From: Solirubrobacterales bacterium
GTDB lineage: Bacteria; Actinomycetota; Thermoleophilia; Solirubrobacterales; Solirubrobacteraceae
Reading direction: 5' to 3'
DNA length: 52,139 bases
Assembly (NCBI GenBank): GCA_027451345.1
Contig: DAIDJO010000130.1
Coordinates: 1 to 52,139 of the forward strand
Numbering within the stretch: position 1 is the stretch's first letter; every line of letters begins with the position of its first letter. This document shows positions 1-52,139 of the stretch, piece after piece. A program made the translations under genes and the position numbers. The notes under the pieces were generated by a model. The model searched no databases. It was not told the origin of the DNA and saw only the letters and a program-made list of their open reading frames with translations.

Positions 1-3
1 GCC

Positions 4-21
4 GGGCGGGCGGGCGGGCGG
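4..21 (+). repeat. Tandem GGGC tract, potential G-quadruplex
   Basis: Four consecutive GGGC units followed by GG lie at the extreme left end, only a few bases past the stop codon of the ApbE gene. Four runs of three G with one-base loops fit the classic G-quadruplex pattern. It could help end transcription of the ApbE gene, whose transcript would carry the C-rich strand, or it could simply be where the assembly stopped. The pattern is seen; any role is inference. Confidence 0.4.
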
Positions 22-24
22 CCG

Positions 25-906
25 CTACGCCCGACGCAGCCAGTCGATGCCCGGCGTGGTCAGGACGGTGTCGTCGTCCCGGATGAGCACCGCGTGGTAC
101 TCGTGGAGGCCGGCGCAGAACTGGGCGGCTCGGGTCGAGCCCATCGCGAACGCCGCCGTCGCATACGCGTCCGCCGTGGCGATGTCCGGCCCGACGATCG
201 TGACCGACAGCAGCCCGGTCGGAGCGCCCCCGCCGATCGGATCGATGATGTGCTCGCCGCGGACGTAGGTGCCGGAGGTGGCGATCGCCATGTTGTGCAG
301 GCCGAGCGTCATCGCGATGTCGGCCGGCGAGCGGGGATGCTGGATCCCCACCCGCCAGCGGAGGTCCCCGTCCGGATGGCCGCTGAGAAACGCGTCACCG
401 CCCGCGTTGACGGAGAAGTTCTCGGCTCCGGCGGCTCGCAGCCGCTCCGCGGCGCCGGCGATGGCCCAGCCCTTCACGAACCCCGACGGATCGACCGAGC
501 CCTCACCGCCGTATCCGGCCACGGGCCGGGTCCGCGTCCGGTAGGTCGCGGCGATGTCGAAGTAGCCGCCGGTCTCCTGCTTGAGCTGCTCACACCGGTC
601 GAGGACCGATCGCACGTCCGGATGCAGGCGCTCCGCGGCAAGCTCACCGCGGTTGAGGCGGCTCACCTGACTGTCGGCGCGGTAGGGCGAGAAGGTGTGG
701 TCGACCCAGTGCAGCCAGTTCACGATCTCCCGGAGCGCCAGCGGGGTCACGGACTGCTCGCAGATGTCGAACATCCACGGCAGGCCCATCACGTCCTCCA
801 CATGGCGCAGGCCACGTCGGGTCGTCGGCAGGAAGCCCGACGGCGCCGGCGAGATCGGCGTGTGGGAGCCCCGCGCCCCGAGACTCAGAAAGCCCCCGCC
901 GCTCAC
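25..906 (-). CDS. apbE: FAD:protein FMN transferase (ApbE family)
   Basis: Family function: transfers FMN from FAD onto a threonine of a target protein, forming a covalent phosphoester flavin. The 293-residue product has the family motifs in order: FSPYRADSQVSRLN (about 72-85), GFVKGWA (142-148), NAGGD (167-171), ATSGTY (209-214), HIIDPIGG (219-226) and a metal-binding ADAYATA (about 246-252). The GTG start at 906 overlaps the stop of the FMN-binding gene by four bases (GTGA), which favours this start over the internal ATG at 789 and implies translational coupling. The obvious substrate is the upstream protein. No signal peptide or lipobox is visible, although many ApbE proteins are exported, so the site of modification is unclear. 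Family certain, partner strongly inferred. Confidence 0.93.
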   Translation of the reverse strand: MSGGGFLSLGARGSHTPISPAPSGFLPTTRRGLRHVEDVMGLPWMFDICEQSVTPLALREIVNWLHWVDHTFSPYRADSQVSRLNRGELAAERLHPDVRSVLDRCEQLKQETGGYFDIAATYRTRTRPVAGYGGEGSVDPSGFVKGWAIAGAAERLRAAGAENFSVNAGGDAFLSGHPDGDLRWRVGIQHPRSPADIAMTLGLHNMAIATSGTYVRGEHIIDPIGGGAPTGLLSVTIVGPDIATADAYATAAFAMGSTRAAQFCAGLHEYHAVLIRDDDTVLTTPGIDWLRRA

Positions 907-1310
907 ACCAGGTGCGCGTGGCCCATCGCGGAGTAGAGGGAGAGGATGAACCCCTGGCTGGTGATCGTCACGCCGGAGATCGTGTGGACCCGGTAGGTCT
1001 GGCGCTTCAGCACCTCCGTGCGCAGGATCGGCAGCGCGTAGGCCTCACGGGCGTAGGACTGCTGGTCCTGGGGGTTGGCGCTCACCGACAGGCTCGTGAT
1101 CCGCTTGCCCTGCACCTTGATCGTCACCTGGACGTTGCTGTAGAACGTCTGCTCGATCTTGCCCTTGTAGGTCCGGGTGACCGCACGCCGGCGGGCCTTC
1201 GCCGGGTGGTGTCGCGCCTTGGCGACGCTGGCCGCCGGCAGGGCGAGTGGGGTGATCGCCGCCGCCGCAGCGGCGCCGAGACCGGCGGTGGTGAGAGATC
1301 GTGATCTCAT
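903..1310 (-). CDS. Secreted FMN-binding domain protein, covalent flavin carrier
   Basis: 135 residues: an Ala-rich signal peptide (about 1-31), a basic linker (32-46) and one FMN-binding domain (about 47-130). The motif SGVT (112-115) matches the S/T-G-A-T site where ApbE attaches FMN, so Thr115 is the predicted flavinylated residue. The ATG at 1310 is chosen over one five codons upstream because a strong GGAGGAA ribosome binding site ends about six bases before it. The gene is first of a two-gene operon with ApbE. No transmembrane electron donor (NqrB/RnfD-like or ferric-reductase-like) is adjacent, so it is probably a small extracytoplasmic electron carrier whose partners are elsewhere. 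Domain assignment is good; the redox partner is unknown. Confidence 0.85.
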   Translation of the reverse strand: MRSRSLTTAGLGAAAAAAITPLALPAASVAKARHHPAKARRRAVTRTYKGKIEQTFYSNVQVTIKVQGKRITSLSVSANPQDQQSYAREAYALPILRTEVLKRQTYRVHTISGVTITSQGFILSLYSAMGHAHLV

Positions 1311-1418
1311 TGGCGTTCCTCCCATTGTGATACGTGGACGCTCCTCAGCACAGCACCAGGCACTAAGACAGCTATAAGACCGGCCGGCGCGGGAACCGCA
1401 CGGGGGGGCGGCAGCCGC

Positions 1419-3167
1419 TCAGCCGGACCCCGCCAACTGCTCGTAGGTGACGCAGGCGCTGATCAGCGCGGCGTGCGTGAGCGCCTGCGGCACGTTGCCC
1501 CACTGGCCGCCCGACTCGTCCGCCTCCTCGGCGAACAGCCCGAGCGCACCGGTGCCGGCGACGAGCTGGTCGAGGAGGTCGCGCGCCTCGTCGAGCCGAC
1601 CGAGGCGCGCGAGCGCGTGCGCCCGCCAGAAGGCGCAGGGCAGGAACGTTCGCTCGTGCCCGCGCAGCTCGGTGGTGCGGTAGAGCAGCGGGCCGGCGCC
1701 GAGCTCGCGGTCGATCGCCTCCAGGGTGCCGGTCCAGCGCTCCGGTGAGCTCGGCTCGTACCCCATGAACACGCCGAGCAGCACAGCGGCATCGAGCCCA
1801 CTCTCGCCCTCGGCCGCGAGATAGGTCCCCCGCCTTGTGCAGTAGTGGCGCGTCTCGATGTGCTCGCGCAGCTCCGCGGCGGCCCGCCGCCAGGCGGGAG
1901 CGTCGCCGTCGACCAGCCCACGCTCCTGGAGCTCCGCCGCGCGGGTGAAGGCGATCCAGCAGGCCATCTTCGACCACGTGTGCTGGCGGGTCGGCTCGAT
2001 CTCCCAGATACCGCTGTCCGGCTCGCGCCAGATCGTGGTGAGATGGTCGATCGCTCGCGCGATGCCGCGGGTGAGCGCGAGCGGCAGGTCGATGCGGTGC
2101 TCGTGCAGCAGGGCGCAGCTCTGCAGCATGTCGCCGCAGGACCCGAGCTGGAGTTGCTGGAAGGCGCGGTTGCCGATGCGCACCGGCGAGGCGCCGCCGT
2201 AGCCGAGCAGCGCCGCGATGCGCTCCGGCGCGTCCCGGCCCCCGTCGAGGCGGTAGAACGGCTGCAGGCTCGGCGTCGTCGACTCGAGCGCGCTCCCGAG
2301 CCACTCGAGGTACCGCCGGGCGGACTCGCGCGCCCCGACGCTGCAGAGCGCGTCGACTACGAAGGAGGCGTCGCGCAGCCAGCAGTAGCGGTAGTCATAG
2401 TTGCGCTCGCCGCCGGGCTGCTCCGGCAGCCCGAGGGTTCCGGCCGCGGCGATCGCGCCCGAGGTGTCGCGAATGAGCATCCGCAGGGCCAGGGCGCTGC
2501 GCACCACCGCCTCAGACCAGCGCCCGTCGTACTGCAGCCCCGCCGTCCACGCGCGCCAGGCGCGGATCGTCGTGTCGAGGTAGCGCGCCGCGAGCTCCGG
2601 AGCGGGCGGCGATTCGCCGTGGGCGAAGCTGAGCGTCCGACGCTCCCCCGCCTCGAGCTCGAGCGTGCCGACGAGCGCGTCGTCATCCCACTCGGCGGCG
2701 GCTCCGCCGAAGCTGACCACGAGGCCAGGGCCGTCGATGCGCACGCCGCCCGACCGGGTCTCCACCGCGTGTGGCGGGGCGAGCCCCTCGCCGAAGCGCG
2801 GCGCCAGCCGGAACCGCATCCGCACCCGGCCCGTGACACAGTCGACCCGTCGGACGAGGGTCGTGGTCGCCGCCTCCCCACCCGGCCCGCCGATCAGCGC
2901 GTCGCACACCACCGCCGCGCCGTCAGCACAGCGCCAGCGCGTCACGAGCACGTTGCTGTCCCGGGCATACCGCTGCTCGGCGGTGGCCGGCCCCTGCGGT
3001 CTGAGCTCGAACACGCCGGCCTGCGGATCGAGCAACCGACCGAAGACGATCTGATCGTCGAGCTGCGGGAGACAGAGCAGTTCGACGCTGCCCTCGGGAC
3101 CGATCACCGCCGTCGTGCGGGCATCGCCGATCACCGCCAGCTCACGGATCTGCGGGAGGTCTGACAT
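1419..3167 (-). CDS. Glycoside hydrolase family 15 protein (glucoamylase/trehalase-like)
   Basis: 582-residue cytosolic enzyme of the actinobacterial GH15 type, which hydrolyses terminal alpha-glucosidic bonds in maltodextrins or trehalose. A beta-sandwich N-terminal domain (about 1-200) precedes an (alpha/alpha)6 barrel. Family motifs are DYRYCWLRDASF (258-269), the general acid region GIWEIEP (386-392, Glu389) and the second catalytic region FAEEAD (545-550), followed by GNVPQALTH. The ATG at 3167 (MSDLPQIREL) matches the usual start; the open frame continues far upstream only as antisense to the SDR gene. It is divergent from the SDR gene with 39 bases between them and may share control with that operon. 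Trehalase and glucoamylase cannot be separated by eye. Confidence 0.88.
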   Translation of the reverse strand: MSDLPQIRELAVIGDARTTAVIGPEGSVELLCLPQLDDQIVFGRLLDPQAGVFELRPQGPATAEQRYARDSNVLVTRWRCADGAAVVCDALIGGPGGEAATTTLVRRVDCVTGRVRMRFRLAPRFGEGLAPPHAVETRSGGVRIDGPGLVVSFGGAAAEWDDDALVGTLELEAGERRTLSFAHGESPPAPELAARYLDTTIRAWRAWTAGLQYDGRWSEAVVRSALALRMLIRDTSGAIAAAGTLGLPEQPGGERNYDYRYCWLRDASFVVDALCSVGARESARRYLEWLGSALESTTPSLQPFYRLDGGRDAPERIAALLGYGGASPVRIGNRAFQQLQLGSCGDMLQSCALLHEHRIDLPLALTRGIARAIDHLTTIWREPDSGIWEIEPTRQHTWSKMACWIAFTRAAELQERGLVDGDAPAWRRAAAELREHIETRHYCTRRGTYLAAEGESGLDAAVLLGVFMGYEPSSPERWTGTLEAIDRELGAGPLLYRTTELRGHERTFLPCAFWRAHALARLGRLDEARDLLDQLVAGTGALGLFAEEADESGGQWGNVPQALTHAALISACVTYEQLAGSG

Positions 3168-3171
3168 GGCG

Positions 3172-3216
3172 CCAGTGCTACCCGGTTTAGATGAAGACCA
3201 GCGGGTATGACACTGG
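3172..3216. promoter_or_regulatory. Imperfect inverted repeat in the GH15/SDR divergent promoter gap
   Basis: The 39-base gap between the GH15 and SDR start codons contains CCAGTG-C-TACCC mirrored by GGGTA-TGA-CACTGG. The right arm runs over the SDR start codon. The spacing and the divergent setting suggest an operator for a repressor that controls both genes, but the arms are interrupted and no cognate regulator lies nearby. Weak evidence. Confidence 0.3.
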
Positions 3217-4241
3217 GCGTGATCCGAAACACCACTGACCGAACCGTCGTCATCACCGGAGCCTCCGCCGGCGTCGGCCGCGCCACCGTCCGGGAGTTCG
3301 CGCGACCCGGTACCAGGCTCGTGCTGATCGCCCGGGGCCGCGCCGGCCTCGAGGCCGCCGCAGCCGAGGCGCGCGCCGCGGGAGCGGAGGCGCTCCCCAT
3401 CAGCTGTGACGTCGCCGACGCCGACGCCGTCGAGCAGGCGGCCGCCACCGCCGAGGCGACGGTCGGCGAGATCGACGTCTGGATCAACGTGGCGATGACC
3501 GCGGTGCTCGCGCCGGTCACCGAGACGAGCGCGGCCGAGTTCAAGCGGGTCATGGAGGTCACCTACCTCGGCTCGGTGCACGGCTGGCAGGCGGCGCTGC
3601 ACCGCATGGTGCCGCGGGACCGCGGCAAGATCATCCAGGTCGGCTCGGCCCTCGGATACCGCGGCATCCCGCTGCAGGCGACCTACTGCGGCGCCAAGCA
3701 CGCGATCCAGGGGTTCTACGAGTCGGTGCGCTCCGAGCTGCTGCACCAGGGCTCGAACGTGTCGGTCACGATCGTCCAGCTCCCGGGGCTCAACACGCCG
3801 CAGTTCAGCTGGGTCCGGGCTCGCACCGCGGGGACACCCCAGCCCGTCCCGCCGATCTACGCGCCCGAGGTGGCCGCACGCGCCATCGCCTGGGCGGCCG
3901 ACCACGACCGGCGGGAGATCTGGGTCGGACGTCCCACGATCAAGACGATCATCGGCCAGCGGCTCGTCCCCGGCTTCCTCGACCACTACCTCGCGCACCG
4001 GGGGTTCAAGAGCCAGCAGAGCGACACCCCGCTGCCGAGCCATCGTCCGGACAACCTGTTCGCGCCGGTCGACGAGGAGCGGGACTTCGGCGCCGATGGG
4101 ATGTACGAGGCTCGCGCGCACGAGCGCAGCCTCCAGCTCGCCCTCGCCGAGCACCGCGGCGCGCTGCTCGGGGCCGGACTCGCGGCCGCCTCCGCCGCCT
4201 CCGCGGCCGTCCTCGCGCGCGCCCGGGACGGAGAGGTCTGA
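3207..4241 (+). CDS. SDR family oxidoreductase with C-terminal extension
   Basis: 344 residues. The Rossmann motif TGASAGVG (17-24) binds NAD(P), Ser147 sits in QVGSALGYRG, and Tyr160/Lys164 form the YxxxK active site (YCGAKHA). The usual NNAG motif is replaced by NVAM (94-97). About 100 residues follow the SDR core, rich in Arg and Asp, ending with an Ala-rich hydrophobic stretch (about 315-335) that may anchor the protein to the membrane. It starts a plus-strand operon with the membrane protein, the gluconate-dehydrogenase-like small subunit, the GMC flavoprotein and the enolase-superfamily enzyme, so it probably acts on a sugar-derived alcohol or ketone. Substrate unknown. Confidence 0.88.
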   Translation: MTLGVIRNTTDRTVVITGASAGVGRATVREFARPGTRLVLIARGRAGLEAAAAEARAAGAEALPISCDVADADAVEQAAATAEATVGEIDVWINVAMTAVLAPVTETSAAEFKRVMEVTYLGSVHGWQAALHRMVPRDRGKIIQVGSALGYRGIPLQATYCGAKHAIQGFYESVRSELLHQGSNVSVTIVQLPGLNTPQFSWVRARTAGTPQPVPPIYAPEVAARAIAWAADHDRREIWVGRPTIKTIIGQRLVPGFLDHYLAHRGFKSQQSDTPLPSHRPDNLFAPVDEERDFGADGMYEARAHERSLQLALAEHRGALLGAGLAAASAASAAVLARARDGEV

Positions 4242-4244
4242 GCC

Positions 4245-4667
4245 ATGCTGGGACGCGTCGTCGAGAACCTCCGGCACGGACGCGCGCAGCGCCTGCTCAG
4301 CGCGACGACGGCGGCGAGCGCCCTCCCGCTCGGAATCGAGATCTACATCAACCACTACGGCGGCTCGTTCGGGAATCGCTGGATGTGGTCACCGGTGCTG
4401 CTCGCGCCCGCCGTCTCCGCCGCCGGGATCGCGGGGGTGCGCTCCGAGCGGGCCGCTCGCACCGTGCTGCCGGCCATGTCGCTGCTCTTCGCCGCCAACG
4501 GCCTGGCCGGCGAGTTCTTCCACCTGCGGGGCGTCGCCCGCAAGCCGGGCGGCTTCCACGAGGCGAGCTACAACCTGGTGATGGGCCCACCGGCGCTCGC
4601 GCCCGGATCCCTCGCCATGGTCGGCGCGATCGGCCTGATGGCCTCGATCATGCGGCGGGAGCAGTAG
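4245..4667 (+). CDS. Small integral membrane protein of the GMC operon
   Basis: 140 residues with three or four hydrophobic segments (about 15-35, 45-63, 73-92 and 115-135) and no signal peptide. It starts three bases after the SDR stop and ends three bases before the next start, so it is part of the operon. No known family is recognised. FAANGLAGEFFHLRG and MGPPALAPGS are the most conserved-looking stretches. It may dock the soluble gluconate-dehydrogenase-like subunits at the membrane or hand electrons to quinone in place of the missing cytochrome subunit; that role is inferred only from position. Confidence 0.7.
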   Translation: MLGRVVENLRHGRAQRLLSATTAASALPLGIEIYINHYGGSFGNRWMWSPVLLAPAVSAAGIAGVRSERAARTVLPAMSLLFAANGLAGEFFHLRGVARKPGGFHEASYNLVMGPPALAPGSLAMVGAIGLMASIMRREQ

Positions 4668-4670
4668 CGC

Positions 4671-5360
4671 GTGGCGCACTCATTCGCCGACGCCGACCAC
4701 CTGCCGAACCGACGCCCCGGCGATCCGGCCGACCCGGCCGGCCTGCCGCGCCAACGCCGGGGCACGACCCCGCAGATGCATGGGCGCTACCCCGACTTCA
4801 ACGTCATGGACGACCGCGACCACTGGGACCCGGTGACGCGCGCGGTGCTCGAGCAGCGGGTCGCCCCCCCCCCGCCCTGCCGCTTCTTCACCGAGAACGA
4901 GCAGCGCACGCTCGCCGCCCTGTTCGACGTCATGCTCGCCCAGGACGCCGAGCCGCGCGTGCCGGTGCTCGAGATGGTCGACGCGAAGCTCTACGCCGGA
5001 CAGCTCGACGGCTACCGCTACGAGACGATGCCGGCGGACGACCGGACGATGCAGCTCGTCGCCCAGCACCTGGAGGGGCTGGCCGACCTCGACCCCGACG
5101 GCCGGCACGCGCGCGTGAAGGCGTTCGCCGACGGTGAGCTGCACTGGGAGGGGCTCGACGCCTCGCTCGCCTGGAAGGTGGCCACGCGCCTGGCCGTCTC
5201 CGCGTTCTATTCACACCCGTGGGCGTTCAATGAGATCGGCTTCCGCGGGCCGGCCTACCCGCGCGGCTACATGCGCCGCAACATGGGGCCCGGGGGCACC
5301 GAGCCGGACGAGCCGAAGGAGGCCTTCGGGCTCGATCCGGTCCAGGACATCGGGGGCTGA
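4671..5360 (+). CDS. Gluconate 2-dehydrogenase subunit 3 family protein
   Basis: 229 residues resembling the small (gamma) subunit of membrane-bound FAD-dependent gluconate dehydrogenases, which pairs with the GMC flavoprotein. Family-like features are FFTENEQRTLAALFDVMLAQD (about 74 onward), the AFYSHPWAFNEIGFRGPAYPRGY region and a C-terminal acidic tail. The classical subunit carries a Tat signal peptide that exports the complex; here the N-terminus is polar with no twin arginine or hydrophobic core, so this version appears cytoplasmic. GTG start three bases after the previous stop. A run of ten C residues (4864-4873) encodes Ala-Pro-Pro-Pro and is a slippage-prone site. Confidence 0.82.
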   Translation: MAHSFADADHLPNRRPGDPADPAGLPRQRRGTTPQMHGRYPDFNVMDDRDHWDPVTRAVLEQRVAPPPPCRFFTENEQRTLAALFDVMLAQDAEPRVPVLEMVDAKLYAGQLDGYRYETMPADDRTMQLVAQHLEGLADLDPDGRHARVKAFADGELHWEGLDASLAWKVATRLAVSAFYSHPWAFNEIGFRGPAYPRGYMRRNMGPGGTEPDEPKEAFGLDPVQDIGG

Positions 5361-5366
5361 TCGCCG

Positions 5367-7058
5367 ATGCCGCGCGGCCACCCGTTCCGTGACCCGGTTC
5401 CCTCGTGGAACCGCTCGGCCCTGCTGCTCGACGTCCACCGGCGTGGGATCCCGCACCTCGAGCGCATGGCTCGCTACGACGACGATGACGAGGTGGACAT
5501 GGTGATCGTCGGGGCGGGCGCGGGCGGCTCCACCCTCGCGCAGCGCCTCGCCCGGCGCGGCTGGCGCATCGTGATCCTCGAGTCGGGCCCGTTCTGGGAC
5601 CCCGACCGCGACTGGGTCTCCGACGAGGCGGGGTCACACAAGCTGTACTGGACCGCCCCACGGGTGATCGGCGGCAGCGACCCGGTCGAGCTCGGCAAGA
5701 ACAACTCGGGCCACGGGGTGGGCGGCTCGATGGTGCACTACGCCGGCTACGCCCCGCGATTCCACCCCTCGGACTTTGAGACCCGCACCCGCGACGGGGT
5801 CGGCGCCGACTGGCCGATCGGCTACGCCGAGCTCAGGCCCCACTACGAGCGAATCGAGCGCGAGCTGCCCGTGGCCGGACAGAACTGGCCGTGGGGGGAT
5901 CCCCACTCCTACCCGCAGGCGCCCCACCCGCTCTCGGGGGCGGCGGAGGTCGCGCGCGAGGGCGCCCGCAAGGCGGGCATCGCGATGCGCGTCGGCCCGG
6001 TCGCCATCACCAACGGGGTATTCGGCAACCGCCCCCACTGCATCTACCGGGGGTTCTGCCTGCAGGGCTGCAAGGTGAACGCCAAGGCCTCCCCGCTCGT
6101 CACCCATCTGCCCGACGCGATCGCCCACGGCGTCGAGGTGCGGGCGGACTCGCACGTCGCGCGCGTCGAGATCGACGAGCGCGGCCGCTGCACCGGCGTC
6201 ACCTACTTCCACGACGGGACCGAGCGCTTCCAGCGCGCGACGATCGTCGTCGTGGCCGGCTACTCGATCGAGTCGCCGCGCCTGCTGCTGAACTCGACGA
6301 GCGCGCGCTTCCCGAACGGGCTGGCCAACCACAACGATCAGGTCGGCCGCTACGTGATGGTGCAGGGGGCCCCGCAGGTCGCGGCGCGCTTCCCGCAGCT
6401 CGCCCACCAGTACAAGGCCCCGCCCCCCGAGGTCTGCTCCGAGCAGTTCTACGAAACCGACCCGTCACGCGGTTTCGCCCGCGGCTTCTCGATCCAGACG
6501 GTCGGTCCCCTGCCGATCGCCTGGGCCGAGCACGTCCTCGCCGACGGCCATTGGGGCCACGCGCTGCGCGAGTACATGCGCGACTACAACCACTGGAGCA
6601 CGCTCGGCCTCCTCTGCGAGCTGCTGCCCCAGCCGGAGAACCGGGTCACCCTCGCCGACGAGCACGACTCGCACGGCCTGCCCGTCGCCCACTTCAGCTA
6701 CTCCCAGTGCGACAACGACCGGGCCAACATCGCCTATGGCAAGCAGGTGCTCGAGCGAATCTGGGAGGCGGCCGGCGCCCAGGACATCCTGACGATCGAC
6801 CGTTACGCGCACCTCGTCGGTGGATGCCGGATGGGGGCCTTCCCGGACAGCTCGGTCGTCGACGCCGACCACCGCGCCTGGGAGGTGCCGAACCTGTTCG
6901 TCTGCGACGGCAGCGTCATGCCGACGCAGGGCTCCGCCAACCCGGCGCTCACGATCATGGCGCTCGCCTCGCGCCTCGCCGACCGGCTCGCGGACAAGCG
7001 GGTCGGAGCGAGCCCCGCGGCGCGCGCCCGAAGCAGCGGCGAGGGCGCGCTTGCCTGA
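5367..7058 (+). CDS. GMC family oxidoreductase (gluconate/sugar dehydrogenase large subunit-like)
   Basis: 563 residues. FAD-binding GAGAGG (49-54) is followed by the acidic Glu72 of the Rossmann fold. The C-terminal region has HLVGGCRMG and QGSANPALT, typical of the GMC active site. Cys225, Cys231 and Cys235 (C-x5-C-x3-C) lie where FAD-dependent gluconate, fructose and glucose dehydrogenases carry a 3Fe-4S cluster, so electrons probably leave through an iron-sulfur centre. No signal peptide is present and no cytochrome c subunit gene is adjacent. The start is six bases after the small-subunit gene. Likely oxidises a sugar, polyol or sugar acid at the 2-position; substrate not determined. Confidence 0.9.
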   Translation: MPRGHPFRDPVPSWNRSALLLDVHRRGIPHLERMARYDDDDEVDMVIVGAGAGGSTLAQRLARRGWRIVILESGPFWDPDRDWVSDEAGSHKLYWTAPRVIGGSDPVELGKNNSGHGVGGSMVHYAGYAPRFHPSDFETRTRDGVGADWPIGYAELRPHYERIERELPVAGQNWPWGDPHSYPQAPHPLSGAAEVAREGARKAGIAMRVGPVAITNGVFGNRPHCIYRGFCLQGCKVNAKASPLVTHLPDAIAHGVEVRADSHVARVEIDERGRCTGVTYFHDGTERFQRATIVVVAGYSIESPRLLLNSTSARFPNGLANHNDQVGRYVMVQGAPQVAARFPQLAHQYKAPPPEVCSEQFYETDPSRGFARGFSIQTVGPLPIAWAEHVLADGHWGHALREYMRDYNHWSTLGLLCELLPQPENRVTLADEHDSHGLPVAHFSYSQCDNDRANIAYGKQVLERIWEAAGAQDILTIDRYAHLVGGCRMGAFPDSSVVDADHRAWEVPNLFVCDGSVMPTQGSANPALTIMALASRLADRLADKRVGASPAARARSSGEGALA

Positions 7059-8148
7059 GCTCGACGCCACCGTGGAGCGGCTCGAGGCGGCCGCCTACAC
7101 GATCCCCACCGACCGCCCCGAGTCGGACGGGACCAAGGAGTGGGACTCGTCCACGATCGTCGTCGTGCACGCCCACGGGGGCGGCGAGGTCGGCCTCGGG
7201 TACACCTATGGCCCGAGCACGGTCGCGCACCTGATCGAGTCGATGCTCGCCGACTCCGTGACCGGAAGCTCCGCGCTCACCCCCCAACGCGTGCACCGCC
7301 GGCTGCGCGCCGGCCTGCGGGACGCCGGCCAGGCCGGGCTCGGCGCCCTCGCCCTGAGCGCGGTCGACGTCGCGCTCCACGACCTGCGGGCGCGACTGCT
7401 CGGACTGCCGCTCGCCACGGCCCTCGACGCCGTCCGCGACAACGTTCCGATCTACGGGTCCGGGGGCTTCACGACCTACGACGGCGCCCGCGTCGCCGAA
7501 CAGCTCGGCGGCTGGGCCGCGCAGGGGATCCCCCGGGTGAAGATGAAGATCGGGCGCCACCCGGGTCAGGACGCCGCCCGGATGGCGGCGGCGCGCGAGG
7601 CGATCGGCTCCAACGTCGCGTTGATGGTCGACGCGAACGGGGCGTTCAGCCCCGACCAGGCGCTCGAGTGGCTCACCCGCCACGCCCGCTTCGGCATCGA
7701 TTACTTCGAGGAGCCGGTGTCCAGCGACGACCTGCCCGGGCTGCGGCGGGTGCGCGAGCGGGCGCCGCGGGAGACGTCGATCGCCGCCGGGGAGTACACC
7801 TGGAGCCCGCTCGACACGCGGCGGCTGCTCGAGGCCGAGGCGGTCGACATCGTGCAGGCGGATGTGACGCGCTGCGGCGGCATCACCGGCCTGCTGCAGG
7901 TCGGCGCGCTGTGTGAGGCGCACGAGCGGCCGTTCTCCGCGCACTGCGCGCCGGCCATCACCGCCCACGCCGGCTGCGCCCTGAGCCGTCTGGTGCACTG
8001 CGAGTACTTCCACGACCACGTGCGCATCGAGGGGATGCTCTTCGACGGGGTCCCACCGGTGCGCGACGGCGCGCTGTGGCCCGACCGCGGCGTCAGCGGC
8101 CACGGGCTGACGCTGCGCGAGGACGAGGCGCGCCACTACCGGGTCTGA
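7051..8148 (+). CDS. Mandelate racemase/muconate lactonizing (enolase superfamily) protein, probable sugar acid dehydratase
   Basis: About 365 residues. Barrel-domain residues of the superfamily are visible: KMK (Lys164, Lys166), metal ligands Asp194 (DAN), Glu220 (FEEP) and Glu248 (GEY), Asp271 and a catalytic His298 (AHCAP). This pattern fits acid-sugar dehydratases and related enzymes that abstract a proton alpha to a carboxylate. The preferred start is TTG 7051, which overlaps the GMC stop by eight bases and has GAGGG six bases upstream; GTG 7072 is an alternative. As last gene of the oxidation operon it probably dehydrates the acid made by the dehydrogenase. Its end overlaps the convergent AbiEi-like gene by 13 bases. 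Confidence 0.88.
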   Translation: MPELDATVERLEAAAYTIPTDRPESDGTKEWDSSTIVVVHAHGGGEVGLGYTYGPSTVAHLIESMLADSVTGSSALTPQRVHRRLRAGLRDAGQAGLGALALSAVDVALHDLRARLLGLPLATALDAVRDNVPIYGSGGFTTYDGARVAEQLGGWAAQGIPRVKMKIGRHPGQDAARMAAAREAIGSNVALMVDANGAFSPDQALEWLTRHARFGIDYFEEPVSSDDLPGLRRVRERAPRETSIAAGEYTWSPLDTRRLLEAEAVDIVQADVTRCGGITGLLQVGALCEAHERPFSAHCAPAITAHAGCALSRLVHCEYFHDHVRIEGMLFDGVPPVRDGALWPDRGVSGHGLTLREDEARHYRV

Positions 8149-9488
8149 GACCGCGAGACGGCGGAGCTGTCGAGCCGCTCGCCCAGGAGGCCGAGCAGGG
8201 CGCTCACCCGCGGCAGGGCCTCTCGCCTGACGGCGATGAGCTGCTCTCGCCCGCTGCGGCGCGTGCGGACCAGCTCGGCTCGCTCCAGCACCGAGACGTG
8301 CCGTCGCACCGTCGTGCGGTTGAGCTCGAGGCGTCGGGTGAGCGCCGAGATCGACTGCTCCCCCGCGGCCGCATGAACGAGGATGCGGCGGCGAGTGGCG
8401 TGGGCGAGCGCATGAAGGAACCGGTCCTCCGCCTCGTCGTCGAGCCGCGCCGCGTCAGCGCATGGCGCGGCCCCGTCCGGGCTCGGTGCGGGCAACGCCG
8501 CTCGCCCCCGCAGGAGCCGGCCGAGACGCTGGACCCCCGCGGATGTCACATCGTCGGAGGGCAGCCGAACGGTGGGCATTCCCGTGGCGAGCAGGATCGC
8601 GAAGTCGCGACGCCGGTCCTCCACGAACCGCTCACGGGTGCGATGGGATCCCCACCCATCGAGCTCGACGACAAGGCGCTGGTCCGGGAAGAGCGCGTCG
8701 ACGCGGTGGCCGGCGACGCCGACGTTGATCTGCGGAACGGGCAGGCCGTGGGCGAGCAGGAGCGGCAGGAAGCGGTCCTCCAGCTCCGATCGTGTCGGCT
8801 CGGGATGGGCGTGCTCGAGGTGTTCGCGCAGGAGTCTCGCCGACGGATGGGTGCGATTTCGGTCGACGATGTCCCCCAATTCGTCGAGGGTGAGCAGCCT
8901 GCGCAACCGGAGATCACTGACGGCTCGACCGAGTTGGGACGGGGAGAGCCGGCTCGCGGTGTCGAGCAACGTGCGCGCCGGGCTGGCGACACGCAGTCCC
9001 TGGACCACGCGGATGTCCGCGCGACGGATCGTCGTGATGCGGTGGACAACCAGCCCCGCGGGACGTCGATCGCCCACGATCAGCACCTCGAACCGCTCCG
9101 GCCAGCGTTTCCAGACTCCCCAGAGCACGAGCGCGGCGGCGCCGGTCAGCGCGGAGGGACGACCGGCGGCGAGAAGGGCCGCATGCGCCCGATCGATCGG
9201 GTTGGGGGATCGGTGGCCGACCGCGTACACGCCCCGGTGGACCCGGATCAACCGCCCGCGGGCGACCCAGTCGGTGATCGTGCGAGCGGGCACTCCCGCC
9301 TGCAGCAGTTGCGCCCGCGTGATGTGGCCGCCCTGCCGCTGGGCGAACCCGCGGACGTTGCGCGCGTATTCCTGCCTACTTCCTCCCGAGCCCGGAGCGG
9401 TCCCGACGCCGATCGGCGTCGGGACCGCTCCGGGCTGAGGAGCAGCCGTGAAGGGCAGATCGTCTGAGGGGGCGGCGACCGGTGGCAT
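8136..9488 (-). CDS. AbiEi-like winged helix, DUF559 nuclease-like and ArsR-like HTH fusion
   Basis: About 450 residues from ATG 9488. After a low-complexity leader, residues about 40-91 form the N-terminal winged-helix domain of AbiEi-type antitoxins (GGHITRAQLLQAGV, HRGVYAVG). Residues about 236-313 look like the DUF559/Vsr-like endonuclease fold (RVDALFPDQRLVVELDG), with Asp264 and Glu276 as plausible PD-(D/E)xK acids. Residues about 354-420 form an ArsR-like helix-turn-helix (HATRRRILVHAAAG, TVRRHVSVLERAELV). The first two domains together are common in this bacterial class; the extra C-terminal HTH looks unusual. No AbiEii toxin gene is adjacent. A 48-bp perfect palindrome lies inside the leader. 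The start is uncertain (an upstream ATG at 9584 is in frame). Confidence 0.75.
   Translation of the reverse strand: MPPVAAPSDDLPFTAAPQPGAVPTPIGVGTAPGSGGSRQEYARNVRGFAQRQGGHITRAQLLQAGVPARTITDWVARGRLIRVHRGVYAVGHRSPNPIDRAHAALLAAGRPSALTGAAALVLWGVWKRWPERFEVLIVGDRRPAGLVVHRITTIRRADIRVVQGLRVASPARTLLDTASRLSPSQLGRAVSDLRLRRLLTLDELGDIVDRNRTHPSARLLREHLEHAHPEPTRSELEDRFLPLLLAHGLPVPQINVGVAGHRVDALFPDQRLVVELDGWGSHRTRERFVEDRRRDFAILLATGMPTVRLPSDDVTSAGVQRLGRLLRGRAALPAPSPDGAAPCADAARLDDEAEDRFLHALAHATRRRILVHAAAGEQSISALTRRLELNRTTVRRHVSVLERAELVRTRRSGREQLIAVRREALPRVSALLGLLGERLDSSAVSRSQTR
9389..9436. repeat. 48-bp perfect palindrome inside a coding sequence
   Basis: Bases 9389-9410 are the exact reverse complement of 9415-9436 around a central GATC, so all 48 bases are palindromic. 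It lies in frame in the N-terminal leader of the AbiEi-like fusion gene, where it encodes PGAVPTPIGVGTAPG; being symmetric it encodes the same peptide on the other strand. In RNA it would form a 22-bp stem. It is not a typical terminator because it is near the 5' end of the gene and no T-run follows. No second copy was found in the window. Confidence 0.85.
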
Positions 9489-9593
9489 ATCCAAGAGAGG
9501 CGCCAGCGCCCGGTGTCTGCCCCCCCCACCCGAGCAGCTCACCTCGCAATTTGCGCCGATTGCCGCCCGATCTCGGTGACACACTGGACGCTC

Positions 9594-10319
9594 ATGCCGC
9601 TGATCGCCACCGACTGGGCCACCCTCTCCTCACTGGCGACGGCGCTCGGGACCCTCGTGCTCGCGATCGCAACCTTCGCGGCCGTCCGCTCGTCGAACCG
9701 CTCGGCGCTGATCGCGGAGCTCGCCCTGCAGGAGCAGCGGCGGCCGATCCTCGTGCCGTCGCACCTCGACGATCCGGTGCAGAAGCTCGGCTTCGCCGAC
9801 GGCGTCTGGATCCAGGCGGCGGGCGGCCGCGGCGTCGCCAAGCTCGTCGACGGCAACGTGTACCTCGGGATCAACCTGCGCAACGTCGGCAACGGGATCG
9901 GGGTCCTGCAGGGTTGGAGCGCGCGAGCGGGGCAGACGTTCACGAGCGAACTGCCGACCCACCAGCCCCTCTCGGACTTCCGCCTGCAGACCCGCGACCT
10001 CTACATCCCCGGCAACGGCACCGGCATGTGGCAGGGCGCGCTGCGCAACCCCGACGACCCGCTGCGCCGGGCGCTGGCCGAGGCGATCGAGCGCGGGACG
10101 CCGGTGACGGTCGAGCTGCTCTACTCCGACCTGGCCGGCCGCCAACGTGCCGTCACCCGCTTCGGGCTGATCCCGATGGAGCACCCGCACAGCGACGGGG
10201 AGATGGTGACCGCGATGAGCCGCCACTGGTTTCTGGACGGGGAGGGCCCACGCTCCGACAGCGACGAGCTGCACTCGGCGATCGCCGACCTGCGGGCGCA
10301 GGTCGGCGTCGACGGTTAG
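9594..10319 (+). CDS. Hypothetical protein with one N-terminal membrane segment
   Basis: 241 residues from ATG 9594; a longer in-frame start at 9513 adds an unlikely Cys/Pro-rich leader. Residues about 9-29 (LSSLATALGTLVLAIATFAAV) form a single transmembrane helix, followed by a basic SSNRSALIAELALQEQRRP segment and a soluble, probably beta-rich cytoplasmic domain with several Gly/Asn turns (NVYLGINLRNVGNGIGVLQGW). This layout is common for unannotated bacterial proteins with one helix and a carboxy-terminal sandwich domain. No catalytic motif is recognised. Its stop overlaps the convergent sugar porter by four bases. Function unknown. Confidence 0.75.
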   Translation: MPLIATDWATLSSLATALGTLVLAIATFAAVRSSNRSALIAELALQEQRRPILVPSHLDDPVQKLGFADGVWIQAAGGRGVAKLVDGNVYLGINLRNVGNGIGVLQGWSARAGQTFTSELPTHQPLSDFRLQTRDLYIPGNGTGMWQGALRNPDDPLRRALAEAIERGTPVTVELLYSDLAGRQRAVTRFGLIPMEHPHSDGEMVTAMSRHWFLDGEGPRSDSDELHSAIADLRAQVGVDG

Positions 10320-11818
10320 TGCGTCAGTGGCCGTGGGCCGCCGCCGGAGCGCCGCTGCGCGGCGCGCTCGCGGCGCTGCTGACGGCGCTCGCGCAGCTGC
10401 TGTGAGGTCATCTGCGGCTCGCCGTGGACCTCCCGCTCGATCTGCTCGAGGCTGCGGTTCTTCGTCTCCGGCACCCGCCAGGCGAAGAAGATGATCGCCA
10501 GCACGCCGAACAGGCCGTAGAGCCAGAACGTCTCCGGCCGACCGATCGCCTGCACGAGGTTGAGGAACCAGTAGGAGACGATGAAGTTGAACAGCCAGTT
10601 GAACATCGTGCAGAGGGCCATCGCCTTGGCCCGCGCGCGCAGGGGGAAGATCTCGGCGATCATCACCCAGAAGATCGGCCCGAGGCTGATCTCGAACATC
10701 AGGATGTAGAACATCATCGCGGCGAGCGCGATCCACGGGTTGCTGCGCTGGAAGCCGCTGCCCATGTCGAAATACCACCCGAGCACGGCCAGCCCGATCA
10801 CGGATCCCGCCGTGCCGATGAGCAGGGGCGGCCGTCGACCGACCCGGTCGAGCAGGAACACCGCGAGCACGGCGCCGAACAGGTTGATCAGGCCGATGAA
10901 GACCGCCTGCGCGATCGAGCTCGACACCGACAGACCGGCGAACCCGAGGATCGTCGCGCCGTAGTAGATCACGGTGTTGATGCCGATCAGCTGCTGCATG
11001 ACGGCCATCATCACGCCGATCACGAGCAGCGCCCGCACGCGGTCGCCGACGATGTCGCGCAGCCCGAAGCTGCCCTGCTCCTCGGAGACCTCCTTGATCT
11101 CCTTGATCTCCTCGTCGGCCGCCCGCCCGGACCGGTTCTTCGTCAGGACCTCCTTGGCCTGCTCCTCGCGACCGTGCTCGACGAGCCAGCGCGGCGTCTC
11201 GGGCACGACGAGCATGGCGAGGGCGAGGATCAGGCCGGGGGCGGCGCCGAGCGCGAACATCCACCGCCAGCCCTCGGTGAGACCCTTGAAGGCGTCGTCG
11301 ATCAGGTAGGCGATCAGGATCCCGAACGTGATCGCCACCTGGTTGAGCGCGGTCATGCCGCCCCGGAGCTCCTTGGGGGAGTGCTCGCCGATGTACATCG
11401 GCGCCACGAACGACGCGGTGCCGACGGCGAGGCCGAGCACGCCGCGGGCGATGCCGAGCAGCAGCAGCGATGGGCAGAAGGCGGATCCGATGGCCGCGGC
11501 GGTGTAGATCACGCCGGCGACGAACAGCGTCCACTTCCGGCCGATGCGGTCGGCCAGCACGCCGGACATGGCCGCACCCGTGACGGCGCCGAGCAGCAGC
11601 GACCCGGTGACCCACGACTCACCGCCGGCGGTGAGGTGGAGCTTGCGCGTGATCAGCGGCAGCGCGCCACCGACGACCCCCGTGTCGTATCCGAAGAGAA
11701 AGCCGCCGAGCGCGGCCAGGATCGCGATGCCGAGGGCGAAACGGTTTCCGGGGGCGGTCAGCTGCCGCAGGAAGCCGCGCGTCTGGTCCGATGAGGTCCC
11801 GCGGGTGTCTGTGCTCAT
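10316..11818 (-). CDS. Sugar porter family MFS transporter
   Basis: 500 residues with twelve predicted transmembrane helices. Sugar-porter signatures are GFLFGYDTGVVGGAL in helix 1, DRIGRKW in the 2-3 loop, a PMYIGEHSPKELRGG motif after helix 4, VPETPRWL before the central cytoplasmic loop, QQLIGINTVIYYG in helix 7, DRVGRRP in the 8-9 loop and VPETKNRSLEQIE after helix 12. It probably imports a hexose, pentose or polyol by proton symport. It is transcribed away from the malic-enzyme gene, with a strong hairpin between them, and ends against the convergent hypothetical gene. It could feed either sugar oxidation at 3-8 kb or general metabolism; substrate unknown. Confidence 0.92.
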   Translation of the reverse strand: MSTDTRGTSSDQTRGFLRQLTAPGNRFALGIAILAALGGFLFGYDTGVVGGALPLITRKLHLTAGGESWVTGSLLLGAVTGAAMSGVLADRIGRKWTLFVAGVIYTAAAIGSAFCPSLLLLGIARGVLGLAVGTASFVAPMYIGEHSPKELRGGMTALNQVAITFGILIAYLIDDAFKGLTEGWRWMFALGAAPGLILALAMLVVPETPRWLVEHGREEQAKEVLTKNRSGRAADEEIKEIKEVSEEQGSFGLRDIVGDRVRALLVIGVMMAVMQQLIGINTVIYYGATILGFAGLSVSSSIAQAVFIGLINLFGAVLAVFLLDRVGRRPPLLIGTAGSVIGLAVLGWYFDMGSGFQRSNPWIALAAMMFYILMFEISLGPIFWVMIAEIFPLRARAKAMALCTMFNWLFNFIVSYWFLNLVQAIGRPETFWLYGLFGVLAIIFFAWRVPETKNRSLEQIEREVHGEPQMTSQQLRERRQQRRERAAQRRSGGGPRPLTH

Positions 11819-11886
11819 GGCCCTCTGCTGCCCTCTGAGCAGGGGCTTTACACGACGCTCCGGTTCACCTGCTGACCGATTGACGC

Positions 11887-11918
11887 TCGAGCCGGCGGCC
11901 CGCTGGCCGCCGGCTCGA
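11887..11918 (-). terminator. Strong hairpin downstream of the malic enzyme gene
   Basis: A 14-bp perfect stem (11887-11900 against 11905-11918) with a four-base CGCT loop sits 60 bases past the malic-enzyme stop and about 70 bases upstream of the sugar porter start, both on the minus strand. It lacks a U-tract, as is usual in high-GC actinobacteria. Best read as the terminator of the malic enzyme transcript. Confidence 0.6.
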
Positions 11919-11978
11919 CCCCGCGTGACCGGTCCTCGCGCGCCCGCCGACCGGGGGGCGCGGCACGTCCGGACGAGG

Positions 11979-13316
11979 TCAGTCCTCGGTTGCGCTCACC
12001 CGTTCGAGGTCCGCCACGCCGCTCTCGACGGCGGCCTGGCGAACCGCCTCGGCGACGACCTCGTGCACCCTCCGGTCGAGCATCTCGGGGATCAGCTCCG
12101 AGGAGACGGTGAGCCCGGCGAGGGCCCAGGCGGCCGCCCGCTTCATCTCCAGGTTGATCTCGTGGGCGCCGGCGAGCAGGGCGCCCTTGAAGATGCCGGG
12201 GTAGCCGAGCACGTTGTTGATGCTCGTGCCGTCCGCCGCGAACGCGGCCCCTGCGGCCAGGGCCGCCTCGGGGTCGATCTCCGCCGCCGGATTGGTGAGC
12301 GCGAAGATCACCTGCCCCGGTCGGACCATCTCGGGCCGGATCAGGCCGGGCTTGCCGCTCGTCGCGACGACGACGTCCGCCTCGCGCATCAGTGTGTCGA
12401 GGTCGGCGATCTCGATGCCGCGGGCGCGCGCGTGCTCCTGGGCGGCCGGGTTGGGGTCGGAGGCGAGCACCCGCTTGACGCCCGCGTCATGGATCAGCGT
12501 GGCGATCCCGAATCCCGCCGCGCCGAGCCCGACCTGGCCGACGACGGCCTCGTCGAGCCGCATGTCGGCCTGCCGGCAGGCGGCGATCAGCGCGGCGAGG
12601 GTGACGACCGCCGTGCCGTGGACATCGTCGTGCATCACGGGCTGGGGCAGCACCTCGATCAGGCGGCGCTCGATCTCGAAGCAGTCGGGGGTCGAGATGT
12701 CCTCGAGGTGGATCCCGCCGAAGCCGGGCGCGATCCGCACGACGGTGTCGACGAACTCGTCGACGTCCTTGGTGTCGATCAGGATCGGGATCGCGGCGAT
12801 GTCGACGAGCTGTGCGTAGAACATCGCCTTGCCCTCCATCACGGGCATCGCCGCGACCGGGCCGATGTCGCCGAGCCCGAGCACCCGGCTGCCGTTGGTG
12901 CAGATGGCGACGCTGCGGCCGATCATCGTGAAGCGCGAGGCGAGCTGCGGGTACTCGTGGATCGCCGTGGAGACGCGCGCCACCCCGGGGGTGTAGACGT
13001 CGCGCACCTCCTGATTGGTGGTGACGGGGTGGCGGGGACGGACCTCGAGCTTGCCCCCGACGTGCGCGATGAACGCGCGGTCGTGGTACCAGACGACCCG
13101 CACGCCCGGGAGCTGCCCGAGCGCCACGGCGAGCTGGTCGGCGTGGTCCTTGTCGCGGAGCTCGACCGTGATCTCGCGGATCGCCTCGAGCCGGGCGACC
13201 GTGATCGTCTGGACGTCCCCGATCAGGCCGTCGTGCTCGCTGATCAGGGTGGCGACCTTCGCGAGCTGACCGGCGGCGTGCGGGATCCGCAGACGGTAGG
13301 TGCAGTCCATCGGCAT
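11979..13316 (-). CDS. NAD(P)-dependent malic enzyme with N-terminal ACT domain
   Basis: 445 residues. Family reaction: oxidative decarboxylation of malate to pyruvate. An ACT domain (about 5-85; TYRLRIPHAAGQLAKVATL) probably binds a small-molecule effector. The catalytic part has YTPGVARV, the GKAMFY lysine region, the metal-binding GGIHLEDIS and HDDVHGTA motifs and a Rossmann segment (GLGAAGFG) ending in DPNP. The ATG at 13316 is chosen; ATG 13310 is two codons later. It is divergent from the ring-cleavage operon, whose predicted end products are pyruvate and oxaloacetate, so it may balance C3/C4 pools during growth on the aromatic substrate. That link is inference. Confidence 0.9.
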   Translation of the reverse strand: MPMDCTYRLRIPHAAGQLAKVATLISEHDGLIGDVQTITVARLEAIREITVELRDKDHADQLAVALGQLPGVRVVWYHDRAFIAHVGGKLEVRPRHPVTTNQEVRDVYTPGVARVSTAIHEYPQLASRFTMIGRSVAICTNGSRVLGLGDIGPVAAMPVMEGKAMFYAQLVDIAAIPILIDTKDVDEFVDTVVRIAPGFGGIHLEDISTPDCFEIERRLIEVLPQPVMHDDVHGTAVVTLAALIAACRQADMRLDEAVVGQVGLGAAGFGIATLIHDAGVKRVLASDPNPAAQEHARARGIEIADLDTLMREADVVVATSGKPGLIRPEMVRPGQVIFALTNPAAEIDPEAALAAGAAFAADGTSINNVLGYPGIFKGALLAGAHEINLEMKRAAAWALAGLTVSSELIPEMLDRRVHEVVAEAVRQAAVESGVADLERVSATED

Positions 13317-13433
13317 GGCGGCAATCGTACGTGGCCGCGGTGGCGGGCCGCGGAGCGGGTCGGCCCGGTGCTCGAGCGGCTCGCCCGCACGCAAACGGTT
13401 CCCATTGCATGCAGGGTTCGCTACCTTCCGGCC
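13317..13433. promoter_or_regulatory. Divergent promoter region between malic enzyme and the DUF6282 operon
   Basis: This 117-base gap holds a TTCCCA (13399-13404), a 17-base spacer and TACCTT (13422-13427), a weak sigma-70-like pair that would start transcription close to the ATG at 13434, consistent with a leaderless mRNA because no ribosome binding site is seen. An 8-base palindrome TGCATGCA (13406-13413) sits in the spacer and could be part of an operator. No regulator gene is adjacent. Motif matches are weak. Confidence 0.3.
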
Positions 13434-14357
13434 ATGGCCACGCATCCCACCCCCACCGACCGGGCGCGTCGGCTCCTGCGGGGCGCGTACGACATGCACG
13501 TCCACATCGACCCGGACTTCGTCCCGCGGATCATCGACGACGTGAGCCTCGCCCGCCGCTGCCTCGAGCTCGGCCTGGCCGGCTTCCAGATGAAGTCCCA
13601 CTACACCTCGACCGCCGAGCGCGCGCGGACGGTGAACGCCGCGGTGCCCGGCGTGCGGGCGATCGGGGCGATCGTGCTCAACCGGGCCGTGGGAGGCATG
13701 AACCCGCTCGCCGTGGAGGTCGCCGCCCGCGAGGGCGCGCGCACGGTCTGGATGCCGACCGTCAACTCCACGGGCGAGATGGAGGAGGTGCACAGCTTCG
13801 CGCCCGGCGCGCCGATGCCGGTGTGGATGAAGTTCGAGGTCTCGCTGCGCGAGGCCGGCGTGGCCGCCGATCCGGTCGCCGTGCTCGGCGCCGACGGGAC
13901 GCTGCTCCCGGCCGTACGGGAGGTGCTGGCGGTGGCCGCTCGCCACCAGCTCGTGCTCGCCACCGGGCACCTCGCGCGGGACGAGATCTTCGCGGTGGTC
14001 GACGGCGCGCTCGACGCGGGGATCCGCGACGTCGTCGTCACCCACCCGGAGTTCCCGTCCCAGAACCTGAGCCTCGAGGACCAGGCCGAGCTCGCCCGGC
14101 GGGGCGCGCTGCTCGAGCGCTGCTTCACCACCCCATACACGGGAAAGGTGGCGTGGGAGCACGTCTATGACGGGGTACGCGCGAGCGGGGTCGAGCACAA
14201 CGTCCTCTCGACCGACCTCGGGCAGGTCTTCAATCCGCCGGTGGAGGACGGGCTGGCGCTGTTCGCCGACCGCTTCCTCGAGGCCGGCTTCAGCGAGGAG
14301 GAGGTTCAGCACATGGCGGTGACGAACACGCGTCGGCTGGCGGGGGAGGACGGATGA
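13434..14357 (+). CDS. DUF6282 family metal-dependent hydrolase-like protein
   Basis: 307 residues. Starts with DMHVHIDPDF (20-29), an HxH pair at His22/His24, then Lys54 (QMKSHY), His179 (ATGHL), His204 (THPEF) and Asp261 (STDLGQ). The order HxH, Lys, His, His, Asp is that of amidohydrolase-superfamily TIM barrels with a binuclear metal site. It opens a four-gene operon and overlaps the GalB-like gene by four bases (ATGA). By analogy with LigI, an amidohydrolase that opens 2-pyrone-4,6-dicarboxylate, it may hydrolyse a lactone or pyrone by-product of ring cleavage, or act as the missing tautomerase. The family has no function I can name with confidence. Confidence 0.8.
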   Translation: MATHPTPTDRARRLLRGAYDMHVHIDPDFVPRIIDDVSLARRCLELGLAGFQMKSHYTSTAERARTVNAAVPGVRAIGAIVLNRAVGGMNPLAVEVAAREGARTVWMPTVNSTGEMEEVHSFAPGAPMPVWMKFEVSLREAGVAADPVAVLGADGTLLPAVREVLAVAARHQLVLATGHLARDEIFAVVDGALDAGIRDVVVTHPEFPSQNLSLEDQAELARRGALLERCFTTPYTGKVAWEHVYDGVRASGVEHNVLSTDLGQVFNPPVEDGLALFADRFLEAGFSEEEVQHMAVTNTRRLAGEDG

Positions 14358-15067
14358 GCCGGCGCCTCCAGGTGATCGGGGCCCACTCGGCGGACTTCGT
14401 CTGGCGCGCCGGAGGCGCGATCGCCAAGACGGTGGAGCTCGGGGGCGTCGCCGAGGTCGTCGCGCTCTCGTACGGCGAACGCGGCGAGTCCGGCGAGTTG
14501 TGGAAGGACGAGCACCAGACGATCGAGAACGTCAAGCGGATCCGGCACGCGGAGGCCGAGGCGGCCGCCGGTGAGCTCGGCGCGAGCTTCCGGGCACTCG
14601 ACCTCGGCGACTACCCGCTGCAGATCGGCGCGGACGAGCTCGGGCTGATCGCGGAGACGATCCGCGCGTTCGCTCCCGACGTGCTCATCACCCACACCGA
14701 CACCGACCCGTTCAACCCGGACCATCCGGTGGCCTTCCACGCCGTCGACCGGGCGCGTTCACTCGCGGCCGGAGCCGGGGTGCAGAGCGCCTTCCGGACC
14801 GTGCGCCCACCGCAGCTCTTCCTGTTCGAGCCCCACCAGCCGGAGCTGTGCCGCTTCACGCCGACGACGTTCGTCGACATCACGTCGGTGTTCGAGAAGA
14901 AGCAGGCGGCGATGGCCCACATGAAGGCCCAGGCCTACCTGCAGACCTACTACGCCCAGCGGGCCGAGCACCGCGCCAACCATGCCCGCCGCGCCAGCGG
15001 CAACCAGGAGGTGCGCTACGCCGAGGCGTTCCAGCGGATCATCCCGCAGGTGGTGAGCGAGCTGTGA
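14354..15067 (+). CDS. galB: PIG-L family protein, 4-oxalomesaconate hydratase-like (GalB)
   Basis: 237 residues. The usual PIG-L metal motif HPDDE is replaced by HSADFVWR (11-18) followed by AGGAIA, and by SYGERGESGELW (39-50) downstream. As far as I recall this wording is typical of the gallate-pathway hydratase GalB rather than of sugar deacetylases. Further metal-site residues are Asp123/His124 (NPDHP) and His129. GalB converts 4-oxalomesaconate to 4-carboxy-4-hydroxy-2-oxoadipate. The next gene encodes the aldolase that splits that product, which supports the call. Four-base overlaps on both sides (ATGA and GTGA). A generic PIG-L deacetylase is the alternative. Confidence 0.78.
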   Translation: MSRRLQVIGAHSADFVWRAGGAIAKTVELGGVAEVVALSYGERGESGELWKDEHQTIENVKRIRHAEAEAAAGELGASFRALDLGDYPLQIGADELGLIAETIRAFAPDVLITHTDTDPFNPDHPVAFHAVDRARSLAAGAGVQSAFRTVRPPQLFLFEPHQPELCRFTPTTFVDITSVFEKKQAAMAHMKAQAYLQTYYAQRAEHRANHARRASGNQEVRYAEAFQRIIPQVVSEL

Positions 15068-15735
15068 GCGAGATCGGGGCTGCCGGCGGCCGACGGCCGG
15101 CCGACGGTGAGGACACGATGCGGACCCTCGCGCGACTCGGCTCCGCCACCGTGTACGAGGCGAGTGGGCGCGGCGGCCACGTCGACGCGGACCTCATCCA
15201 GGCCGTCCCGGCCAGCCGGGCAGCCGGTCCGGCACGGACCGTGCGCTGCGCCCAGGACGACAACCTGATGGTGCATGCGGTGATGGCCGAGGTGCAGCCC
15301 GGCGAGGTGATCGTGCTCACCATGCCCGAGCCTCGCCCGGTCGCGCTCGTCGGCGACCTGCTGGCGACCCAGGCGCAGGCGGCGGGCGCGGCCGCGATCC
15401 TGGTCGACGGGGCGATCCGCGACGTCGAGGAGCTGGCCGAGATGGGGCTGCCCGTCTGGGCGCGCTGGGTGCGCGTCAAGGGCGCACGCAAGGAGACGGC
15501 GGGTGAGATCAACGCGCCGGTGACCGTGGGCGGCGCGGAGATTCGACCCGGCGACGTGCTGGTGCTCGACGCCGACGGGGTCGCCGTGGTGCCCCGGGAC
15601 CGGGTCACGGAGGTGCTCGAGGCGTCACTGGCCCGCGAGGAGAAGGAGCGCGTGAAGCGCGCGAAGCTCCGGTCGGGCGAGAAGTCATACGACCTGGACG
15701 GCCTGCGGGCCGTCGTGGAGGAGCAACGGACATGA
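15064..15735 (+). CDS. galC: 4-carboxy-4-hydroxy-2-oxoadipate aldolase-like protein (RraA/GalC/LigK family)
   Basis: 223 residues from a GTG that overlaps the GalB-like stop (GTGA). The class II pyruvate aldolase/RraA fold is shown by GSATVYEASGRGG, GDLL (97-100) and DGAIRD (115-120), where Arg119 and Asp120 match the substrate- and metal-binding Arg-Asp pair. The C-terminus (GDVLVLDADGVAVVPRD) is also typical. The family reaction cleaves 4-carboxy-4-hydroxy-2-oxoadipate to pyruvate and oxaloacetate and can decarboxylate oxaloacetate. RraA-like regulators share the fold, but the GalB neighbour and the extradiol dioxygenase next door favour the aldolase. The upstream 15 or so residues are low complexity, so the start could be ATG 15118. 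Confidence 0.82.
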   Translation: MSEIGAAGGRRPADGEDTMRTLARLGSATVYEASGRGGHVDADLIQAVPASRAAGPARTVRCAQDDNLMVHAVMAEVQPGEVIVLTMPEPRPVALVGDLLATQAQAAGAAAILVDGAIRDVEELAEMGLPVWARWVRVKGARKETAGEINAPVTVGGAEIRPGDVLVLDADGVAVVPRDRVTEVLEASLAREEKERVKRAKLRSGEKSYDLDGLRAVVEEQRT

Positions 15736-16694
15736 GCGAGCTGACGCCCCCGGACATCGCCCACCTCGGGCCGATCGAGCTGCTGACGCCCAGGCCGCAG
15801 GAGAGCGTCGAGTTCTTCACGGAGATGATGGGGATGGAGGTGGTCCACCGGGCGGGCCAGTCCGTCTATCTGCGGGGCTGGGACGACTACCAGATCTGGT
15901 CGCTGAAGCTGACCGAGTCACCCCAGGCCGGGATGGGGTACTGCGGCTTTCGCACCTGGAGCCCGGAGGCGCTCGAGCGCCGGGTGGCGCTGATCGAGCA
16001 GGCGGGCCTCGGCCGCGGCTGGGAGGAGCAGGGGGACTTCGGGGTCGGGCGCGCCTACGCGTTCGATGACCCGGACGGGCACCGCTTCAAGCTCTACAGC
16101 GAGGTGGAGCGGTACGAGAAGCGGGTCGTGACCGACTTCAAGAATGTTCACGGCAAGCAGCCGAACAGGGCGATCGCCGTCAAGCGCTTCGACCATCTCA
16201 ACATCCTGGCGGGCGACATCCGGGCCCAGCGCGACTTCGCGGTCGGGACGCTCGGGTACCGCGAGTACGAGCGCATCGAGCTCGACGACGGGACGCTCGG
16301 GGGCTCGTGGATGTCGGTGACGATCGCCGCGCACGAGCTGATCTACACCAAGGACGCGTTCGCGCCGCAGGGGGCGCACGGACGCCTGCACCACGCCGCG
16401 TTCTGGGTCGACACGCGCGAGGAGTGCCTGCGCGCCGCCGACATCTGGATCGAGAACGAGGTCTACGTCGAGTTCGCCCCCTCCAAGCACAACGTCGCCC
16501 AGGGCTTCTTCCTGTACGGCTACGAGCCGGGCGGCAACCGCATCGAGGTGACCTCGGGCGGAAGGCTCGTCTACGCCCCGGACGAGCCGTGCGTGGTCTG
16601 GACCCAGGCCGATCGGGCGAAGGGACAGGCCTGGCACAACCAGACCGTGCAGACGTTCCACACCTACGGGACGCCGCCGTTCGAGCCGGCCTGA
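15732..16694 (+). CDS. Type I extradiol dioxygenase (VOC fold, catechol 2,3-dioxygenase-like)
   Basis: 320 residues forming two VOC modules (about 8-125 and 152-275). The C-terminal module has the 2-His-1-carboxylate iron ligands: His155 (RFDHLNI), His220 or His221 (LHHAAFWV) and Glu272 (NRIEVTSG). His253 and Tyr262 fall where the acid-base His and Tyr of extradiol dioxygenases are found. It should open a catechol- or pyrogallol-like ring next to the diol. It is last in the operon, overlapping the aldolase gene by four bases (ATGA). Classical gallate and protocatechuate 4,5-dioxygenases belong to the unrelated LigB fold, so its pairing with GalB/GalC-like enzymes is noteworthy. Confidence 0.87.
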   Translation: MSELTPPDIAHLGPIELLTPRPQESVEFFTEMMGMEVVHRAGQSVYLRGWDDYQIWSLKLTESPQAGMGYCGFRTWSPEALERRVALIEQAGLGRGWEEQGDFGVGRAYAFDDPDGHRFKLYSEVERYEKRVVTDFKNVHGKQPNRAIAVKRFDHLNILAGDIRAQRDFAVGTLGYREYERIELDDGTLGGSWMSVTIAAHELIYTKDAFAPQGAHGRLHHAAFWVDTREECLRAADIWIENEVYVEFAPSKHNVAQGFFLYGYEPGGNRIEVTSGGRLVYAPDEPCVVWTQADRAKGQAWHNQTVQTFHTYGTPPFEPA

Positions 16695-16732
16695 GGCACG
16701 GACCCGGGCGCTGCGTGGGTCGGCGAGCCTCC

Positions 16733-17908
16733 TCAGCTGCCGTTGCGTCCGACCGTGAAGGTCAACGGCGCCGGCGCGGCCACGCCCCGTTGAAGCGGCG
16801 CGTAGGTGACCACAACAGTGCTCTGAGCGCCACGGAGGGTCGCCTTGGGCAGCGTCACCGTATCCGCGTCATTCGGGGTGCCGCCGAACCCGGAGACGCC
16901 GAGGGGGCCATTGGACGCCCCGCTGGGGACCCGGTAGCGGAACATCTTGGTCAGCGCGGGTTGTCCGTTGATGGAGATGTGCAGCCGGCCCGTGAGTCCG
17001 CGCCCGCCCTTCATGGTGGAGAGCACAGCGACGAGCGGACCCGCCGAGGTTCGTTTCCACTGGAGCACCGGATGGCATCCGGCTGTGCTCAGGCGCACCG
17101 TTTGCCGCACGGCTTGCGTCGGTGACCCGACCGGCCATAACTTCGCTGTCATCGTCGCCAGGTCAAAGTGATAGTGGACGACCTTGTCCTTCCCCACTCG
17201 GGTGCCGTAGGGGTCGCTGTAGAAGCCGCAGTACTCAGACGGGAAGCCGCCCGCTGTGAAGCCTGATACGCCGCTGCTGATTGACTTCGTACCGCGGTCG
17301 ACGACGTTCCCGCGAGCATCGAGGATCTCGTAGTCCCACTCCACGCTCGCGCGGTCCCCGGACTCCGCGTCATACTGCAGGCCGTAGGTCGCCTCCGGGT
17401 ATCCCTCGATCTTCCCCCCGATCACGGAGGGGAACTTGGCGTTCGCCCAATGCGCTGAGAGCGTCACCGTGCTGTTGAACTCCGTGGTCGGCTTCATCAC
17501 GATGTTCTCGGTGAGCGTCTCGCCGTCAGTGACGTGGATCACCGGGGTTTGGACAGGTCCGCCGGCGTTCAGTCCCGGAGCGATCCCCAGGACCTGGTCG
17601 TAGTAACGGTTCCCGTCGGTGACCTGGAGCCAATAATTGTCGGCGGGCGGCACCGTGAGCGTGTAGCTCCCGTCAGCTGCCGTTGTCGCGCTCGCCACGT
17701 AACCGCCAACCTGGGCCTGACCGAACTTCGGCTGATCGGCCTCCCGCACGACCGAGACGAACGCACCGCTGATCGGCGCGCCAGTCGCCGAGTCGGTGAC
17801 AACGCCGGTGATCGTGCCGGTTTGCGCCAGGGCAACCGAGACGTGGGCCGTGAAGAGCAACGCGACGAGCGTGCCGAGGCGGGCGAAGGGTTCCGAGACT
17901 CGGCGCAC
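16733..17908 (-). CDS. Secreted protein with carboxypeptidase-regulatory-like domain
   Basis: About 391 residues from GTG 17908; an ATG at 17971 adds a basic leader. A signal peptide (LGTLVALLFTAHVSVALAQ) is followed by a carboxypeptidase-regulatory-like/transthyretin-type beta-sandwich (about 28-115: GTITGVVTDSATGAPISGAFV ending near ADNYWLQV), then about 270 residues of beta-rich sequence with no recognised family, containing a Cys pair near SEYCGFYSD and STAGCHPV. Probably an extracellular or wall-associated protein. It is convergent with the dioxygenase gene (38 bases apart). Several sampled lines are near 60% GC, a little below most neighbours, but not uniformly. Function unknown. Confidence 0.72.
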   Translation of the reverse strand: MRRVSEPFARLGTLVALLFTAHVSVALAQTGTITGVVTDSATGAPISGAFVSVVREADQPKFGQAQVGGYVASATTAADGSYTLTVPPADNYWLQVTDGNRYYDQVLGIAPGLNAGGPVQTPVIHVTDGETLTENIVMKPTTEFNSTVTLSAHWANAKFPSVIGGKIEGYPEATYGLQYDAESGDRASVEWDYEILDARGNVVDRGTKSISSGVSGFTAGGFPSEYCGFYSDPYGTRVGKDKVVHYHFDLATMTAKLWPVGSPTQAVRQTVRLSTAGCHPVLQWKRTSAGPLVAVLSTMKGGRGLTGRLHISINGQPALTKMFRYRVPSGASNGPLGVSGFGGTPNDADTVTLPKATLRGAQSTVVVTYAPLQRGVAAPAPLTFTVGRNGS

Positions 17909-18010
17909 CGGGGGGAAGCTTAGTGAACGGTGCCGGCAGCGGCCGGCCGGAGCGCGCCGTGCTCGACACACCCCGGTTCGCCCGAGACCGGCGACGCGCG
18001 CAGGGCCGGT

Positions 18011-19234
18011 TCAGACGCCCGAGCCGCCGGTCGAGCCGGAGCTCCCGAGCCCGCTCTGACCGCCGCCGTAGGCCGCGCTCGTCGCCGTCGCCGTCGGCGT
18101 GGTCGTCGTCGGCGACGTGGTGGTCGGTGACGTGGTGGTCGGCGTGGTCGTGGTCGGCGTGGTTGTCGTCAGCGTGGTCGTCGTCGGCGGCGGGGTGGTC
18201 GTCGTCGGCGGAGGCGTGGTGGTCGTCGGCGGTGGCGGCGCGGTCACCGTGAGCGAGAGCATGGTCGGCTGCGGGCTGATCAGGTAGGTCACCGACACCG
18301 AGTCGCCGACCACGACCTGACCGCTCGACAGCTCCTGGGCCAGCTGCCCGCTGGCGGGCAGCGTCAGGATCGGACCGCTCACGCGGTGGATCGTGACGCT
18401 CGAGCCGTCCGGCGCCACCGCGGTGACGGTGCCCGCCGCGATCCGCAGCCCGATCGGCGTGACCGCCTGGGCGACCATCGTCCCCTGCCCGGTCGTGCGG
18501 TAGACGACGCGCACGCGGGTGTCGGTCGGGAGGTTGGCGGACAGGCTGACATTGCGGCCGAACTGGAAGGCGAGCGTGAAGCCGGCATCGGTGGTCGCCT
18601 TCAGTACCGACGGCAGGAGGTGGTAGCGGCGGAAGCGGCGGTTGTGCGCATCGGCGGCGCCGTCGTCCAGCCACCCCGGGCCGCCTCGGCGGTCGCCCCC
18701 GCCACCCCCGTCCGAGGTGCCGAAGAACCGGCCGTTGATGTTCATGAAGATGTGCACGCCCGGCTGGTCGTAGAGGGTGACCGAACCCGCGCCCGAGCCG
18801 GCGCCGGGAGCGATCTCGTGGCGCTGGCGCAGGTAGGCGATCACGCCGGCGTCGTTGGGCACCCCGGCACCGGCGGGCCAGAGGCCCGCGCCGGCCAGCA
18901 CCGCCGCCACCGATCCCGAGCAGTCGAAGCCGCGACGCCTGCCGTTGTGGCCCGGTCCCCGCTCGCCCAGGCTGGCGATGCCTGCCTGGGCGTGTCCGCC
19001 GCCCCAGACATACGGGTAGTCGGAGGCGGCAATCCGGTCCGCCGCACGGGTCAGTGCGGCGATCACGCCGGTGGGCGTCCCCGCCGTCTGCACGAGGAAC
19101 GAGTAGGGGCTCACCTGGGTGAGCGTGCCGGTCACCTGCCGAGACTGGGACGGCAGCAGAGCCGCCAGGGCGGCGGTGGGGGCCCCGAGGGCGGCGACGA
19201 CGAACGACGAGACACTGAACAGCGAACGGCGCAC
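18011..19234 (-). CDS. Secreted NlpC/P60-like protein with Thr/Pro stalk
   Basis: 407 residues: signal peptide (about 1-25), then a cysteine peptidase-like core with YPYVWGGGH (73-81), catalytic-type Cys105 in FDCSGSV and His161 in QPGVHIFMN. This resembles NlpC/P60 peptidoglycan hydrolases, although the spacing and the Arg/Gly-rich insertion (90-104) are atypical. A beta-rich region follows (about 230-330; TVTAVAPDGSSVTIHRV). The C-terminus has a Thr/Pro stalk (333-385) and a Gly/Ser tail. Likely acts in the cell wall, possibly as an autolysin or a structural relative. GTG start with no clear ribosome binding site. Enzymatic activity not certain. Confidence 0.77.
   Translation of the reverse strand: MRRSLFSVSSFVVAALGAPTAALAALLPSQSRQVTGTLTQVSPYSFLVQTAGTPTGVIAALTRAADRIAASDYPYVWGGGHAQAGIASLGERGPGHNGRRRGFDCSGSVAAVLAGAGLWPAGAGVPNDAGVIAYLRQRHEIAPGAGSGAGSVTLYDQPGVHIFMNINGRFFGTSDGGGGGDRRGGPGWLDDGAADAHNRRFRRYHLLPSVLKATTDAGFTLAFQFGRNVSLSANLPTDTRVRVVYRTTGQGTMVAQAVTPIGLRIAAGTVTAVAPDGSSVTIHRVSGPILTLPASGQLAQELSSGQVVVGDSVSVTYLISPQPTMLSLTVTAPPPPTTTTPPPTTTTPPPTTTTLTTTTPTTTTPTTTSPTTTSPTTTTPTATATSAAYGGGQSGLGSSGSTGGSGV
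18080..18238 (-). repeat. In-frame Thr/Pro low-complexity repeat
   Basis: The 3' part of the NlpC/P60-like gene is built from repeats of ACC/ACG (Thr) codons broken by CCC/CCG (Pro), giving units such as TTTTPPP, then TTTTPTTTS. It encodes an extended, probably cell-wall-spanning stalk. Unit number is likely variable between strains through slippage. Confidence 0.7.
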
Positions 19235-19349
19235 TGAGGCGGCTATCGGCCGCGACGCGGGTGAACTTCAGTCCTCCCCCGGGGCTGGACGCACGTCTGA
19301 GCGGCCACGGGGCCGGTCATGCACGCCCCGACCCCGGCTGACGGGACGC

Positions 19350-20396
19350 TCAGGACGGCTCGACCGCGGCGGAATCCTCCCAGAGGTTGAGATGGCCGTC
19401 CGCCGCGTAGCGGTCGATCTCGGCGAGCTCCTGGGGTTCGAACTCGAGGTGCTCGAGCGCCCGCAGGTTGTCCTCGAGCTGCGTGATGCTCGACACCCCG
19501 ACGAGCGTCGAGGTCACGCGCGGGTCGCGCAGCGTCCAGGCGAGCGCCATCTGGGCGAGCGTCTGGCCACGACCGGCGGCGATCTCATTCAGGGCGCGGA
19601 CGCGGCCGAGGTTCTCCTCGCTGAGCAGCGACTCGTCGAAGCCGACTCCGGTGCGGACGCGCGAATCGTCGGGGATGCCGTCGAGGTACCTCGTGGTCAG
19701 GAGCCCCTGGGCGAGCGGACCGAACGTGATGCAGCCCACCCCCTCCTCCTCGAGCACGTCGAGCAGTCCCCGCTCGATCCACCGGTTGAGCAGCGAGTAC
19801 GACGGCTGGTGGATCAGCAGCGGCGTCCCGAGCTCCCGCAGGATCCGCGCCGCCTCGCGCGTCATCTCGGGCCCGTACGAGCTGATGCCCACATACAGCG
19901 CCTTGCCCTGCCGGACGGCGCTGTCGAGCGCGCCCATCGTCTCCTCGAGCGGTGTGTCGGGGTCGGCCCGGTGCGAGTAGAAGATGTCGACGTAGTCCAG
20001 GCCCATGCGCTGCAGGCTCTGGTCGAGGCTGGCGAGGAGGTACTTGCGCGAGCCGTACTCCCCGTACGGGCCGGGCCACATGTCCCACCCGGCCTTGGTT
20101 GAGATGACCAGCTCGTCGCGCAGCCCGGAGAAGTCCTCGCGCAGGATCCGGCCGAAGTTGCTCTCGGCCGACCCGTACGGCGTGCCGTAGTTGTTGGCCA
20201 GGTCGAAGTGGGTGATGCCGGCGTCGAAGGCGCGGCGCAGGATCGCGCGGCTCTGCGCGAGCGGCCGCGTGTCGCCGAAGTTCTGCCAGAGACCGAGGGA
20301 GATCGGCGGGAGCAGCAGGCCGCTGCGACCGGTGCGCCGGTAGGGCACCGAGTCGTAGCGGCCCTCCTGCGGGACGTAGCGTTCGAGGGGCGGCAT
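19350..20396 (-). CDS. Aldo/keto reductase (YghZ/GAP-reductase-like)
   Basis: 348 residues from ATG 20396. NADPH-dependent reductase of the TIM-barrel AKR superfamily, which reduces aldehydes. The catalytic tetrad is visible: Asp in HFDLANNYG, Tyr in the same motif, Lys in STKAGW and His in YSHR. The insertion WPGPYGEYGSRKYLL resembles the L-glyceraldehyde-3-phosphate reductase/KvBeta-like subgroup. It follows the DoxX gene by 19 bases and, with the LLM flavoprotein upstream, forms a three-gene minus-strand operon behind a perfect inverted repeat. That grouping suggests detoxification of reactive carbonyls or electrophiles. Substrate not known. Confidence 0.9.
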   Translation of the reverse strand: MPPLERYVPQEGRYDSVPYRRTGRSGLLLPPISLGLWQNFGDTRPLAQSRAILRRAFDAGITHFDLANNYGTPYGSAESNFGRILREDFSGLRDELVISTKAGWDMWPGPYGEYGSRKYLLASLDQSLQRMGLDYVDIFYSHRADPDTPLEETMGALDSAVRQGKALYVGISSYGPEMTREAARILRELGTPLLIHQPSYSLLNRWIERGLLDVLEEEGVGCITFGPLAQGLLTTRYLDGIPDDSRVRTGVGFDESLLSEENLGRVRALNEIAAGRGQTLAQMALAWTLRDPRVTSTLVGVSSITQLEDNLRALEHLEFEPQELAEIDRYAADGHLNLWEDSAAVEPS

Positions 20397-20415
20397 CAGC
20401 CGTGGGCCCTCAGCC

Positions 20416-21105
20416 TCACGCCTCCGACGTCTCTCCGCTGGCCTCCTCGCCGACGGTCTCCTCGACGACGACGTGTTCGACGACGACCTCCTCGGTGACG
20501 ACCGGCTCGGAGGTGCTCTCCGCCTCGGCCGCGGGGCTGACGGTCGGAGCGGCGGCGACCGGGTCGGTGCCGTTGGCGGAGCTCGGCATCCCGCTCTGGA
20601 ACGGCTCGACCGCCCCACCGGACCGGGACTCGGCCAGGAAGTGAGCGCCGGCGGCGCCCGCGGCGCCGAGCGCGAGCGAGAAGACGCCCCAGCCGGCGCC
20701 GGAGCGCTCCTTGCCACGCAGCGCGTCGAGCGAGAGGGCCCCGGGCCCGGACTCCGCCAGGGAGGCGGCAGCGGCGATCAGCACCGCGTTGTACTCATAC
20801 CCACCCTTCGACGCCCACGGCCCGTTCTTCAGGTGGACGCGGTTGATCGCGGTGAGCATCACCGAGATGAGGCTCGCCGAGGCGAGCGGCGTGCGGTAGC
20901 CGAGGAGCAACCCGGCGCCGCCGAGCGTCTCGGCCGCTCCGGCCGCGCCCGCGTGCACGATCCCGGGCTTGAGGCCCATCCCCTCGAACTGCGAGGCCTG
21001 GTTCTTCAGGCCGGAGCCACCGAACCAGCCGAAGAGCTTCTGGGTGCCGTGCCCGATGAAGAAACCTCCCACCGCGGCCCGCAGCAATAGACGCCCGATC
21101 TTCAT
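20416..21105 (-). CDS. DoxX family membrane protein with acidic C-terminal tail
   Basis: 229 residues. Residues about 1-135 match DoxX: LLLRAAVGGFFIGHGTQKLFGWFGG, then helices around AGAAETLGGAGLLLGY, SASLISVMLTAI and NAVLIAAAASLA. The remaining part has one further Ala/Gly-rich helix (about 143-160) and a long tail rich in Glu and Val (VVTEEVVVEHVVVEETVGEE) that probably faces the cytoplasm. ATG 21105 is preceded by AGGTGGAG, a good ribosome binding site. DoxX proteins support membrane redox reactions and oxidative-stress complexes. It sits between the LLM flavoprotein (25 bases upstream) and the aldo/keto reductase. Confidence 0.85.
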   Translation of the reverse strand: MKIGRLLLRAAVGGFFIGHGTQKLFGWFGGSGLKNQASQFEGMGLKPGIVHAGAAGAAETLGGAGLLLGYRTPLASASLISVMLTAINRVHLKNGPWASKGGYEYNAVLIAAAASLAESGPGALSLDALRGKERSGAGWGVFSLALGAAGAAGAHFLAESRSGGAVEPFQSGMPSSANGTDPVAAAPTVSPAAEAESTSEPVVTEEVVVEHVVVEETVGEEASGETSEA

Positions 21106-21130
21106 GTCTCCACCTCGTTTTCCACGGTTG

Positions 21131-22198
21131 TCAATCAGCCTCCACGGTAACGGGTTCGACCGGCGCGGGGGGTGTCCGCCGGGCGACCTCGTCGCGAACC
21201 ACTGGTGCGACCTCTGTCCCGAAGCGTTCGATCGCATGCATCACGTCAGCGTGCGCAACCGCGCCGACGCTGATCTGACCGATGTAGCGCTGGTTCGCGA
21301 ACAGCTCATGCTCCATCAGGATCTTCTCGGCCACCTCCTGCGGTGAGCCGACGGCCACAGCGCCGTCCGGCGCGGTGAGCGCCCGGTACTCCTCCCGCCC
21401 GGAGGGCGGCCAGCCGCGTTCCCGCCCGATCCGGTTCATCATCGTCAGGTACGGGTGGGCAAAGGCCGCGTCCGCCTCCGCGCGCGTACGGCCGACAAAG
21501 GCGTGGGTGTTGATGGCCAGGCGCCGTTCGTGCGCCGGGTGGCCGCTCTGCTCCCAGGCGCGGTCGTAGAGCTCCACGAGCGGCCGAAAGCGCGCCGGCT
21601 GCCCGCCGATGATCGCGATCGTCAGCGGCAGGCCGAGGGCGGCGGCGCGCACGACCGACTGCGGGGTGCCACCCACCGCCACCCATACGGGAAGCGGGTC
21701 CTGCAGTGGCCGCGGATGGACCTCGGCGTTGTGCAGGGCGGGCCGATGCCGGCCCGTCCAGGTCACGGGATTGCCCGCGCGCAGGGCGAGCAGCAGGTCG
21801 AGCTTCTCGGCGTAGAGCTCGTCGTAGTCGTCGAGGTCGAAGCCGAACAGCGGGAAGGACTCGATGAAGGACCCTCGCCCGGCCATGATCTCGGCCCGCC
21901 CTCCGGAGATGAGGTCGAGCTCGGCGAACTGCTGGAAGACGCGCACCGGATCCTCGGAGCTGAGGACGGTCACCGCGCTCGAGAGACGGATGCGGGAGGT
22001 CTGGGCGGCGATCGCGGCGAGCGCGACCACCGGGGAGGAGATCAGGTAGTCCGGCCGGTGGTGCTCCCCGATCGCGAAGACGTCGAGTCCGAGCTCGTCG
22101 GCGAGCCGGGCCTCCTCGAGCAGCTCGCGCATCCGTCGCTCCGGCGACACTCCGGGCCCGAGGTCGGCGAATGTGGCGAGACCGAGTTCAAAGCTCAT
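21131..22198 (-). CDS. LLM class flavin-dependent oxidoreductase
   Basis: 355 residues, single-domain luciferase-like TIM barrel using FMNH2 or F420. Family features are [60 protein letters not shown] and [24 protein letters not shown]. These match the group containing monooxygenases of unknown substrate. The ATG at 22198 (after an in-frame GTG) is chosen. It is first in an operon with DoxX and the aldo/keto reductase. A 14-bp perfect inverted repeat lies ten bases before the start codon, the natural place for a repressor to act. Confidence 0.9.
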
Positions 22199-22207
22199 CA
22201 CCCCAGC

Positions 22208-22241
22208 CTAGCACATAGTTGTGCCCGCAACTATGTGCTAG
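22208..22241. promoter_or_regulatory. 14-bp perfect inverted repeat, putative operator of the LLM-DoxX-AKR operon
   Basis: CTAGCACATAGTTG (22208-22221) is mirrored exactly by CAACTATGTGCTAG (22228-22241) around a six-base spacer. It is markedly more AT-rich than its surroundings and lies ten bases upstream of the LLM start, between it and the end of the helicase gene. The absence of a U-tract, the AT-rich core and the position favour an operator (MarR- or HxlR-type dyads look like this) over a terminator. No regulator is adjacent, so it would act in trans. Confidence 0.6.
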
Positions 22242-22279
22242 AGAGCGCCGCGCCCGCGCGACGGCACCGACCTCCCCCG

Positions 22280-23959
22280 CTACCTGCCGTAGAGCGCGCG
22301 ATCGAGCCAGGCGATCGAGTGCTCGAGCTGCTCGATCGTGGCCCGCTGGACCGAGTCGATCCCGATCGCCCGGTTGACCTCTGCGTTGACATCGCTGTGG
22401 CGCAGGCGGCGGTCGCGCGCGAGCTCGGCGACGAGCTTGTGGCGGCGGGCGCGCAGTTGCGCGCGACGCTCGAACAGCGGCACCGACTCGGGCATCGAAT
22501 CCGGCAGCGGCACGCCGGGCAGCGGCAGGCCGGACGACCGCACGCCGGACGACGGCACGCCGGCCAGCGGCACGCCGGTCCCGACCGGCGCCGGGGCGGT
22601 CGGCCCGGGGTCCGGGGCGGGCGCCGGGCCGAACAGGGTCATCTGCGGTGCGACGTCCGCGCTGAGCGGCTCGAAGTCGAGCACCTCACCGCGCTCGGTC
22701 TCGCGCCGCTCGACGCCGTCGAGCTCGCCGACGTCGGAATCGTCGCGGCGGCGGACGAGATACCGCAGCTCCGTCTCGACGGTCGCAGCGTGGTCGCGCA
22801 GGATCGTGTCCGCCGGGATGTAGAGCCAGCTCGGCTCCGGGCGGCGACCGGGGATCGTTCGCACGAACCGCCCGACGATCTGCCGGAAGATCAGCGGCGT
22901 CTTGGCCGCCGTGGCGTAGACGCCGACGCGCAGCCGCGGGATGTCGACCCCCTCGGAGACCATGTTGACCGCGACGATCCACGGGTCGCTCGAGCGGGTG
23001 AACGCGGCCAGCTTCGCCGCCGCCCGGGGGTCCTGGTGCAGGACGACGACCGGCGTCACGCCGCTGACCTCACGCAGCCGCGCGGCGATCCGGCGAGCGT
23101 GCTCGGAATCGGCGGCGACGACGAGACCACCGGCATCCGGGTGGGAGTCCGCCCGGAGGGCTCGCAGGCGCCCGTCCGCCTCACCGAGGATGCGCGGCAG
23201 GCCGTCCGGCAGGTCGGTGGAGATCGCGGTCCGGTAGCGGCGGCTCGCCTCGCGCGCGGTGAGCACGGTGTCGAAGCTCGATTCGATCACGTCCTCGCCG
23301 CTGCGCCACGACAGCGTGCCGTCGTAGGTGACGAAGACGACCGGCCGGCACACCCGGTCGCGGACGGCATCGGCGTAGCTGTAGGAGACGTCCGGCTCGG
23401 CCAGCCCGTTCGCGTCGTACGCGACGCCGGGGATCGGCGTGGCGTCGGAGCGGAACGGGGTTCCGCTGAGCAGAAGCCACCGCGAGGCCGCGCCGAACGC
23501 CTCGGCAAACCCGACCCCCCAGGCGAGCTCCTCGCCGAGATGGTGCGCCTCGTCGGCGATGACGAGCGTGCGGGGGCGCGTGCCGCCCGCCCAGGTCCGT
23601 GCGGCGCCCGCGATGCGGGCATACGTGACGACGACCCCGTGGAAGCCGCGGGGCGGGCGGGGCGACTCGGCGTCCGGCGCCAGCTCAAGCCCCAGCGCGT
23701 GCGCGGCCCGCGCCCACTGGCGGGTGAGCGGCGCCGTCGGACAGGCGATGACGACCCCGTCGACGGCGCCCGCGGCGAGCTCACGGCGAGCGAACTCGAG
23801 CGCCGGACGGGTCTTGCCCGCCCCGGGCGCCGCCGAGATGAGGAAGGCGCCGGACTCCCACCGCTGCATCGCGGCCAGCGCACGCACCTGCCACTCGCGC
23901 AGCCCCCCGGCCCCGCCGGGCCCGCCCGTCCGTGGTCGCTGTGTGGTCGTCACTGACAC
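22280..23959 (-). CDS. SF2 DEAD/DEAH-box helicase with Gly-Val-Pro repeat region
   Basis: 559 residues. Motif I is APGAGKT (44-50), motif II is DEAH, motif III is SGTPF, and the C-terminal RecA domain has VSEGVDIPRLRVG and motif VI QIVGRFVR. This is the Res-subunit-like SF2 group of DNA translocases. After the helicase core comes a Pro-rich linker (about 455-490) with GVPL/GVPS-type repeats, then a basic alpha-helical tail (FERRAQLRARRHKLVAELARDRRLRH, about 510-535). No nuclease or methyltransferase gene is adjacent, so it is not an obvious restriction system. GTG start at 23959, divergent from the rhodanese gene. Role in DNA repair or defence is unresolved. Confidence 0.87.
   Translation of the reverse strand: MSVTTTQRPRTGGPGGAGGLREWQVRALAAMQRWESGAFLISAAPGAGKTRPALEFARRELAAGAVDGVVIACPTAPLTRQWARAAHALGLELAPDAESPRPPRGFHGVVVTYARIAGAARTWAGGTRPRTLVIADEAHHLGEELAWGVGFAEAFGAASRWLLLSGTPFRSDATPIPGVAYDANGLAEPDVSYSYADAVRDRVCRPVVFVTYDGTLSWRSGEDVIESSFDTVLTAREASRRYRTAISTDLPDGLPRILGEADGRLRALRADSHPDAGGLVVAADSEHARRIAARLREVSGVTPVVVLHQDPRAAAKLAAFTRSSDPWIVAVNMVSEGVDIPRLRVGVYATAAKTPLIFRQIVGRFVRTIPGRRPEPSWLYIPADTILRDHAATVETELRYLVRRRDDSDVGELDGVERRETERGEVLDFEPLSADVAPQMTLFGPAPAPDPGPTAPAPVGTGVPLAGVPSSGVRSSGLPLPGVPLPDSMPESVPLFERRAQLRARRHKLVAELARDRRLRHSDVNAEVNRAIGIDSVQRATIEQLEHSIAWLDRALYGR
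22501..22590 (-). repeat. In-frame Gly-Val-Pro repeat in helicase linker
   Basis: Degenerate tandem units based on GGCGTGCCG encode GVPLAGVPSSGVRSSGLPLP in the linker between helicase core and helical tail. The units vary in sequence, so this is low-complexity coding DNA rather than a recent expansion. Confidence 0.6.
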
Positions 23960-24050
23960 GAGTCCGGCATGGTGCCGAGCGCCCCGGACGGTTCCCCACC
24001 CGCCCGATGGAGTCGAGGTTCAGGCCGCCCGGCCGCGTACCATCGCCGAC

Positions 24051-24878
24051 GTGATCGCGCCCTTCGTCGACGCCGTCTGGGTGGCCGAGCACCGGGAGGA
24101 GGTGGTGCTCGCCGATGTCCGCGGGTACCTCGACGGGCGCTCCGGACGGGAGGCGTACGAGCGCGGGCACCTCCCCGGCGCCGTCTTCGTCGATCTCGAC
24201 ACCGTGCTCGCGGAGCCGCACACCGACGACCGCCACGGCCGTCACCCCCTGCCCACGCCGGAGCGCTTCGCGTCGGGCCTCGCCGAGCTCGGTGTCGGCG
24301 ATCAGGACACGGTCGTCGCCTACGACGACGCCGGCGGCGTGATCGCGGCCCGGCTCGTCTGGCTCCTGCGCGTCACCGGCCACCGGGCGGCGCTGCTCGA
24401 CGGCGGCCTGGCCGCGTGGCCGGCCGGCGAGCAGCAGGCGGGTCCGCCGCCCCCGGGCCGCGCCCCGGCGAGCTTTGCGCCGGTTCCGTGGCCGACGCGG
24501 GCGCTCGCCACGATCGACGAGGTCGCGGATGGCACCGACGTCCTCATCGACGCCCGCGACCGCGCGCGCTTCGCCGGCGGCCCCGACCCGGTCGATCCGC
24601 GCTCGGGTCACATCCCGGGAGCGCGCAGCGTGCCGACCCGCGAGCACCTCGACCCCTCCGGCCACATCGCGGACCCCGAGACGCTGCGCGCCACGTTCGC
24701 CCACGCCGGGATCGAGCCGGGCACGGCGGTCATCTCCTACTGCGGCTCGGGCGTCACCGCCTGCCACAACCTGCTCGCGCTCGAGCGCGCCGGCCTCGGG
24801 CCCGGCCGGCTGTACCCCGGCTCCTGGTCGGAGTGGAGCCGCGATCCGGCGCGCCCCGTCGCGACCGGCGCGGCCTGA
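24051..24878 (+). CDS. Thiosulfate/3-mercaptopyruvate sulfurtransferase, tandem rhodanese domains
   Basis: 275 residues with two rhodanese domains. The N-terminal inactive domain (about 1-130) has [27 protein letters not shown] and the C-terminal domain (about 155-275) has [24 protein letters not shown] and the active-site loop with the catalytic Cys in [10 protein letters not shown]. The CGSGVTA loop resembles 3-mercaptopyruvate and thiosulfate sulfurtransferases, so the enzyme moves sulfane sulfur to cyanide or thiols. The GTG at 24051 is chosen because the protein starts at the expected place ([11 protein letters not shown]); longer frames add only low-complexity sequence. It is divergent from the helicase and followed by msrB 64 bases later. 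Confidence 0.9.
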
Positions 24879-24942
24879 CCGCGGGACGCGAGGCCCCGCG
24901 GACCCGTCCGAGGTTCCGCGCGAAACCGCTAACGTGACCGTC

Positions 24943-25362
24943 ATGGATACCGACCGCCCCACCACCGAAGACGTATCCCAGCTGACCGATGAGCAGTGGC
25001 GCGAGCGCCTGAGCCCCGATGCCTACCAGGTCCTGCGCCACGCCGCGACCGAGCGTCCCTTCACGGGAGCGTTCGTCGACAACAAGGACACCGGGATGTA
25101 TCACTGCGCCGGCTGCGGCGCCGCCCTGTTCAGCTCCGAGACGAAGTTCGACTCCGGTTGCGGCTGGCCGAGCTTCTACGCGCCGGTGGAGAGCGAGAAC
25201 GTCGTCAACCGGCTCGACACCAGCCACGGCATGATCCGCACCGAGGTCCTCTGCAAGAGCTGCGGCGGCCACCTCGGGCACGTGTTCGAGGACGGCCCCG
25301 AGCCGACCGGGCTGCGCTACTGCATCAACTCCGTCGCGCTCGGCTTCGACCGCCAGGACTAA
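24943..25362 (+). CDS. msrB: Peptide-methionine (R)-S-oxide reductase
   Basis: 139 residues, complete MsrB. Reduces methionine-R-sulfoxide in proteins. Zinc is held by two CxxC pairs (Cys55/Cys58 in CAGC and Cys104/Cys107 in CKSC). The catalytic cysteine is Cys127 in RYCINSVAL and the conserved SGCGWPSF loop carries Cys73. The start at ATG 24943 gives [23 protein letters not shown], the normal N-terminal helix. Its stop overlaps the convergent DedA gene by four bases. Together with the preceding sulfurtransferase it suggests a small sulfur/oxidative-damage repair neighbourhood. Confidence 0.96.
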
Positions 25363-26048
25363 CGCCGCTCCTCTGCCGGTGGTCCCGCTCGACCACCGGC
25401 AGAGCTCGAGCGCGCCTCGACGGACCGCTCCCGGCGCCCCCGTTCGCGCAGCCGGACGGCGAGGAGCCCGCCGACGATCGCCACCGCCAGGATGACGGCG
25501 GCGACGATGCCGACCCGCTCGGCGACGTTGATCACCGCCTGGCCGCCGTAGTAGCCGAGCAGCCCATAGGTGACCGCCCAGGTGACGCCCCCGAACGCGT
25601 TCCACGGGAAGAACACGCGGAAGGGCATCTGGTTGATGCCCGCCAGCCACGCGGTGGCAAAGCGGATCCACGCGACCCAGCGCCCGATGAAGACCGTCTT
25701 GGCGCCGTGGCGCTGAAAGAACCGGTCGCCGAGCTCGACCACCCGCTCGCGGTGGGCGTGGAACGGGCCCCGGCTGATCAGGACGTCGCGTCCGAGGCGG
25801 CGGCCGAGCAGGTACCCGACGTTGTCTCCGAGGATCGCCGAGGCGGCCCCGATCAGGATCACCAGCCAGATCTTGAGATGTCCCTGGCTGGCCAGTACCG
25901 CAGCGGCCACGAGCGCCGTCTCACCGGGCGACGGCACGCCCATCGACTCGAGCCCGATGATCGCCGGCAGCGCGTAGCCGAGTCCGCTGGAGAGACTGAA
26001 GATCCCCGCGATCTGGAGCATCAGCGCGAACCTGTCCCCATGGCGCAA
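25359..26048 (-). CDS. DedA/VTT family membrane protein
   Basis: 229 residues from ATG 26048 (ATG 26021 is an alternative). Four to five hydrophobic segments surround the VTT domain: [84 protein letters not shown], and a final helix ([18 protein letters not shown]). The conserved Glu in SPGE and the Gly/Arg-rich G-R-W loops match DedA proteins, which flip undecaprenyl phosphate or phospholipids. Convergent with msrB; the last 15 codons overlap a hairpin that may serve both genes as terminator. Confidence 0.9.
25371..25404. terminator. Perfect 14-bp hairpin at the msrB/dedA convergent junction
   Basis: CTCTGCCGGTGGTC (25371-25384) is exactly mirrored by GACCACCGGCAGAG (25391-25404) with a CCGCTC loop. 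It begins eight bases after the msrB stop and lies within the last codons of the convergent dedA gene. The position fits a shared bidirectional terminator without U-tracts. It also constrains the DedA C-terminus to [12 protein letters not shown]. Confidence 0.55.
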
Positions 26049-26081
26049 TGCTAGAGAAGCCGACGATCGGGCCGGTCTGTC

Positions 26082-27626
26082 TCAGACGCCCGCGGCGCTC
26101 GGCAGACGGTCGGTGGAGGGAGACTCCGCCGCCTGCAGGCGCAGCGTGAAGGTGGCGCCCGGCCCGTCGCTGTCGTTGAGCACGAGCGACCCGCCCATCC
26201 GCTGGGCGAGCTCCCGGCCGATGGCCAGGCCGAGCCCGAACCCGGCCTCGCCGCCGGTCGCGCGCCCCCGCTTGAACCGCTCGAAGATGAGCGCCCGCTC
26301 CTCCTGTGCCACTCCGGGCCCCTCGTCGCTGACGACGAGCGTCGGATCGGGGGTCGATCGCACGAACACCCGGATCTGGCTGCCCTCGGGCGCGACGCGC
26401 AGCGCGTTGTCGAGCAGGATGCGCAGGATTCGGGCGACGCTGCCGGGGTCGGCGAGCGCCCACGTCGGCCGGCCCTCGTCACTGAGCGTGATCGCGACAC
26501 CCCGTGCCGCGCTCGGCAGATCGAACTCCGCCAGCACCGCTCGCCCGAGCTCCCCCAGCTCGATCGGCTCGGAGCGCAGGGCGACCTCGGCGTCGATCCG
26601 GCTGAGGTCGAGCAGGTCCGCGGCCAGTCGCGCGAGGCGTCGGGACTGGACACGGGCACGGTCGAGCAGGGCGGAGGCGTCCTCCAGGTCCGGCTCGTCA
26701 CCGTGGAGGTCGTCGGCGAGCAGTTCGAGCATCCCCTCCAGCGACGCGAGCGGGGTGCGCAGCTCATGCGAGGCGGTGGCCACGAACGCACGGCGCGCCT
26801 CCTCCTGCTGGCGCAGGCGACGCTGCATGATCGAGAAGGAGCGCGCGAGGTCCCCCACCTCGTCTCGCGCCCGGTCCGCCGGAAAGCCGGCGGACTTGCC
26901 GCCGATGGCGAGCTGCAGGGCCGCCTGCCGCAGACGCTGCAGCCGCCGCACGAGCCGCCCGGCGAGGGGGATCGCGACCAGCAGGGTGAGCACGATCGCC
27001 ACCGCGGCCGCGATCTCGAACGCGCGGCGAACGGCGGCGACCGCGCCGCCCACCTCGTCGAGCGAGCTGCGCACGAACACGATGGCGTCCGCCGACCTGA
27101 TGTAGATGGCGGCTCGCACCGTGCCCCCACCGGCGCTGAAGGAGACGTAGAAGTGGTGCGGTGCGACGAAGGCGAGGTGCCGGTCGTCGAACGGCCGGCT
27201 CGCCGCGATGTCGGCGAGCTCAGCCGGGTCCTGCTGCCCGACCGGGTTGCAGTAGCCCTGCGCGTCGACCGGGGCGCACACGGTGAGGTTCTGTGCCGCG
27301 AGCCGGGCCCGGATCTGCTTCTCCCAGTTGGCGAGCTTGCTGGCCGCCAGCGCGGCCTGCCGACCGAGGTCGTTGTGCTTGGGCGGGACGATCGCGGTGA
27401 GCGGGATCAGCGTGTAGCGAATGCGGGAGAGGCTGTTCAGATCCCCCCGGTTGCCCTCGATCGCCTTGGTGAGCGACGCCTTGGAGGCGTTCTTGAGCAC
27501 CGTCTCGAGCCGCGGCAGCAGGACGAGCGCGGCCACCCCGAGACTGATCGCCGTCGTCGCGAGCACGGCGCCGACGATCCGGCCACGGAGCCCAAAGGCG
27601 CTCCAACGCAGCCGCGCCAGCAGCAT
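26082..27626 (-). CDS. Sensor histidine kinase with extracytoplasmic Cys pair
   Basis: 514 residues. TM1 (about 17-38) and TM2 (about 204-225) enclose an extracytoplasmic domain of about 165 residues. HAMP follows (about 226-278), then the dimerisation/phosphoacceptor helix with His287 in ASHELRTPL and the ATPase domain with DNALRVAP (N box), VSDEGPGV (G1) and GGEAGFGLGLAI (G2). The sensor domain carries Cys117 and Cys126 (C-x8-C), which could form a redox-sensitive disulfide. It is six bases downstream of its response regulator. Next to heme A synthase, a redox or respiratory signal is plausible but not shown. Confidence 0.92.
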   Translation of the reverse strand: MLLARLRWSAFGLRGRIVGAVLATTAISLGVAALVLLPRLETVLKNASKASLTKAIEGNRGDLNSLSRIRYTLIPLTAIVPPKHNDLGRQAALAASKLANWEKQIRARLAAQNLTVCAPVDAQGYCNPVGQQDPAELADIAASRPFDDRHLAFVAPHHFYVSFSAGGGTVRAAIYIRSADAIVFVRSSLDEVGGAVAAVRRAFEIAAAVAIVLTLLVAIPLAGRLVRRLQRLRQAALQLAIGGKSAGFPADRARDEVGDLARSFSIMQRRLRQQEEARRAFVATASHELRTPLASLEGMLELLADDLHGDEPDLEDASALLDRARVQSRRLARLAADLLDLSRIDAEVALRSEPIELGELGRAVLAEFDLPSAARGVAITLSDEGRPTWALADPGSVARILRILLDNALRVAPEGSQIRVFVRSTPDPTLVVSDEGPGVAQEERALIFERFKRGRATGGEAGFGLGLAIGRELAQRMGGSLVLNDSDGPGATFTLRLQAAESPSTDRLPSAAGV

Positions 27627-27632
27627 GGTCGG

Positions 27633-28382
27633 CTATCCCGTGCCGAGCCGGTAGCCGGCGCCACGCACGGTGAGGATGTACTTCGGCTTGTCCGGCTCGG
27701 GCTCGAGCTTCTCGCGCAGGTGGCGGATGTGGACGTCGATGGCGCGCGGGTCCCGGTAGGCACTGTCCCCCCAGATCGCGCGCAGCAGCTCCTGGCGGTT
27801 CAACAGCCGCCCAGGATCGGTCATCAGCGCATCGAGCAGCTCGAACTCGCTGAAGGTGAGGCGCACGGTCTCGCCGTCGACGTTCACCTCGCGGCGGGAG
27901 CGGTCGAGCGTGATCGGCCCGACGGTGAGCACGTCGGCGCCCATCCCGCCGCCCCGCGTGCCGGTGCGGCGCAGGACGGCGCGGATGCGGCTGCGCAGCT
28001 CGGCCAGCCCGAAGGGCTTGGTGACGTAGTCATCCCCACCCGCCTCGAGGCCGAGGACGGCATCGGCCTCCGAATCCAGGGCGGTGAGCATGATGATCGG
28101 GACGACGTTGCGGCGCGCCCGCAGGGTGCGGCAGACCTCGTAGCCGTCGGGCCCCGGGCCGAGCGCGATGTCGAGCAGCACGATGTCGAAGTGCTCGGTG
28201 CCGGCCCGGTCGATCGCCTCGCGGCCGTTGCCGACGGCCGTCACGCTGTGGCCCTCGCGCGAGAAGGAGCGGGTGAGCATCTCGCGGAGATCCGCCTCGT
28301 CGTCCACGACGAGGATGCTCAGCGAGGCATCGCCCTCCACTGCGCCGTTGCCGGTCAGTTGGCTGGAACGCTCCGTGACCAT
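27633..28382 (-). CDS. OmpR/PhoB-family response regulator
   Basis: 249 residues. Receiver domain (about 21-135): acidic pocket Asp27/Asp28, phosphoacceptor Asp71 in LLDIAL, Thr100 and Lys122. DNA-binding winged helix (about 150-245): LTFSEFELLDALMTDPGRLLNRQELL, IDVHIRHLREKLEPEPDKPKYILTVRGAGYRLG. Partner of the histidine kinase directly downstream. Its start lies within the last 28 bases of ctaA, so the two-component genes are probably co-transcribed with heme A synthase. Targets are unknown; no obvious direct repeats for it were found upstream of ctaA. Confidence 0.95.
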   Translation of the reverse strand: MVTERSSQLTGNGAVEGDASLSILVVDDEADLREMLTRSFSREGHSVTAVGNGREAIDRAGTEHFDIVLLDIALGPGPDGYEVCRTLRARRNVVPIIMLTALDSEADAVLGLEAGGDDYVTKPFGLAELRSRIRAVLRRTGTRGGGMGADVLTVGPITLDRSRREVNVDGETVRLTFSEFELLDALMTDPGRLLNRQELLRAIWGDSAYRDPRAIDVHIRHLREKLEPEPDKPKYILTVRGAGYRLGTG

Positions 28383-29326
28383 TCGGCCACGATCGTAGCG
28401 ATTGCTTCCTCGTGCTCCACCGCGCCCGGATCGCCGATCCGGCCCTCACTGGCCACCGCCCAGAGCATCACGAGCCACGTCGCCGTGGCGAGGACGATGT
28501 GGAGCCACACCATCTCCCCGGGGAGCTTCAGCTCGTACTGCACCGAGCCGAGCAGACCCTGGGCGGCGAGCAGGACGCCGAGCACGGTGAGCGGCTCGAG
28601 CGGGTCGAGCACGCCCCCGGTGCGCTGGCGCTTCAGCAGCCAGACGAGGATCGTCGCCATGCCGAAGATCGCGGCGACGGTCGCGTGCTGGTGGACGGCC
28701 CACTCGAGCGTGTTGGGACCCTCGATCGTCAGCCGCTTGATGTGCTGGCCGATGTTGCCGCCCGAGTGCGGGCCGGCCGCCGTCGCCGCCGTCCCGGCGA
28801 AGACGGTGATCGTCCCCAGCACGGCGAGGCCGCGGACGGAGCGCACGAGCGTCCGGTCGGTCGTCCGGGGACGTGCACCGACGGGATAGGTCGCGCGCCA
28901 GGCGAGCCAGAAGGCGAAGATCAGGATCACCATCGACAGCAGGAAGTGGCTCATCACGAAGCCGGGGGCGAGCTTCTCGCGCACGGTGAACCCGCCGAGC
29001 ACCGCCTGGGCCACGACGCCGGCGGGCAGCGAGGCGGAGAGCCAGATGAGCTCGCGGCGGCGAGGACGCACAAACCAGGACGCGACGAAGACCGCGACCG
29101 TGATGACACCGACGAGGCCGGACAGCGCACGATTGCCGAACTCGATCAGCGGGTGCAGCGCGACCGGCGGGTACACGTGGCCGTAGCAGCGCGGCCACGT
29201 GGGGCAGCCGAGACCGGAGTTGGTCAGGCGCACGGCCGCGCCCGTGAGGACGATCAACGACAGCGCGCCGACCGCGACCCACGCGAGCCTGCGGAATCGA
29301 TCCTCGGTGATGGCGTACCGCCGCAT
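28355..29326 (-). CDS. ctaA: Heme A synthase (CtaA/COX15)
   Basis: 323 residues, eight transmembrane helices in two halves. Heme O is oxidised to heme A for cytochrome aa3 oxidase. Signature stretches are the first extracellular loop TNSGLGCPTWPRCYGHVYPP with two Cys (as in the Bacillus-type enzyme), LIEFGNRALSGLVG (helix with heme-ligating His/Glu region), VMSHFLLSMVI, VHQHATVA and LHIVLATATW, giving conserved histidines. The ATG at 29326 begins MRRYAITEDRFRRLAW. It heads a unit with the response regulator (28-base overlap) and the kinase. Confidence 0.93.
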   Translation of the reverse strand: MRRYAITEDRFRRLAWVAVGALSLIVLTGAAVRLTNSGLGCPTWPRCYGHVYPPVALHPLIEFGNRALSGLVGVITVAVFVASWFVRPRRRELIWLSASLPAGVVAQAVLGGFTVREKLAPGFVMSHFLLSMVILIFAFWLAWRATYPVGARPRTTDRTLVRSVRGLAVLGTITVFAGTAATAAGPHSGGNIGQHIKRLTIEGPNTLEWAVHQHATVAAIFGMATILVWLLKRQRTGGVLDPLEPLTVLGVLLAAQGLLGSVQYELKLPGEMVWLHIVLATATWLVMLWAVASEGRIGDPGAVEHEEAIATIVAEWSRSVPAN

Positions 29327-29339
29327 CGGAACCTCAATC

Positions 29340-29900
29340 CTAGGGAACCTGGGAGGACCCGGCCAGGGAGGACCTGAGCTCGGAGAGCCGCGGAGCGCCC
29401 GTATCGCGGGCCGATGCGATCAGCGCATCGGGGGCGATCGGCCACTGGATGCCCACTTCCGGATCGTCGTAGCGGAAGCCGCCCTCGCTGCCGGGGTCGT
29501 AGTAGGTCGAGACCTTGTAGGTGACGTCCGCCACGTCGCTCAGCACACAGAAGCCATGCGCGAACCCGGCCGGGACGAACAGCTGGTGGTGGGTCTCGTC
29601 GTTGAGCTCGTACCCCTCCCAGGCGCCGAAGGTGCTCGATCCCGGGCGGATGTCGACCACCACGTCGAAGATGGCGCCGCGCGCACAGCGGACGAGCTTG
29701 GCCTGCCCGGGCTGGAAGTGCATCCCGCGCACGATCCCACGGCGCGAGCGCGAGTGATTGTCCTGCACGAACGGGATCGCGATGCCCGCCTGGGCCAGCA
29801 CATCGGCGCGGAAGCTCTCGAGGAAGAAGCCGCGCTCGTCCCCGTGCACCGAGGCCCGAATGAGGCGGACCCCGTCCAGTCGGCCGTCGAGGATCTCCAC
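29340..29900 (-). CDS. rfbC: dTDP-4-dehydrorhamnose 3,5-epimerase family protein
   Basis: 186 residues from GTG 29900. The cupin-fold epimerase inverts C3 and C5 of dTDP-4-keto-6-deoxyglucose on the way to rhamnose. Motifs are HGDERGFFLES, VQDNHSRSRRGIVRGMHFQ (catalytic His), VVVDIRPGSSTFG and VPAGFAHGFCVLSD with the conserved Tyr-containing TYKVSTYYDP. The open frame extends upstream into low-complexity sequence; the chosen start aligns with the family N-terminus (VEILDGRLDGVRLIR). It is 19 bases after the epimerase gene, so the two probably supply deoxysugars for a polysaccharide. The other rhamnose genes are not in the window. Confidence 0.88.
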   Translation of the reverse strand: MEILDGRLDGVRLIRASVHGDERGFFLESFRADVLAQAGIAIPFVQDNHSRSRRGIVRGMHFQPGQAKLVRCARGAIFDVVVDIRPGSSTFGAWEGYELNDETHHQLFVPAGFAHGFCVLSDVADVTYKVSTYYDPGSEGGFRYDDPEVGIQWPIAPDALIASARDTGAPRLSELRSSLAGSSQVP

Positions 29901-29919
29901 GAGGCGGACTGTAAAGCAA

Positions 29920-30849
29920 TCACCGCAGCAGCCGCTCCAGCCCGCCGCGCAGATCGATCGTCGGCTCCCAGCCGAGCTGCTCGCGCGCGCGGCCGATGTG
30001 CAGCCGGCTGCGGCCGACCTCACCGGGTCGGCCGGGCAGGAACTCCGGGTCGGAGAGCCGCAGCCCTCGCCCGGCGCCGACCTCGCGCAGCGCCTCCACC
30101 AGGTCGAGGACCGAGGTCTCCTCGCCGCCGGCGATGTTGATCGGGCCGGTCACCTCGGAGTCCGCCGCCAGGAGGTTGGCGGCGACGACGTCGGAGACCT
30201 CGACCCAGTCGCGCGTCTGGGCTCCATCGCCGAAGATCTGCGGGACGCGGCCCTCGAGCAGGCAACCGCAGAAGATGGCGACGACTCCAGCCTCCCCGTG
30301 CACGTCCTGACGGGGCCCGTACACGTTGCCGTACCGCAGCGAGACGGTCGAGAGGCCGTGCAGGCGCGTGTAGAGCTCGAAGTAGCCCTCGGCGGCGTGC
30401 TTGCTCTGGCCGTAGGGCGCGAGCGGGCGAATCGGGTGGTCCTCGGGCGTGGGCAGGACATCCGCGTCGCCGTACAGCCCCCCGCCGGTGGAGGTGTTGA
30501 CCACGCGCCGCACGCCGTGGGCGAGCGCGGCGCTGAGCACGTTGATCGCGCCGAGGACATTGGAGCGGGCGTCGTAGGCCGGATCCTCGACGGACCGCCG
30601 CACGTCGATCTGCGCGGCGAGGTGAAAGACGAGCTGCGGCCGAACCTCGGCCAGGACATCGTTCACGGCGTCCGCGTCGCGCACGTCGAGCTCCCGCAGA
30701 TCAGCACCGGCCGCCAGCGCCCCGGTGAGGTTCTCGCGCCGTCCAGTCGACAGGTCGTCCAGGACGACCACCCGATCCCCTCGAGCCACGAGGGCGTCGA
30801 CGAGGTTCGATCCGATGAAACCGGCCCCACCGGTCACGACGCAGTCCAT
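29920..30849 (-). CDS. NAD-dependent nucleotide-sugar epimerase/dehydratase (extended SDR)
   Basis: 309 residues. GGAGFIGS (7-14) binds NAD, DDLSTG follows the second strand, the active site is TSTGGGLYGD with Tyr/Lys in YGQSKHA, and RYGNVYGPRQD plus IFGDGAQTRDWVEVSDV are typical of GalE/WbpP/RmlB-like enzymes acting on UDP- or dTDP-sugars. The usual TSSSxxYG serine motif reads TSTGGGLYG. Which sugar it handles cannot be told by eye. It precedes rfbC in the same direction and follows a secreted glycosidase-like gene, an envelope-polysaccharide setting. Confidence 0.92.
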   Translation of the reverse strand: MDCVVTGGAGFIGSNLVDALVARGDRVVVLDDLSTGRRENLTGALAAGADLRELDVRDADAVNDVLAEVRPQLVFHLAAQIDVRRSVEDPAYDARSNVLGAINVLSAALAHGVRRVVNTSTGGGLYGDADVLPTPEDHPIRPLAPYGQSKHAAEGYFELYTRLHGLSTVSLRYGNVYGPRQDVHGEAGVVAIFCGCLLEGRVPQIFGDGAQTRDWVEVSDVVAANLLAADSEVTGPINIAGGEETSVLDLVEALREVGAGRGLRLSDPEFLPGRPGEVGRSRLHIGRAREQLGWEPTIDLRGGLERLLR

Positions 30850-30892
30850 CCCGTCCTCCTCAGCTCACGCGTACCCCCGCGGGGCCGTCGCG

Positions 30893-31969
30893 CTAATTGT
30901 TCTTGAACGCGAAGAAGTCCGGCTTGGGCCGGCCGTTCTGCTGGATCAGCCCGCAGGAGTTGAAGGGAAGGTGGTCCCGCACGTTCACCCAGCCGAGCGC
31001 GGCGATGTACCCGGCGTGCCGCGCGGTGACGAGCGCGTCCTTGACCCACCGGGCCGCCACGGATGGTGGCGCGATGTAGAAGTTGAACGTGCGGTCCGGG
31101 GCCGTCGGCACGCAGAACTCCGAGAGGAAGAGCGGCTTGGCCTGCCCGAAGTACGTCTTCGTCCAGGCCTCGAGCCGCGGCAGGTCGGAGAACTGCACCT
31201 CCCCGTAGGCCGACGGCGTGGACTTGAAGAGCGGGATCGTGTAGCTGAACGGGTTATGGCCGTACATGTCCATGCGCGGCCGCCGGCCGTTGGGCAGGAC
31301 GAGGTTCGCCATCCACTGCTGGGGATCGAGCAACCCGGCCGTGTACGTGTTGCCGCCGATCACGACGTTGTTGCGGTCCATCCCCTTCAGCACCCCGTAG
31401 GCCGCGTCGAGGATCTGGGCGTAGAGGTGCGGGGCCCGCTGCTGAGCGGGCGTGAGCGACCGCTGCGTGTACTTGGCGGGCACCTCCGGTCGGAAGTCGT
31501 CCTTGCGGTTCGGCTCGCCCCAGATCATCCACATGTGCACGCTCGGGTAGCGGCGCGCGGCGGCCTTGATGAACAGGGCGTAGTCGAGCGGCCGCCGCGG
31601 CGCCCAACCCGGGCCGGCATGACCACCGTTCGCCCAGGCCGGGGCGTTGGCGACCTCGAGCAGCACGCGCATGCCGAAGCGCTGGGCGGTCGCGATCTCC
31701 CGGCTGAGCGCCCTGGGCCAGACGTAGGCGGGGTCCTTCGGCTGCGTCGGCCGCGCCGGGCGGCGCACGGCGACCGTGTTCCAGTTCAGCTCGACCTCGT
31801 AGATCTTGGCGCCGAGGGAGCGGTAGAGCGGGAACTGGTTGATCCCGTGCACGGTGGGCGGCCCCCAGACCGCCTTCTGAAAGGCGCTTGCGCCAGCGGG
31901 CGCGAGCGCCGCCACCGTGGCCGTGAGCACGGCTGCCCGTCGGCCGAACCGCAGCACCTGAACACGCAT
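30893..31969 (-). CDS. Secreted glycoside hydrolase-like TIM barrel protein
   Basis: 358 residues from ATG 31969. Signal peptide (RRAAVLTATVAALAPAGASA) then a TIM barrel of clan A type: VELNWNTVA on strand 1-2, VLLEVANAPAWANGG, the acid/base Glu in IWGEPNRKD and the nucleophile Glu in LFLSEFCVP, followed by ALGWVNVRDHLPF. The pattern fits GH5/GH39-like hydrolases, but substrate specificity is unclear. The C-terminus (GLIQQNGRPKPDFFAFKNN) is typical of actinobacterial members of unknown substrate. Located next to nucleotide-sugar genes, so it may trim a surface polysaccharide. Convergent/divergent neighbours are not overlapping. Confidence 0.78.
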   Translation of the reverse strand: MRVQVLRFGRRAAVLTATVAALAPAGASAFQKAVWGPPTVHGINQFPLYRSLGAKIYEVELNWNTVAVRRPARPTQPKDPAYVWPRALSREIATAQRFGMRVLLEVANAPAWANGGHAGPGWAPRRPLDYALFIKAAARRYPSVHMWMIWGEPNRKDDFRPEVPAKYTQRSLTPAQQRAPHLYAQILDAAYGVLKGMDRNNVVIGGNTYTAGLLDPQQWMANLVLPNGRRPRMDMYGHNPFSYTIPLFKSTPSAYGEVQFSDLPRLEAWTKTYFGQAKPLFLSEFCVPTAPDRTFNFYIAPPSVAARWVKDALVTARHAGYIAALGWVNVRDHLPFNSCGLIQQNGRPKPDFFAFKNN

Positions 31970-32039
31970 CACGGCGATGTTAGAGTGGCCCGGCGGCGCC
32001 CGCGGCACTTCTGCCGGGGTCGACGAGGCGGCCCCCCGG

Positions 32040-32486
32040 TCAGCCGGCCGCCGTGCCGCTCCCGGGGGGCGGGTACTCGAGCAGCAGCGTCACCGGCCCG
32101 TCGTTGACCAGCTCCACCTGCATGTCCGCCCCAAAGACACCGCGCCGGGCGCCCGCCCGCCGGCAGAAGTGCTCGTACAGCGGCTCGGCGCGTTCGCCGG
32201 ACGCAGCCGCCGTGTAGCTGGGCCGATTGCCGCGCCGCGTGTCGCCGTACAGCGTGAACTGACTGACGCAGAGCAGCTCCCGCTCGCCGAGCGGCTCGTT
32301 CATCCGGCCGTCGGCGTCGGGGAACACGCGCAGGGCACGCACCTTGTCGGCGAGCCGCTCCGCGTCACCCTCGGTGTCGTCGACGCCGACCCCGAGCAGC
32401 ACCACCAGGCCGGGGCCGATCGCGCTGACGGTCGTTCCCTCGACCGTGACGCTCGCGCGCCGCACGCGCTGGACGAGTGCCCTCAG
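32040..32486 (-). CDS. dtd: D-aminoacyl-tRNA deacylase
   Basis: 148 residues. Removes D-amino acids (and glycine) from mischarged tRNA. Family motifs are RALVQRVRRASVTV at the N-terminus, LLCVSQFTLYGD (the SQFTL motif) and the C-terminal FGADMQVELVNDGPVT (the cross-subunit GP region). The family always begins Met-Arg-Ala, and the codon at that place is CTG (32484-32486), overlapping the GNAT stop by four bases (CTGA). No ATG, GTG or TTG is available at the right place, so a CTG start is the best reading. The C-terminus is slightly long and Gly-rich (PPPGSGTAAG). Confidence 0.92.
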   Translation of the reverse strand: MRALVQRVRRASVTVEGTTVSAIGPGLVVLLGVGVDDTEGDAERLADKVRALRVFPDADGRMNEPLGERELLCVSQFTLYGDTRRGNRPSYTAAASGERAEPLYEHFCRRAGARRGVFGADMQVELVNDGPVTLLLEYPPPGSGTAAG

Positions 32487-32932
32487 AGCAGCTTCTCCAT
32501 GGCGATGTGCTCGATCCCGGCCTCGACGAACTCGCGTCCGCGGGGAACGTATCCCGCCTGGTCGTAGAGGGACCGGGCGTAGGTCTGGGCGTGGAGCACG
32601 ATGCGCGTGGCGCCGCGGGCCCGGCTCTCCGCATCGGTCGCGCGCAGCAGGGCCGAGGCGATCCCCTGGCGGCGGGCGCTGCGCTTGACGGCGAGGCGGC
32701 TGAACTGGACCGTGGCGCCGACGAACACGAGCCGACAGGTCGCCACGACCTCTCCGCCCTGGACCGCGATCAGGTGCAGGCCGCTGCGGTCGCGCCCGTC
32801 GCGCTCCTCCCGCGCCGGCACGCCCTGCTCGACGACGAAGACCTCGTGGCGCACGGCCAGCGCCGCGTCGAACTCGGCCTGCGTTCTCAGGCGGCGCACC
32901 TCGAAGCCGAGCGTGGTGTCGGGAGAGCCCAT
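32483..32932 (-). CDS. GNAT family N-acetyltransferase (ElaA-like)
   Basis: 149 residues from ATG 32932, with an in-frame GTG two codons upstream. The N-terminus FDAALAVRHEVFVVEQGVP resembles the ElaA subgroup, and acetyl-CoA binds at RLAVKRSARRQGIASALL (Q/RxxGxA-type). ATRIVLHAQTYARSLYDQAGYVPRG is the conserved end of the fold. Substrate unknown. It shares a four-base overlap with dtd, so the pair is one operon; linkage to a tRNA quality-control gene suggests acetylation of an amino compound or antibiotic-like molecule, but this is weak. Confidence 0.88.
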   Translation of the reverse strand: MGSPDTTLGFEVRRLRTQAEFDAALAVRHEVFVVEQGVPAREERDGRDRSGLHLIAVQGGEVVATCRLVFVGATVQFSRLAVKRSARRQGIASALLRATDAESRARGATRIVLHAQTYARSLYDQAGYVPRGREFVEAGIEHIAMEKLL

Positions 32933-33205
32933 CTCCACAGCGCAAAGCTTCTCACACGACGGCCGTTCGATCCCGCCGTCGGGCGCACCCACAGCGGGCG
33001 CAGCGCCCCGCGATCCGCAGCGGACCGGATCCGTCCGCGCGTCTGCTTAAATACACGTTATCCTCTACTTCTCACCGGGCGGGGAGGACCGACGCACCGG
33101 GGAGAAGTCTCATCGGCTCTCACCACGTACTGAGGGCGCTATCTGAGCCGTGCAAGCCTGGTCGTATCGGCTCCCGTTCCAATTACCTGTTCCAACTGCT
33201 CGTAG
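32933..33205. other. 273-base intergenic region upstream of the acidic helicase
   Basis: An AT-rich island (33047-33064) contains TATCCT (33059-33064), a possible -10 for the helicase. Downstream, ACTTCTCACCG (33067-33077) pairs with CGGGGAGAAGT (33098-33108) with one mismatch, so the 5' leader of about 135 bases could fold. A repeated GTTCCAA occurs just before the helicase ATG (near 33176 and 33190). No -35 match or ribosome binding site is visible. Otherwise nothing recognisable; a regulatory leader is possible. Confidence 0.35.
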
Positions 33206-36085
33206 ATGGGTGATCGCACCCCCCTTCCGAGCTCTGCGGCGATCAAGCGCGCAGAGCAACTGACCCGCGAGCGCTTCGTCTTCGACGGCGAGACGCCCGC
33301 TGAGGCCCTCGCGCCCGGCACCCCCCGGCGGCGCGCGCTCGACGCTGCGCTCGTCGACGTGCAGGCGGGACTCAAGGTGCCCTCGCTCGAATGGCGCCAG
33401 GAGTACTCGCTGCTGCTCGGGCTGGAGCGGCTGCTCTCGGAGGAGGAGCCCAAGCTCGTCGACGGGACGGTGCTCTCGGCGCATCAGGTCGACGCGCTGT
33501 CGGGAACCCTCACCGCCCTCCTCGCCGGCACCACGGCGATCGATCCGGGCGATGGCGGGGAGGAGTCGGGCGAGGACGCCGACGAGGAGCCCGACGCGCC
33601 CGGTGACGACGCCATCGGGGCCGCCGGACGTGGCGAGGCGGAGACGGACGGCGCGGAGGCCGGCGCCGACGAGGGCGACGAGGACGGTGACGAGGACGAG
33701 GAATCCGACGAGGAGCCCCAGGACTGGCAGCACGACGACGCCGCCCTGGACGAGGACATCCTGCCCGAGCAGCTGCTCGACGCCGATCCGGGCGCCGGGC
33801 GGCGCTTCTGGTTCGAGCACGCGACCGGCGCGGGCAAGACGGTCGCCGCCGTCGGCTTCGTCGAGGCGTCGCGGACCGGCGGGGTGCTGATCCTCACGCA
33901 CCGGCGCAACCTCGTGGACCAGTTCATCGGGGAACTGAAGGATCGCGGCTACCGCGAGCGACTCTGCAAGCCGCTGCTGATCGGCGAGGACGCCGCCAAC
34001 GGCCCGGTGACGGTCGAGACCTACCAGTGGTTCGTGCGCAACGCCGGGAAGATCTCGGGCGCCTACACGATCGTCATCTGCGACGAGGCGCACACGGCGC
34101 TCGGCGAGAAGACCTCGGCCGCGATCCGCCGGTGGCACCAACCGATCTGGATCGGGATGACGGCCACGGGCGCGTTGATCGCGCGCCACGTGACCGACCT
34201 GTTCCCGACGCAGACCTCCCGCTTCGATCTCGCCCAGGCGGCGCGGCGCGGCGTGATCGCGCCGCTGCGCTGCATCCGGATCCCTCCGGGCCCGGGTGTG
34301 CGGACGATCGCCAAGGTGCCGCTGCGCCGCGGCGAGGTCGACACCGAGTTCGATCAGGAGATGCTCGCCGAGCTGCTCGACCAGACGCCGTTCAACCTGG
34401 CGATCGCCGACCTGTACAAGACCCGCTTCAACGGAGTCCCCGGCGTGGTGTACGCCGCCGGGGTCAAGCACGCCTACAACGTCGCGGAGTCGTTCCGGGC
34501 ACTCGGGATGAAGGCGATGGCCGTCTCCGGCGAGACCCCGAAGCGCGAGCTGGCGAAGATCCTCGCCGACTACGAGGCCGGCAAGGTCGACGTGCTCGTC
34601 AACGCCCAGCTGCTGGCGGAGGGGTGGAACAGCCCGCGGGCGACGGTCTGCATGCACCTGGCGCCGACGGCCTCCAAGCGCATCTACCAGCAGCGGGTCG
34701 GTCGCGTCACCCGCCGCCACCCCGGCAAGGAGGCCGGGATCGTGGTCGACTTCGTCCATCCGGCCACCAAGCACGACGATCCGGTCGTCACGCTCCACTC
34801 GCTGCTGGACCGCGACGTGTACCGGGGTGGCGCGATCGTCGTGGGACCGGTGCGCCGCGGCCGCGGCCGCCGGGTCCGGGTCGAGCGCCGCGTACTGCCG
34901 GTGACGCCCGATCCGGAGCGGCGCGCCGAGGTCTTCGAGCGCGAGCTCTGGCGGATCGCCGTCGAGCATCTCGACTACGGCGAGCAGCGCGTCTGGGCTC
35001 AGCTCGCCGGCGCGCGGGTGGCGCCCAACGCGTGGCGCCGGGCCAAGGCGATGTTGCACTTCGACCGCCAGGGAGAGCTGCGCCGGCTGTTCCTGGTGAC
35101 GGCGCTGCAGCGCAACCGCAGCGCGCAGTTGCGGTTGCGGGCGCTGCAGGAGATCTCGGTCTCGCGCGACGCCGAGGCCTTCGACACCGCGATCGACATC
35201 ATGGCCGGCTGGCCCCGTGACGAGCGGCGGGAGGGCGTCAAGGTCATGCTCCAGGCCCTCGCCGAGCGACGCATCGGCCGGCGCGACCAGGCCAACAACT
35301 GGATCTGGCGGATGGCCGAGTACACCCGGGAGGTGCACGAGGAGTACGCGGTGCAGCGCTGGCCGGAGACCAAGCGCCTCCTCGGTCTGCTCGTGAACTC
35401 CAGCGGCGCGGCCCACGCGCGCAACGCCCGCCGCCTCGTGCACGCGACGCGCAAGGAGGACCGCCGGCTGTCGGCGGCACTCCTCGCCGCGGCCCTCGCC
35501 CACACCCCGGAGGCGGCTGACGCGATCAATGGCGCCCGCGCGCGGATGGCGCGCAAGCCGGCGGCGCTCGCCCGGGAGCTGCTGCGCAACTTCCCGAAGG
35601 GACGGCGCAGCAAGACCCGGCGGCGTACGCGCAAGCCGGGCGAGGAGGGACAGACGGCCGTCGTCGCCGTCGCCACGGGCGCCGAGGGGCCCGAGTCGGG
35701 GGTCGAGCTCGACGCTGACATCGTGGTGACCCGTCGCGCGCGCCGAGCCGGCCGAGTCGGCGCGGAGGACGCGCGGCTCGACGGGGCCGCCGAGGATGAC
35801 TTCGAGGACGAGGACCTCGACGATCGTGAGGACGAGGACCTCGACGAGCCGGTGGACGAGGACCTCGACGAGCCCGACGACGACGAGCCCGACGACGACG
35901 AGCCCGACGACGCCGAGCCCGACGACGCCGAGCCCGACGACGCCGAGCCCGACGACGACGATGACCTGGACTCGGATGACCTCGACGAGCCGGAGGACGA
36001 AGGCCTCGCCGGCCCCGGCCTCGACGGACACGCGGACGCGATCCGGGGAGACGAGCCCGACGAGCTCGACCGGCACGCGGCCTGA
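33206..36085 (+). CDS. SF2 helicase with long acidic insert and acidic C-terminal tail
   Basis: 959 residues. An N-terminal region (1-105) is followed by a very acidic low-complexity insert (about 113-185; e.g. DEGDEDGDEDEESDEEP), then the helicase core: motif I ATGAGKT (206-212), DEAH box, motif III GMTATG and motif VI QQRVGRVTR, plus VLVNAQLLAEGWNSPRATV. A helical region (about 570-800) follows and then an acidic tail (about 837-959) containing six tandem 15-base repeats. The core resembles Res-type restriction helicases; the acidic blocks look like disordered or DNA-mimicking segments and are unusual. No nuclease, methyltransferase or other partner gene is adjacent. Start at ATG 33206 without a clear ribosome binding site. 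Confidence 0.85.
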   Translation: MGDRTPLPSSAAIKRAEQLTRERFVFDGETPAEALAPGTPRRRALDAALVDVQAGLKVPSLEWRQEYSLLLGLERLLSEEEPKLVDGTVLSAHQVDALSGTLTALLAGTTAIDPGDGGEESGEDADEEPDAPGDDAIGAAGRGEAETDGAEAGADEGDEDGDEDEESDEEPQDWQHDDAALDEDILPEQLLDADPGAGRRFWFEHATGAGKTVAAVGFVEASRTGGVLILTHRRNLVDQFIGELKDRGYRERLCKPLLIGEDAANGPVTVETYQWFVRNAGKISGAYTIVICDEAHTALGEKTSAAIRRWHQPIWIGMTATGALIARHVTDLFPTQTSRFDLAQAARRGVIAPLRCIRIPPGPGVRTIAKVPLRRGEVDTEFDQEMLAELLDQTPFNLAIADLYKTRFNGVPGVVYAAGVKHAYNVAESFRALGMKAMAVSGETPKRELAKILADYEAGKVDVLVNAQLLAEGWNSPRATVCMHLAPTASKRIYQQRVGRVTRRHPGKEAGIVVDFVHPATKHDDPVVTLHSLLDRDVYRGGAIVVGPVRRGRGRRVRVERRVLPVTPDPERRAEVFERELWRIAVEHLDYGEQRVWAQLAGARVAPNAWRRAKAMLHFDRQGELRRLFLVTALQRNRSAQLRLRALQEISVSRDAEAFDTAIDIMAGWPRDERREGVKVMLQALAERRIGRRDQANNWIWRMAEYTREVHEEYAVQRWPETKRLLGLLVNSSGAAHARNARRLVHATRKEDRRLSAALLAAALAHTPEAADAINGARARMARKPAALARELLRNFPKGRRSKTRRRTRKPGEEGQTAVVAVATGAEGPESGVELDADIVVTRRARRAGRVGAEDARLDGAAEDDFEDEDLDDREDEDLDEPVDEDLDEPDDDEPDDDEPDDAEPDDAEPDDAEPDDDDDLDSDDLDEPEDEGLAGPGLDGHADAIRGDEPDELDRHAA
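35870..35959 (+). repeat. Six tandem 15-base repeats encoding acidic Asp-Asp-Glu-Pro units
   Basis: GAGCCCGACGACGMC occurs six times in a row, in frame, encoding EPDDD or EPDDA units near the helicase C-terminus (about residues 889-918). Units differ only at the codon for Asp or Ala (GAC/GCC). Perfect phase and similarity imply recent expansion by slippage, so repeat number may vary between isolates. Confidence 0.85.
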
Positions 36086-36152
36086 GCGGGCGTTCCCCCA
36101 CGCCTGATCGAACGTCCACGGACGGCTCGGACTCCTCTAGTCTTGGCCGATC

Positions 36153-37574
36153 GTGGCCGATACCTGCCGGGTGAGGCGACACGTTCATTCGCGACTCATG
36201 ACCACGCTGGCGTCCGCCCTCGTGCTCTCGGGGACGTGGGCCGGTGTGGCGCGCGCCAGCGATCAGCTCGGGTACGTCGCCAACGAGCGGGCGGGAACGA
36301 TCAGCCAGGTGAACCTCTCCACGGGGACCGTCGGCACGCCGATCCCCGTCGGCTCGCAGCCGGTCGCGATCGCCATCACCCCGGATGGATCGACCGCCTA
36401 CGTGGCCGACGCGGGCTCCTCTCAGATCGTTCCCGTCTCCCTGGCCACCGGTCGCGTGGGGCAGCCGATCGGCCTGAGCGACCGGCCCGCGGCGATCGCG
36501 ATCACGCCGAACGGGCGGACGGCCTACGTGATCTCCGACGACGGACGCGAGTGGCCGATCACGCTGGCAACCTCGCACCTCGGCAACCCGACCACCATCC
36601 CCGCGAACTCCAACGCGATCGCGATCGCGCCCCCACCGGCCCCGGGGCTCGCCTACATCACCAACGTCGCCGACGGCACGCTCACGCCACTGGTGCTGAG
36701 CACCGGCGTCGTCGGCCAGCCGATCGACCTCACGAGCAGCACCCCGGACGGCGTGGCGATCACGCCGGACGGGGCGACCGCCTACATCACCAGCGACACG
36801 AGCGGGACGCTGACCCCGCTCGATCTCACCAATGACACGAGCGGCACCCCGATCGTCCTCGGCGCCGGCGTGCATCCGAGCGGAGTCGCCATCTCACCGG
36901 ACGGCAGCACCGCCTACGTGACCGCGTTCGGCACCGGTCAGGTGATCCCGATCACACTCTCCACCGGCACCCTCGGCACCCCGATCCCGGTCGGGCCGGC
37001 GCCGAGCGCCATCGCGCTCGTTCCCGCGGCCGGCGTCACCGACGCCCCGCTTCCCGGCGGCTCGGGTGGCACCGGCGGCACGGGCGGCTCGACCGGCGTG
37101 TCCACCACGCTCGGCAACCAGCAGCTCACCTTCACGATCGCGCCCCCGAGCCCGCGCGGCGGCGGCACGACCGGGGGCACGAGCGGGGGCGGGACGACCG
37201 GCGGGACGACCGGCGGGGGCACGACCGGTGGCGCTGGGGGCGGCACGACCGGTGCCACGAGCGGGCACCTGCCCGCCCTCACCTGCCACGCCCCCAACTC
37301 GATGCTCAGGATCATCCTGCAGCGCCACACGCTCGCCCGGGCCGGGACCCTGAGGCTGCGCTTCGTCGCCTTCAGGCTCGGACGCACGGTGAAGCGCGCC
37401 CGTCGGCTCCCCGCCGTGGCCCGGTTCCCCCTGCGCCGCCTGCGGGCGGGGATGCATCTCGTCAGCGCGCGCGTCGTCTTCACCGAGACGGTGCTGCGCC
37501 ACGCCCGGCAGCGGACCCGCCGCCTCACCGTGACCGTGCGGCGGACGCTCCGGTCCCGCTTCCGAGTCTGCTGA
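36153..37574 (+). CDS. Secreted YncE-like beta-propeller protein with C-terminal Cys-flanked module
   Basis: 473 residues from GTG 36153, giving a basic n-region (RVRRHVHSR) and a signal peptide ending near VARASDQ; ATG 36198 is an alternative. About seven repeats of roughly 40 residues (VAITPDGSTAYVTxxxxGTVxPI) form a YVTN/YncE-type seven-bladed propeller (about 38-330). A Gly/Thr-rich linker (about 335-395) leads to a basic C-terminal module of about 100 residues whose ends are marked by Cys (TCHAPN and FRVC), perhaps disulfide-linked. Likely extracellular binding protein; ligand unknown. It precedes the amino-acid ABC genes but is probably a separate unit. Confidence 0.83.
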   Translation: MADTCRVRRHVHSRLMTTLASALVLSGTWAGVARASDQLGYVANERAGTISQVNLSTGTVGTPIPVGSQPVAIAITPDGSTAYVADAGSSQIVPVSLATGRVGQPIGLSDRPAAIAITPNGRTAYVISDDGREWPITLATSHLGNPTTIPANSNAIAIAPPPAPGLAYITNVADGTLTPLVLSTGVVGQPIDLTSSTPDGVAITPDGATAYITSDTSGTLTPLDLTNDTSGTPIVLGAGVHPSGVAISPDGSTAYVTAFGTGQVIPITLSTGTLGTPIPVGPAPSAIALVPAAGVTDAPLPGGSGGTGGTGGSTGVSTTLGNQQLTFTIAPPSPRGGGTTGGTSGGGTTGGTTGGGTTGGAGGGTTGATSGHLPALTCHAPNSMLRIILQRHTLARAGTLRLRFVAFRLGRTVKRARRLPAVARFPLRRLRAGMHLVSARVVFTETVLRHARQRTRRLTVTVRRTLRSRFRVC

Positions 37575-37615
37575 GCCCCCGCCCCGCCTCCGGCCGCGGT
37601 ACATTCAGCGGTCTG

Positions 37616-38476
37616 ATGTCGAAGAAATCGCTCCTGGTCACGGCGGTCCCGACGCTCGCGGTGAGCGTCGCGCTCGCTGCGAGTGGCCCCACCACCGTCG
37701 CGGCGCAGGCCGCCTCCACCGCATCCGCGTCCTGCGCGACCTCGAAGCTCCCCCTGCACACCCGCGGACAGCTCACCGTCGCCACGGACTCACCGGCGTA
37801 CCCGCCGTACTTCGAGGGCAACAAGCCGTCGAACGGCAAGGGCTTCGAGAGCTCCGTGGCCTACGCGGTCGCCAAGCAGCTCGGCTTCGGCCCCAGCAAG
37901 GTCAAATGGGTCGTCGAACCGTTCGACAACTCCTACGCCCCCGGCCCCAAGTCGTTCGACTTCGACATCAACGAGATCTCGATCACCGCCGCCCGCGCGA
38001 AGGCGGTCTCGTTCTCGACGCCGTACTACACCAACCCCCAGGGGATCATCGTCGCCAAGAGCTCCCCGCTCGCCCACGCCAGGTCCCTGAAGGCGTTCAG
38101 GGACGCGACGATCGGCGTGCAGGTCGGCACCACCAGCCTCGCCGCCGTCCAGCAGAAGATCAAGCCGAGCAAGCAGATCCAGGTGTACAACACCTCCGCC
38201 GACGTCGTGGAGGCTTTCAAGATCCACCACGTCGACGCGATCGTGACCGACTACGCCACCGCCCTCTACCTCACCTCGGCCGAGCTGAGCAAGACGACCA
38301 TCGCCGGCCAGTTCACCGCGCCGGGCGGCGACAACTGGGGGCTGCTGCTCAAGAAGGGCTCCGCCCTCACGCCGTGCGTCGATCGCGCCCTGGCCACGTT
38401 GAGGTCCAACGGGACGCTGACCCGGCTCACGAAGCGGTGGATGTCGTCAAAGGTGGCGGTCCCGGTCCTCAAGTAG
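37616..38476 (+). CDS. Amino-acid ABC transporter substrate-binding protein
   Basis: 286 residues. Signal peptide (about 1-31), then a SBP_bac_3/family-3 two-lobe binding protein: GQLTVATDSPAYPPYFEGN, FDFDINEISITAARAKAVSFSTPYY, RDATIGVQVGTTS and VVEAFKIHHVDAIVTDYATALYL are the expected lobe motifs. There is no clear lipobox, so how it is kept at the cell surface is uncertain. It is 25 bases before the permease gene and forms a complete importer with it and the ATPase. A TACATT (37600-37605) just upstream of the ATG could be a -10 for a short or leaderless transcript. Ligand unknown, probably a polar amino acid. Confidence 0.92.
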   Translation: MSKKSLLVTAVPTLAVSVALAASGPTTVAAQAASTASASCATSKLPLHTRGQLTVATDSPAYPPYFEGNKPSNGKGFESSVAYAVAKQLGFGPSKVKWVVEPFDNSYAPGPKSFDFDINEISITAARAKAVSFSTPYYTNPQGIIVAKSSPLAHARSLKAFRDATIGVQVGTTSLAAVQQKIKPSKQIQVYNTSADVVEAFKIHHVDAIVTDYATALYLTSAELSKTTIAGQFTAPGGDNWGLLLKKGSALTPCVDRALATLRSNGTLTRLTKRWMSSKVAVPVLK

Positions 38477-38501
38477 GACCGGGCATCCCGTCAGCCGCGC
38501 C

Positions 38502-39362
38502 GTGAGCACGGAGTATCAGCTCACGACGCGGGAGGACCGGGTTCAGTCCCGGCGTCGGCGTCGACGCCGGGACATCCTGATCTCCGCGGTCGCAACGGTG
38601 GTCGTGGTCGGCGGGCTGGTCGCGCGGGTGGTCACGGCCTCCGGCTGGAACAGCTTCCGCGAGACGTTCCTCTCCGCGACGTGGTTCGTCAAGTCGATCG
38701 GCGGCGTCGCGTCGGGGTTCTGGCTCGACGTGCGCATGTTCCTGATCGTCGAGGTCTGCGTGCTCGCCCTCTCGTTGATGATCGCGCTCGTGCGCACCTT
38801 CGAGTACCCCCTCCTCTACCCGGTACGACTGCTGGCCACGGTGTTCGTCGACGTGATGCGCGGGATCCCGACGATCCTGCTCATCTACCTGGTCGGGTTC
38901 GGCGTCCCCGCGCTCAACCTCAAGGGTGTCCCGTCCGCGCCGGTGTTCCTCGGCGAGGCGGCGCTCGCGATGAACTACGCGGGCTTCGTCTCCGAGGTGC
39001 TCCGCGCCGGCCTGATGTCGATCCACCCCAGCCAGGGGCAGGCGGCGCTCGCGCTCGGCCTCACGCCCGCACAGACCCTCCGCGACGTGATCATCCCGCA
39101 GGCCGTGCGCCGCGTGGTCCCTCCGTTGCTCAATGACTTCATCGCGCTGCAGAAGGACGTCGCGCTGATCTCGATCCTCGGGCCCCAGGAGGTCTTCCGC
39201 ACCGCCCAGATCTTCCAGGAGGCCAACTTCAACTACACGCCCCTGATCGCCGCGTGCGCGTTGTATCTCTGTGTGACCGTCCCGATGACGCGCTTCGTCG
39301 ACCGCCTCCAGTGGCGAACCGTACGCCAGCGCGGCGCCGTCCTGGCCCTGGGGCCGCGATGA
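38502..39362 (+). CDS. Amino-acid ABC transporter permease
   Basis: 286 residues from GTG 38502. HisM/GlnP-type permease: a basic cytoplasmic N-terminus (about 1-25), TM helices around 25-45 and 65-95, and the conserved cytoplasmic EAA loop region EVLRAGLMSIHPSQGQAALALGLTPAQTLRDVIIPQAVRRVVPPLLNDF. PTILLIYLVGFGVP and LKDVALISILG match family positions. Overlaps the ATPase start by four bases (ATGA). Single permease gene, so it presumably forms a homodimer. Works with the binding protein just upstream. Confidence 0.94.
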   Translation: MSTEYQLTTREDRVQSRRRRRRRDILISAVATVVVVGGLVARVVTASGWNSFRETFLSATWFVKSIGGVASGFWLDVRMFLIVEVCVLALSLMIALVRTFEYPLLYPVRLLATVFVDVMRGIPTILLIYLVGFGVPALNLKGVPSAPVFLGEAALAMNYAGFVSEVLRAGLMSIHPSQGQAALALGLTPAQTLRDVIIPQAVRRVVPPLLNDFIALQKDVALISILGPQEVFRTAQIFQEANFNYTPLIAACALYLCVTVPMTRFVDRLQWRTVRQRGAVLALGPR

Positions 39363-40153
39363 GGGGGCGCGAGCTCCGGGACCCTGCCGCCACCGGCGCT
39401 CCCGCTGGAGCGCCGGTCCTCGAGATCCGCGGCGTCACCAAGTCCTACGGCGACCATCCCGTGCTCCGAGGCATCGACCTGGCCGTGGGCGAGCATCAGG
39501 CCTTCGCGCTGATCGGCGCCTCCGGGTCAGGCAAGTCGACGCTGCTGCGGTGCATCGACCTGCTGGAGGAGATCGACGACGGCGACATCTTCCTCGACGG
39601 GGAGCCGATCACGGTGCCGGGCATGAACCCCGTTCCCGTGCGGCGCCGGCTCGGGCTCGTCTTTCAGTCCTTCAACCTCTTTCCGCACCTGCGGGTCATT
39701 GACAATGTCACGCTCGGCGCGACGCGCGCCCAGAAGGTCCCCGCCGCCGAGGCCCGGCGAGCCGCCCTCGAGCTGCTCACCCGCTTCGGACTGGAGTCAC
39801 GCGCCCGGGAGTACCCCGACAAGCTCTCGGGGGGCCAGCAGCAGCGCGTCGCCATCGCGCGCGCGATGCTCACGCGGCCGCGGGCGCTGCTGCTCGATGA
39901 GGTCACCTCGGCGCTCGACCCGGAGCTGGTGGGTGATGTGCTCGACCTGATCCGTGAGCTCAAGGCGGAGGGGATGACGATGATCCTGGCCACGCACGAG
40001 ATGTCGTTCGCCCGGGACGTCGCCGACCAGATCTGCTTCCTCGAGGACGGCCGGATCATCGAGCAGGGGACGCCGGAGCAGATCCTGACGGAGCCTCGCG
40101 AGCCGGCGACGCAGCGCTTCCTCTCGCGGCTGCTCCACGCCAACCGGCTGTAG
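39359..40153 (+). CDS. Amino-acid ABC transporter ATP-binding protein
   Basis: 264 residues. Walker A GASGSGKS, Q loop LVFQSFNLFPHL, signature LSGGQQQR, Walker B LLLDEVTSALDPE, H loop ATHEM. All are complete, matching the GlnQ/HisP polar amino-acid subfamily. Residues 1-18 are a low-complexity leader (DPAATGAPAGAPV) before the ATPase core, so a downstream start is possible. Its stop (TAG 40151-40153) is followed directly by the birA stop on the other strand. Confidence 0.96.
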   Translation: MRGRELRDPAATGAPAGAPVLEIRGVTKSYGDHPVLRGIDLAVGEHQAFALIGASGSGKSTLLRCIDLLEEIDDGDIFLDGEPITVPGMNPVPVRRRLGLVFQSFNLFPHLRVIDNVTLGATRAQKVPAAEARRAALELLTRFGLESRAREYPDKLSGGQQQRVAIARAMLTRPRALLLDEVTSALDPELVGDVLDLIRELKAEGMTMILATHEMSFARDVADQICFLEDGRIIEQGTPEQILTEPREPATQRFLSRLLHANRL

Positions 40154-40855
40154 TCAGCCGCGCTCGAGGTGGACCTCGCCCGCGTCGAGGGCGACCACCG
40201 GGCCCTCGGTCGCCACCAGCAGGCGGCCCGCCCCGTCGATCCCCGCCGCCCGCCCGTGGCCGCCGTCCCAGCGCACCGCCACCCCGCGCAGCGCGTCGAT
40301 CGCGCGCACCGCCGAGATCACGTCCCGGCCGGGCGCGTGGAGCCACCGCTCGAGGCTGCGCCGCAGACGGGTGAGCGTCGGCTCGACGTCGTCCGGGGAG
40401 AGACCGAGCGTGCCGGCGCGATCCCGCAGCGTCTCGGGGAGCTCGTCGAGCCGGACGGCGACGTTGATCCCGATCCCGAGCACGGCCCAGCCCTCCTGCG
40501 GTCGCCCCTCCACGAGGATGCCGGCGACCTTGCGGCCGTCGATCAGCACGTCGTTCGGCCACTTGACGAGCGCCCCGCCGCCCGCCACCTCCGCCACCGC
40601 CACACCGGCGGCGAGGGACAGCAGCGGATGAGGGTCGCGGATGACCCAGGAGCCGAGGAGGGCGGCCCCCGGCGGGGCGCTCCACGTGCGACCCTGGCGT
40701 CCGCGGCCCGCCGTCTGCGCCCCGGCGGTGACGAGCGTGCCGGAGACCGCGCCACGCATCGCGAGCGCGCGCGCGACGCTGTTGGTCGATTCCGTCTGCC
40801 GCAGGTGCACACGCGGGCCGCGCAGGGTCGGCTGCGGCCGGGATGCCGCGGTCAC
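40154..40855 (-). CDS. birA: Biotin-[acetyl-CoA-carboxylase] ligase
   Basis: 233 residues from a GTG overlapping the SAM hydrolase stop (GTGA). Attaches biotin to carboxyl carrier proteins. Motifs: TESTNSVARALA, the nucleotide loop GRGRQGRTW, KWPNDVLIDGRKVAGILVEG and GIGINVAV, with a C-terminal SH3-like domain. It has no N-terminal helix-turn-helix, so it is a simple ligase rather than a BirA repressor. It is last in the 47.8-40.2 kb operon with heme and cytochrome genes, an odd companion. Its stop abuts the ABC ATPase stop with no bases between. Confidence 0.95.
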   Translation of the reverse strand: MTAASRPQPTLRGPRVHLRQTESTNSVARALAMRGAVSGTLVTAGAQTAGRGRQGRTWSAPPGAALLGSWVIRDPHPLLSLAAGVAVAEVAGGGALVKWPNDVLIDGRKVAGILVEGRPQEGWAVLGIGINVAVRLDELPETLRDRAGTLGLSPDDVEPTLTRLRRSLERWLHAPGRDVISAVRAIDALRGVAVRWDGGHGRAAGIDGAGRLLVATEGPVVALDAGEVHLERG

Positions 40856-41673
40856 GCTGGGACGGAGCGGCCGACCCGGACCCAGTCTCCGTTCCGGACG
40901 CCCAGCCGCGCCGCCGCGCTCGCGCGGTTGCAGGCCAGGGCGAGCTGGCCCGTGGCGTCCTCGAGCACGAGCAGTTCGTGCTCGCCGACGTCGACGAAGG
41001 TGCGGGCCCGCTTGGCCGGATGGCGCTCGCCGGCGGTGTCGGTGAGCGCCAGCACGTCGCCGAGGTCGACGCCGAGCCCGTCCAGGTCGGACGGGGCGGC
41101 GGCGAGTTGCACGTTCCCGAAGCGATCGACGCCGACGACGCGCGCGATCAGGTCGCCATCCTCCACGCGGGCGGCGACACGCTCGAGCCGGATGAGCGTC
41201 TCGGGATCGAGGGCGACGCCGGCCGACTCGACGGGTTCCCCCGCCGCGAGGTGCGCCGCCACCGGGGCGAAGATGTCGCGTCCGTGGAACGTGGCCGCGA
41301 GCGGCTCGAGCCGCCAGCGCGAGCCGGAGATCTCCGCGGCGGCGGTCGCGCCACCACCGAGCTCGATCGCAGGCCACAGCAACCCGTTGTCCGGTCCGAC
41401 CAGCCTGCGCCCATCGGCCAGCCGCACGGCCACGGCCCGCCGATCGCCGCCGACGCCGGGATCGACGACGCCGACGTGCACGCCGACCGGCAGGTACGGC
41501 AGCGCGTGCGCGAGCATGGCCGCGCCGGCCGCGACGTCCTGGGGCGGCACCCCATGGCTGAGGTCGATCACCCGCGCGTCGGGACAGATCCGCGCGATCA
41601 CCCCGTGCAGGACGCCGACGAACTCGTCGACGAGGCCGTAATCGGTGAGGAGCGTGACGACGGGTGCGGTCAC
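40852..41673 (-). CDS. S-adenosylmethionine hydrolase (SAM hydroxide adenosyltransferase, DUF62)
   Basis: 273 residues from GTG 41673, overlapping the CobA-HemD stop. The N-terminal domain starts with TLLTDYGLVDEFVGVLHGVI, DLSHGVPPQDV and VVDPGVGG; the C-terminal barrel has DRFGNVQLA. This is the SAM hydrolase/fluorinase-like family, whose usual members use water to split SAM into adenosine and methionine. Fluorinase-type halide binding residues cannot be judged by eye. It sits directly after a SAM-dependent methyltransferase gene and is tightly coupled to it. Whether it clears SAM or by-products for tetrapyrrole methylation is unknown. Confidence 0.92.
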   Translation of the reverse strand: MTAPVVTLLTDYGLVDEFVGVLHGVIARICPDARVIDLSHGVPPQDVAAGAAMLAHALPYLPVGVHVGVVDPGVGGDRRAVAVRLADGRRLVGPDNGLLWPAIELGGGATAAAEISGSRWRLEPLAATFHGRDIFAPVAAHLAAGEPVESAGVALDPETLIRLERVAARVEDGDLIARVVGVDRFGNVQLAAAPSDLDGLGVDLGDVLALTDTAGERHPAKRARTFVDVGEHELLVLEDATGQLALACNRASAAARLGVRNGDWVRVGRSVPA

Positions 41674-43154
41674 GTCCGCATGATCGCAGCCAACAGGCCG
41701 TTGATGTCGTGCTCCTCCGCCTCGACGTCCGGCTCCAGGCCGTGCGCGCGGAGCTCGTCGCTCGTGATCGGACCGATGCTCACCATGCGCGGCCGGGAGG
41801 GCCCGCGCGCCAGCCACGCCTCGACCCCGCCGACCGAGGCCAGGAAGTTCCGCACGGTCGAGGCGGACGTGAAGGTGATGAAGTCGGCCGCGGCGGCCGC
41901 GGCCGACTGCTCGGGCGTGAGCAGCTCGACGACGGTCTCATAGACCGCGAGCACGTCGACCTCGGCGCCGCGCTCCCGCAGCGCGTCGGGGACGACGTCC
42001 CGCGCCTCGCGGGCACGCGCCACGAGCGCGCGGGTGACCGGCACGTTCCCGAGCGCTTCCGCGAGCGCCTCGCCCACCGCCTTGGTGGGCACGACATCGG
42101 CGAGGATCCCGCGTTCCCGCAGGGCACGCGCCGTCGCGGGGCCGATCGCCGCCACCCGTGCCTCCGCCCGGGGCGGGAAGGCGCGGGAGTCGAGCCCCTC
42201 GGCCTCGAGCCGCTCGAACAGTGCCTCCACACCGTTCGGGCTCGTGAAGCAGATCAGGTCGTACTGGTGCAGCTCGGGCGCAGGACCGGGCAGCGTCTGC
42301 GTCCGGATCACCGGGGCGAGGATCACCTCCGCCCCGAGCCCGCGCAGCCGTTCCGCCAGCCGGGAGCCCCGCTCGCGGGCGCGGGTGACCGCGATCGTCA
42401 CGCCGTGCAGCGGTCGGCGCTGCAGCCAGGCGAGCCGGTCGTGGAGCTCGGCGACCGGGCCGAACACGGCGATGGCCGGCGCCTTGATCTGCTGCTCGGC
42501 GGCGAGCCGCGCGATCGTCTCGAGGGTGCCCTGCACCGACCGCTGTCCGGGCATGGTGCCGCGCTGGATGAGCGCGGCCGGCTCCTCGGCCGGGCGGCCG
42601 CCGGCGATCAGGCGCTCCGCGATGGCCTCGAGCTGGCGCACCCCCATGTAGACCACGAGGGTTCCCGGGAAGGCGGCGAGCGAGCGCCAGTCGAGCGCGG
42701 AGTCCGGCTTGGCGGGATCCTCGTGTCCGGTGAGGAAGGCGACCGCGCTCGCGGTGTCGCGATGGGTCACGGGGATCCCCGCGTACGCCGGCGCGGCGAT
42801 CCCCGCCGTGACGCCGGGCACCACCTCGACGGCGATGCCCGCGTCGATCAACGCCTCGACCTCCTCGCCGCCGCGCCCGAAGACGAACGGGTCGCCGCCC
42901 TTCAACCGGACGACCACCTCGGCGCTGCGGCCGTGTTCGATCAGCATCCGTGTGATCTCCTCCTGCGGCACCTGCTCGCCGCCGCCCTCCTTGCCGGCGT
43001 AGATCAGCTGCGCGTCGGGCCGGGCTCCGTCGAGCGCGGACTCCGGAATGAGCCGGTCGTAGACGATCACGTCCGCCTGGGCGATCAGCTGCAGCGATCG
43101 CGCGGTCATCAGCCCCGGGTCGCCGGGACCGGCGCCCACCAGGTGCACGGTCAT
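41670..43154 (-). CDS. cobA-hemD: Uroporphyrinogen-III C-methyltransferase/uroporphyrinogen-III synthase fusion
   Basis: 494 residues. N-terminal CobA/SUMT domain (about 1-240): VGAGPGDPGLMTARS, VVRLKGGDPFVFGRGGEE, VVPGVTAGIAAPAYAGIPVTHR, TLVVYMG and PAIAVFGPV are the expected methyltransferase motifs. C-terminal HemD domain (about 250-494): VTRARERGSRLAERLRGLG, LICFTSPNGVEALFERL, VAAIGPATARALRERG, DFITFTSASTVRNFL, and SIGPITSDELRAHG. The fusion makes precorrin-2 from the linear bilane in one polypeptide, linking heme and siroheme branches. ATG overlaps the hemC stop (ATGA) and the GTG of the next gene overlaps its own stop. Confidence 0.95.
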   Translation of the reverse strand: MTVHLVGAGPGDPGLMTARSLQLIAQADVIVYDRLIPESALDGARPDAQLIYAGKEGGGEQVPQEEITRMLIEHGRSAEVVVRLKGGDPFVFGRGGEEVEALIDAGIAVEVVPGVTAGIAAPAYAGIPVTHRDTASAVAFLTGHEDPAKPDSALDWRSLAAFPGTLVVYMGVRQLEAIAERLIAGGRPAEEPAALIQRGTMPGQRSVQGTLETIARLAAEQQIKAPAIAVFGPVAELHDRLAWLQRRPLHGVTIAVTRARERGSRLAERLRGLGAEVILAPVIRTQTLPGPAPELHQYDLICFTSPNGVEALFERLEAEGLDSRAFPPRAEARVAAIGPATARALRERGILADVVPTKAVGEALAEALGNVPVTRALVARAREARDVVPDALRERGAEVDVLAVYETVVELLTPEQSAAAAAADFITFTSASTVRNFLASVGGVEAWLARGPSRPRMVSIGPITSDELRAHGLEPDVEAEEHDINGLLAAIMRT

Positions 43155-44014
43155 GCCGCCGCCATCTCCTCGGCCCGCTGCAGGAGCTCGCCGGCCCCGG
43201 CGGCGAGCATCCGCTCGGCCACGGCCGCACCGACGGTGTCGGCGGGGCCGGTCAGTTCATCGCGGATCCAGTGCGAGCCGTCGGGCAGGCCGATCCAGCC
43301 GGTGAGCGTCACCTCCACCTCGGACACCGCCACGGCGCTCGCCCCGAGCGGTGTCGCGCAGGTGGCGTTCAGCTGACCGGCGAGCGCCCGCTCAGAGGTG
43401 ACGCAGCGCTCCGCGATCGGGTCGTTGATCGCCCGGGCGCGCTCGTCGCCGGCGCGAGCCTGGACCAGGAGCGCGCCCTGGCCGGGGGCGGGGACCAGGT
43501 CCAGGATCCCGCCGATCTCGCGCTCGCGGCCGAGGCGACGCAGCCCGGCGATGGCGAGCACGATGGCATCCGCCTCGTGCTCGGCCAGCTTGCGCAGCCG
43601 GGTGTCGACGTTGCCCCGCAGCTCGACGACCTCAATGTCCTCACGGAGCGCACGGATCTGGGCCGCGCGCCGCAACGAGCTCGTGCCGACGCGAGCGCCG
43701 GGTCGCAGCGACGCGATCTCCGCGCAGCCACACAGGGCGTCGCGCGGATCCTGGCGCTCGGGGATCGCCGCGACCCACGTGCCCTGCGCCAGCTCACCCG
43801 GGACGTCCTTGGCCGAGTGGACGGCGATGTCGATCTCGCCGTGCAGCAGCGCGGCCTCGAGCGTGGAGGTCCAGCGCGACTTATCGTTGCGAGCCTCGTC
43901 GCGGTCGCCCGAGGTGGAGACCGTGACGATCTGGACCTCCTCGCCGAGGGCGGCGGCGACGCTCCGAGCCTGCGTGAGCGCCAGCGCGCTGCCGCGCGTC
44001 CCCAGCCGGATCAC
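43151..44014 (-). CDS. hemC: Porphobilinogen deaminase
   Basis: 287 residues from GTG 44014, overlapping the hemA stop (GTGA). Polymerises four porphobilinogen units into hydroxymethylbilane. RLGTRGSALALTQA at the N-terminus, catalytic Asp70 in VHSAKDVP, the Arg-rich loops GTSSLRRAAQIRA and RGNVDTRLRKL, and the cofactor-carrying Cys219 in NATCATPLGA are all present. Normal length and complete. Middle of the translationally coupled tetrapyrrole block. Confidence 0.97.
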   Translation of the reverse strand: MIRLGTRGSALALTQARSVAAALGEEVQIVTVSTSGDRDEARNDKSRWTSTLEAALLHGEIDIAVHSAKDVPGELAQGTWVAAIPERQDPRDALCGCAEIASLRPGARVGTSSLRRAAQIRALREDIEVVELRGNVDTRLRKLAEHEADAIVLAIAGLRRLGREREIGGILDLVPAPGQGALLVQARAGDERARAINDPIAERCVTSERALAGQLNATCATPLGASAVAVSEVEVTLTGWIGLPDGSHWIRDELTGPADTVGAAVAERMLAAGAGELLQRAEEMAAA

Positions 44015-45399
44015 CGCGTCCGATCCGCCGCTGCGTCGCGATCGGTGGCCGAGGCGCCGCGGCGCTCGGGGAGACGACGGATCGCCGCGAGGTCCTCCGG
44101 GGCCACCGGCGCTTCCCGCAGCGCCGCCCCGTCGTCGACGTTCAGGCCGAAGAGCTCCTGCACGAGCGCCATGCGGGCGTGGACACGGTCATCCCGGAGC
44201 TCCTTGATCCGCAGCGTCGGGTGATGCAGGAGACGGTTGACGATCGCGCGGGCGACCGCCTGCACCCGCTCGAGGTCCTGCTCGGAGGCGCTCTCCCACC
44301 GGCCCTCGTTCTCCGCGAGGACCTGCGCGATGATGTCCGACGCCTGGCTGCGCAGCGCCGCGAGCGTCGGCATCACCTCGAGCGACCCGAGCCAGGTGGC
44401 GAAGTGCTGGATCTCCTCCTCGACGATCCCATCGGCCTTGCGGGCCTCGCTGCGCCGCACCCGTCGGTTGCGCGCGACCACCGCCTCGAGGTCGTCCACA
44501 TCGAACAGCGAGACGCCCTCCACCCGAGCGCAATCCGCCTCGACATCCCGCGGCACGGCCAGGTCGATGATCAGCAGCGGCCGCAGGTCGCGTTGGATCT
44601 GCACCTCCTGGAGCGCCTCCACCTCGATCAGCAGGTGGGGCGAGGAGGTGGCCGAGATCACCACGTCGGCCGCGATCAGCGTCTCGGGCAGCTCGTCGAA
44701 GGTGACGCTGTGCGCGTCGAAGCGCTGCGCCAGGCTCACCGCCCGGTCCCGCCGCCGCGTCGCCACGAAGATCAGCTCGGCGCCGCCGTCGGCCACGGCG
44801 CGGGCGGCCAGCTCGCTCGTCTCGCCGGTCCCGACGATCACGACACGGCGGCCGGCGATCTCGGAGAACACCTCCCGGACGAGCATCGCGGAGACCGCGG
44901 GGAGGCTGACGTGGCCGGCCCCGATCGCCGTCTCGGTGCGCACCCGCTTGCCGGTGGCGAGCGCAGCCTTGAACAGGTGGTTGGTGAGCGGTCCGGTCGT
45001 CTCCCGCTCGAGCGCGGCGTCGTAGGCGCGCCGCACCTGGCCCTGGATCTGGTCCTCGCCGACGATCATCGACTCGAGCCCGGCGCTGACGCGGTACAGG
45101 TGCCGGGCGGCCTCGCAGTTGCGATGCGAGTAGATCGCCGGCGCCAGGGCGGTCGGCTGGATGTTGGCCTGTCGCGCGAGCATGCCGAGGACCGTGCTCT
45201 CGGCCTCGACCGGGTCATCCACGACGAGGTACAGCTCGGTGCGGTTGCACGTCGAGAGGGCCACGACCTCGCGGATCTCCGGAACGCCGTGCAGGTCGCG
45301 CACGAACTCCACCGCCCGCGCGTCGGTCAGGGCGAGCCGCTCGCGCACCTCCACCGGCGCGGTCTTGTGCGAGACCCCGACGGCGAGCAGCTCGGTCAC
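44011..45399 (-). CDS. hemA: Glutamyl-tRNA reductase
   Basis: 462 residues from GTG 45399, overlapping the CcmD-like stop (GTGA). First committed step of tetrapyrrole synthesis by the C5 pathway: reduces glutamyl-tRNA to glutamate-1-semialdehyde. GVSHKTAPVEVRE (8-20), catalytic Cys51 in LSTCNRTELY, GLESMIVGEDQIQGQVRRAY, the NADPH motif VIVGTGETSELAARA and the C-terminal dimerisation helix region are all visible. A tail of about 60 residues (REAPVAPEDLAAIRRLPE and on) is longer than average. Glutamate-1-semialdehyde aminotransferase and HemB are not in the window. Confidence 0.97.
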   Translation of the reverse strand: MTELLAVGVSHKTAPVEVRERLALTDARAVEFVRDLHGVPEIREVVALSTCNRTELYLVVDDPVEAESTVLGMLARQANIQPTALAPAIYSHRNCEAARHLYRVSAGLESMIVGEDQIQGQVRRAYDAALERETTGPLTNHLFKAALATGKRVRTETAIGAGHVSLPAVSAMLVREVFSEIAGRRVVIVGTGETSELAARAVADGGAELIFVATRRRDRAVSLAQRFDAHSVTFDELPETLIAADVVISATSSPHLLIEVEALQEVQIQRDLRPLLIIDLAVPRDVEADCARVEGVSLFDVDDLEAVVARNRRVRRSEARKADGIVEEEIQHFATWLGSLEVMPTLAALRSQASDIIAQVLAENEGRWESASEQDLERVQAVARAIVNRLLHHPTLRIKELRDDRVHARMALVQELFGLNVDDGAALREAPVAPEDLAAIRRLPERRGASATDRDAAADRTR

Positions 45400-45659
45400 G
45401 CGACCCGCTCCGACTCGGCCCGGGGCTCCTCGACCGGCGTCTCGGCGGCCCGGGACTCCTCGACCGGCGTCTCGGCGGCCCGGCGCTGCTCGAGCTGAGC
45501 CCGCAGATCGCGGAGCTCCCGCCCGTTGGCGATCAGCCGGCGCGCCATGATGCCGACGTACACCAGGACGATGAGCAGGAAGACGATGTAGGCCGCGGCG
45601 ACGTACGGCCCCGCCGTGTGCAGGGGCAGCGCCGGTGCCACGGCCAGGATCCCGGTCAT
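45396..45659 (-). CDS. Small CcmD-like membrane protein
   Basis: 87 residues. A single transmembrane helix (YIVFLLIVLVYVGIMA, about 24-39) is followed by a basic/acidic helix (RRLIANGRELRDLRAQLEQRR), the usual layout of CcmD, the small factor of the CcmABCD heme-handling complex. Position between ccmC (four-base overlap) and hemA supports the assignment. The C-terminus is a 10-residue tandem duplication (RAAETPVEES then RAAETPVEEP) matching a 30-bp repeat in the DNA. Sequence is too short for a firm family call; context carries most of the weight. Confidence 0.7.
   Translation of the reverse strand: MTGILAVAPALPLHTAGPYVAAAYIVFLLIVLVYVGIMARRLIANGRELRDLRAQLEQRRAAETPVEESRAAETPVEEPRAESERVA
45426..45485 (-). 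repeat. 30-bp tandem duplication in the CcmD-like gene
   Basis: Bases 45426-45455 and 45456-45485 are identical except for two bases at the end of the unit. The duplication is in frame and adds a second RAAETPVEE segment to the protein C-terminus. Low divergence points to a recent event. Confidence 0.85.
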
Positions 45660-46384
45660 GAGGGCGACGCGGTCCGGCCGAGCGGTCTGACCGCGTCCTC
45701 ACCGAGGAGGGCGCGACGCAGGCGGCGGGTCTCGATGCGCATCTCCTTGGACGCCATCTCGTACTTCATCAGGGTCGCGAACAGCAGCGCGACGCCGAGC
45801 AGCGAGAGGTAGAAGGTGAGCTTCATCGACCCGGGCAGGGCACCCCCCTGGAGATTGAGGATGCGCGGGTGCACGTAGGCGACCGAGAGCCGCACGACGA
45901 TGAAGTTGATCGGGACGAACGCTCCGGCCACCACCGCGAACACCGCCGCGTAGCGCGCCTGGCGCTCCGGGTCCTCGATCGAGAAGCGCAGCGGCTGGTA
46001 GGTGCAGAAGAGCAGGATGACGATCAGGTAGGAGACGAGCGTCGGCTCCGACCACAGCCACCAATGGCCCCACGACGCCTTGGCCCAGATCGAGCCGGCG
46101 ATGATCCCGCCGACGGAGAAGATGAGCGACATGTGGATCGCGCAGTACGAGCGCATGTCCCACACCCGCTTGCCGGTGCGCAGGTAGCCGATCCCGAACA
46201 CCCCGCCGAGGCAGTACCCGACGAGCGAGACGATGGCCAGCGGCACGTGGATGTAGAAGATCTTCTGGACGAACCCCTGATTGGCGTCCAGGGGGGCGTA
46301 GAAGAAGACGAGCACGAGCGCCGCCGTCACCGTCACGGCGGTGGCGATCGTGAGCCCGAGCAGATGCCGAACGTGAGTGGTCAT
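45656..46384 (-). CDS. ccmC: Cytochrome c biogenesis protein CcmC (heme handling)
   Basis: 242 residues, six transmembrane helices. Heme is bound through the tryptophan-rich segment GHWWLWSEPTLVSYLI (the WWD-type motif, here with Glu-Pro after WWLW) and flanking histidines (KIFYIHVPLAI and AYVHPRIL). Part of system I cytochrome c maturation; binds heme at the outer face for CcmE. Overlaps the CcmD-like gene by four bases and follows ccmB by 15. The C-terminal tail (SKEMRIETRRLRRALLGEDAVRP) is basic and somewhat extended. CcmE and CcmF are not in the window. Confidence 0.92.
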   Translation of the reverse strand: MTTHVRHLLGLTIATAVTVTAALVLVFFYAPLDANQGFVQKIFYIHVPLAIVSLVGYCLGGVFGIGYLRTGKRVWDMRSYCAIHMSLIFSVGGIIAGSIWAKASWGHWWLWSEPTLVSYLIVILLFCTYQPLRFSIEDPERQARYAAVFAVVAGAFVPINFIVVRLSVAYVHPRILNLQGGALPGSMKLTFYLSLLGVALLFATLMKYEMASKEMRIETRRLRRALLGEDAVRPLGRTASPS

Positions 46385-46399
46385 ACGATCCGTCAGCGC

Positions 46400-47071
46400 T
46401 CACTCCTCGAGCAGGAAGTCGAACAGACCGACGGCGAGGAGCGCGTTCACCAGATCATAGAGCGCGAGCACGGCCAGCCACTTGGCCGGCGGCGAGCCGC
46501 CGGCGCCCGGCACGAGCAGCGGCGCCAGGCCACGGGCGGTCGCGATCAGCGCCGGCAGCAGGAGCGGGAGCCCGAGGATCGGTCCGATCAGGTCGCGCGC
46601 CCTGGTGTGCACGGCGATGGCGGAGACGAACGTGCCGATCACCGCCACCCCGAGGTCGGCCAGGGCGAGGAACAGCAGGACCGCGGGCAGCGAGCTCCCG
46701 AGGCTCGGCGGCGCGAGCAGCAGGGCGAAGGCCGGCAGCGCGACGACCTCCGTCGCGACCAGGAAGAGGAAGAGCGCCCCCGTCTTGGCGAAGAACATCG
46801 CGGTGCGATCGACCGGCGCGAGCAGGAAGGCGTCGAAGCCGCCCTGCTCCCGCTCGGCGACGAACAGGCGATTGATGGCGAGCATCCCGGCGAACAGCAG
46901 CGTGACCGTGAGCACCCCCGCGGCGAGCTGGCCGCGGAGCGTGTCGCGGCCCAGCCCGAAATGGAAGATGACGAACGTGGTGATCGCCAGCAGCCACATC
47001 GACGGGACCGTCTCGAGGGTGCGCAGCTCGACCCGCAGGTCCTTGCGCAGGATCGTCGCGGCCGTCCTCAC
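46400..47071 (-). CDS. ccmB: Heme exporter/cytochrome c maturation permease CcmB
   Basis: 223 residues, six predicted helices. LRKDLRVELRTLETVPSM at the N-terminus and the following TTFVIFHFGLG, then NRLFVAEREQGGFDAFLLAPVDRTAMFFAK, are characteristic of CcmB. It is the membrane half of the CcmAB ATPase that releases holo-CcmE. GTG start overlaps the ccmA stop (GTGA), a strong sign of stoichiometric production. Followed by ccmC after 15 bases. Confidence 0.93.
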   Translation of the reverse strand: MRTAATILRKDLRVELRTLETVPSMWLLAITTFVIFHFGLGRDTLRGQLAAGVLTVTLLFAGMLAINRLFVAEREQGGFDAFLLAPVDRTAMFFAKTGALFLFLVATEVVALPAFALLLAPPSLGSSLPAVLLFLALADLGVAVIGTFVSAIAVHTRARDLIGPILGLPLLLPALIATARGLAPLLVPGAGGSPPAKWLAVLALYDLVNALLAVGLFDFLLEE

Positions 47072-47754
47072 CGGTACAGGCTCCCGAGCGTCGCCTCGTC
47101 GAGCCCGGCCGGGGGCCCGACGTAGACGGCCCGCCCACCGGAGAGGCCGAGCACGAGGGCGGCCTCGGCGAGCGCCGCGGACGGATCGTGGCTGGTGAGC
47201 ACCCGCGTGACACCGGAGGCTCGGCCGATGAGCGGCTCGACGAGCTCCTCGGCGGCGGGGTCGAGGTTCGAGCGCGGCTCGTCGAGCAGGAGGAGCTCCG
47301 GCCGGTGCAGCACGGCGCGCGCGACGGTCAGCCGCTGGACCATGCCTCGGCTGAGGGCCCGCACCGGGTCATCGGCCCGCTCCTGCATCCCCACCGCCAG
47401 GAGCACCTCCTGCACGCGCTCTGGCTGCACCCGGTGCAGGCGCGCGTGGTAGACGAGGTTCTCGCGCCCGGTGAGGTCCCGATACAGCAGCGGCTCGTGG
47501 CCGAGCAGCCCGACACGGCCACGGACCTTCCAGCCCTCCCGGGGGAGCGGCTCGCCGAAGAGCCGGACGGTGCCCGCGTGGGGCCGCAAGAGGGTGGCGA
47601 GGATGCGCAGGAGGGTCGACTTGCCCGCGCCGTTGCGGCCCAGGACGGCCAGCGTCTGACCGCGAGCGAGCCGCAGCGACACCTCCCGCAGCACGGTGCG
47701 CTCCCCGAAATGGCGGGTCAGGCCCTCAAGTTCGATGACGTTGGTGTCGTCCAT
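47068..47754 (-). CDS. ccmA: Cytochrome c maturation ABC ATPase CcmA
   Basis: 228 residues from ATG 47754. Walker A GRNGAGKS, Q-loop region LLGHEPLLYRDLTG, signature LSRGMVQR, Walker B LLLLDEPRSNLDP, H-loop TSHDP. The ALSRGMVQRL signature and the short length match CcmA. Its start lies 29 bases inside the mogA gene, on the same strand, so it is translated from a site within that coding region (GGGAAG ends just before the ATG). First of the ccm genes in this operon. Confidence 0.92.
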   Translation of the reverse strand: MDDTNVIELEGLTRHFGERTVLREVSLRLARGQTLAVLGRNGAGKSTLLRILATLLRPHAGTVRLFGEPLPREGWKVRGRVGLLGHEPLLYRDLTGRENLVYHARLHRVQPERVQEVLLAVGMQERADDPVRALSRGMVQRLTVARAVLHRPELLLLDEPRSNLDPAAEELVEPLIGRASGVTRVLTSHDPSAALAEAALVLGLSGGRAVYVGPPAGLDEATLGSLYR

Positions 47755-48217
47755 CTTCCCGGTGCAGTGTCGCAACCGCGTGCTTGAGCACCGGTTCCAC
47801 CACGGGGAAGAGCTGTCCGATCGACCGGGGGCTTCCCGGGAAGTTGATGATCAGCGAGCTGCCGGCGACGCCCGTCACGGCCCGTGAGAGCATCGACATC
47901 GGCGTGTACCGCAGCGACTCGGCTCGCATCGCCTCGGCCAGGCCCGGCACCTCGCGCTCGATCACGGCGCTGGTCGCCTCGGGGGTGACGTCATCCGGGG
48001 TCAGGCCGGTGCCGCCGGTGGTGAGGATCAGCTCGACGCCCTCCCGCACCCGAGCCCGGAGCCACGCCTCGATGGCGGCGCGATCGTCCGGCAGCACGTC
48101 GTGCGCCAGCACCTCGGCCCCGGCTCGGACGGCCGCCTCGGCGAGCGCTGGGCCGGAGCGGTCCTCCGCGTCGCCCGCGGCGGTGGTGGTCGAGATGGTG
48201 AGGATCGCCGCGCGCAT
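47726..48217 (-). CDS. mogA: Molybdopterin adenylyltransferase (MogA/MoaB-like)
   Basis: 163 residues from ATG 48217. MoCF_biosynth fold: AAILTISTT at the N-terminus, LILTTGGTGLTPDDVTPEAT (the GGTG loop that binds molybdopterin) and SLIINFPGSPRSIGQ (PGSP loop). Adenylates molybdopterin before molybdenum insertion, or is the MoaB paralogue. It overlaps ccmA by 29 bases and probably heads the cytochrome/heme operon. Upstream is the 295-base gap with repeated TGGCAA/TTGCCA boxes. A second molybdopterin gene (moaC) is 2.7 kb upstream on the same strand. Confidence 0.9.
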   Translation of the reverse strand: MRAAILTISTTTAAGDAEDRSGPALAEAAVRAGAEVLAHDVLPDDRAAIEAWLRARVREGVELILTTGGTGLTPDDVTPEATSAVIEREVPGLAEAMRAESLRYTPMSMLSRAVTGVAGSSLIINFPGSPRSIGQLFPVVEPVLKHAVATLHREDGRHQRHRT

Positions 48218-48512
48218 GCTGGGGCGAGCGTATCTCCAGGCGACCCGACGCGCCCGCCGGAAGGCGCCCGACCGGGCGGGGATCGGCGGTCGCGATCCGC
48301 GCGGACGCGACCGGACCTGTCCGATGTGGCAATCCACCACGGGCTCCGGCCAACTTGCCACCCAGGCGCTGCTCTGCGTGCCTTCTGTGGCAATGTGCCG
48401 CGGCGGGCGGTGATTTGCCACATCCGACAGGTCACCGGGGCCGGGCAGACGGCTCACCCGGGGCGGGCTGACCGCTCAGCGGCGCCGGTCGGCTGACACG
48501 TCGCCGGAGCGC
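48218..48512. other. 295-base intergenic region with four TGGCAA/TTGCCA boxes
   Basis: Between mogA and the SDR gene. Four boxes related to TGTGGCAA alternate in orientation: TGTGGCAA (48325-48332), CTTGCCAC (about 48353-48360), TGTGGCAA (about 48386-48393) and TTGCCACA (48415-48422). The outermost pair extends to 17-base arms (48316-48332 against 48415-48431) with one mismatch. No reading frame of note lies here. It could be the mogA promoter/operator region, a folded RNA leader, or a small RNA. No -10/-35 pair is convincing. Confidence 0.55.
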
Positions 48513-49526
48513 TCACACGCCCACGGCGCGGAGCCAGTCGAGGGTGGCGGCGAGCCCCTCGGCATACCCGACGCGTGGCTCCCAGGCGAGCAGCTCCCGG
48601 GCCCGGCGGTTGCTGAAGCTCTGGTCGATCCCCATCACCTGGACGGCCTGGCGCGAGAGCAGGGGGCGCGTGCGCAGGCCGGTCATCCGGCGCAGCGACC
48701 GGTAGCCGTGCTCGAGGCCGACGGCGAGCGGGACCGCCATCCGGTACGGGAGGCTCCACCGGACGCGCGGGCAGCCGAGTCCGTCGGCCAGGTCGTCGAC
48801 GAGCTCCCGCCAGCTCACCTCAGTCCCGTCCGCGACGTTGAGGACCGCCCCGACGGCCGCCGGCTCGACCATCGCCCGCACGGCGGCGTCCACCAGGTTG
48901 TCGACGAAACAGAGCCCGGCGACCGCCCGGCCACCGCCGATCAGCACCATGTGCCGGCCGCGGATCGCCCGTGCGATCTCCAGCACGACCTCCCGCGAGC
49001 CGGGGCCGTACACCGTGGCGGGGCGCAGGATCACGGTGGGCAGCCCACGCGTCGCGGCGACGCGCCGCACCTCGACCTCGGCCCCGAGCTTCGTCTGCGC
49101 GTACCAGTTGCGGAATGACTCCGGGCGGCGCGTCTCCTCGACGCCGCGGCCACCCGGGTGGCCGTACACGTCGGGGCTCGAGATGTGCACGAACCGTTCG
49201 ACCCTCGCCGCGGCGCTGCATTCGAGCAGGACCCGCGTCCCGTCGACGTTGACCCGCCGCACCTCGCTCGGCAGCGCCCAGTCGGTGACCATCGCCGCGC
49301 AGTGCAGCACGTGCCGGCTGCCCTCGACCGCCCGAGCCAGGCTGGCGGGATCCGTCAGGTCACCGACGCTCAGCTCGACGCCGAGCGCGGCGAGCGCGTC
49401 GGTGTCGGCGGAGGCACGGACGAGGCAGCGGACGCGGTGCCCGTCCCGCACGAGCGCTGCGACGAGCCGGCCCCCGATGAATCCGGTCCCGCCGGTGACG
49501 AGGGTGAGGCCCTCGCCGTCAGCCAC
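48513..49526 (-). CDS. Extended SDR, 3-beta-hydroxysteroid dehydrogenase/OleD-like
   Basis: 337 residues from GTG 49526. TGGTGFIGG (10-18) binds NAD(P); the active site has SSPDVYGHPGG and Tyr/Lys in YAQTKLGAE; RPATVYGPGSR follows. The C-terminal half resembles the 3-beta-HSD/2-alkyl-3-oxoalkanoate reductase group (RWSLPYRMAVPLAVGLEHGYR), enzymes that act on lipid-like or steroid-like ketones, rather than nucleotide-sugar epimerases. Its start overlaps the aminotransferase stop by eight bases, so the two proteins are probably partners acting on one substrate. Product unknown. Confidence 0.85.
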   Translation of the reverse strand: MADGEGLTLVTGGTGFIGGRLVAALVRDGHRVRCLVRASADTDALAALGVELSVGDLTDPASLARAVEGSRHVLHCAAMVTDWALPSEVRRVNVDGTRVLLECSAAARVERFVHISSPDVYGHPGGRGVEETRRPESFRNWYAQTKLGAEVEVRRVAATRGLPTVILRPATVYGPGSREVVLEIARAIRGRHMVLIGGGRAVAGLCFVDNLVDAAVRAMVEPAAVGAVLNVADGTEVSWRELVDDLADGLGCPRVRWSLPYRMAVPLAVGLEHGYRSLRRMTGLRTRPLLSRQAVQVMGIDQSFSNRRARELLAWEPRVGYAEGLAATLDWLRAVGV

Positions 49527-50961
49527 GCCGCCGCAGCGTCGAGACCGCGATATCGCGCACGACCGACCAGTTCTTCCCGGCGCCGCTCTCGCAGTCGGTG
49601 AGCACCAGGTCGAGCGCGGTGAGGAACCTCTCGGCCTCGCTCTCGGAGAGGGTCAGCGGCGGCAGCAGCTTGATGACGTCGTTCTTCCCGGCGGCCATCG
49701 TGATGATCCCGTGATCCCGCAGCAGGGGGATGACGATCAGCTGCGGGAAGAGGCCCTCGCTGGCCAGTCGCATCAGGCGCACGCCGAGCTGCCCGGTGCG
49801 GGAGCGGGGTGCCTGCAGCTCGATGCCGATCATCATGCCCGCCCCACGGACCTCCTTGATCAGCTCGTGGCGCCGCTGCAGCTCCCGCAGGCCGTCCATC
49901 AGCCGCTCCCCCATCCGCGCCGAGCGCTCCACCAGGCCGTCGCGCTCGATCACGCGGATCGAGGCGAGCCCCGCCGCCATCGACAACCGGTTGCGCCCGT
50001 ACGTCGACTGGTGCACGTAGCTGCGCTCGAGGGTGCCCACGGCGCGCTGGAAGATCTCACGCCGTGTCACCGTCGCGGCGACGGGCATGTAGCCGCCGCT
50101 GAGCGCCTTGCCGACGGTGACGATGTCAGGCTCGAGGCGATCCGAGCCGAACTGCTCGAACGCGAACCAGCGGCCGGTGCGCCCAAGGCCGGTCTGGATC
50201 TCGTCGATGACGAGCAGCGTCCCGTAGCGGCGGCAGAGCGCCTGAGCGGCCTCGAGGTAGCCCGGCGGCGGGAGCGTCACGAGGCGACCCTGGATCGGCT
50301 CGACGAAGAACGCGGCGACGTCGCGGCTGCGCAGCTCCGCCTCGAGTCGGTCAATGTCCCCGTAGGGCACGCGCGCGCACCCGGGAAGGAGCGGGCCGAA
50401 GCCCTCCTTGAAGAAGTCGTCGCCGACGAGCGAGAGCGGACCCAGGCTGACGCCGTGATAGCTCGAGTCGCAGGAGACCAGGCGCGGGCGACCGGTCGCC
50501 GCCCGGGCGAACTTGATCGCGGTGTCGACCGCCTCGGCCCCACCACTCGAGAAGAACGTGGCGTCGAGCGCGGCGGGCAACCGCGCGCAGAGCGCCTCCG
50601 CGAGCATGCCGGCGAGCACCGAGTAGTGGATCTGCACGCCGTCCTGGAGGTCGGCGTGCAGCACGGCGGCGAGCGTCGCCTTCACATCGGGGTGCGCGTG
50701 GCCGAGGCTGGCGAAGCCCTCCCCGGTGTGCAGGTCGAGGTACGCGCGCCCGGCGTCGTCGTAGAGGTGCGAGCCGACCGCGGTGCGGTAGTCGCCGTCG
50801 AAGCCGATGATCCGCAGCACCTCGACGAGCGACGGGTCGAGGTACCGCGCGGCGAGCTCGAGCGTCTCGCCGGCCCGCGCCTGCGCGTCGGCGAGCACCT
50901 CGAGCGGATCCTCGTTGGGGCGCCGCCGGTCCTCCGGTGCGGTCGGCGTCGGCAGGCTCAC
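49519..50961 (-). CDS. Class III PLP-dependent aminotransferase
   Basis: 480 residues from GTG 50961. Fold type I class III enzyme: YLDLHTGEGFASLGHAHPDV at the N-terminal side, FFSSGGAEAVDTAIKFARAATGR (phosphate/PLP region), LLVIDEIQTGLGRTG with the conserved Asp, and the PLP lysine in TVGKALSGGYMP. An N-terminal extension of about 40 residues precedes the core. Family members transfer amino groups from ornithine, putrescine, beta-alanine or omega-amino acids; the substrate is unclear here. It is four bases after moaC and overlaps the SDR gene by eight. A lipid-like amino ketone is one guess from the SDR partner. Confidence 0.88.
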   Translation of the reverse strand: MSLPTPTAPEDRRRPNEDPLEVLADAQARAGETLELAARYLDPSLVEVLRIIGFDGDYRTAVGSHLYDDAGRAYLDLHTGEGFASLGHAHPDVKATLAAVLHADLQDGVQIHYSVLAGMLAEALCARLPAALDATFFSSGGAEAVDTAIKFARAATGRPRLVSCDSSYHGVSLGPLSLVGDDFFKEGFGPLLPGCARVPYGDIDRLEAELRSRDVAAFFVEPIQGRLVTLPPPGYLEAAQALCRRYGTLLVIDEIQTGLGRTGRWFAFEQFGSDRLEPDIVTVGKALSGGYMPVAATVTRREIFQRAVGTLERSYVHQSTYGRNRLSMAAGLASIRVIERDGLVERSARMGERLMDGLRELQRRHELIKEVRGAGMMIGIELQAPRSRTGQLGVRLMRLASEGLFPQLIVIPLLRDHGIITMAAGKNDVIKLLPPLTLSESEAERFLTALDLVLTDCESGAGKNWSVVRDIAVSTLRRRG

Positions 50962-50965
50962 GTCC

Positions 50966-51448
50966 TCACCCGTCCGTGCGCTGCCACGTACCGGAACGGC
51001 CGCCGGACTTCTCGATCAGCTCGACCCGCTCGATGCTGACGCCGCGCTCGACGCCCTTGACCATGTCGTAGATGGTGAGCGCGGCGACCGACGCGGCGGT
51101 GAGCGCCTCCATCTCCACGCCCGTGCGCGCCGTGGTGCGGGCCTCCGCGCGCAACTCGATCGTCCCGGCCGGCTCGTCGATCGTCGCCTCGACGCCGACG
51201 AAGGCGAGCGGCAGCTGGTGACAGAGCGGGATCAGCTCGTGCGTGCGCTTCGCCGCCTGGATCCCGGCGATCCGCGCGACGCCGATCACGTCGCCCTTCG
51301 GAGCGTCCCCGGCCGCGACGAGGCCGGCCGTCCGGGGCGTCATGCGCACGACCGCGCGCGCCACGGCGACCCGGCGCGTGGTGTCCTTGTCGGAGACATC
51401 CACCATCTCCGCGCGCCCCTCCGCACCCAGGTGAGTCAGCTCGCTCAA
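50966..51448 (-). CDS. moaC: Cyclic pyranopterin monophosphate synthase
   Basis: 160 residues. The family start MSELTHLGAEGRAEMVDVSDK is encoded from a TTG at 51448, so a TTG start is secure by alignment. Core motifs are KGDVIGVARIAGIQAAKRTHELIPLCHQLPL (active site loop), GVEMEALTAASVAALTIYDMVKG and the C-terminal IEKSGGRSG. Converts the GTP-derived product of MoaA into cyclic pyranopterin monophosphate in molybdenum cofactor synthesis. No MoaA in the window. No clear ribosome binding site precedes the TTG. Confidence 0.96.
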   Translation of the reverse strand: MSELTHLGAEGRAEMVDVSDKDTTRRVAVARAVVRMTPRTAGLVAAGDAPKGDVIGVARIAGIQAAKRTHELIPLCHQLPLAFVGVEATIDEPAGTIELRAEARTTARTGVEMEALTAASVAALTIYDMVKGVERGVSIERVELIEKSGGRSGTWQRTDG

Positions 51449-51472
51449 GGGATTCGGACGGCCGGCGGGTCC

Positions 51473-52012
51473 TCAGGCGGGCTGGAAGGAGCTCTGCGCG
51501 GCGGCGATCAGGTCCTTGACGGCGTCGACATCGCCCGCGCGCAACAGCGCGATGGGGTCCGGATCCCCGTTGACGATGCTCTCGAAGAACTCCTTGCGGT
51601 CCTGGTAGGTCGGGAGGGTGCCCTTCGCCCAGCCACGCACGTCGTTGAGCAGGATCGCGAGCGTCGCGTACGGCTCGCCGAACATCTCGCCGATCTCCCG
51701 CTTCATGCGCTTGGCCAGGGCCGGCGAGGCGCCCGCCGTCGAGATCGCCACCGCGAGCGGGCCGGTGCGGACGATCGCCGGCAGGATGAAGTTGCACAGC
51801 GGCGGCACGTCGACGACGTTGATCAGCATCGACCTCGCCTCGGCGTCGTTGAACACCTGGATGTTCACCTCCGAGTCGTCGGTGGCGGCGATCGCCATCA
51901 GGCATCCCTCGAGGTCCGCGGGCTCGTAGGCGCGTCGGACCCAGGTGATCGAGCCCTCGGCGGCGAGCTCCTCGAGCGCCGGATGAGCCTCGGGGGTCGG
52001 CCAGTTCGACAT
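51473..52012 (-). CDS. sirC: Precorrin-2 dehydrogenase/sirohydrochlorin ferrochelatase, N-terminally truncated
   Basis: Family motifs begin abruptly at PEAHPALEELAAEG (near 51995) and continue with RRAYEPADLEGCLMAIAATDD, INVVDVPPLCNFILPAIVRTGPLAVAISTAGASPALAKRMKREI and a C-terminal helical domain. The expected N-terminal Rossmann strand with the GGG nucleotide-binding motif (about 40 residues) is missing; in its place the sequence switches to a phenylalanyl-tRNA synthetase fragment. The ATG at 52012 is only a frame opening inside foreign sequence. A complete enzyme would oxidise precorrin-2 and insert iron for siroheme, using the product of CobA-HemD encoded 8 kb away. Likely truncated by a misjoin or rearrangement. 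Confidence 0.8.
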   Translation of the reverse strand: MSNWPTPEAHPALEELAAEGSITWVRRAYEPADLEGCLMAIAATDDSEVNIQVFNDAEARSMLINVVDVPPLCNFILPAIVRTGPLAVAISTAGASPALAKRMKREIGEMFGEPYATLAILLNDVRGWAKGTLPTYQDRKEFFESIVNGDPDPIALLRAGDVDAVKDLIAAAQSSFQPA

Positions 52013-52139
52013 CCGGGCGCCAGTCCGGTGGAGTGACCGTGAACGCGCCTGCGGAGGGGTGTTCGCAGCCAAATCCGAGCCCGGTGAGTATGCGTTGCAC
52101 CTCTGCGTCTGGCACGGAGATTCCGAGCACCCGTTCGAT
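52001..52139 (-). pseudogene. pheT: Phenylalanyl-tRNA synthetase beta subunit fragment (PheT B5 region)
   Basis: In the minus frame from 52139 the sequence reads IERVLGISVPDAEVQRIL, then LGFGC, FTVTPPDWRPDVELA, which is the start of the B5 domain of PheT (the normal continuation being a DLIEEVAR-type helix). Similarity stops near 52000, where SirC-type coding begins in a different frame. The fragment is cut by the window edge on one side and by the junction on the other. Codon choice (ATA, GGA, CAA, TTT) is a little unlike its neighbours. Interpreted as a chimeric join rather than a real gene. Confidence 0.72.

What the first reader, a model, noticed from the sequence alone, without database searches (positions are those of the whole stretch)
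13434..16694. Candidate gallate-type ring-cleavage operon with a type I dioxygenase and a DUF6282 protein
Four genes with 4-base overlaps encode DUF6282 (HxH/Lys/His/His/Asp amidohydrolase-like), a GalB-like PIG-L protein with HSADFVWR instead of HPDDE, a GalC/LigK-like aldolase and a two-module VOC extradiol dioxygenase with His155, His220/221 and Glu272. Classical gallate and protocatechuate 4,5-dioxygenases are LigB-fold (type II) enzymes, so the VOC enzyme would be a different solution feeding the same 4-oxalomesaconate/CHA steps. DUF6282 could be a LigI-like lactonase/pyrone hydrolase or the missing tautomerase. Products pyruvate and oxaloacetate fit the divergent malic enzyme.
Basis: partly seen in the sequence, partly recalled or inferred. 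Interest (0 to 1): 0.75.

Follow-up and report, generated by a model that had tools for sequence, protein, structure and literature searches.

The report
Gallate-type operon with VOC dioxygenase
A four-gene bacterial operon that very probably breaks down the plant acid gallate using a ring-cutting enzyme from a different protein family than any gallate cutter known to us, plus an uncharacterised helper protein (DUF6282) that probably opens or rearranges the first product.

Summary
Four + strand genes (13434-16694), each overlapping the next by 4 bp, encode DUF6282, a GalB-type hydratase, a GalC-type aldolase and a two-module VOC (type I) extradiol dioxygenase. The order is conserved in about 20 loci from Solirubrobacterales and Rubrobacter; Meiothermus and Thermus keep the genes with VOC in front.

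The gallate reading is supported from an unexpected side. Plasmids of Agrobacterium, Rhizobium, Thioclava, Roseibium and Pantoea put the same VOC clade beside GalB, GalC and bona fide GalD, without ligAB. On walnut-isolate pAt plasmids a tannase follows. OMA-linked VOC enzymes form one clade apart from catechol, alkylcatechol and homoprotocatechuate enzymes. The window genome has no LigB-fold enzyme and no GalD, but has a PcaGH-type pair for protocatechuate.

DUF6282 is a confident amidohydrolase barrel, related to LigI only at superfamily level. In several actinomycete genomes an ABC importer, DUF6282, GalB and GalC occur without either type of ring-cleaving enzyme. This favours a pyrone-dicarboxylate (PDC) hydrolase. 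In VOC clusters DUF6282 and GalD never co-occur, so a tautomerase role stays open.

No activity has been shown. New variant of a known pathway, moderately high interest. A clade member has a solved structure (9wgj), so prior knowledge cannot be excluded.

The parts
13434..14357 (+). DUF6282 protein, amidohydrolase-fold; proposed PDC (2-pyrone-4,6-dicarboxylate) hydrolase, alternative OMA tautomerase
   Evidence: PF19799 212 bits; AF2 pLDDT 94, barrel like PTE/dihydroorotase/lactonase, VIA Z about 20; invariant H22, H24, K54, H56, H179, H204, D261 in 48 homologues
14354..15067 (+). GalB-type 4-oxalomesaconate hydratase (PIG-L fold)
   Evidence: only PDB match is GalB 5cgz, E 8e-59, shared HSADFVWR; PF02585
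15064..15735 (+). GalC/LigK-type CHA aldolase / oxaloacetate decarboxylase
   Evidence: NF006731 186.6 bits over cut-off 179; 3noj E 4e-41; R119-D120 invariant
15732..16694 (+). two-module VOC (type I) extradiol dioxygenase, proposed gallate 4,5-dioxygenase
   Evidence: AF2 pLDDT 85.5, fold of AphC/C23O/HPCD; iron ligands H155, H221, E272; clade of OMA-linked VOC enzymes
13317..13433 (.). 117-bp divergent intergenic region between malic enzyme and operon, probable promoter region
   Evidence: gene coordinates; not tested further
11979..13316 (-). divergent NAD(P)-malic enzyme with N-terminal ACT-like domain; link to the operon only inferred
   Evidence: PF00390, PF03949, weak ACT_4; beside the operon in 3-4 closest relatives only

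Best explanation
The operon is a gallate (possibly 3-O-methylgallate) ring-cleavage pathway. The VOC dioxygenase opens the ring between C4 and C5, giving 4-oxalomesaconate (OMA, enol form) and/or its lactone PDC. DUF6282, an amidohydrolase-fold enzyme, hydrolyses PDC to OMA, the job LigI does elsewhere. The GalB-type hydratase makes 4-carboxy-4-hydroxy-2-oxoadipate, and the GalC-type aldolase splits it into pyruvate and oxaloacetate. Shown here: gene identity, order and conservation, folds, iron ligands, and absence of the usual enzymes. Inferred: substrate, cleavage position, and the DUF6282 reaction.
For: Four-gene block conserved in about 20 loci. The same VOC clade sits beside GalB, GalC and GalD in Agrobacterium, Rhizobium, Thioclava, Roseibium, Pantoea and Nonomuraea, with no ligAB; a PF07519 tannase (438 bits) follows on walnut A. 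tumefaciens pAt plasmids. GalB of the proteobacterial VOC clusters is 71-78% identical to GalB of a canonical ligAB cluster, so the OMA route is retained. OMA-linked VOCs form one clade of 33 (support 89/96) excluding 3lm4 (near-identical to AphC), C23O and HPCD. LigB fold absent from the own genome and 18 of 21 carriers; PrpF/GalD absent from 21 of 21. PcaGH-type pair present, so protocatechuate has its own route. For PDC hydrolysis: ABC importer + DUF6282 + GalB + GalC in genomes with neither OMA-clade VOC nor LigB enzymes; DUF6282 coexists in one operon with genuine GalD (L081).
Against: No activity data. Type I enzymes with 4-substituted catechols usually cleave proximal to the substituent, and OMA needs distal cleavage. 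Proteobacterial VOC clusters have GalD but no lactonase, so there the VOC product seems to be OMA rather than PDC. DUF6282 and GalD never occur together in VOC clusters, which also fits a tautomerase. The window genome has no tannase. Its MAG is only 85% complete, though a complete close relative (G012) agrees.
Confidence: 0.55

Rival explanations
1. Same pathway, but DUF6282 is an OMA tautomerase that replaces GalD (PrpF family), and the VOC enzyme makes OMA directly from gallate.
For: Among VOC-GalB-GalC clusters, 22 have DUF6282 and 7 have GalD, none both; no PrpF homologue in 21 carrier genomes or records. Proteobacterial clusters need no lactonase.
Against: A Streptomyces operon holds GalD (517 bits, cut-off 440), DUF6282, GalB and GalC together, and three Micromonospora loci hold GalD plus DUF6282. 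ABC-DUF6282-GalB-GalC loci without ring-cleavage enzymes need an enzyme that makes OMA, not one that isomerises it.
Confidence: 0.28
2. The VOC enzyme is a protocatechuate 4,5-dioxygenase. A dehydrogenase makes PDC from CHMS, then DUF6282, GalB and GalC follow, giving a LigABCIJK pathway built mostly from unrelated proteins.
For: Thermus oshimai and Meiothermus clusters carry a PobA-like hydroxylase and a DUF1932 dehydrogenase with VOC-DUF6282-GalB-GalC. DUF1932 is often adjacent to DUF6282. Roseomonas has VOC, VanAB-like genes, a LigI-like lactonase and DUF1932.
Against: In the window genome and the complete relative G012 there is no DUF1932 orthologue, and a PcaGH-type pair is present; Meiothermus also has such a pair. 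Tannase linkage in Agrobacterium points to gallate.
Confidence: 0.17
3. The VOC enzyme is an ordinary catechol-type (proximal-cleaving) dioxygenase for another catechol, and the GalB/GalC-like proteins act on a different branched intermediate.
For: Annotated as catechol 2,3-dioxygenase in public records; TIGR03211 score 294 is only a little under its cut-off of 320.
Against: VOC clade separate from catechol enzymes; steady linkage to near-canonical GalB/GalC/GalD and tannase.
Confidence: 0.1

Closest known systems
Pseudomonas putida gal operon (galTAPDBC), gallate catabolism
   Same: GalB hydratase and GalC aldolase homologues; end products pyruvate and oxaloacetate
   Different: ring cleavage by VOC instead of the LigB-fold GalA; DUF6282 instead of GalD; no GalT/GalP or LysR GalR beside it
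Sphingobium SYK-6 / Azospirillum / Nitratireductor protocatechuate 4,5-cleavage cluster (LigABC, LigI, LigU, LigJ, LigK)
   Same: OMA to CHA to pyruvate + oxaloacetate; an amidohydrolase-fold enzyme may open PDC
   Different: no LigAB, no LigC, no LigI orthologue in the operon; DUF6282 is a different family within the superfamily
AphC (7q2a), 3lm4, catechol 2,3-dioxygenase, homoprotocatechuate 2,3-dioxygenase
   Same: two-module VOC fold, 2-His-1-Glu iron site, conserved second-sphere W193, H253, Y262 and H201 (H or Y in the clade)
   Different: separate clade; HPCD carboxylate Arg243 replaced by Phe/Ala/Thr; clade-specific R295 and K/R297 near the C-terminal lid
PDB 9wgj (labelled catechol 1,2-dioxygenase)
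   Same: inside the OMA-linked VOC clade, E 6e-92 to the window protein
   Different: label and genomic context could not be checked here; it may already report this enzyme type

Membership tests
Type I (VOC) extradiol dioxygenase | two tandem VOC modules and 2-His-1-Glu iron ligands | tested here: met
   PF00903 two stretches; H155, H221, E272 aligned to HPCD ligands; fold match
Catechol 2,3-dioxygenase (TIGR03211 equivalog) | score over curated cut-off | tested here: not met
   293.7 bits against 320.2; separate clade
Type II LigB-fold gallate/protocatechuate dioxygenase | PF02900 domain | tested here: not met
   VOC protein is PF00903; no PF02900 in own genome
GalB 4-oxalomesaconate hydratase | closest to characterised GalB, HSADFVWR motif and metal residues | tested here: met
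   5cgz E 8e-59 and the only PDB match; H11, D14, H114 invariant in 12 relatives; BshB1 score far below cut-off
GalB 4-oxalomesaconate hydratase | hydrates OMA | not testable with these tools
   needs an enzyme assay
GalC/LigK CHA aldolase | curated equivalog score | tested here: met
   NF006731 186.6 over 179; the stricter ligK_PcmE model scores 179.8 under 304.5
LigI PDC hydrolase (PF04909, cog3618) | sequence membership of the family | tested here: not met
   DUF6282 protein hits only PF19799; hhalign with LigI orthologues finds only a short C-terminal stretch, probability 16%
LigI PDC hydrolase (works like) | hydrolyses PDC | not testable with these tools
   inferred from context
GalD/PrpF OMA tautomerase | PF04303 domain | tested here: not met
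   no PF04303 in DUF6282 protein or in carrier genomes
Amidohydrolase superfamily | distorted TIM barrel with HxH after strand 1, His after strands 5 and 6, Asp after strand 8 | tested here: met
   model m1de97feec0de; H22, H24, H179, H204, D261 invariant; no Lys after strand 4, so no sign of a carbamylated-lysine binuclear site

The most novel reading that the evidence does not exclude
A widespread, undescribed type I (VOC) gallate dioxygenase clade, cleaving distal to the carboxylate and found in Actinomycetota, Deinococcota and Pseudomonadota, with DUF6282 as a second, independently recruited PDC hydrolase.
Probability: 0.35. Interest if true: 0.8.

Novelty: new variant of a known kind. Interest (0 to 1): 0.62.

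Why it matters
Every gallate or protocatechuate 4,5-dioxygenase we know of is LigB-fold. A VOC clade doing this would correct many 'catechol 2,3-dioxygenase' and 'PIG-L deacetylase' annotations, give DUF6282 a function, and point to gallotannin use by soil actinobacteria and plant-associated Agrobacterium. PDC is a wanted polymer precursor, so a new PDC-forming or PDC-opening enzyme is also of practical use.

Tried and rejected
DUF6282 and DUF1932 yielded no informative papers in the library; 9wgj gave none. No paper found in the library reports a VOC gallate dioxygenase. DUF6282 as a protein with a binuclear lysine-bridged site: rejected on motif placement. DUF6282 as hydratase or aldolase: rejected because GalB or LigJ-like and GalC occur beside it. 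Malic enzyme as a core part: not conserved. DUF1932 as CHMS dehydrogenase: plausible in Thermus and Meiothermus, but it also accompanies GalBCD plus VOC without a lactonase, so its role stays unexplained. VIA-align and Foldseek do not single out LigI-like enzymes; 2ffi appears only at rank 11 of Foldseek.

Full report
WHAT IS THERE. Four genes on the + strand, 13434-16694, each starting 4 bp before the end of the previous one: DUF6282 (PF19799, 212 bits), a PIG-L protein, an RraA-like protein and a two-module VOC protein. The PIG-L protein's only match among solved structures is P. putida GalB, 5cgz (E 8e-59), which carries the same HSADFVWR motif; the motif is therefore the GalB signature, not an oddity. 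The RraA-like protein passes the CHA aldolase model NF006731 (186.6 over 179) and matches the P. putida aldolase 3noj. The VOC protein matches AphC/3lm4, C23O and HPCD in sequence and predicted fold; H155, H221 and E272 align with the HPCD iron ligands and do not vary in 33 clade members.

CONSERVATION. The same four genes in the same order occur in relatives down to about 55% protein identity, and in named records of Solirubrobacterales, Conexibacter sp. S30A1, Candidatus Solirubrobacter, Rubrobacter and Rubrobacteraceae. Meiothermus (L083) and the Thermus oshimai plasmid pTHEOS01 (L121) have VOC, a GntR regulator, DUF6282, GalB, GalC and a DUF1932 dehydrogenase, together with a PobA-like hydroxylase and ring-hydroxylating dioxygenase subunits.

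THE DIOXYGENASE FEEDS OMA. In plasmids of Agrobacterium vitis, A. tumefaciens, Rhizobium, Thioclava, Roseibium, Pantoea and in Nonomuraea the same VOC clade lies beside GalB, GalC and GalD. GalD of A. vitis passes the 4-oxalomesaconate tautomerase model (503 bits over 440), and GalB of the alphaproteobacterial VOC clusters is 71-78% identical to GalB of a canonical ligAB cluster of Azospirillum. So the OMA/CHA route is retained and VOC occupies the place of LigAB/GalA. On 19 A. tumefaciens pAt plasmids from walnut a PF07519 tannase (438 bits) follows GalD; tannase releases gallate from gallotannins. In a tree of 48 VOC proteins the OMA-linked ones, with 9wgj and three others, form one group of 33 (support 89/96) that excludes 3lm4 (close to AphC), C23O and HPCD. 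HPCD's carboxylate-binding Arg243 is not kept, but R295 and K/R297 are clade features near the C-terminal lid; whether they bind the gallate carboxylate is a guess.

WHY GALLATE RATHER THAN PROTOCATECHUATE IN THIS GENOME. The own genome has no LigB-fold protein and has an adjacent pair of intradiol subunits, as expected for PcaGH. It lacks the DUF1932 dehydrogenase seen in Thermus, Meiothermus and Rubrobacter, as does the single-contig relative G012. Protocatechuate cleavage gives an aldehyde that needs a dehydrogenase to reach OMA; gallate cleavage does not (established pathway chemistry). The genome has no tannase, so free gallate would be the substrate. A PobA-like protein is present at 378 bits, below the PobA cut-off of 538.7. 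The MAG is 85% complete, so absences are weak one by one.

DUF6282. The model is confident (pLDDT 94) and is an amidohydrolase barrel (VIA Z about 20 to phosphotriesterase homologues, dihydroorotase, isoaspartyl dipeptidase and lactonases). Invariant residues are H22 and H24 after strand 1, K54 and H56 after strand 2, H179 after strand 5, H204 after strand 6 and D261 after strand 8; there is no lysine after strand 4. It is not LigI: only a short C-terminal stretch aligns in profile comparison, and it hits neither PF04909 nor PF04303. Two readings compete. (a) PDC hydrolase: 16 loci in Micromonospora, Streptomyces and relatives are an ABC importer plus DUF6282-GalB-GalC, and several of those genomes (M. 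arborensis, M. avicenniae, S. abyssalis, Micromonospora sp. 15K316 and others) have neither an OMA-clade VOC nor any LigB enzyme, so DUF6282 should make OMA from what is imported, and PDC is one hydrolysis away. A Streptomyces operon contains genuine GalD, DUF6282, GalB and GalC together. Roseomonas places a lactonase of the LigI/sulfomuconolactone group next to the DUF1932 gene, as other genomes place DUF6282. (b) Tautomerase: in VOC clusters DUF6282 (22 loci) and GalD (7) never meet, and no carrier genome has a PrpF protein. I favour (a) but not strongly.

MECHANISM, WITH STATUS. Gallate + O2 to OMA/PDC by VOC (inferred); PDC to OMA by DUF6282 (inferred, weaker); OMA + H2O to CHA by GalB (strong homology); CHA to pyruvate + oxaloacetate by GalC (strong homology). 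VOC enzymes on 4-substituted catechols normally cut next to the substituent (from own knowledge of C23O and HPCD), whereas OMA requires the distal cut; this is the main biochemical risk of the idea.

NOVELTY. AromaDeg places gallate and protocatechuate 4,5-dioxygenases in the LigB superfamily only (PMC4250580), and my searches of the open library found no VOC gallate dioxygenase. Subscription papers were not searchable, and 9wgj shows that a clade member has been crystallised.

Noticed in passing
L121:12253-13020, L138:1373-2257, L184:543-1418, many others: DUF1932/6PGDH-like dehydrogenase is a constant neighbour of GalB/GalC/GalD modules in several phyla; its reaction is not explained by either the gallate or the protocatechuate scheme.
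   Followed up: partly
L065, L088, L092, L096, L099, L101, L075: ABC importer (NMT1/SsuA-like binding protein) with DUF6282-GalB-GalC and, in several of these genomes, no ring-cleavage enzyme of either type: a possible PDC (or related lactone) uptake and degradation operon.
   Followed up: partly
L185:9246-14617 (A. tumefaciens 186 pAt): GalB-VOC-GalC-GalD-tannase on conjugative plasmids of walnut isolates, a likely gallotannin-use island annotated as deacetylase and catechol dioxygenase.
   Followed up: yes
L038:1302-7953: VOC (51%) and DUF6282 (60%) adjacent without GalB/GalC, next to HpaB-like, nitrilase and aldehyde dehydrogenase genes: DUF6282 may act directly on a VOC product there.
   Followed up: no
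L031:3680-4333, L033:7598-7909: A SnoaL_4-like protein directly downstream of VOC in several Solirubrobacterales, possible extra isomerase/dehydratase.
   Followed up: no
L033:3-2438, L034:2396-5352: ThDP decarboxylase plus intradiol dioxygenase upstream of the operon in one subgroup.
   Followed up: no
window 4671-7058: Gluconate dehydrogenase subunit 3-like and GMC oxidoreductase pair; the GMC family also sits near the operon in some relatives.
   Followed up: partly
window 8136-9584 (-): AbiEi-like antitoxin domains fused to an ArsR-type HTH.
   Followed up: no

What the first reader, a model, noticed from the sequence alone, without database searches (positions are those of the whole stretch)
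48316..48431. Four alternating TGGCAA/TTGCCA boxes in the gap upstream of mogA
The intergenic stretch contains four copies of a TGTGGCAA-related box in alternating orientation. The outer pair makes 17-base arms with one mismatch around an 82-base loop that contains the inner pair. It could be a two-hairpin RNA leader of the mogA/ccm/hem operon, a small RNA, or an operator array.
Basis: seen in the sequence. Interest (0 to 1): 0.5.

Follow-up and report, generated by a model that had tools for sequence, protein, structure and literature searches.

The report
Dispersed palindromes from a nuclease operator
The four boxes are one of eleven scattered copies found in this soil bacterium's genome of a palindrome that also sits right in front of a gene for an antitoxin-like DNA-binding protein fused to a homing-endonuclease-like domain; similar gene-and-repeat pairs occur in other actinobacteria and look like an independent counterpart of the known REP repeats and their enzymes.

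Summary
In detail: the boxes form one 120-bp near-palindrome (48314-48433). It is not a local mogA leader. It is a solo copy of a repeat family with 11 copies in this genome; the ~119-bp architecture occurs in 16 of 28 genus genomes. In 11 genomes a copy directly precedes a gene whose product resembles an AbiEi antitoxin fused to a Vsr/homing-endonuclease domain. Its layout (four ~24-bp inverted repeats in two pairs) matches the published AbiEi-family operator of Rv2827c. Scattered copies resemble their own genome's gene-linked copy: 65 of 87 match it best; 0 of 2000 permutations reach the observed mean. Mycobacterial relatives carry 53-bp palindromes, dispersed, among 12 and 14 genomes searched, only where the gene has that or a near type; some sites differ between sister species, others are shared. 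Best reading: a REP/RAYT-like system with unrelated parts, in which an operator became a dispersed repeat, probably spread by the nuclease. Association and site differences are shown; binding, cutting and spread are inferred. I found no paper describing it.

The parts
48314..48433 (.). solo copy of the 119/120-bp four-inverted-repeat palindromic element
   Evidence: covariance-model match on both strands (97.5 and 72.8 bits; this copy was in the training set), fold z -6.9/-6.1; R2, whose training set did not contain it, also finds it (76.1 and 75.5 bits)
48314..48337 (+). inverted repeat 1 (terminal motif GACCTGTC plus box TGTGGCAA)
   Evidence: register taken from the ungapped alignment of 20 other elements
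48350..48373 (-). inverted repeat 2 (box TTGCCA 48355-48360), degenerate
48375..48398 (+). inverted repeat 3 (box TGTGGCAA 48386-48393), 61 bp after repeat 1
48410..48433 (-). inverted repeat 4 (box TTGCCACA 48415-48422, terminus GACAGGTC)
47726..48217 (-). mogA-like gene (Pfam MoCF_biosynth), starts 96 bp from the element; neighbour only
48513..49526 (-). NAD-dependent epimerase-family gene ending 79 bp from the element; neighbour only
8136..9584 (-). paralogue in the window: AbiEi_4-type ORF with a C-terminal ArsR-like HTH; homology to the fusion-protein profile over 8556-9362 (E 2.0e-53, profile 6-281), but Pfam shows no DUF559 match at E<=0.01; true start not determined
9390..9435 (.). perfect 46-bp palindrome close to the start of that homology: a different palindrome linked to the paralogue
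   Evidence: arm found twice, inverted, 0 mismatches

Best explanation
The feature is a dispersed (solo) copy of the operator of a trans-encoded protein. The protein has an N-terminal AbiEi-antitoxin-like part (winged helix plus second domain) and a C-terminal Vsr/EDxHD homing-endonuclease-like domain; in this genome its gene lies on another contig (homology C55:8469-9380) with a copy of the element (9381-9499) directly before it. Shown: the repeat family and its near-constant architecture, adjacency of one copy to the gene in 11 genomes, kinship of solo copies with their own genome's gene-linked copy, the two-part predicted fold, the same pairing with another palindrome type in mycobacteria, and presence/absence differences between sister genomes. 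Inferred: the AbiEi part binds the four ~24-bp inverted repeats and represses its own gene, and the nuclease part nicks or cuts the bound palindrome (or a target) so that repair copies it to new intergenic sites, mostly at 3' ends of genes. Solo copies are thus non-autonomous, REP-like elements maintained by this protein, not regulatory parts of mogA.
For: Family: 11 copies of 119-120 nt in this genome; 20 elements of exactly 119 nt from 5 genomes align without a gap; 89 of 99 collected elements are 119-120 nt. Pairing: 67.2% of cells paired for the full hairpin vs 33-40% when slid; 74.1% vs 29-40% for the two-hairpin form. Adjacency: of the 30 homolog loci kept (one to two per genome, of more than 150 listed matches), 12 loci from 11 genomes have an R2 element 0-3 nt from the start of protein homology (best-strand E<=2.2e-4), one more about 21 bp away (E 0.0038) and two weak abutting hits (E 0.11, 0.91). 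Kinship: own gene-linked copy 34.1/48 vs others 24.7/48; 65 of 87 solos uniquely best with their own; 0 of 2000 permutations. Solos are not decayed genes: 0 of 87 have protein relics within 1.2 kb (or to the contig end), against 12 of 12 gene-linked copies. Fold: residues 3-196 like AbiEi 6y8q (Z 13.0) and, over a similar range, Rv2827c 1zel (Z 10.1); 205-302 like I-Bth0305I 3r3p (Z 13.3) and Vsr 1cw0 (Z 11.0). Operator geometry: Rv2827c binds four 23-bp inverted repeats in two pairs within -1 to -131 of its start, and AbiEi two 23-bp repeats 3 bp apart (PMC7319586 passages). Generality: 31 of 75 homolog upstream regions carry an inverted repeat scoring >=12, vs 6 of 139 other genes and 3 of 375 shuffles. 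Mycobacterial types: 39/57/91 arm hits in the three genomes whose gene has that palindrome vs 0-1 in nine others; 54/22/35/20/12 vs 0-2 in nine others for a second type; reversed control 0 throughout. Site differences: three palindromes in a 13-kb stretch of G211 are absent at the orthologous place in G209, and the two that can be compared are absent in G210; one is a clean empty site in both.
Against: All 28 genus genomes have homologs, but only 16 have elements that R2 recognises; 44 of 75 homolog upstream regions score below 12, so the pairing is not universal or is too diverged to see. In Patulibacter (G057) the element lies about 100 bp past the 3' end of a homolog, not before it. 22 of 87 solos are not uniquely closest to their own gene-linked copy: 10 of 15 in G017, 4 of 17 in G005, 3 of 11 in G006, 2 of 5 in G021, 1 of 12 in G014, and the single solos of G012 and G020, which tie between those two genomes. 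R2 found no second element beyond the far side of the gene; only weak partial hits (E 0.63-0.91) inside one gene. No target-site duplication is evident; the clean empty site keeps a GGGA that matches the element's own end, so loss in two genomes is not excluded, and other mycobacterial sites are shared between sister genomes (L284/L285/L298, L287/L289, L294/L311). The association could be autoregulation only, with spread by another agent. No binding, cutting or expression data exist.
Confidence: 0.7

Rival explanations
1. Regulon: the solo copies are true operators by which the AbiEi-like protein controls other genes, among them mogA or the epimerase gene here.
For: The gene-linked copy has operator geometry; the boxes are mostly kept in solos.
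Against: Solos avoid promoters: of 72 with both neighbours called, 5 lie between divergent genes, 27 between convergent and 40 between co-directional ones, against 23 divergent, 3 convergent and 16 co-directional among 42 other gaps of at least 60 bp, and 24, 13 and 58 among all 95 other gene pairs, in the same loci (gene calls by my own simple finder). In mycobacteria none of 23 palindromes lies between divergent genes and 14 of 19 lie within 10 bp of a stop codon. Some sites differ between sister species.
Confidence: 0.13
2. Host-maintained 3'-end hairpins (terminators or mRNA stabilisers): the sequence is kept for its RNA fold, and the nuclease gene merely carries one.
For: Strong folds on both strands; positions at gene 3' ends; a different hairpin-like sequence occupies one orthologous site in sister genomes.
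Against: Does not explain adjacency to one gene family, kinship with the gene-linked copy, or absence of a palindrome type from genomes whose gene has another type.
Confidence: 0.08
3. An ordinary MITE of an unrelated insertion sequence that by chance also lies before this gene.
For: Short, palindromic, mostly intergenic, no coding content noted, an empty site.
Against: Among predicted genes within 1.5 kb of 50 element loci, the only family found in more than two loci is the AbiEi/nuclease fusion (five loci in five genomes, two of which share a further neighbour gene); adjacency is close in 11 genomes with different sequence types; no consistent target duplication in the flanks tabulated. Whole genomes were not searched for transposases.
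Confidence: 0.05
4. A structured RNA leader or small RNA of the mogA/ccm/hem operon.
For: It lies 96 bp before mogA and folds well on either strand.
Against: Copies lie in ten other places of the genome; not present in the mogA-epimerase gap of G006; no Rfam match.
Confidence: 0.03

Closest known systems
REP sequences with RAYT / TnpA-REP (REPtrons)
   Same: Dispersed, mostly intergenic palindromes whose sequence type follows one dedicated nuclease-like gene in the same genome; apparent co-diversification.
   Different: Protein is an AbiEi-like / Vsr-like fusion, not an IS200/IS605-type HUH transposase; the element is 119 bp (or 53 bp) and symmetric; one copy precedes the gene instead of two inverted REPs flanking it; hosts are actinobacteria.
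AbiEi-family antitoxin operators (S. agalactiae abiE; M. tuberculosis Rv2827c-Rv2826c)
   Same: Two or four ~23-bp inverted repeats in pairs, directly before the gene of an AbiEi-fold protein.
   Different: Here the protein carries a homing-endonuclease-like domain and the operator is dispersed over the genome; presence of a DUF1814 toxin gene was not tested.
EDxHD homing endonuclease I-Bth0305I / Vsr endonuclease
   Same: Predicted fold of the C-terminal domain (Z 13.3 and 11.0).
   Different: No intron or intein context was looked for; fused to a complete AbiEi-like part; linked to a non-coding palindrome.
ERIC, Correia and other prokaryotic MITEs
   Same: Short palindromic repeats, normally intergenic (passages of PMC10969869); lengths of roughly 100-160 bp and ERIC's of about 127 bp are recalled.
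   Different: Near-constant 119-bp four-box architecture with different box sequences in different genomes, and an identified partner gene.

Membership tests
REP/RAYT (REPtron) | dispersed extragenic palindromes in many copies | tested here: met
   11 copies here, 12-91 arm hits per genome in 8 mycobacterial genomes of the matching or near types; mostly intergenic (2 of 87 and 4 of 23 overlap a predicted gene)
REP/RAYT (REPtron) | partner is a Y1/HUH transposase related to IS200/IS605 | tested here: not met
   Pfam AbiEi_4, DUF559, MTES_1575 (several below curated cut-off); fold AbiEi + I-Bth0305I/Vsr
[quoted passage not shown]
   R2 finds one element per gene locus, on the upstream side; a diverged downstream copy could be missed
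REP/RAYT (REPtron) | repeat type co-varies with the partner gene between genomes | tested here: met
REP/RAYT (REPtron) | protein processes the repeat as folded single strand | not testable with these tools
   needs biochemistry
AbiEi-family antitoxin and operator | AbiEi fold: winged helix plus C-terminal domain | tested here: met
   residues 3-196 vs 6y8q Z 13.0; 1zel Z 10.1; AbiEi_4 above cut-off in the G000 and G006 proteins, below it or absent in the other three scanned
AbiEi-family antitoxin and operator | paired ~23-bp inverted repeats directly upstream | tested here: met
   for 12 of 30 loci, architecture, published geometry
AbiEi-family antitoxin and operator | adjacent DUF1814 nucleotidyltransferase toxin gene | not tested
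   neighbours of the gene-linked loci were not scanned for it
AbiEi-family antitoxin and operator | binding and autorepression | not testable with these tools
   no wet-lab data
EDxHD homing endonuclease | Vsr-like catalytic fold | tested here: met
   3r3p Z 13.3, 1cw0 Z 11.0
EDxHD homing endonuclease | conserved catalytic residues | tested here: inconclusive
   E208, D235, E246, D248, H253 invariant in 17 of 17 aligned sequences; their match to the EDxHD set was not checked residue by residue
EDxHD homing endonuclease | cuts a target lacking the element so that repair copies the element in | not testable with these tools
   no assay
MITE of a DDE transposon | target-site duplication | tested here: inconclusive
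   none evident in one clean empty site; only single-column base counts of 46 mycobacterial and 172 Solirubrobacterales flanks were made
MITE of a DDE transposon | autonomous parent transposon with the same ends | tested here: inconclusive
   no recurrent transposase-like neighbour family in the clustering of 50 loci; whole genomes were not searched for transposases

The most novel reading that the evidence does not exclude
A new class of REPtron-like selfish system, independent of HUH transposases: an antitoxin-type repressor fused to a homing endonuclease uses its own operator as the mobile unit, so that the autoregulatory site (two or four AbiEi-type inverted repeats) is copied to gene 3' ends throughout the genome, and the DNA-binding specificity and the whole repeat population diversify together across Actinobacteria.
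Probability: 0.5. Interest if true: 0.9.

Novelty: new variant of a known kind. Interest (0 to 1): 0.76.

Why it matters
It names a partner and a likely origin for palindromic repeats in Thermoleophilia and mycobacteria, and gives a testable function for a DUF559/AbiEi protein family with homologs in all 28 searched genomes of this genus. If the nuclease spreads its own operator, it would be a second, unrelated solution to the REP/RAYT problem and would show how a transcription-factor site becomes a mobile element. Dispersed protein-binding sites of this kind could also be read wrongly as regulons, terminators or RNA leaders.

Tried and rejected
Local leader/sRNA/riboswitch: Rfam gave only chance hits. 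BLAST of one copy against 40 relatives found credible copies in the own genome only; the G012 and G040 hits are chance-like; the covariance model was needed. In one search I read three loci (L043, L044, L052) at a wrong offset and took them for coding false positives; they are real. TA target duplication in mycobacteria: 12 of 46 flanks end in TA, but the empty site has the same bases, so no duplication is claimed. Second and third palindromes of L309: not clean empty sites; other sequence lies there in G209, a hairpin-like one at the second in G210, and at the third the left neighbour is missing in G210, so that place cannot be compared. TnsA appears in the fold list with only Z 6.2, within the range of common arrangements.

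Rows left out or not independent: A5 holds 20 of the 21 elements of 119 nt then in hand (L041 of G007 left out) and none of other lengths, so its gap-free alignment is partly by choice; one search gives the lengths of all 99. The kinship test omits elements of G007, G018, G019, G022, G023, G057 and G165, where R2 gave no gene-linked element, and one partial hit in G017:C243; the list was cut off, so further weak copies exist. One of the 87 solos is the same place at two contig ends in G005, so 86 are distinct. One search used 75 of the 80 loci (five whose match starts late in the protein or could not be placed, L177, L182, L184, L186, L206, were left out); four of the 75 are the G006, G024 and G043 genes again, and many mycobacterial ones are orthologues of each other. 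The mycobacterial context count uses 23 palindromes caught by a pattern in fetched loci, some of them orthologous sites. Gene calls come from my own codon-bias finder.

Full report
What is there. The four boxes exist where stated, and the outer arms are exactly as described. They are the most visible part of a 120-bp near-palindrome, 48314-48433, lying 79 bp after the stop of an epimerase-family gene and 96 bp before mogA, both on the minus strand. Either strand folds into one long hairpin (z -6.9 and -6.1). Single boxes are as frequent as chance; the arrangement is not.

It is a repeat. A search of the window's own genome (85% complete) with the element finds two further diverged copies; the 18-base arm gives 15 hits with up to 3 mismatches and none for the reversed control. 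Thirteen of these fall in nine near-complete copies; two (C14, C16) look like chance. A covariance model of those nine copies finds 11 full-length copies, all 119-120 nt; nine are its training set.

Architecture. The same model finds elements of the same length but different box sequence in other genomes of the genus. Twenty elements of exactly 119 nt from five genomes, chosen for that length, align without a gap; of all 99 elements later collected, 66 are 119 and 23 are 120 nt. Four boxes alternate in orientation, with centres of symmetry at positions 30, 60 and 90 and a 60-bp period, so the element reads as [24]-11-[24]-1-[24]-11-[24]. Box positions change together: full-hairpin pairing 67.2% of cells against 33-40% when slid, two-hairpin pairing 74.1% against 29-40%; the 11-base spacers pair in only about half of the cells. 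The boxes of an element tend to share a sequence that differs between genomes. A refined model finds members in 16 of 28 genomes of the genus (E<=0.01) and in 10 of 201 genomes of the order under stricter filters, eight of them of the genus (the own one included) and two of other genera of the family.

The partner gene. Clustering predicted genes around 50 element loci gave one family found at more than two loci: five loci in five genomes. Two of these (G000, G006) share a further neighbour gene and may be orthologous; in G057 the element lies about 100 bp past the 3' end of the gene. The proteins have Pfam AbiEi_4 and DUF559/MTES_1575 matches, some below the curated cut-off. All 28 genus genomes carry homologs, usually several. 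Of the 30 loci kept by that search, 12 (from 11 genomes) have an element ending 0-3 nt from the start of the protein homology at best-strand E<=2.2e-4, one has it about 21 bp away (E 0.0038), and two have weak abutting hits. The protein-level conservation RGxG[DE]xE[VI]xRLA begins directly at the element's end, so the true start codon, possibly inside the element, is unresolved. In this genome the pair is on contig C55. Some lower-scoring paralogues appear by eye to have other inverted-repeat arrays, others show none.

What the protein looks like. An AlphaFold2 model of the C55 protein (pLDDT 88.5, pTM 0.70) matches the AbiEi antitoxin over residues 3-196 (6y8q Z 13.0; Rv2827c 1zel Z 10.1) and the catalytic domain of homing endonuclease I-Bth0305I over 205-302 (3r3p Z 13.3), with a putative endonuclease 3hrl (Z 12.9) and Vsr (Z 11.0) next. 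E208, D235, E246, D248 and H253 are invariant in 17 of 17 sequences.

Why an operator. Passages of PMC7319586 report that Rv2827c binds four 23-bp inverted repeats in two pairs within -1 to -131 of its own start codon, with 13-bp gaps within pairs and 4 bp between pairs, and that S. agalactiae AbiEi binds two 23-bp repeats 3 bp apart. The gene-linked 119-bp elements match the four-repeat layout and the mycobacterial 53-bp palindromes the two-repeat layout. This is geometry, not a binding result.

Solo copies follow their gene. For 87 solos and 12 gene-linked elements of 11 genomes, outer-arm identity to the own gene-linked copy averages 34.1 of 48 against 24.7 for others; 65 of 87 are uniquely best with their own; 0 of 2000 label permutations reach the observed mean. 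Misses are concentrated in G017 (10 of 15). Solos are not remnants of lost genes: 0 of 87 have tblastn hits to nine of these proteins within 1.2 kb or to the contig end, 12 of 12 gene-linked ones do. Of 72 solos with both neighbours called, 27 lie between convergent, 40 between co-directional and 5 between divergent genes, against 3, 16 and 23 among other gaps of at least 60 bp and 13, 58 and 24 among all other gene pairs in the same loci; 13 more solos are at contig edges and 2 overlap a predicted gene.

Beyond the genus. Of 75 homolog upstream regions from named contigs, 31 have an inverted repeat scoring at least 12, against 6 of 139 regions before other genes and 3 of 375 shuffles; the 75 are not independent. 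Two mycobacterial palindrome types were followed genome-wide. The first gives 39, 57 and 91 arm hits in the three genomes whose gene has it and 0-1 in nine others; the second 54, 22, 35, 20 and 12 in five genomes with that or a near type and 0-2 in nine others; reversed controls are 0. All 23 palindromes caught by my pattern are 53 bp; 14 of the 19 with called neighbours lie within 10 bp of a stop codon, and 4 of 23 overlap a predicted gene.

Site differences. A 13-kb stretch of G211 with three palindromes was compared with G209 (about 92% identical) and G210 (89-93%). None of the three is at the orthologous place in G209; in G210 two are absent and the third cannot be compared, because the left neighbour gene is not there. 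One is a clean empty site in both genomes; at the others, unrelated or hairpin-like sequence lies there. Other sites are shared between these genomes (L284/L285/L298, L287/L289, L294/L311). Gain in G211 is the simpler reading of the empty site, but loss is not excluded, since both empty sites keep GGGA, which equals the element's end.

Mechanism and rank of certainty. Shown: family, architecture, gene adjacency, kinship, predicted fold and site differences. Inferred: binding and autorepression by the AbiEi part, and spread by the nuclease part. The parallel is the REP/RAYT system, whose abstracts and passages describe co-evolving palindromes and a dedicated enzyme; it differs in the enzyme and in the flanking arrangement, so this is not a member. 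Searches for prior reports: DUF559/AbiEi/palindrome (15 of 41 papers listed, none on this subject), REP+DUF559, REP/mycobacterium/RAYT/endonuclease (15 of 40 listed, none on this subject), arm letters, four of five of palindromic repeat/mycobacteria/intergenic/DUF559/Solirubrobacter, DUF559 with homing endonuclease, Vsr, AbiEi or EDxHD (12 of 34 listed, none on this subject), DUF559/intergenic/repeat/actinobacteria. The library lacks most subscription papers, so absence there is weak evidence.

The window itself also holds a paralogue of the AbiEi part of the partner family (homology 8556-9362; no Pfam DUF559 match) with a perfect 46-bp palindrome at 9390-9435, a small further illustration of the pairing.

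Noticed in passing
window 8136-9584 and 9390-9435: AbiEi-type paralogue with a C-terminal ArsR-like HTH and a perfect 46-bp palindrome at its 5' side; no further copy of the arm in the window beyond one 2-mismatch hit at 41577.
   Followed up: partly
L279-L298, L309 (Mycolicibacterium-type genomes G209-G211): 53-bp palindromes often abut stop codons so that TA plus the element's first G forms TAG, in some cases on both sides between convergent genes.
   Followed up: partly
L279, L284, L292, L295 and others: In several 53-bp copies the inner segment of one arm is inverted (GATTTTC instead of GAAAATC), as if that segment had flipped.
   Followed up: no
L312 and L313 (orthologues of L309 near 6758): Another hairpin-forming sequence with a GTCTGCTCGCG motif lies at this 3' end in the sister genomes; the motif also shows in L314 and L315 near the third site; possibly a separate repeat family.
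   Followed up: no
L127 (G005:C337) and L144 (G021:C446): The gene-linked protein genes are interrupted (in-frame TGA; split frame) although G005 has 17 listed solo copies: parents may decay after spreading.
   Followed up: no
L146 (G006:C189) and L118 (G006:C260): One genome has two gene-linked elements of different sequence type; whether the second type has solo copies was not examined.
   Followed up: no
G005:C176 (L054) 9699-9817 and 9919-10037: Two solo elements with different termini lie 101 bp apart between the same convergent genes.
   Followed up: no
L154, L162: Homologs of the fusion protein in contigs labelled Gemmatimonadota/Gemmatimonadetes: transfer or mis-binning.
   Followed up: no
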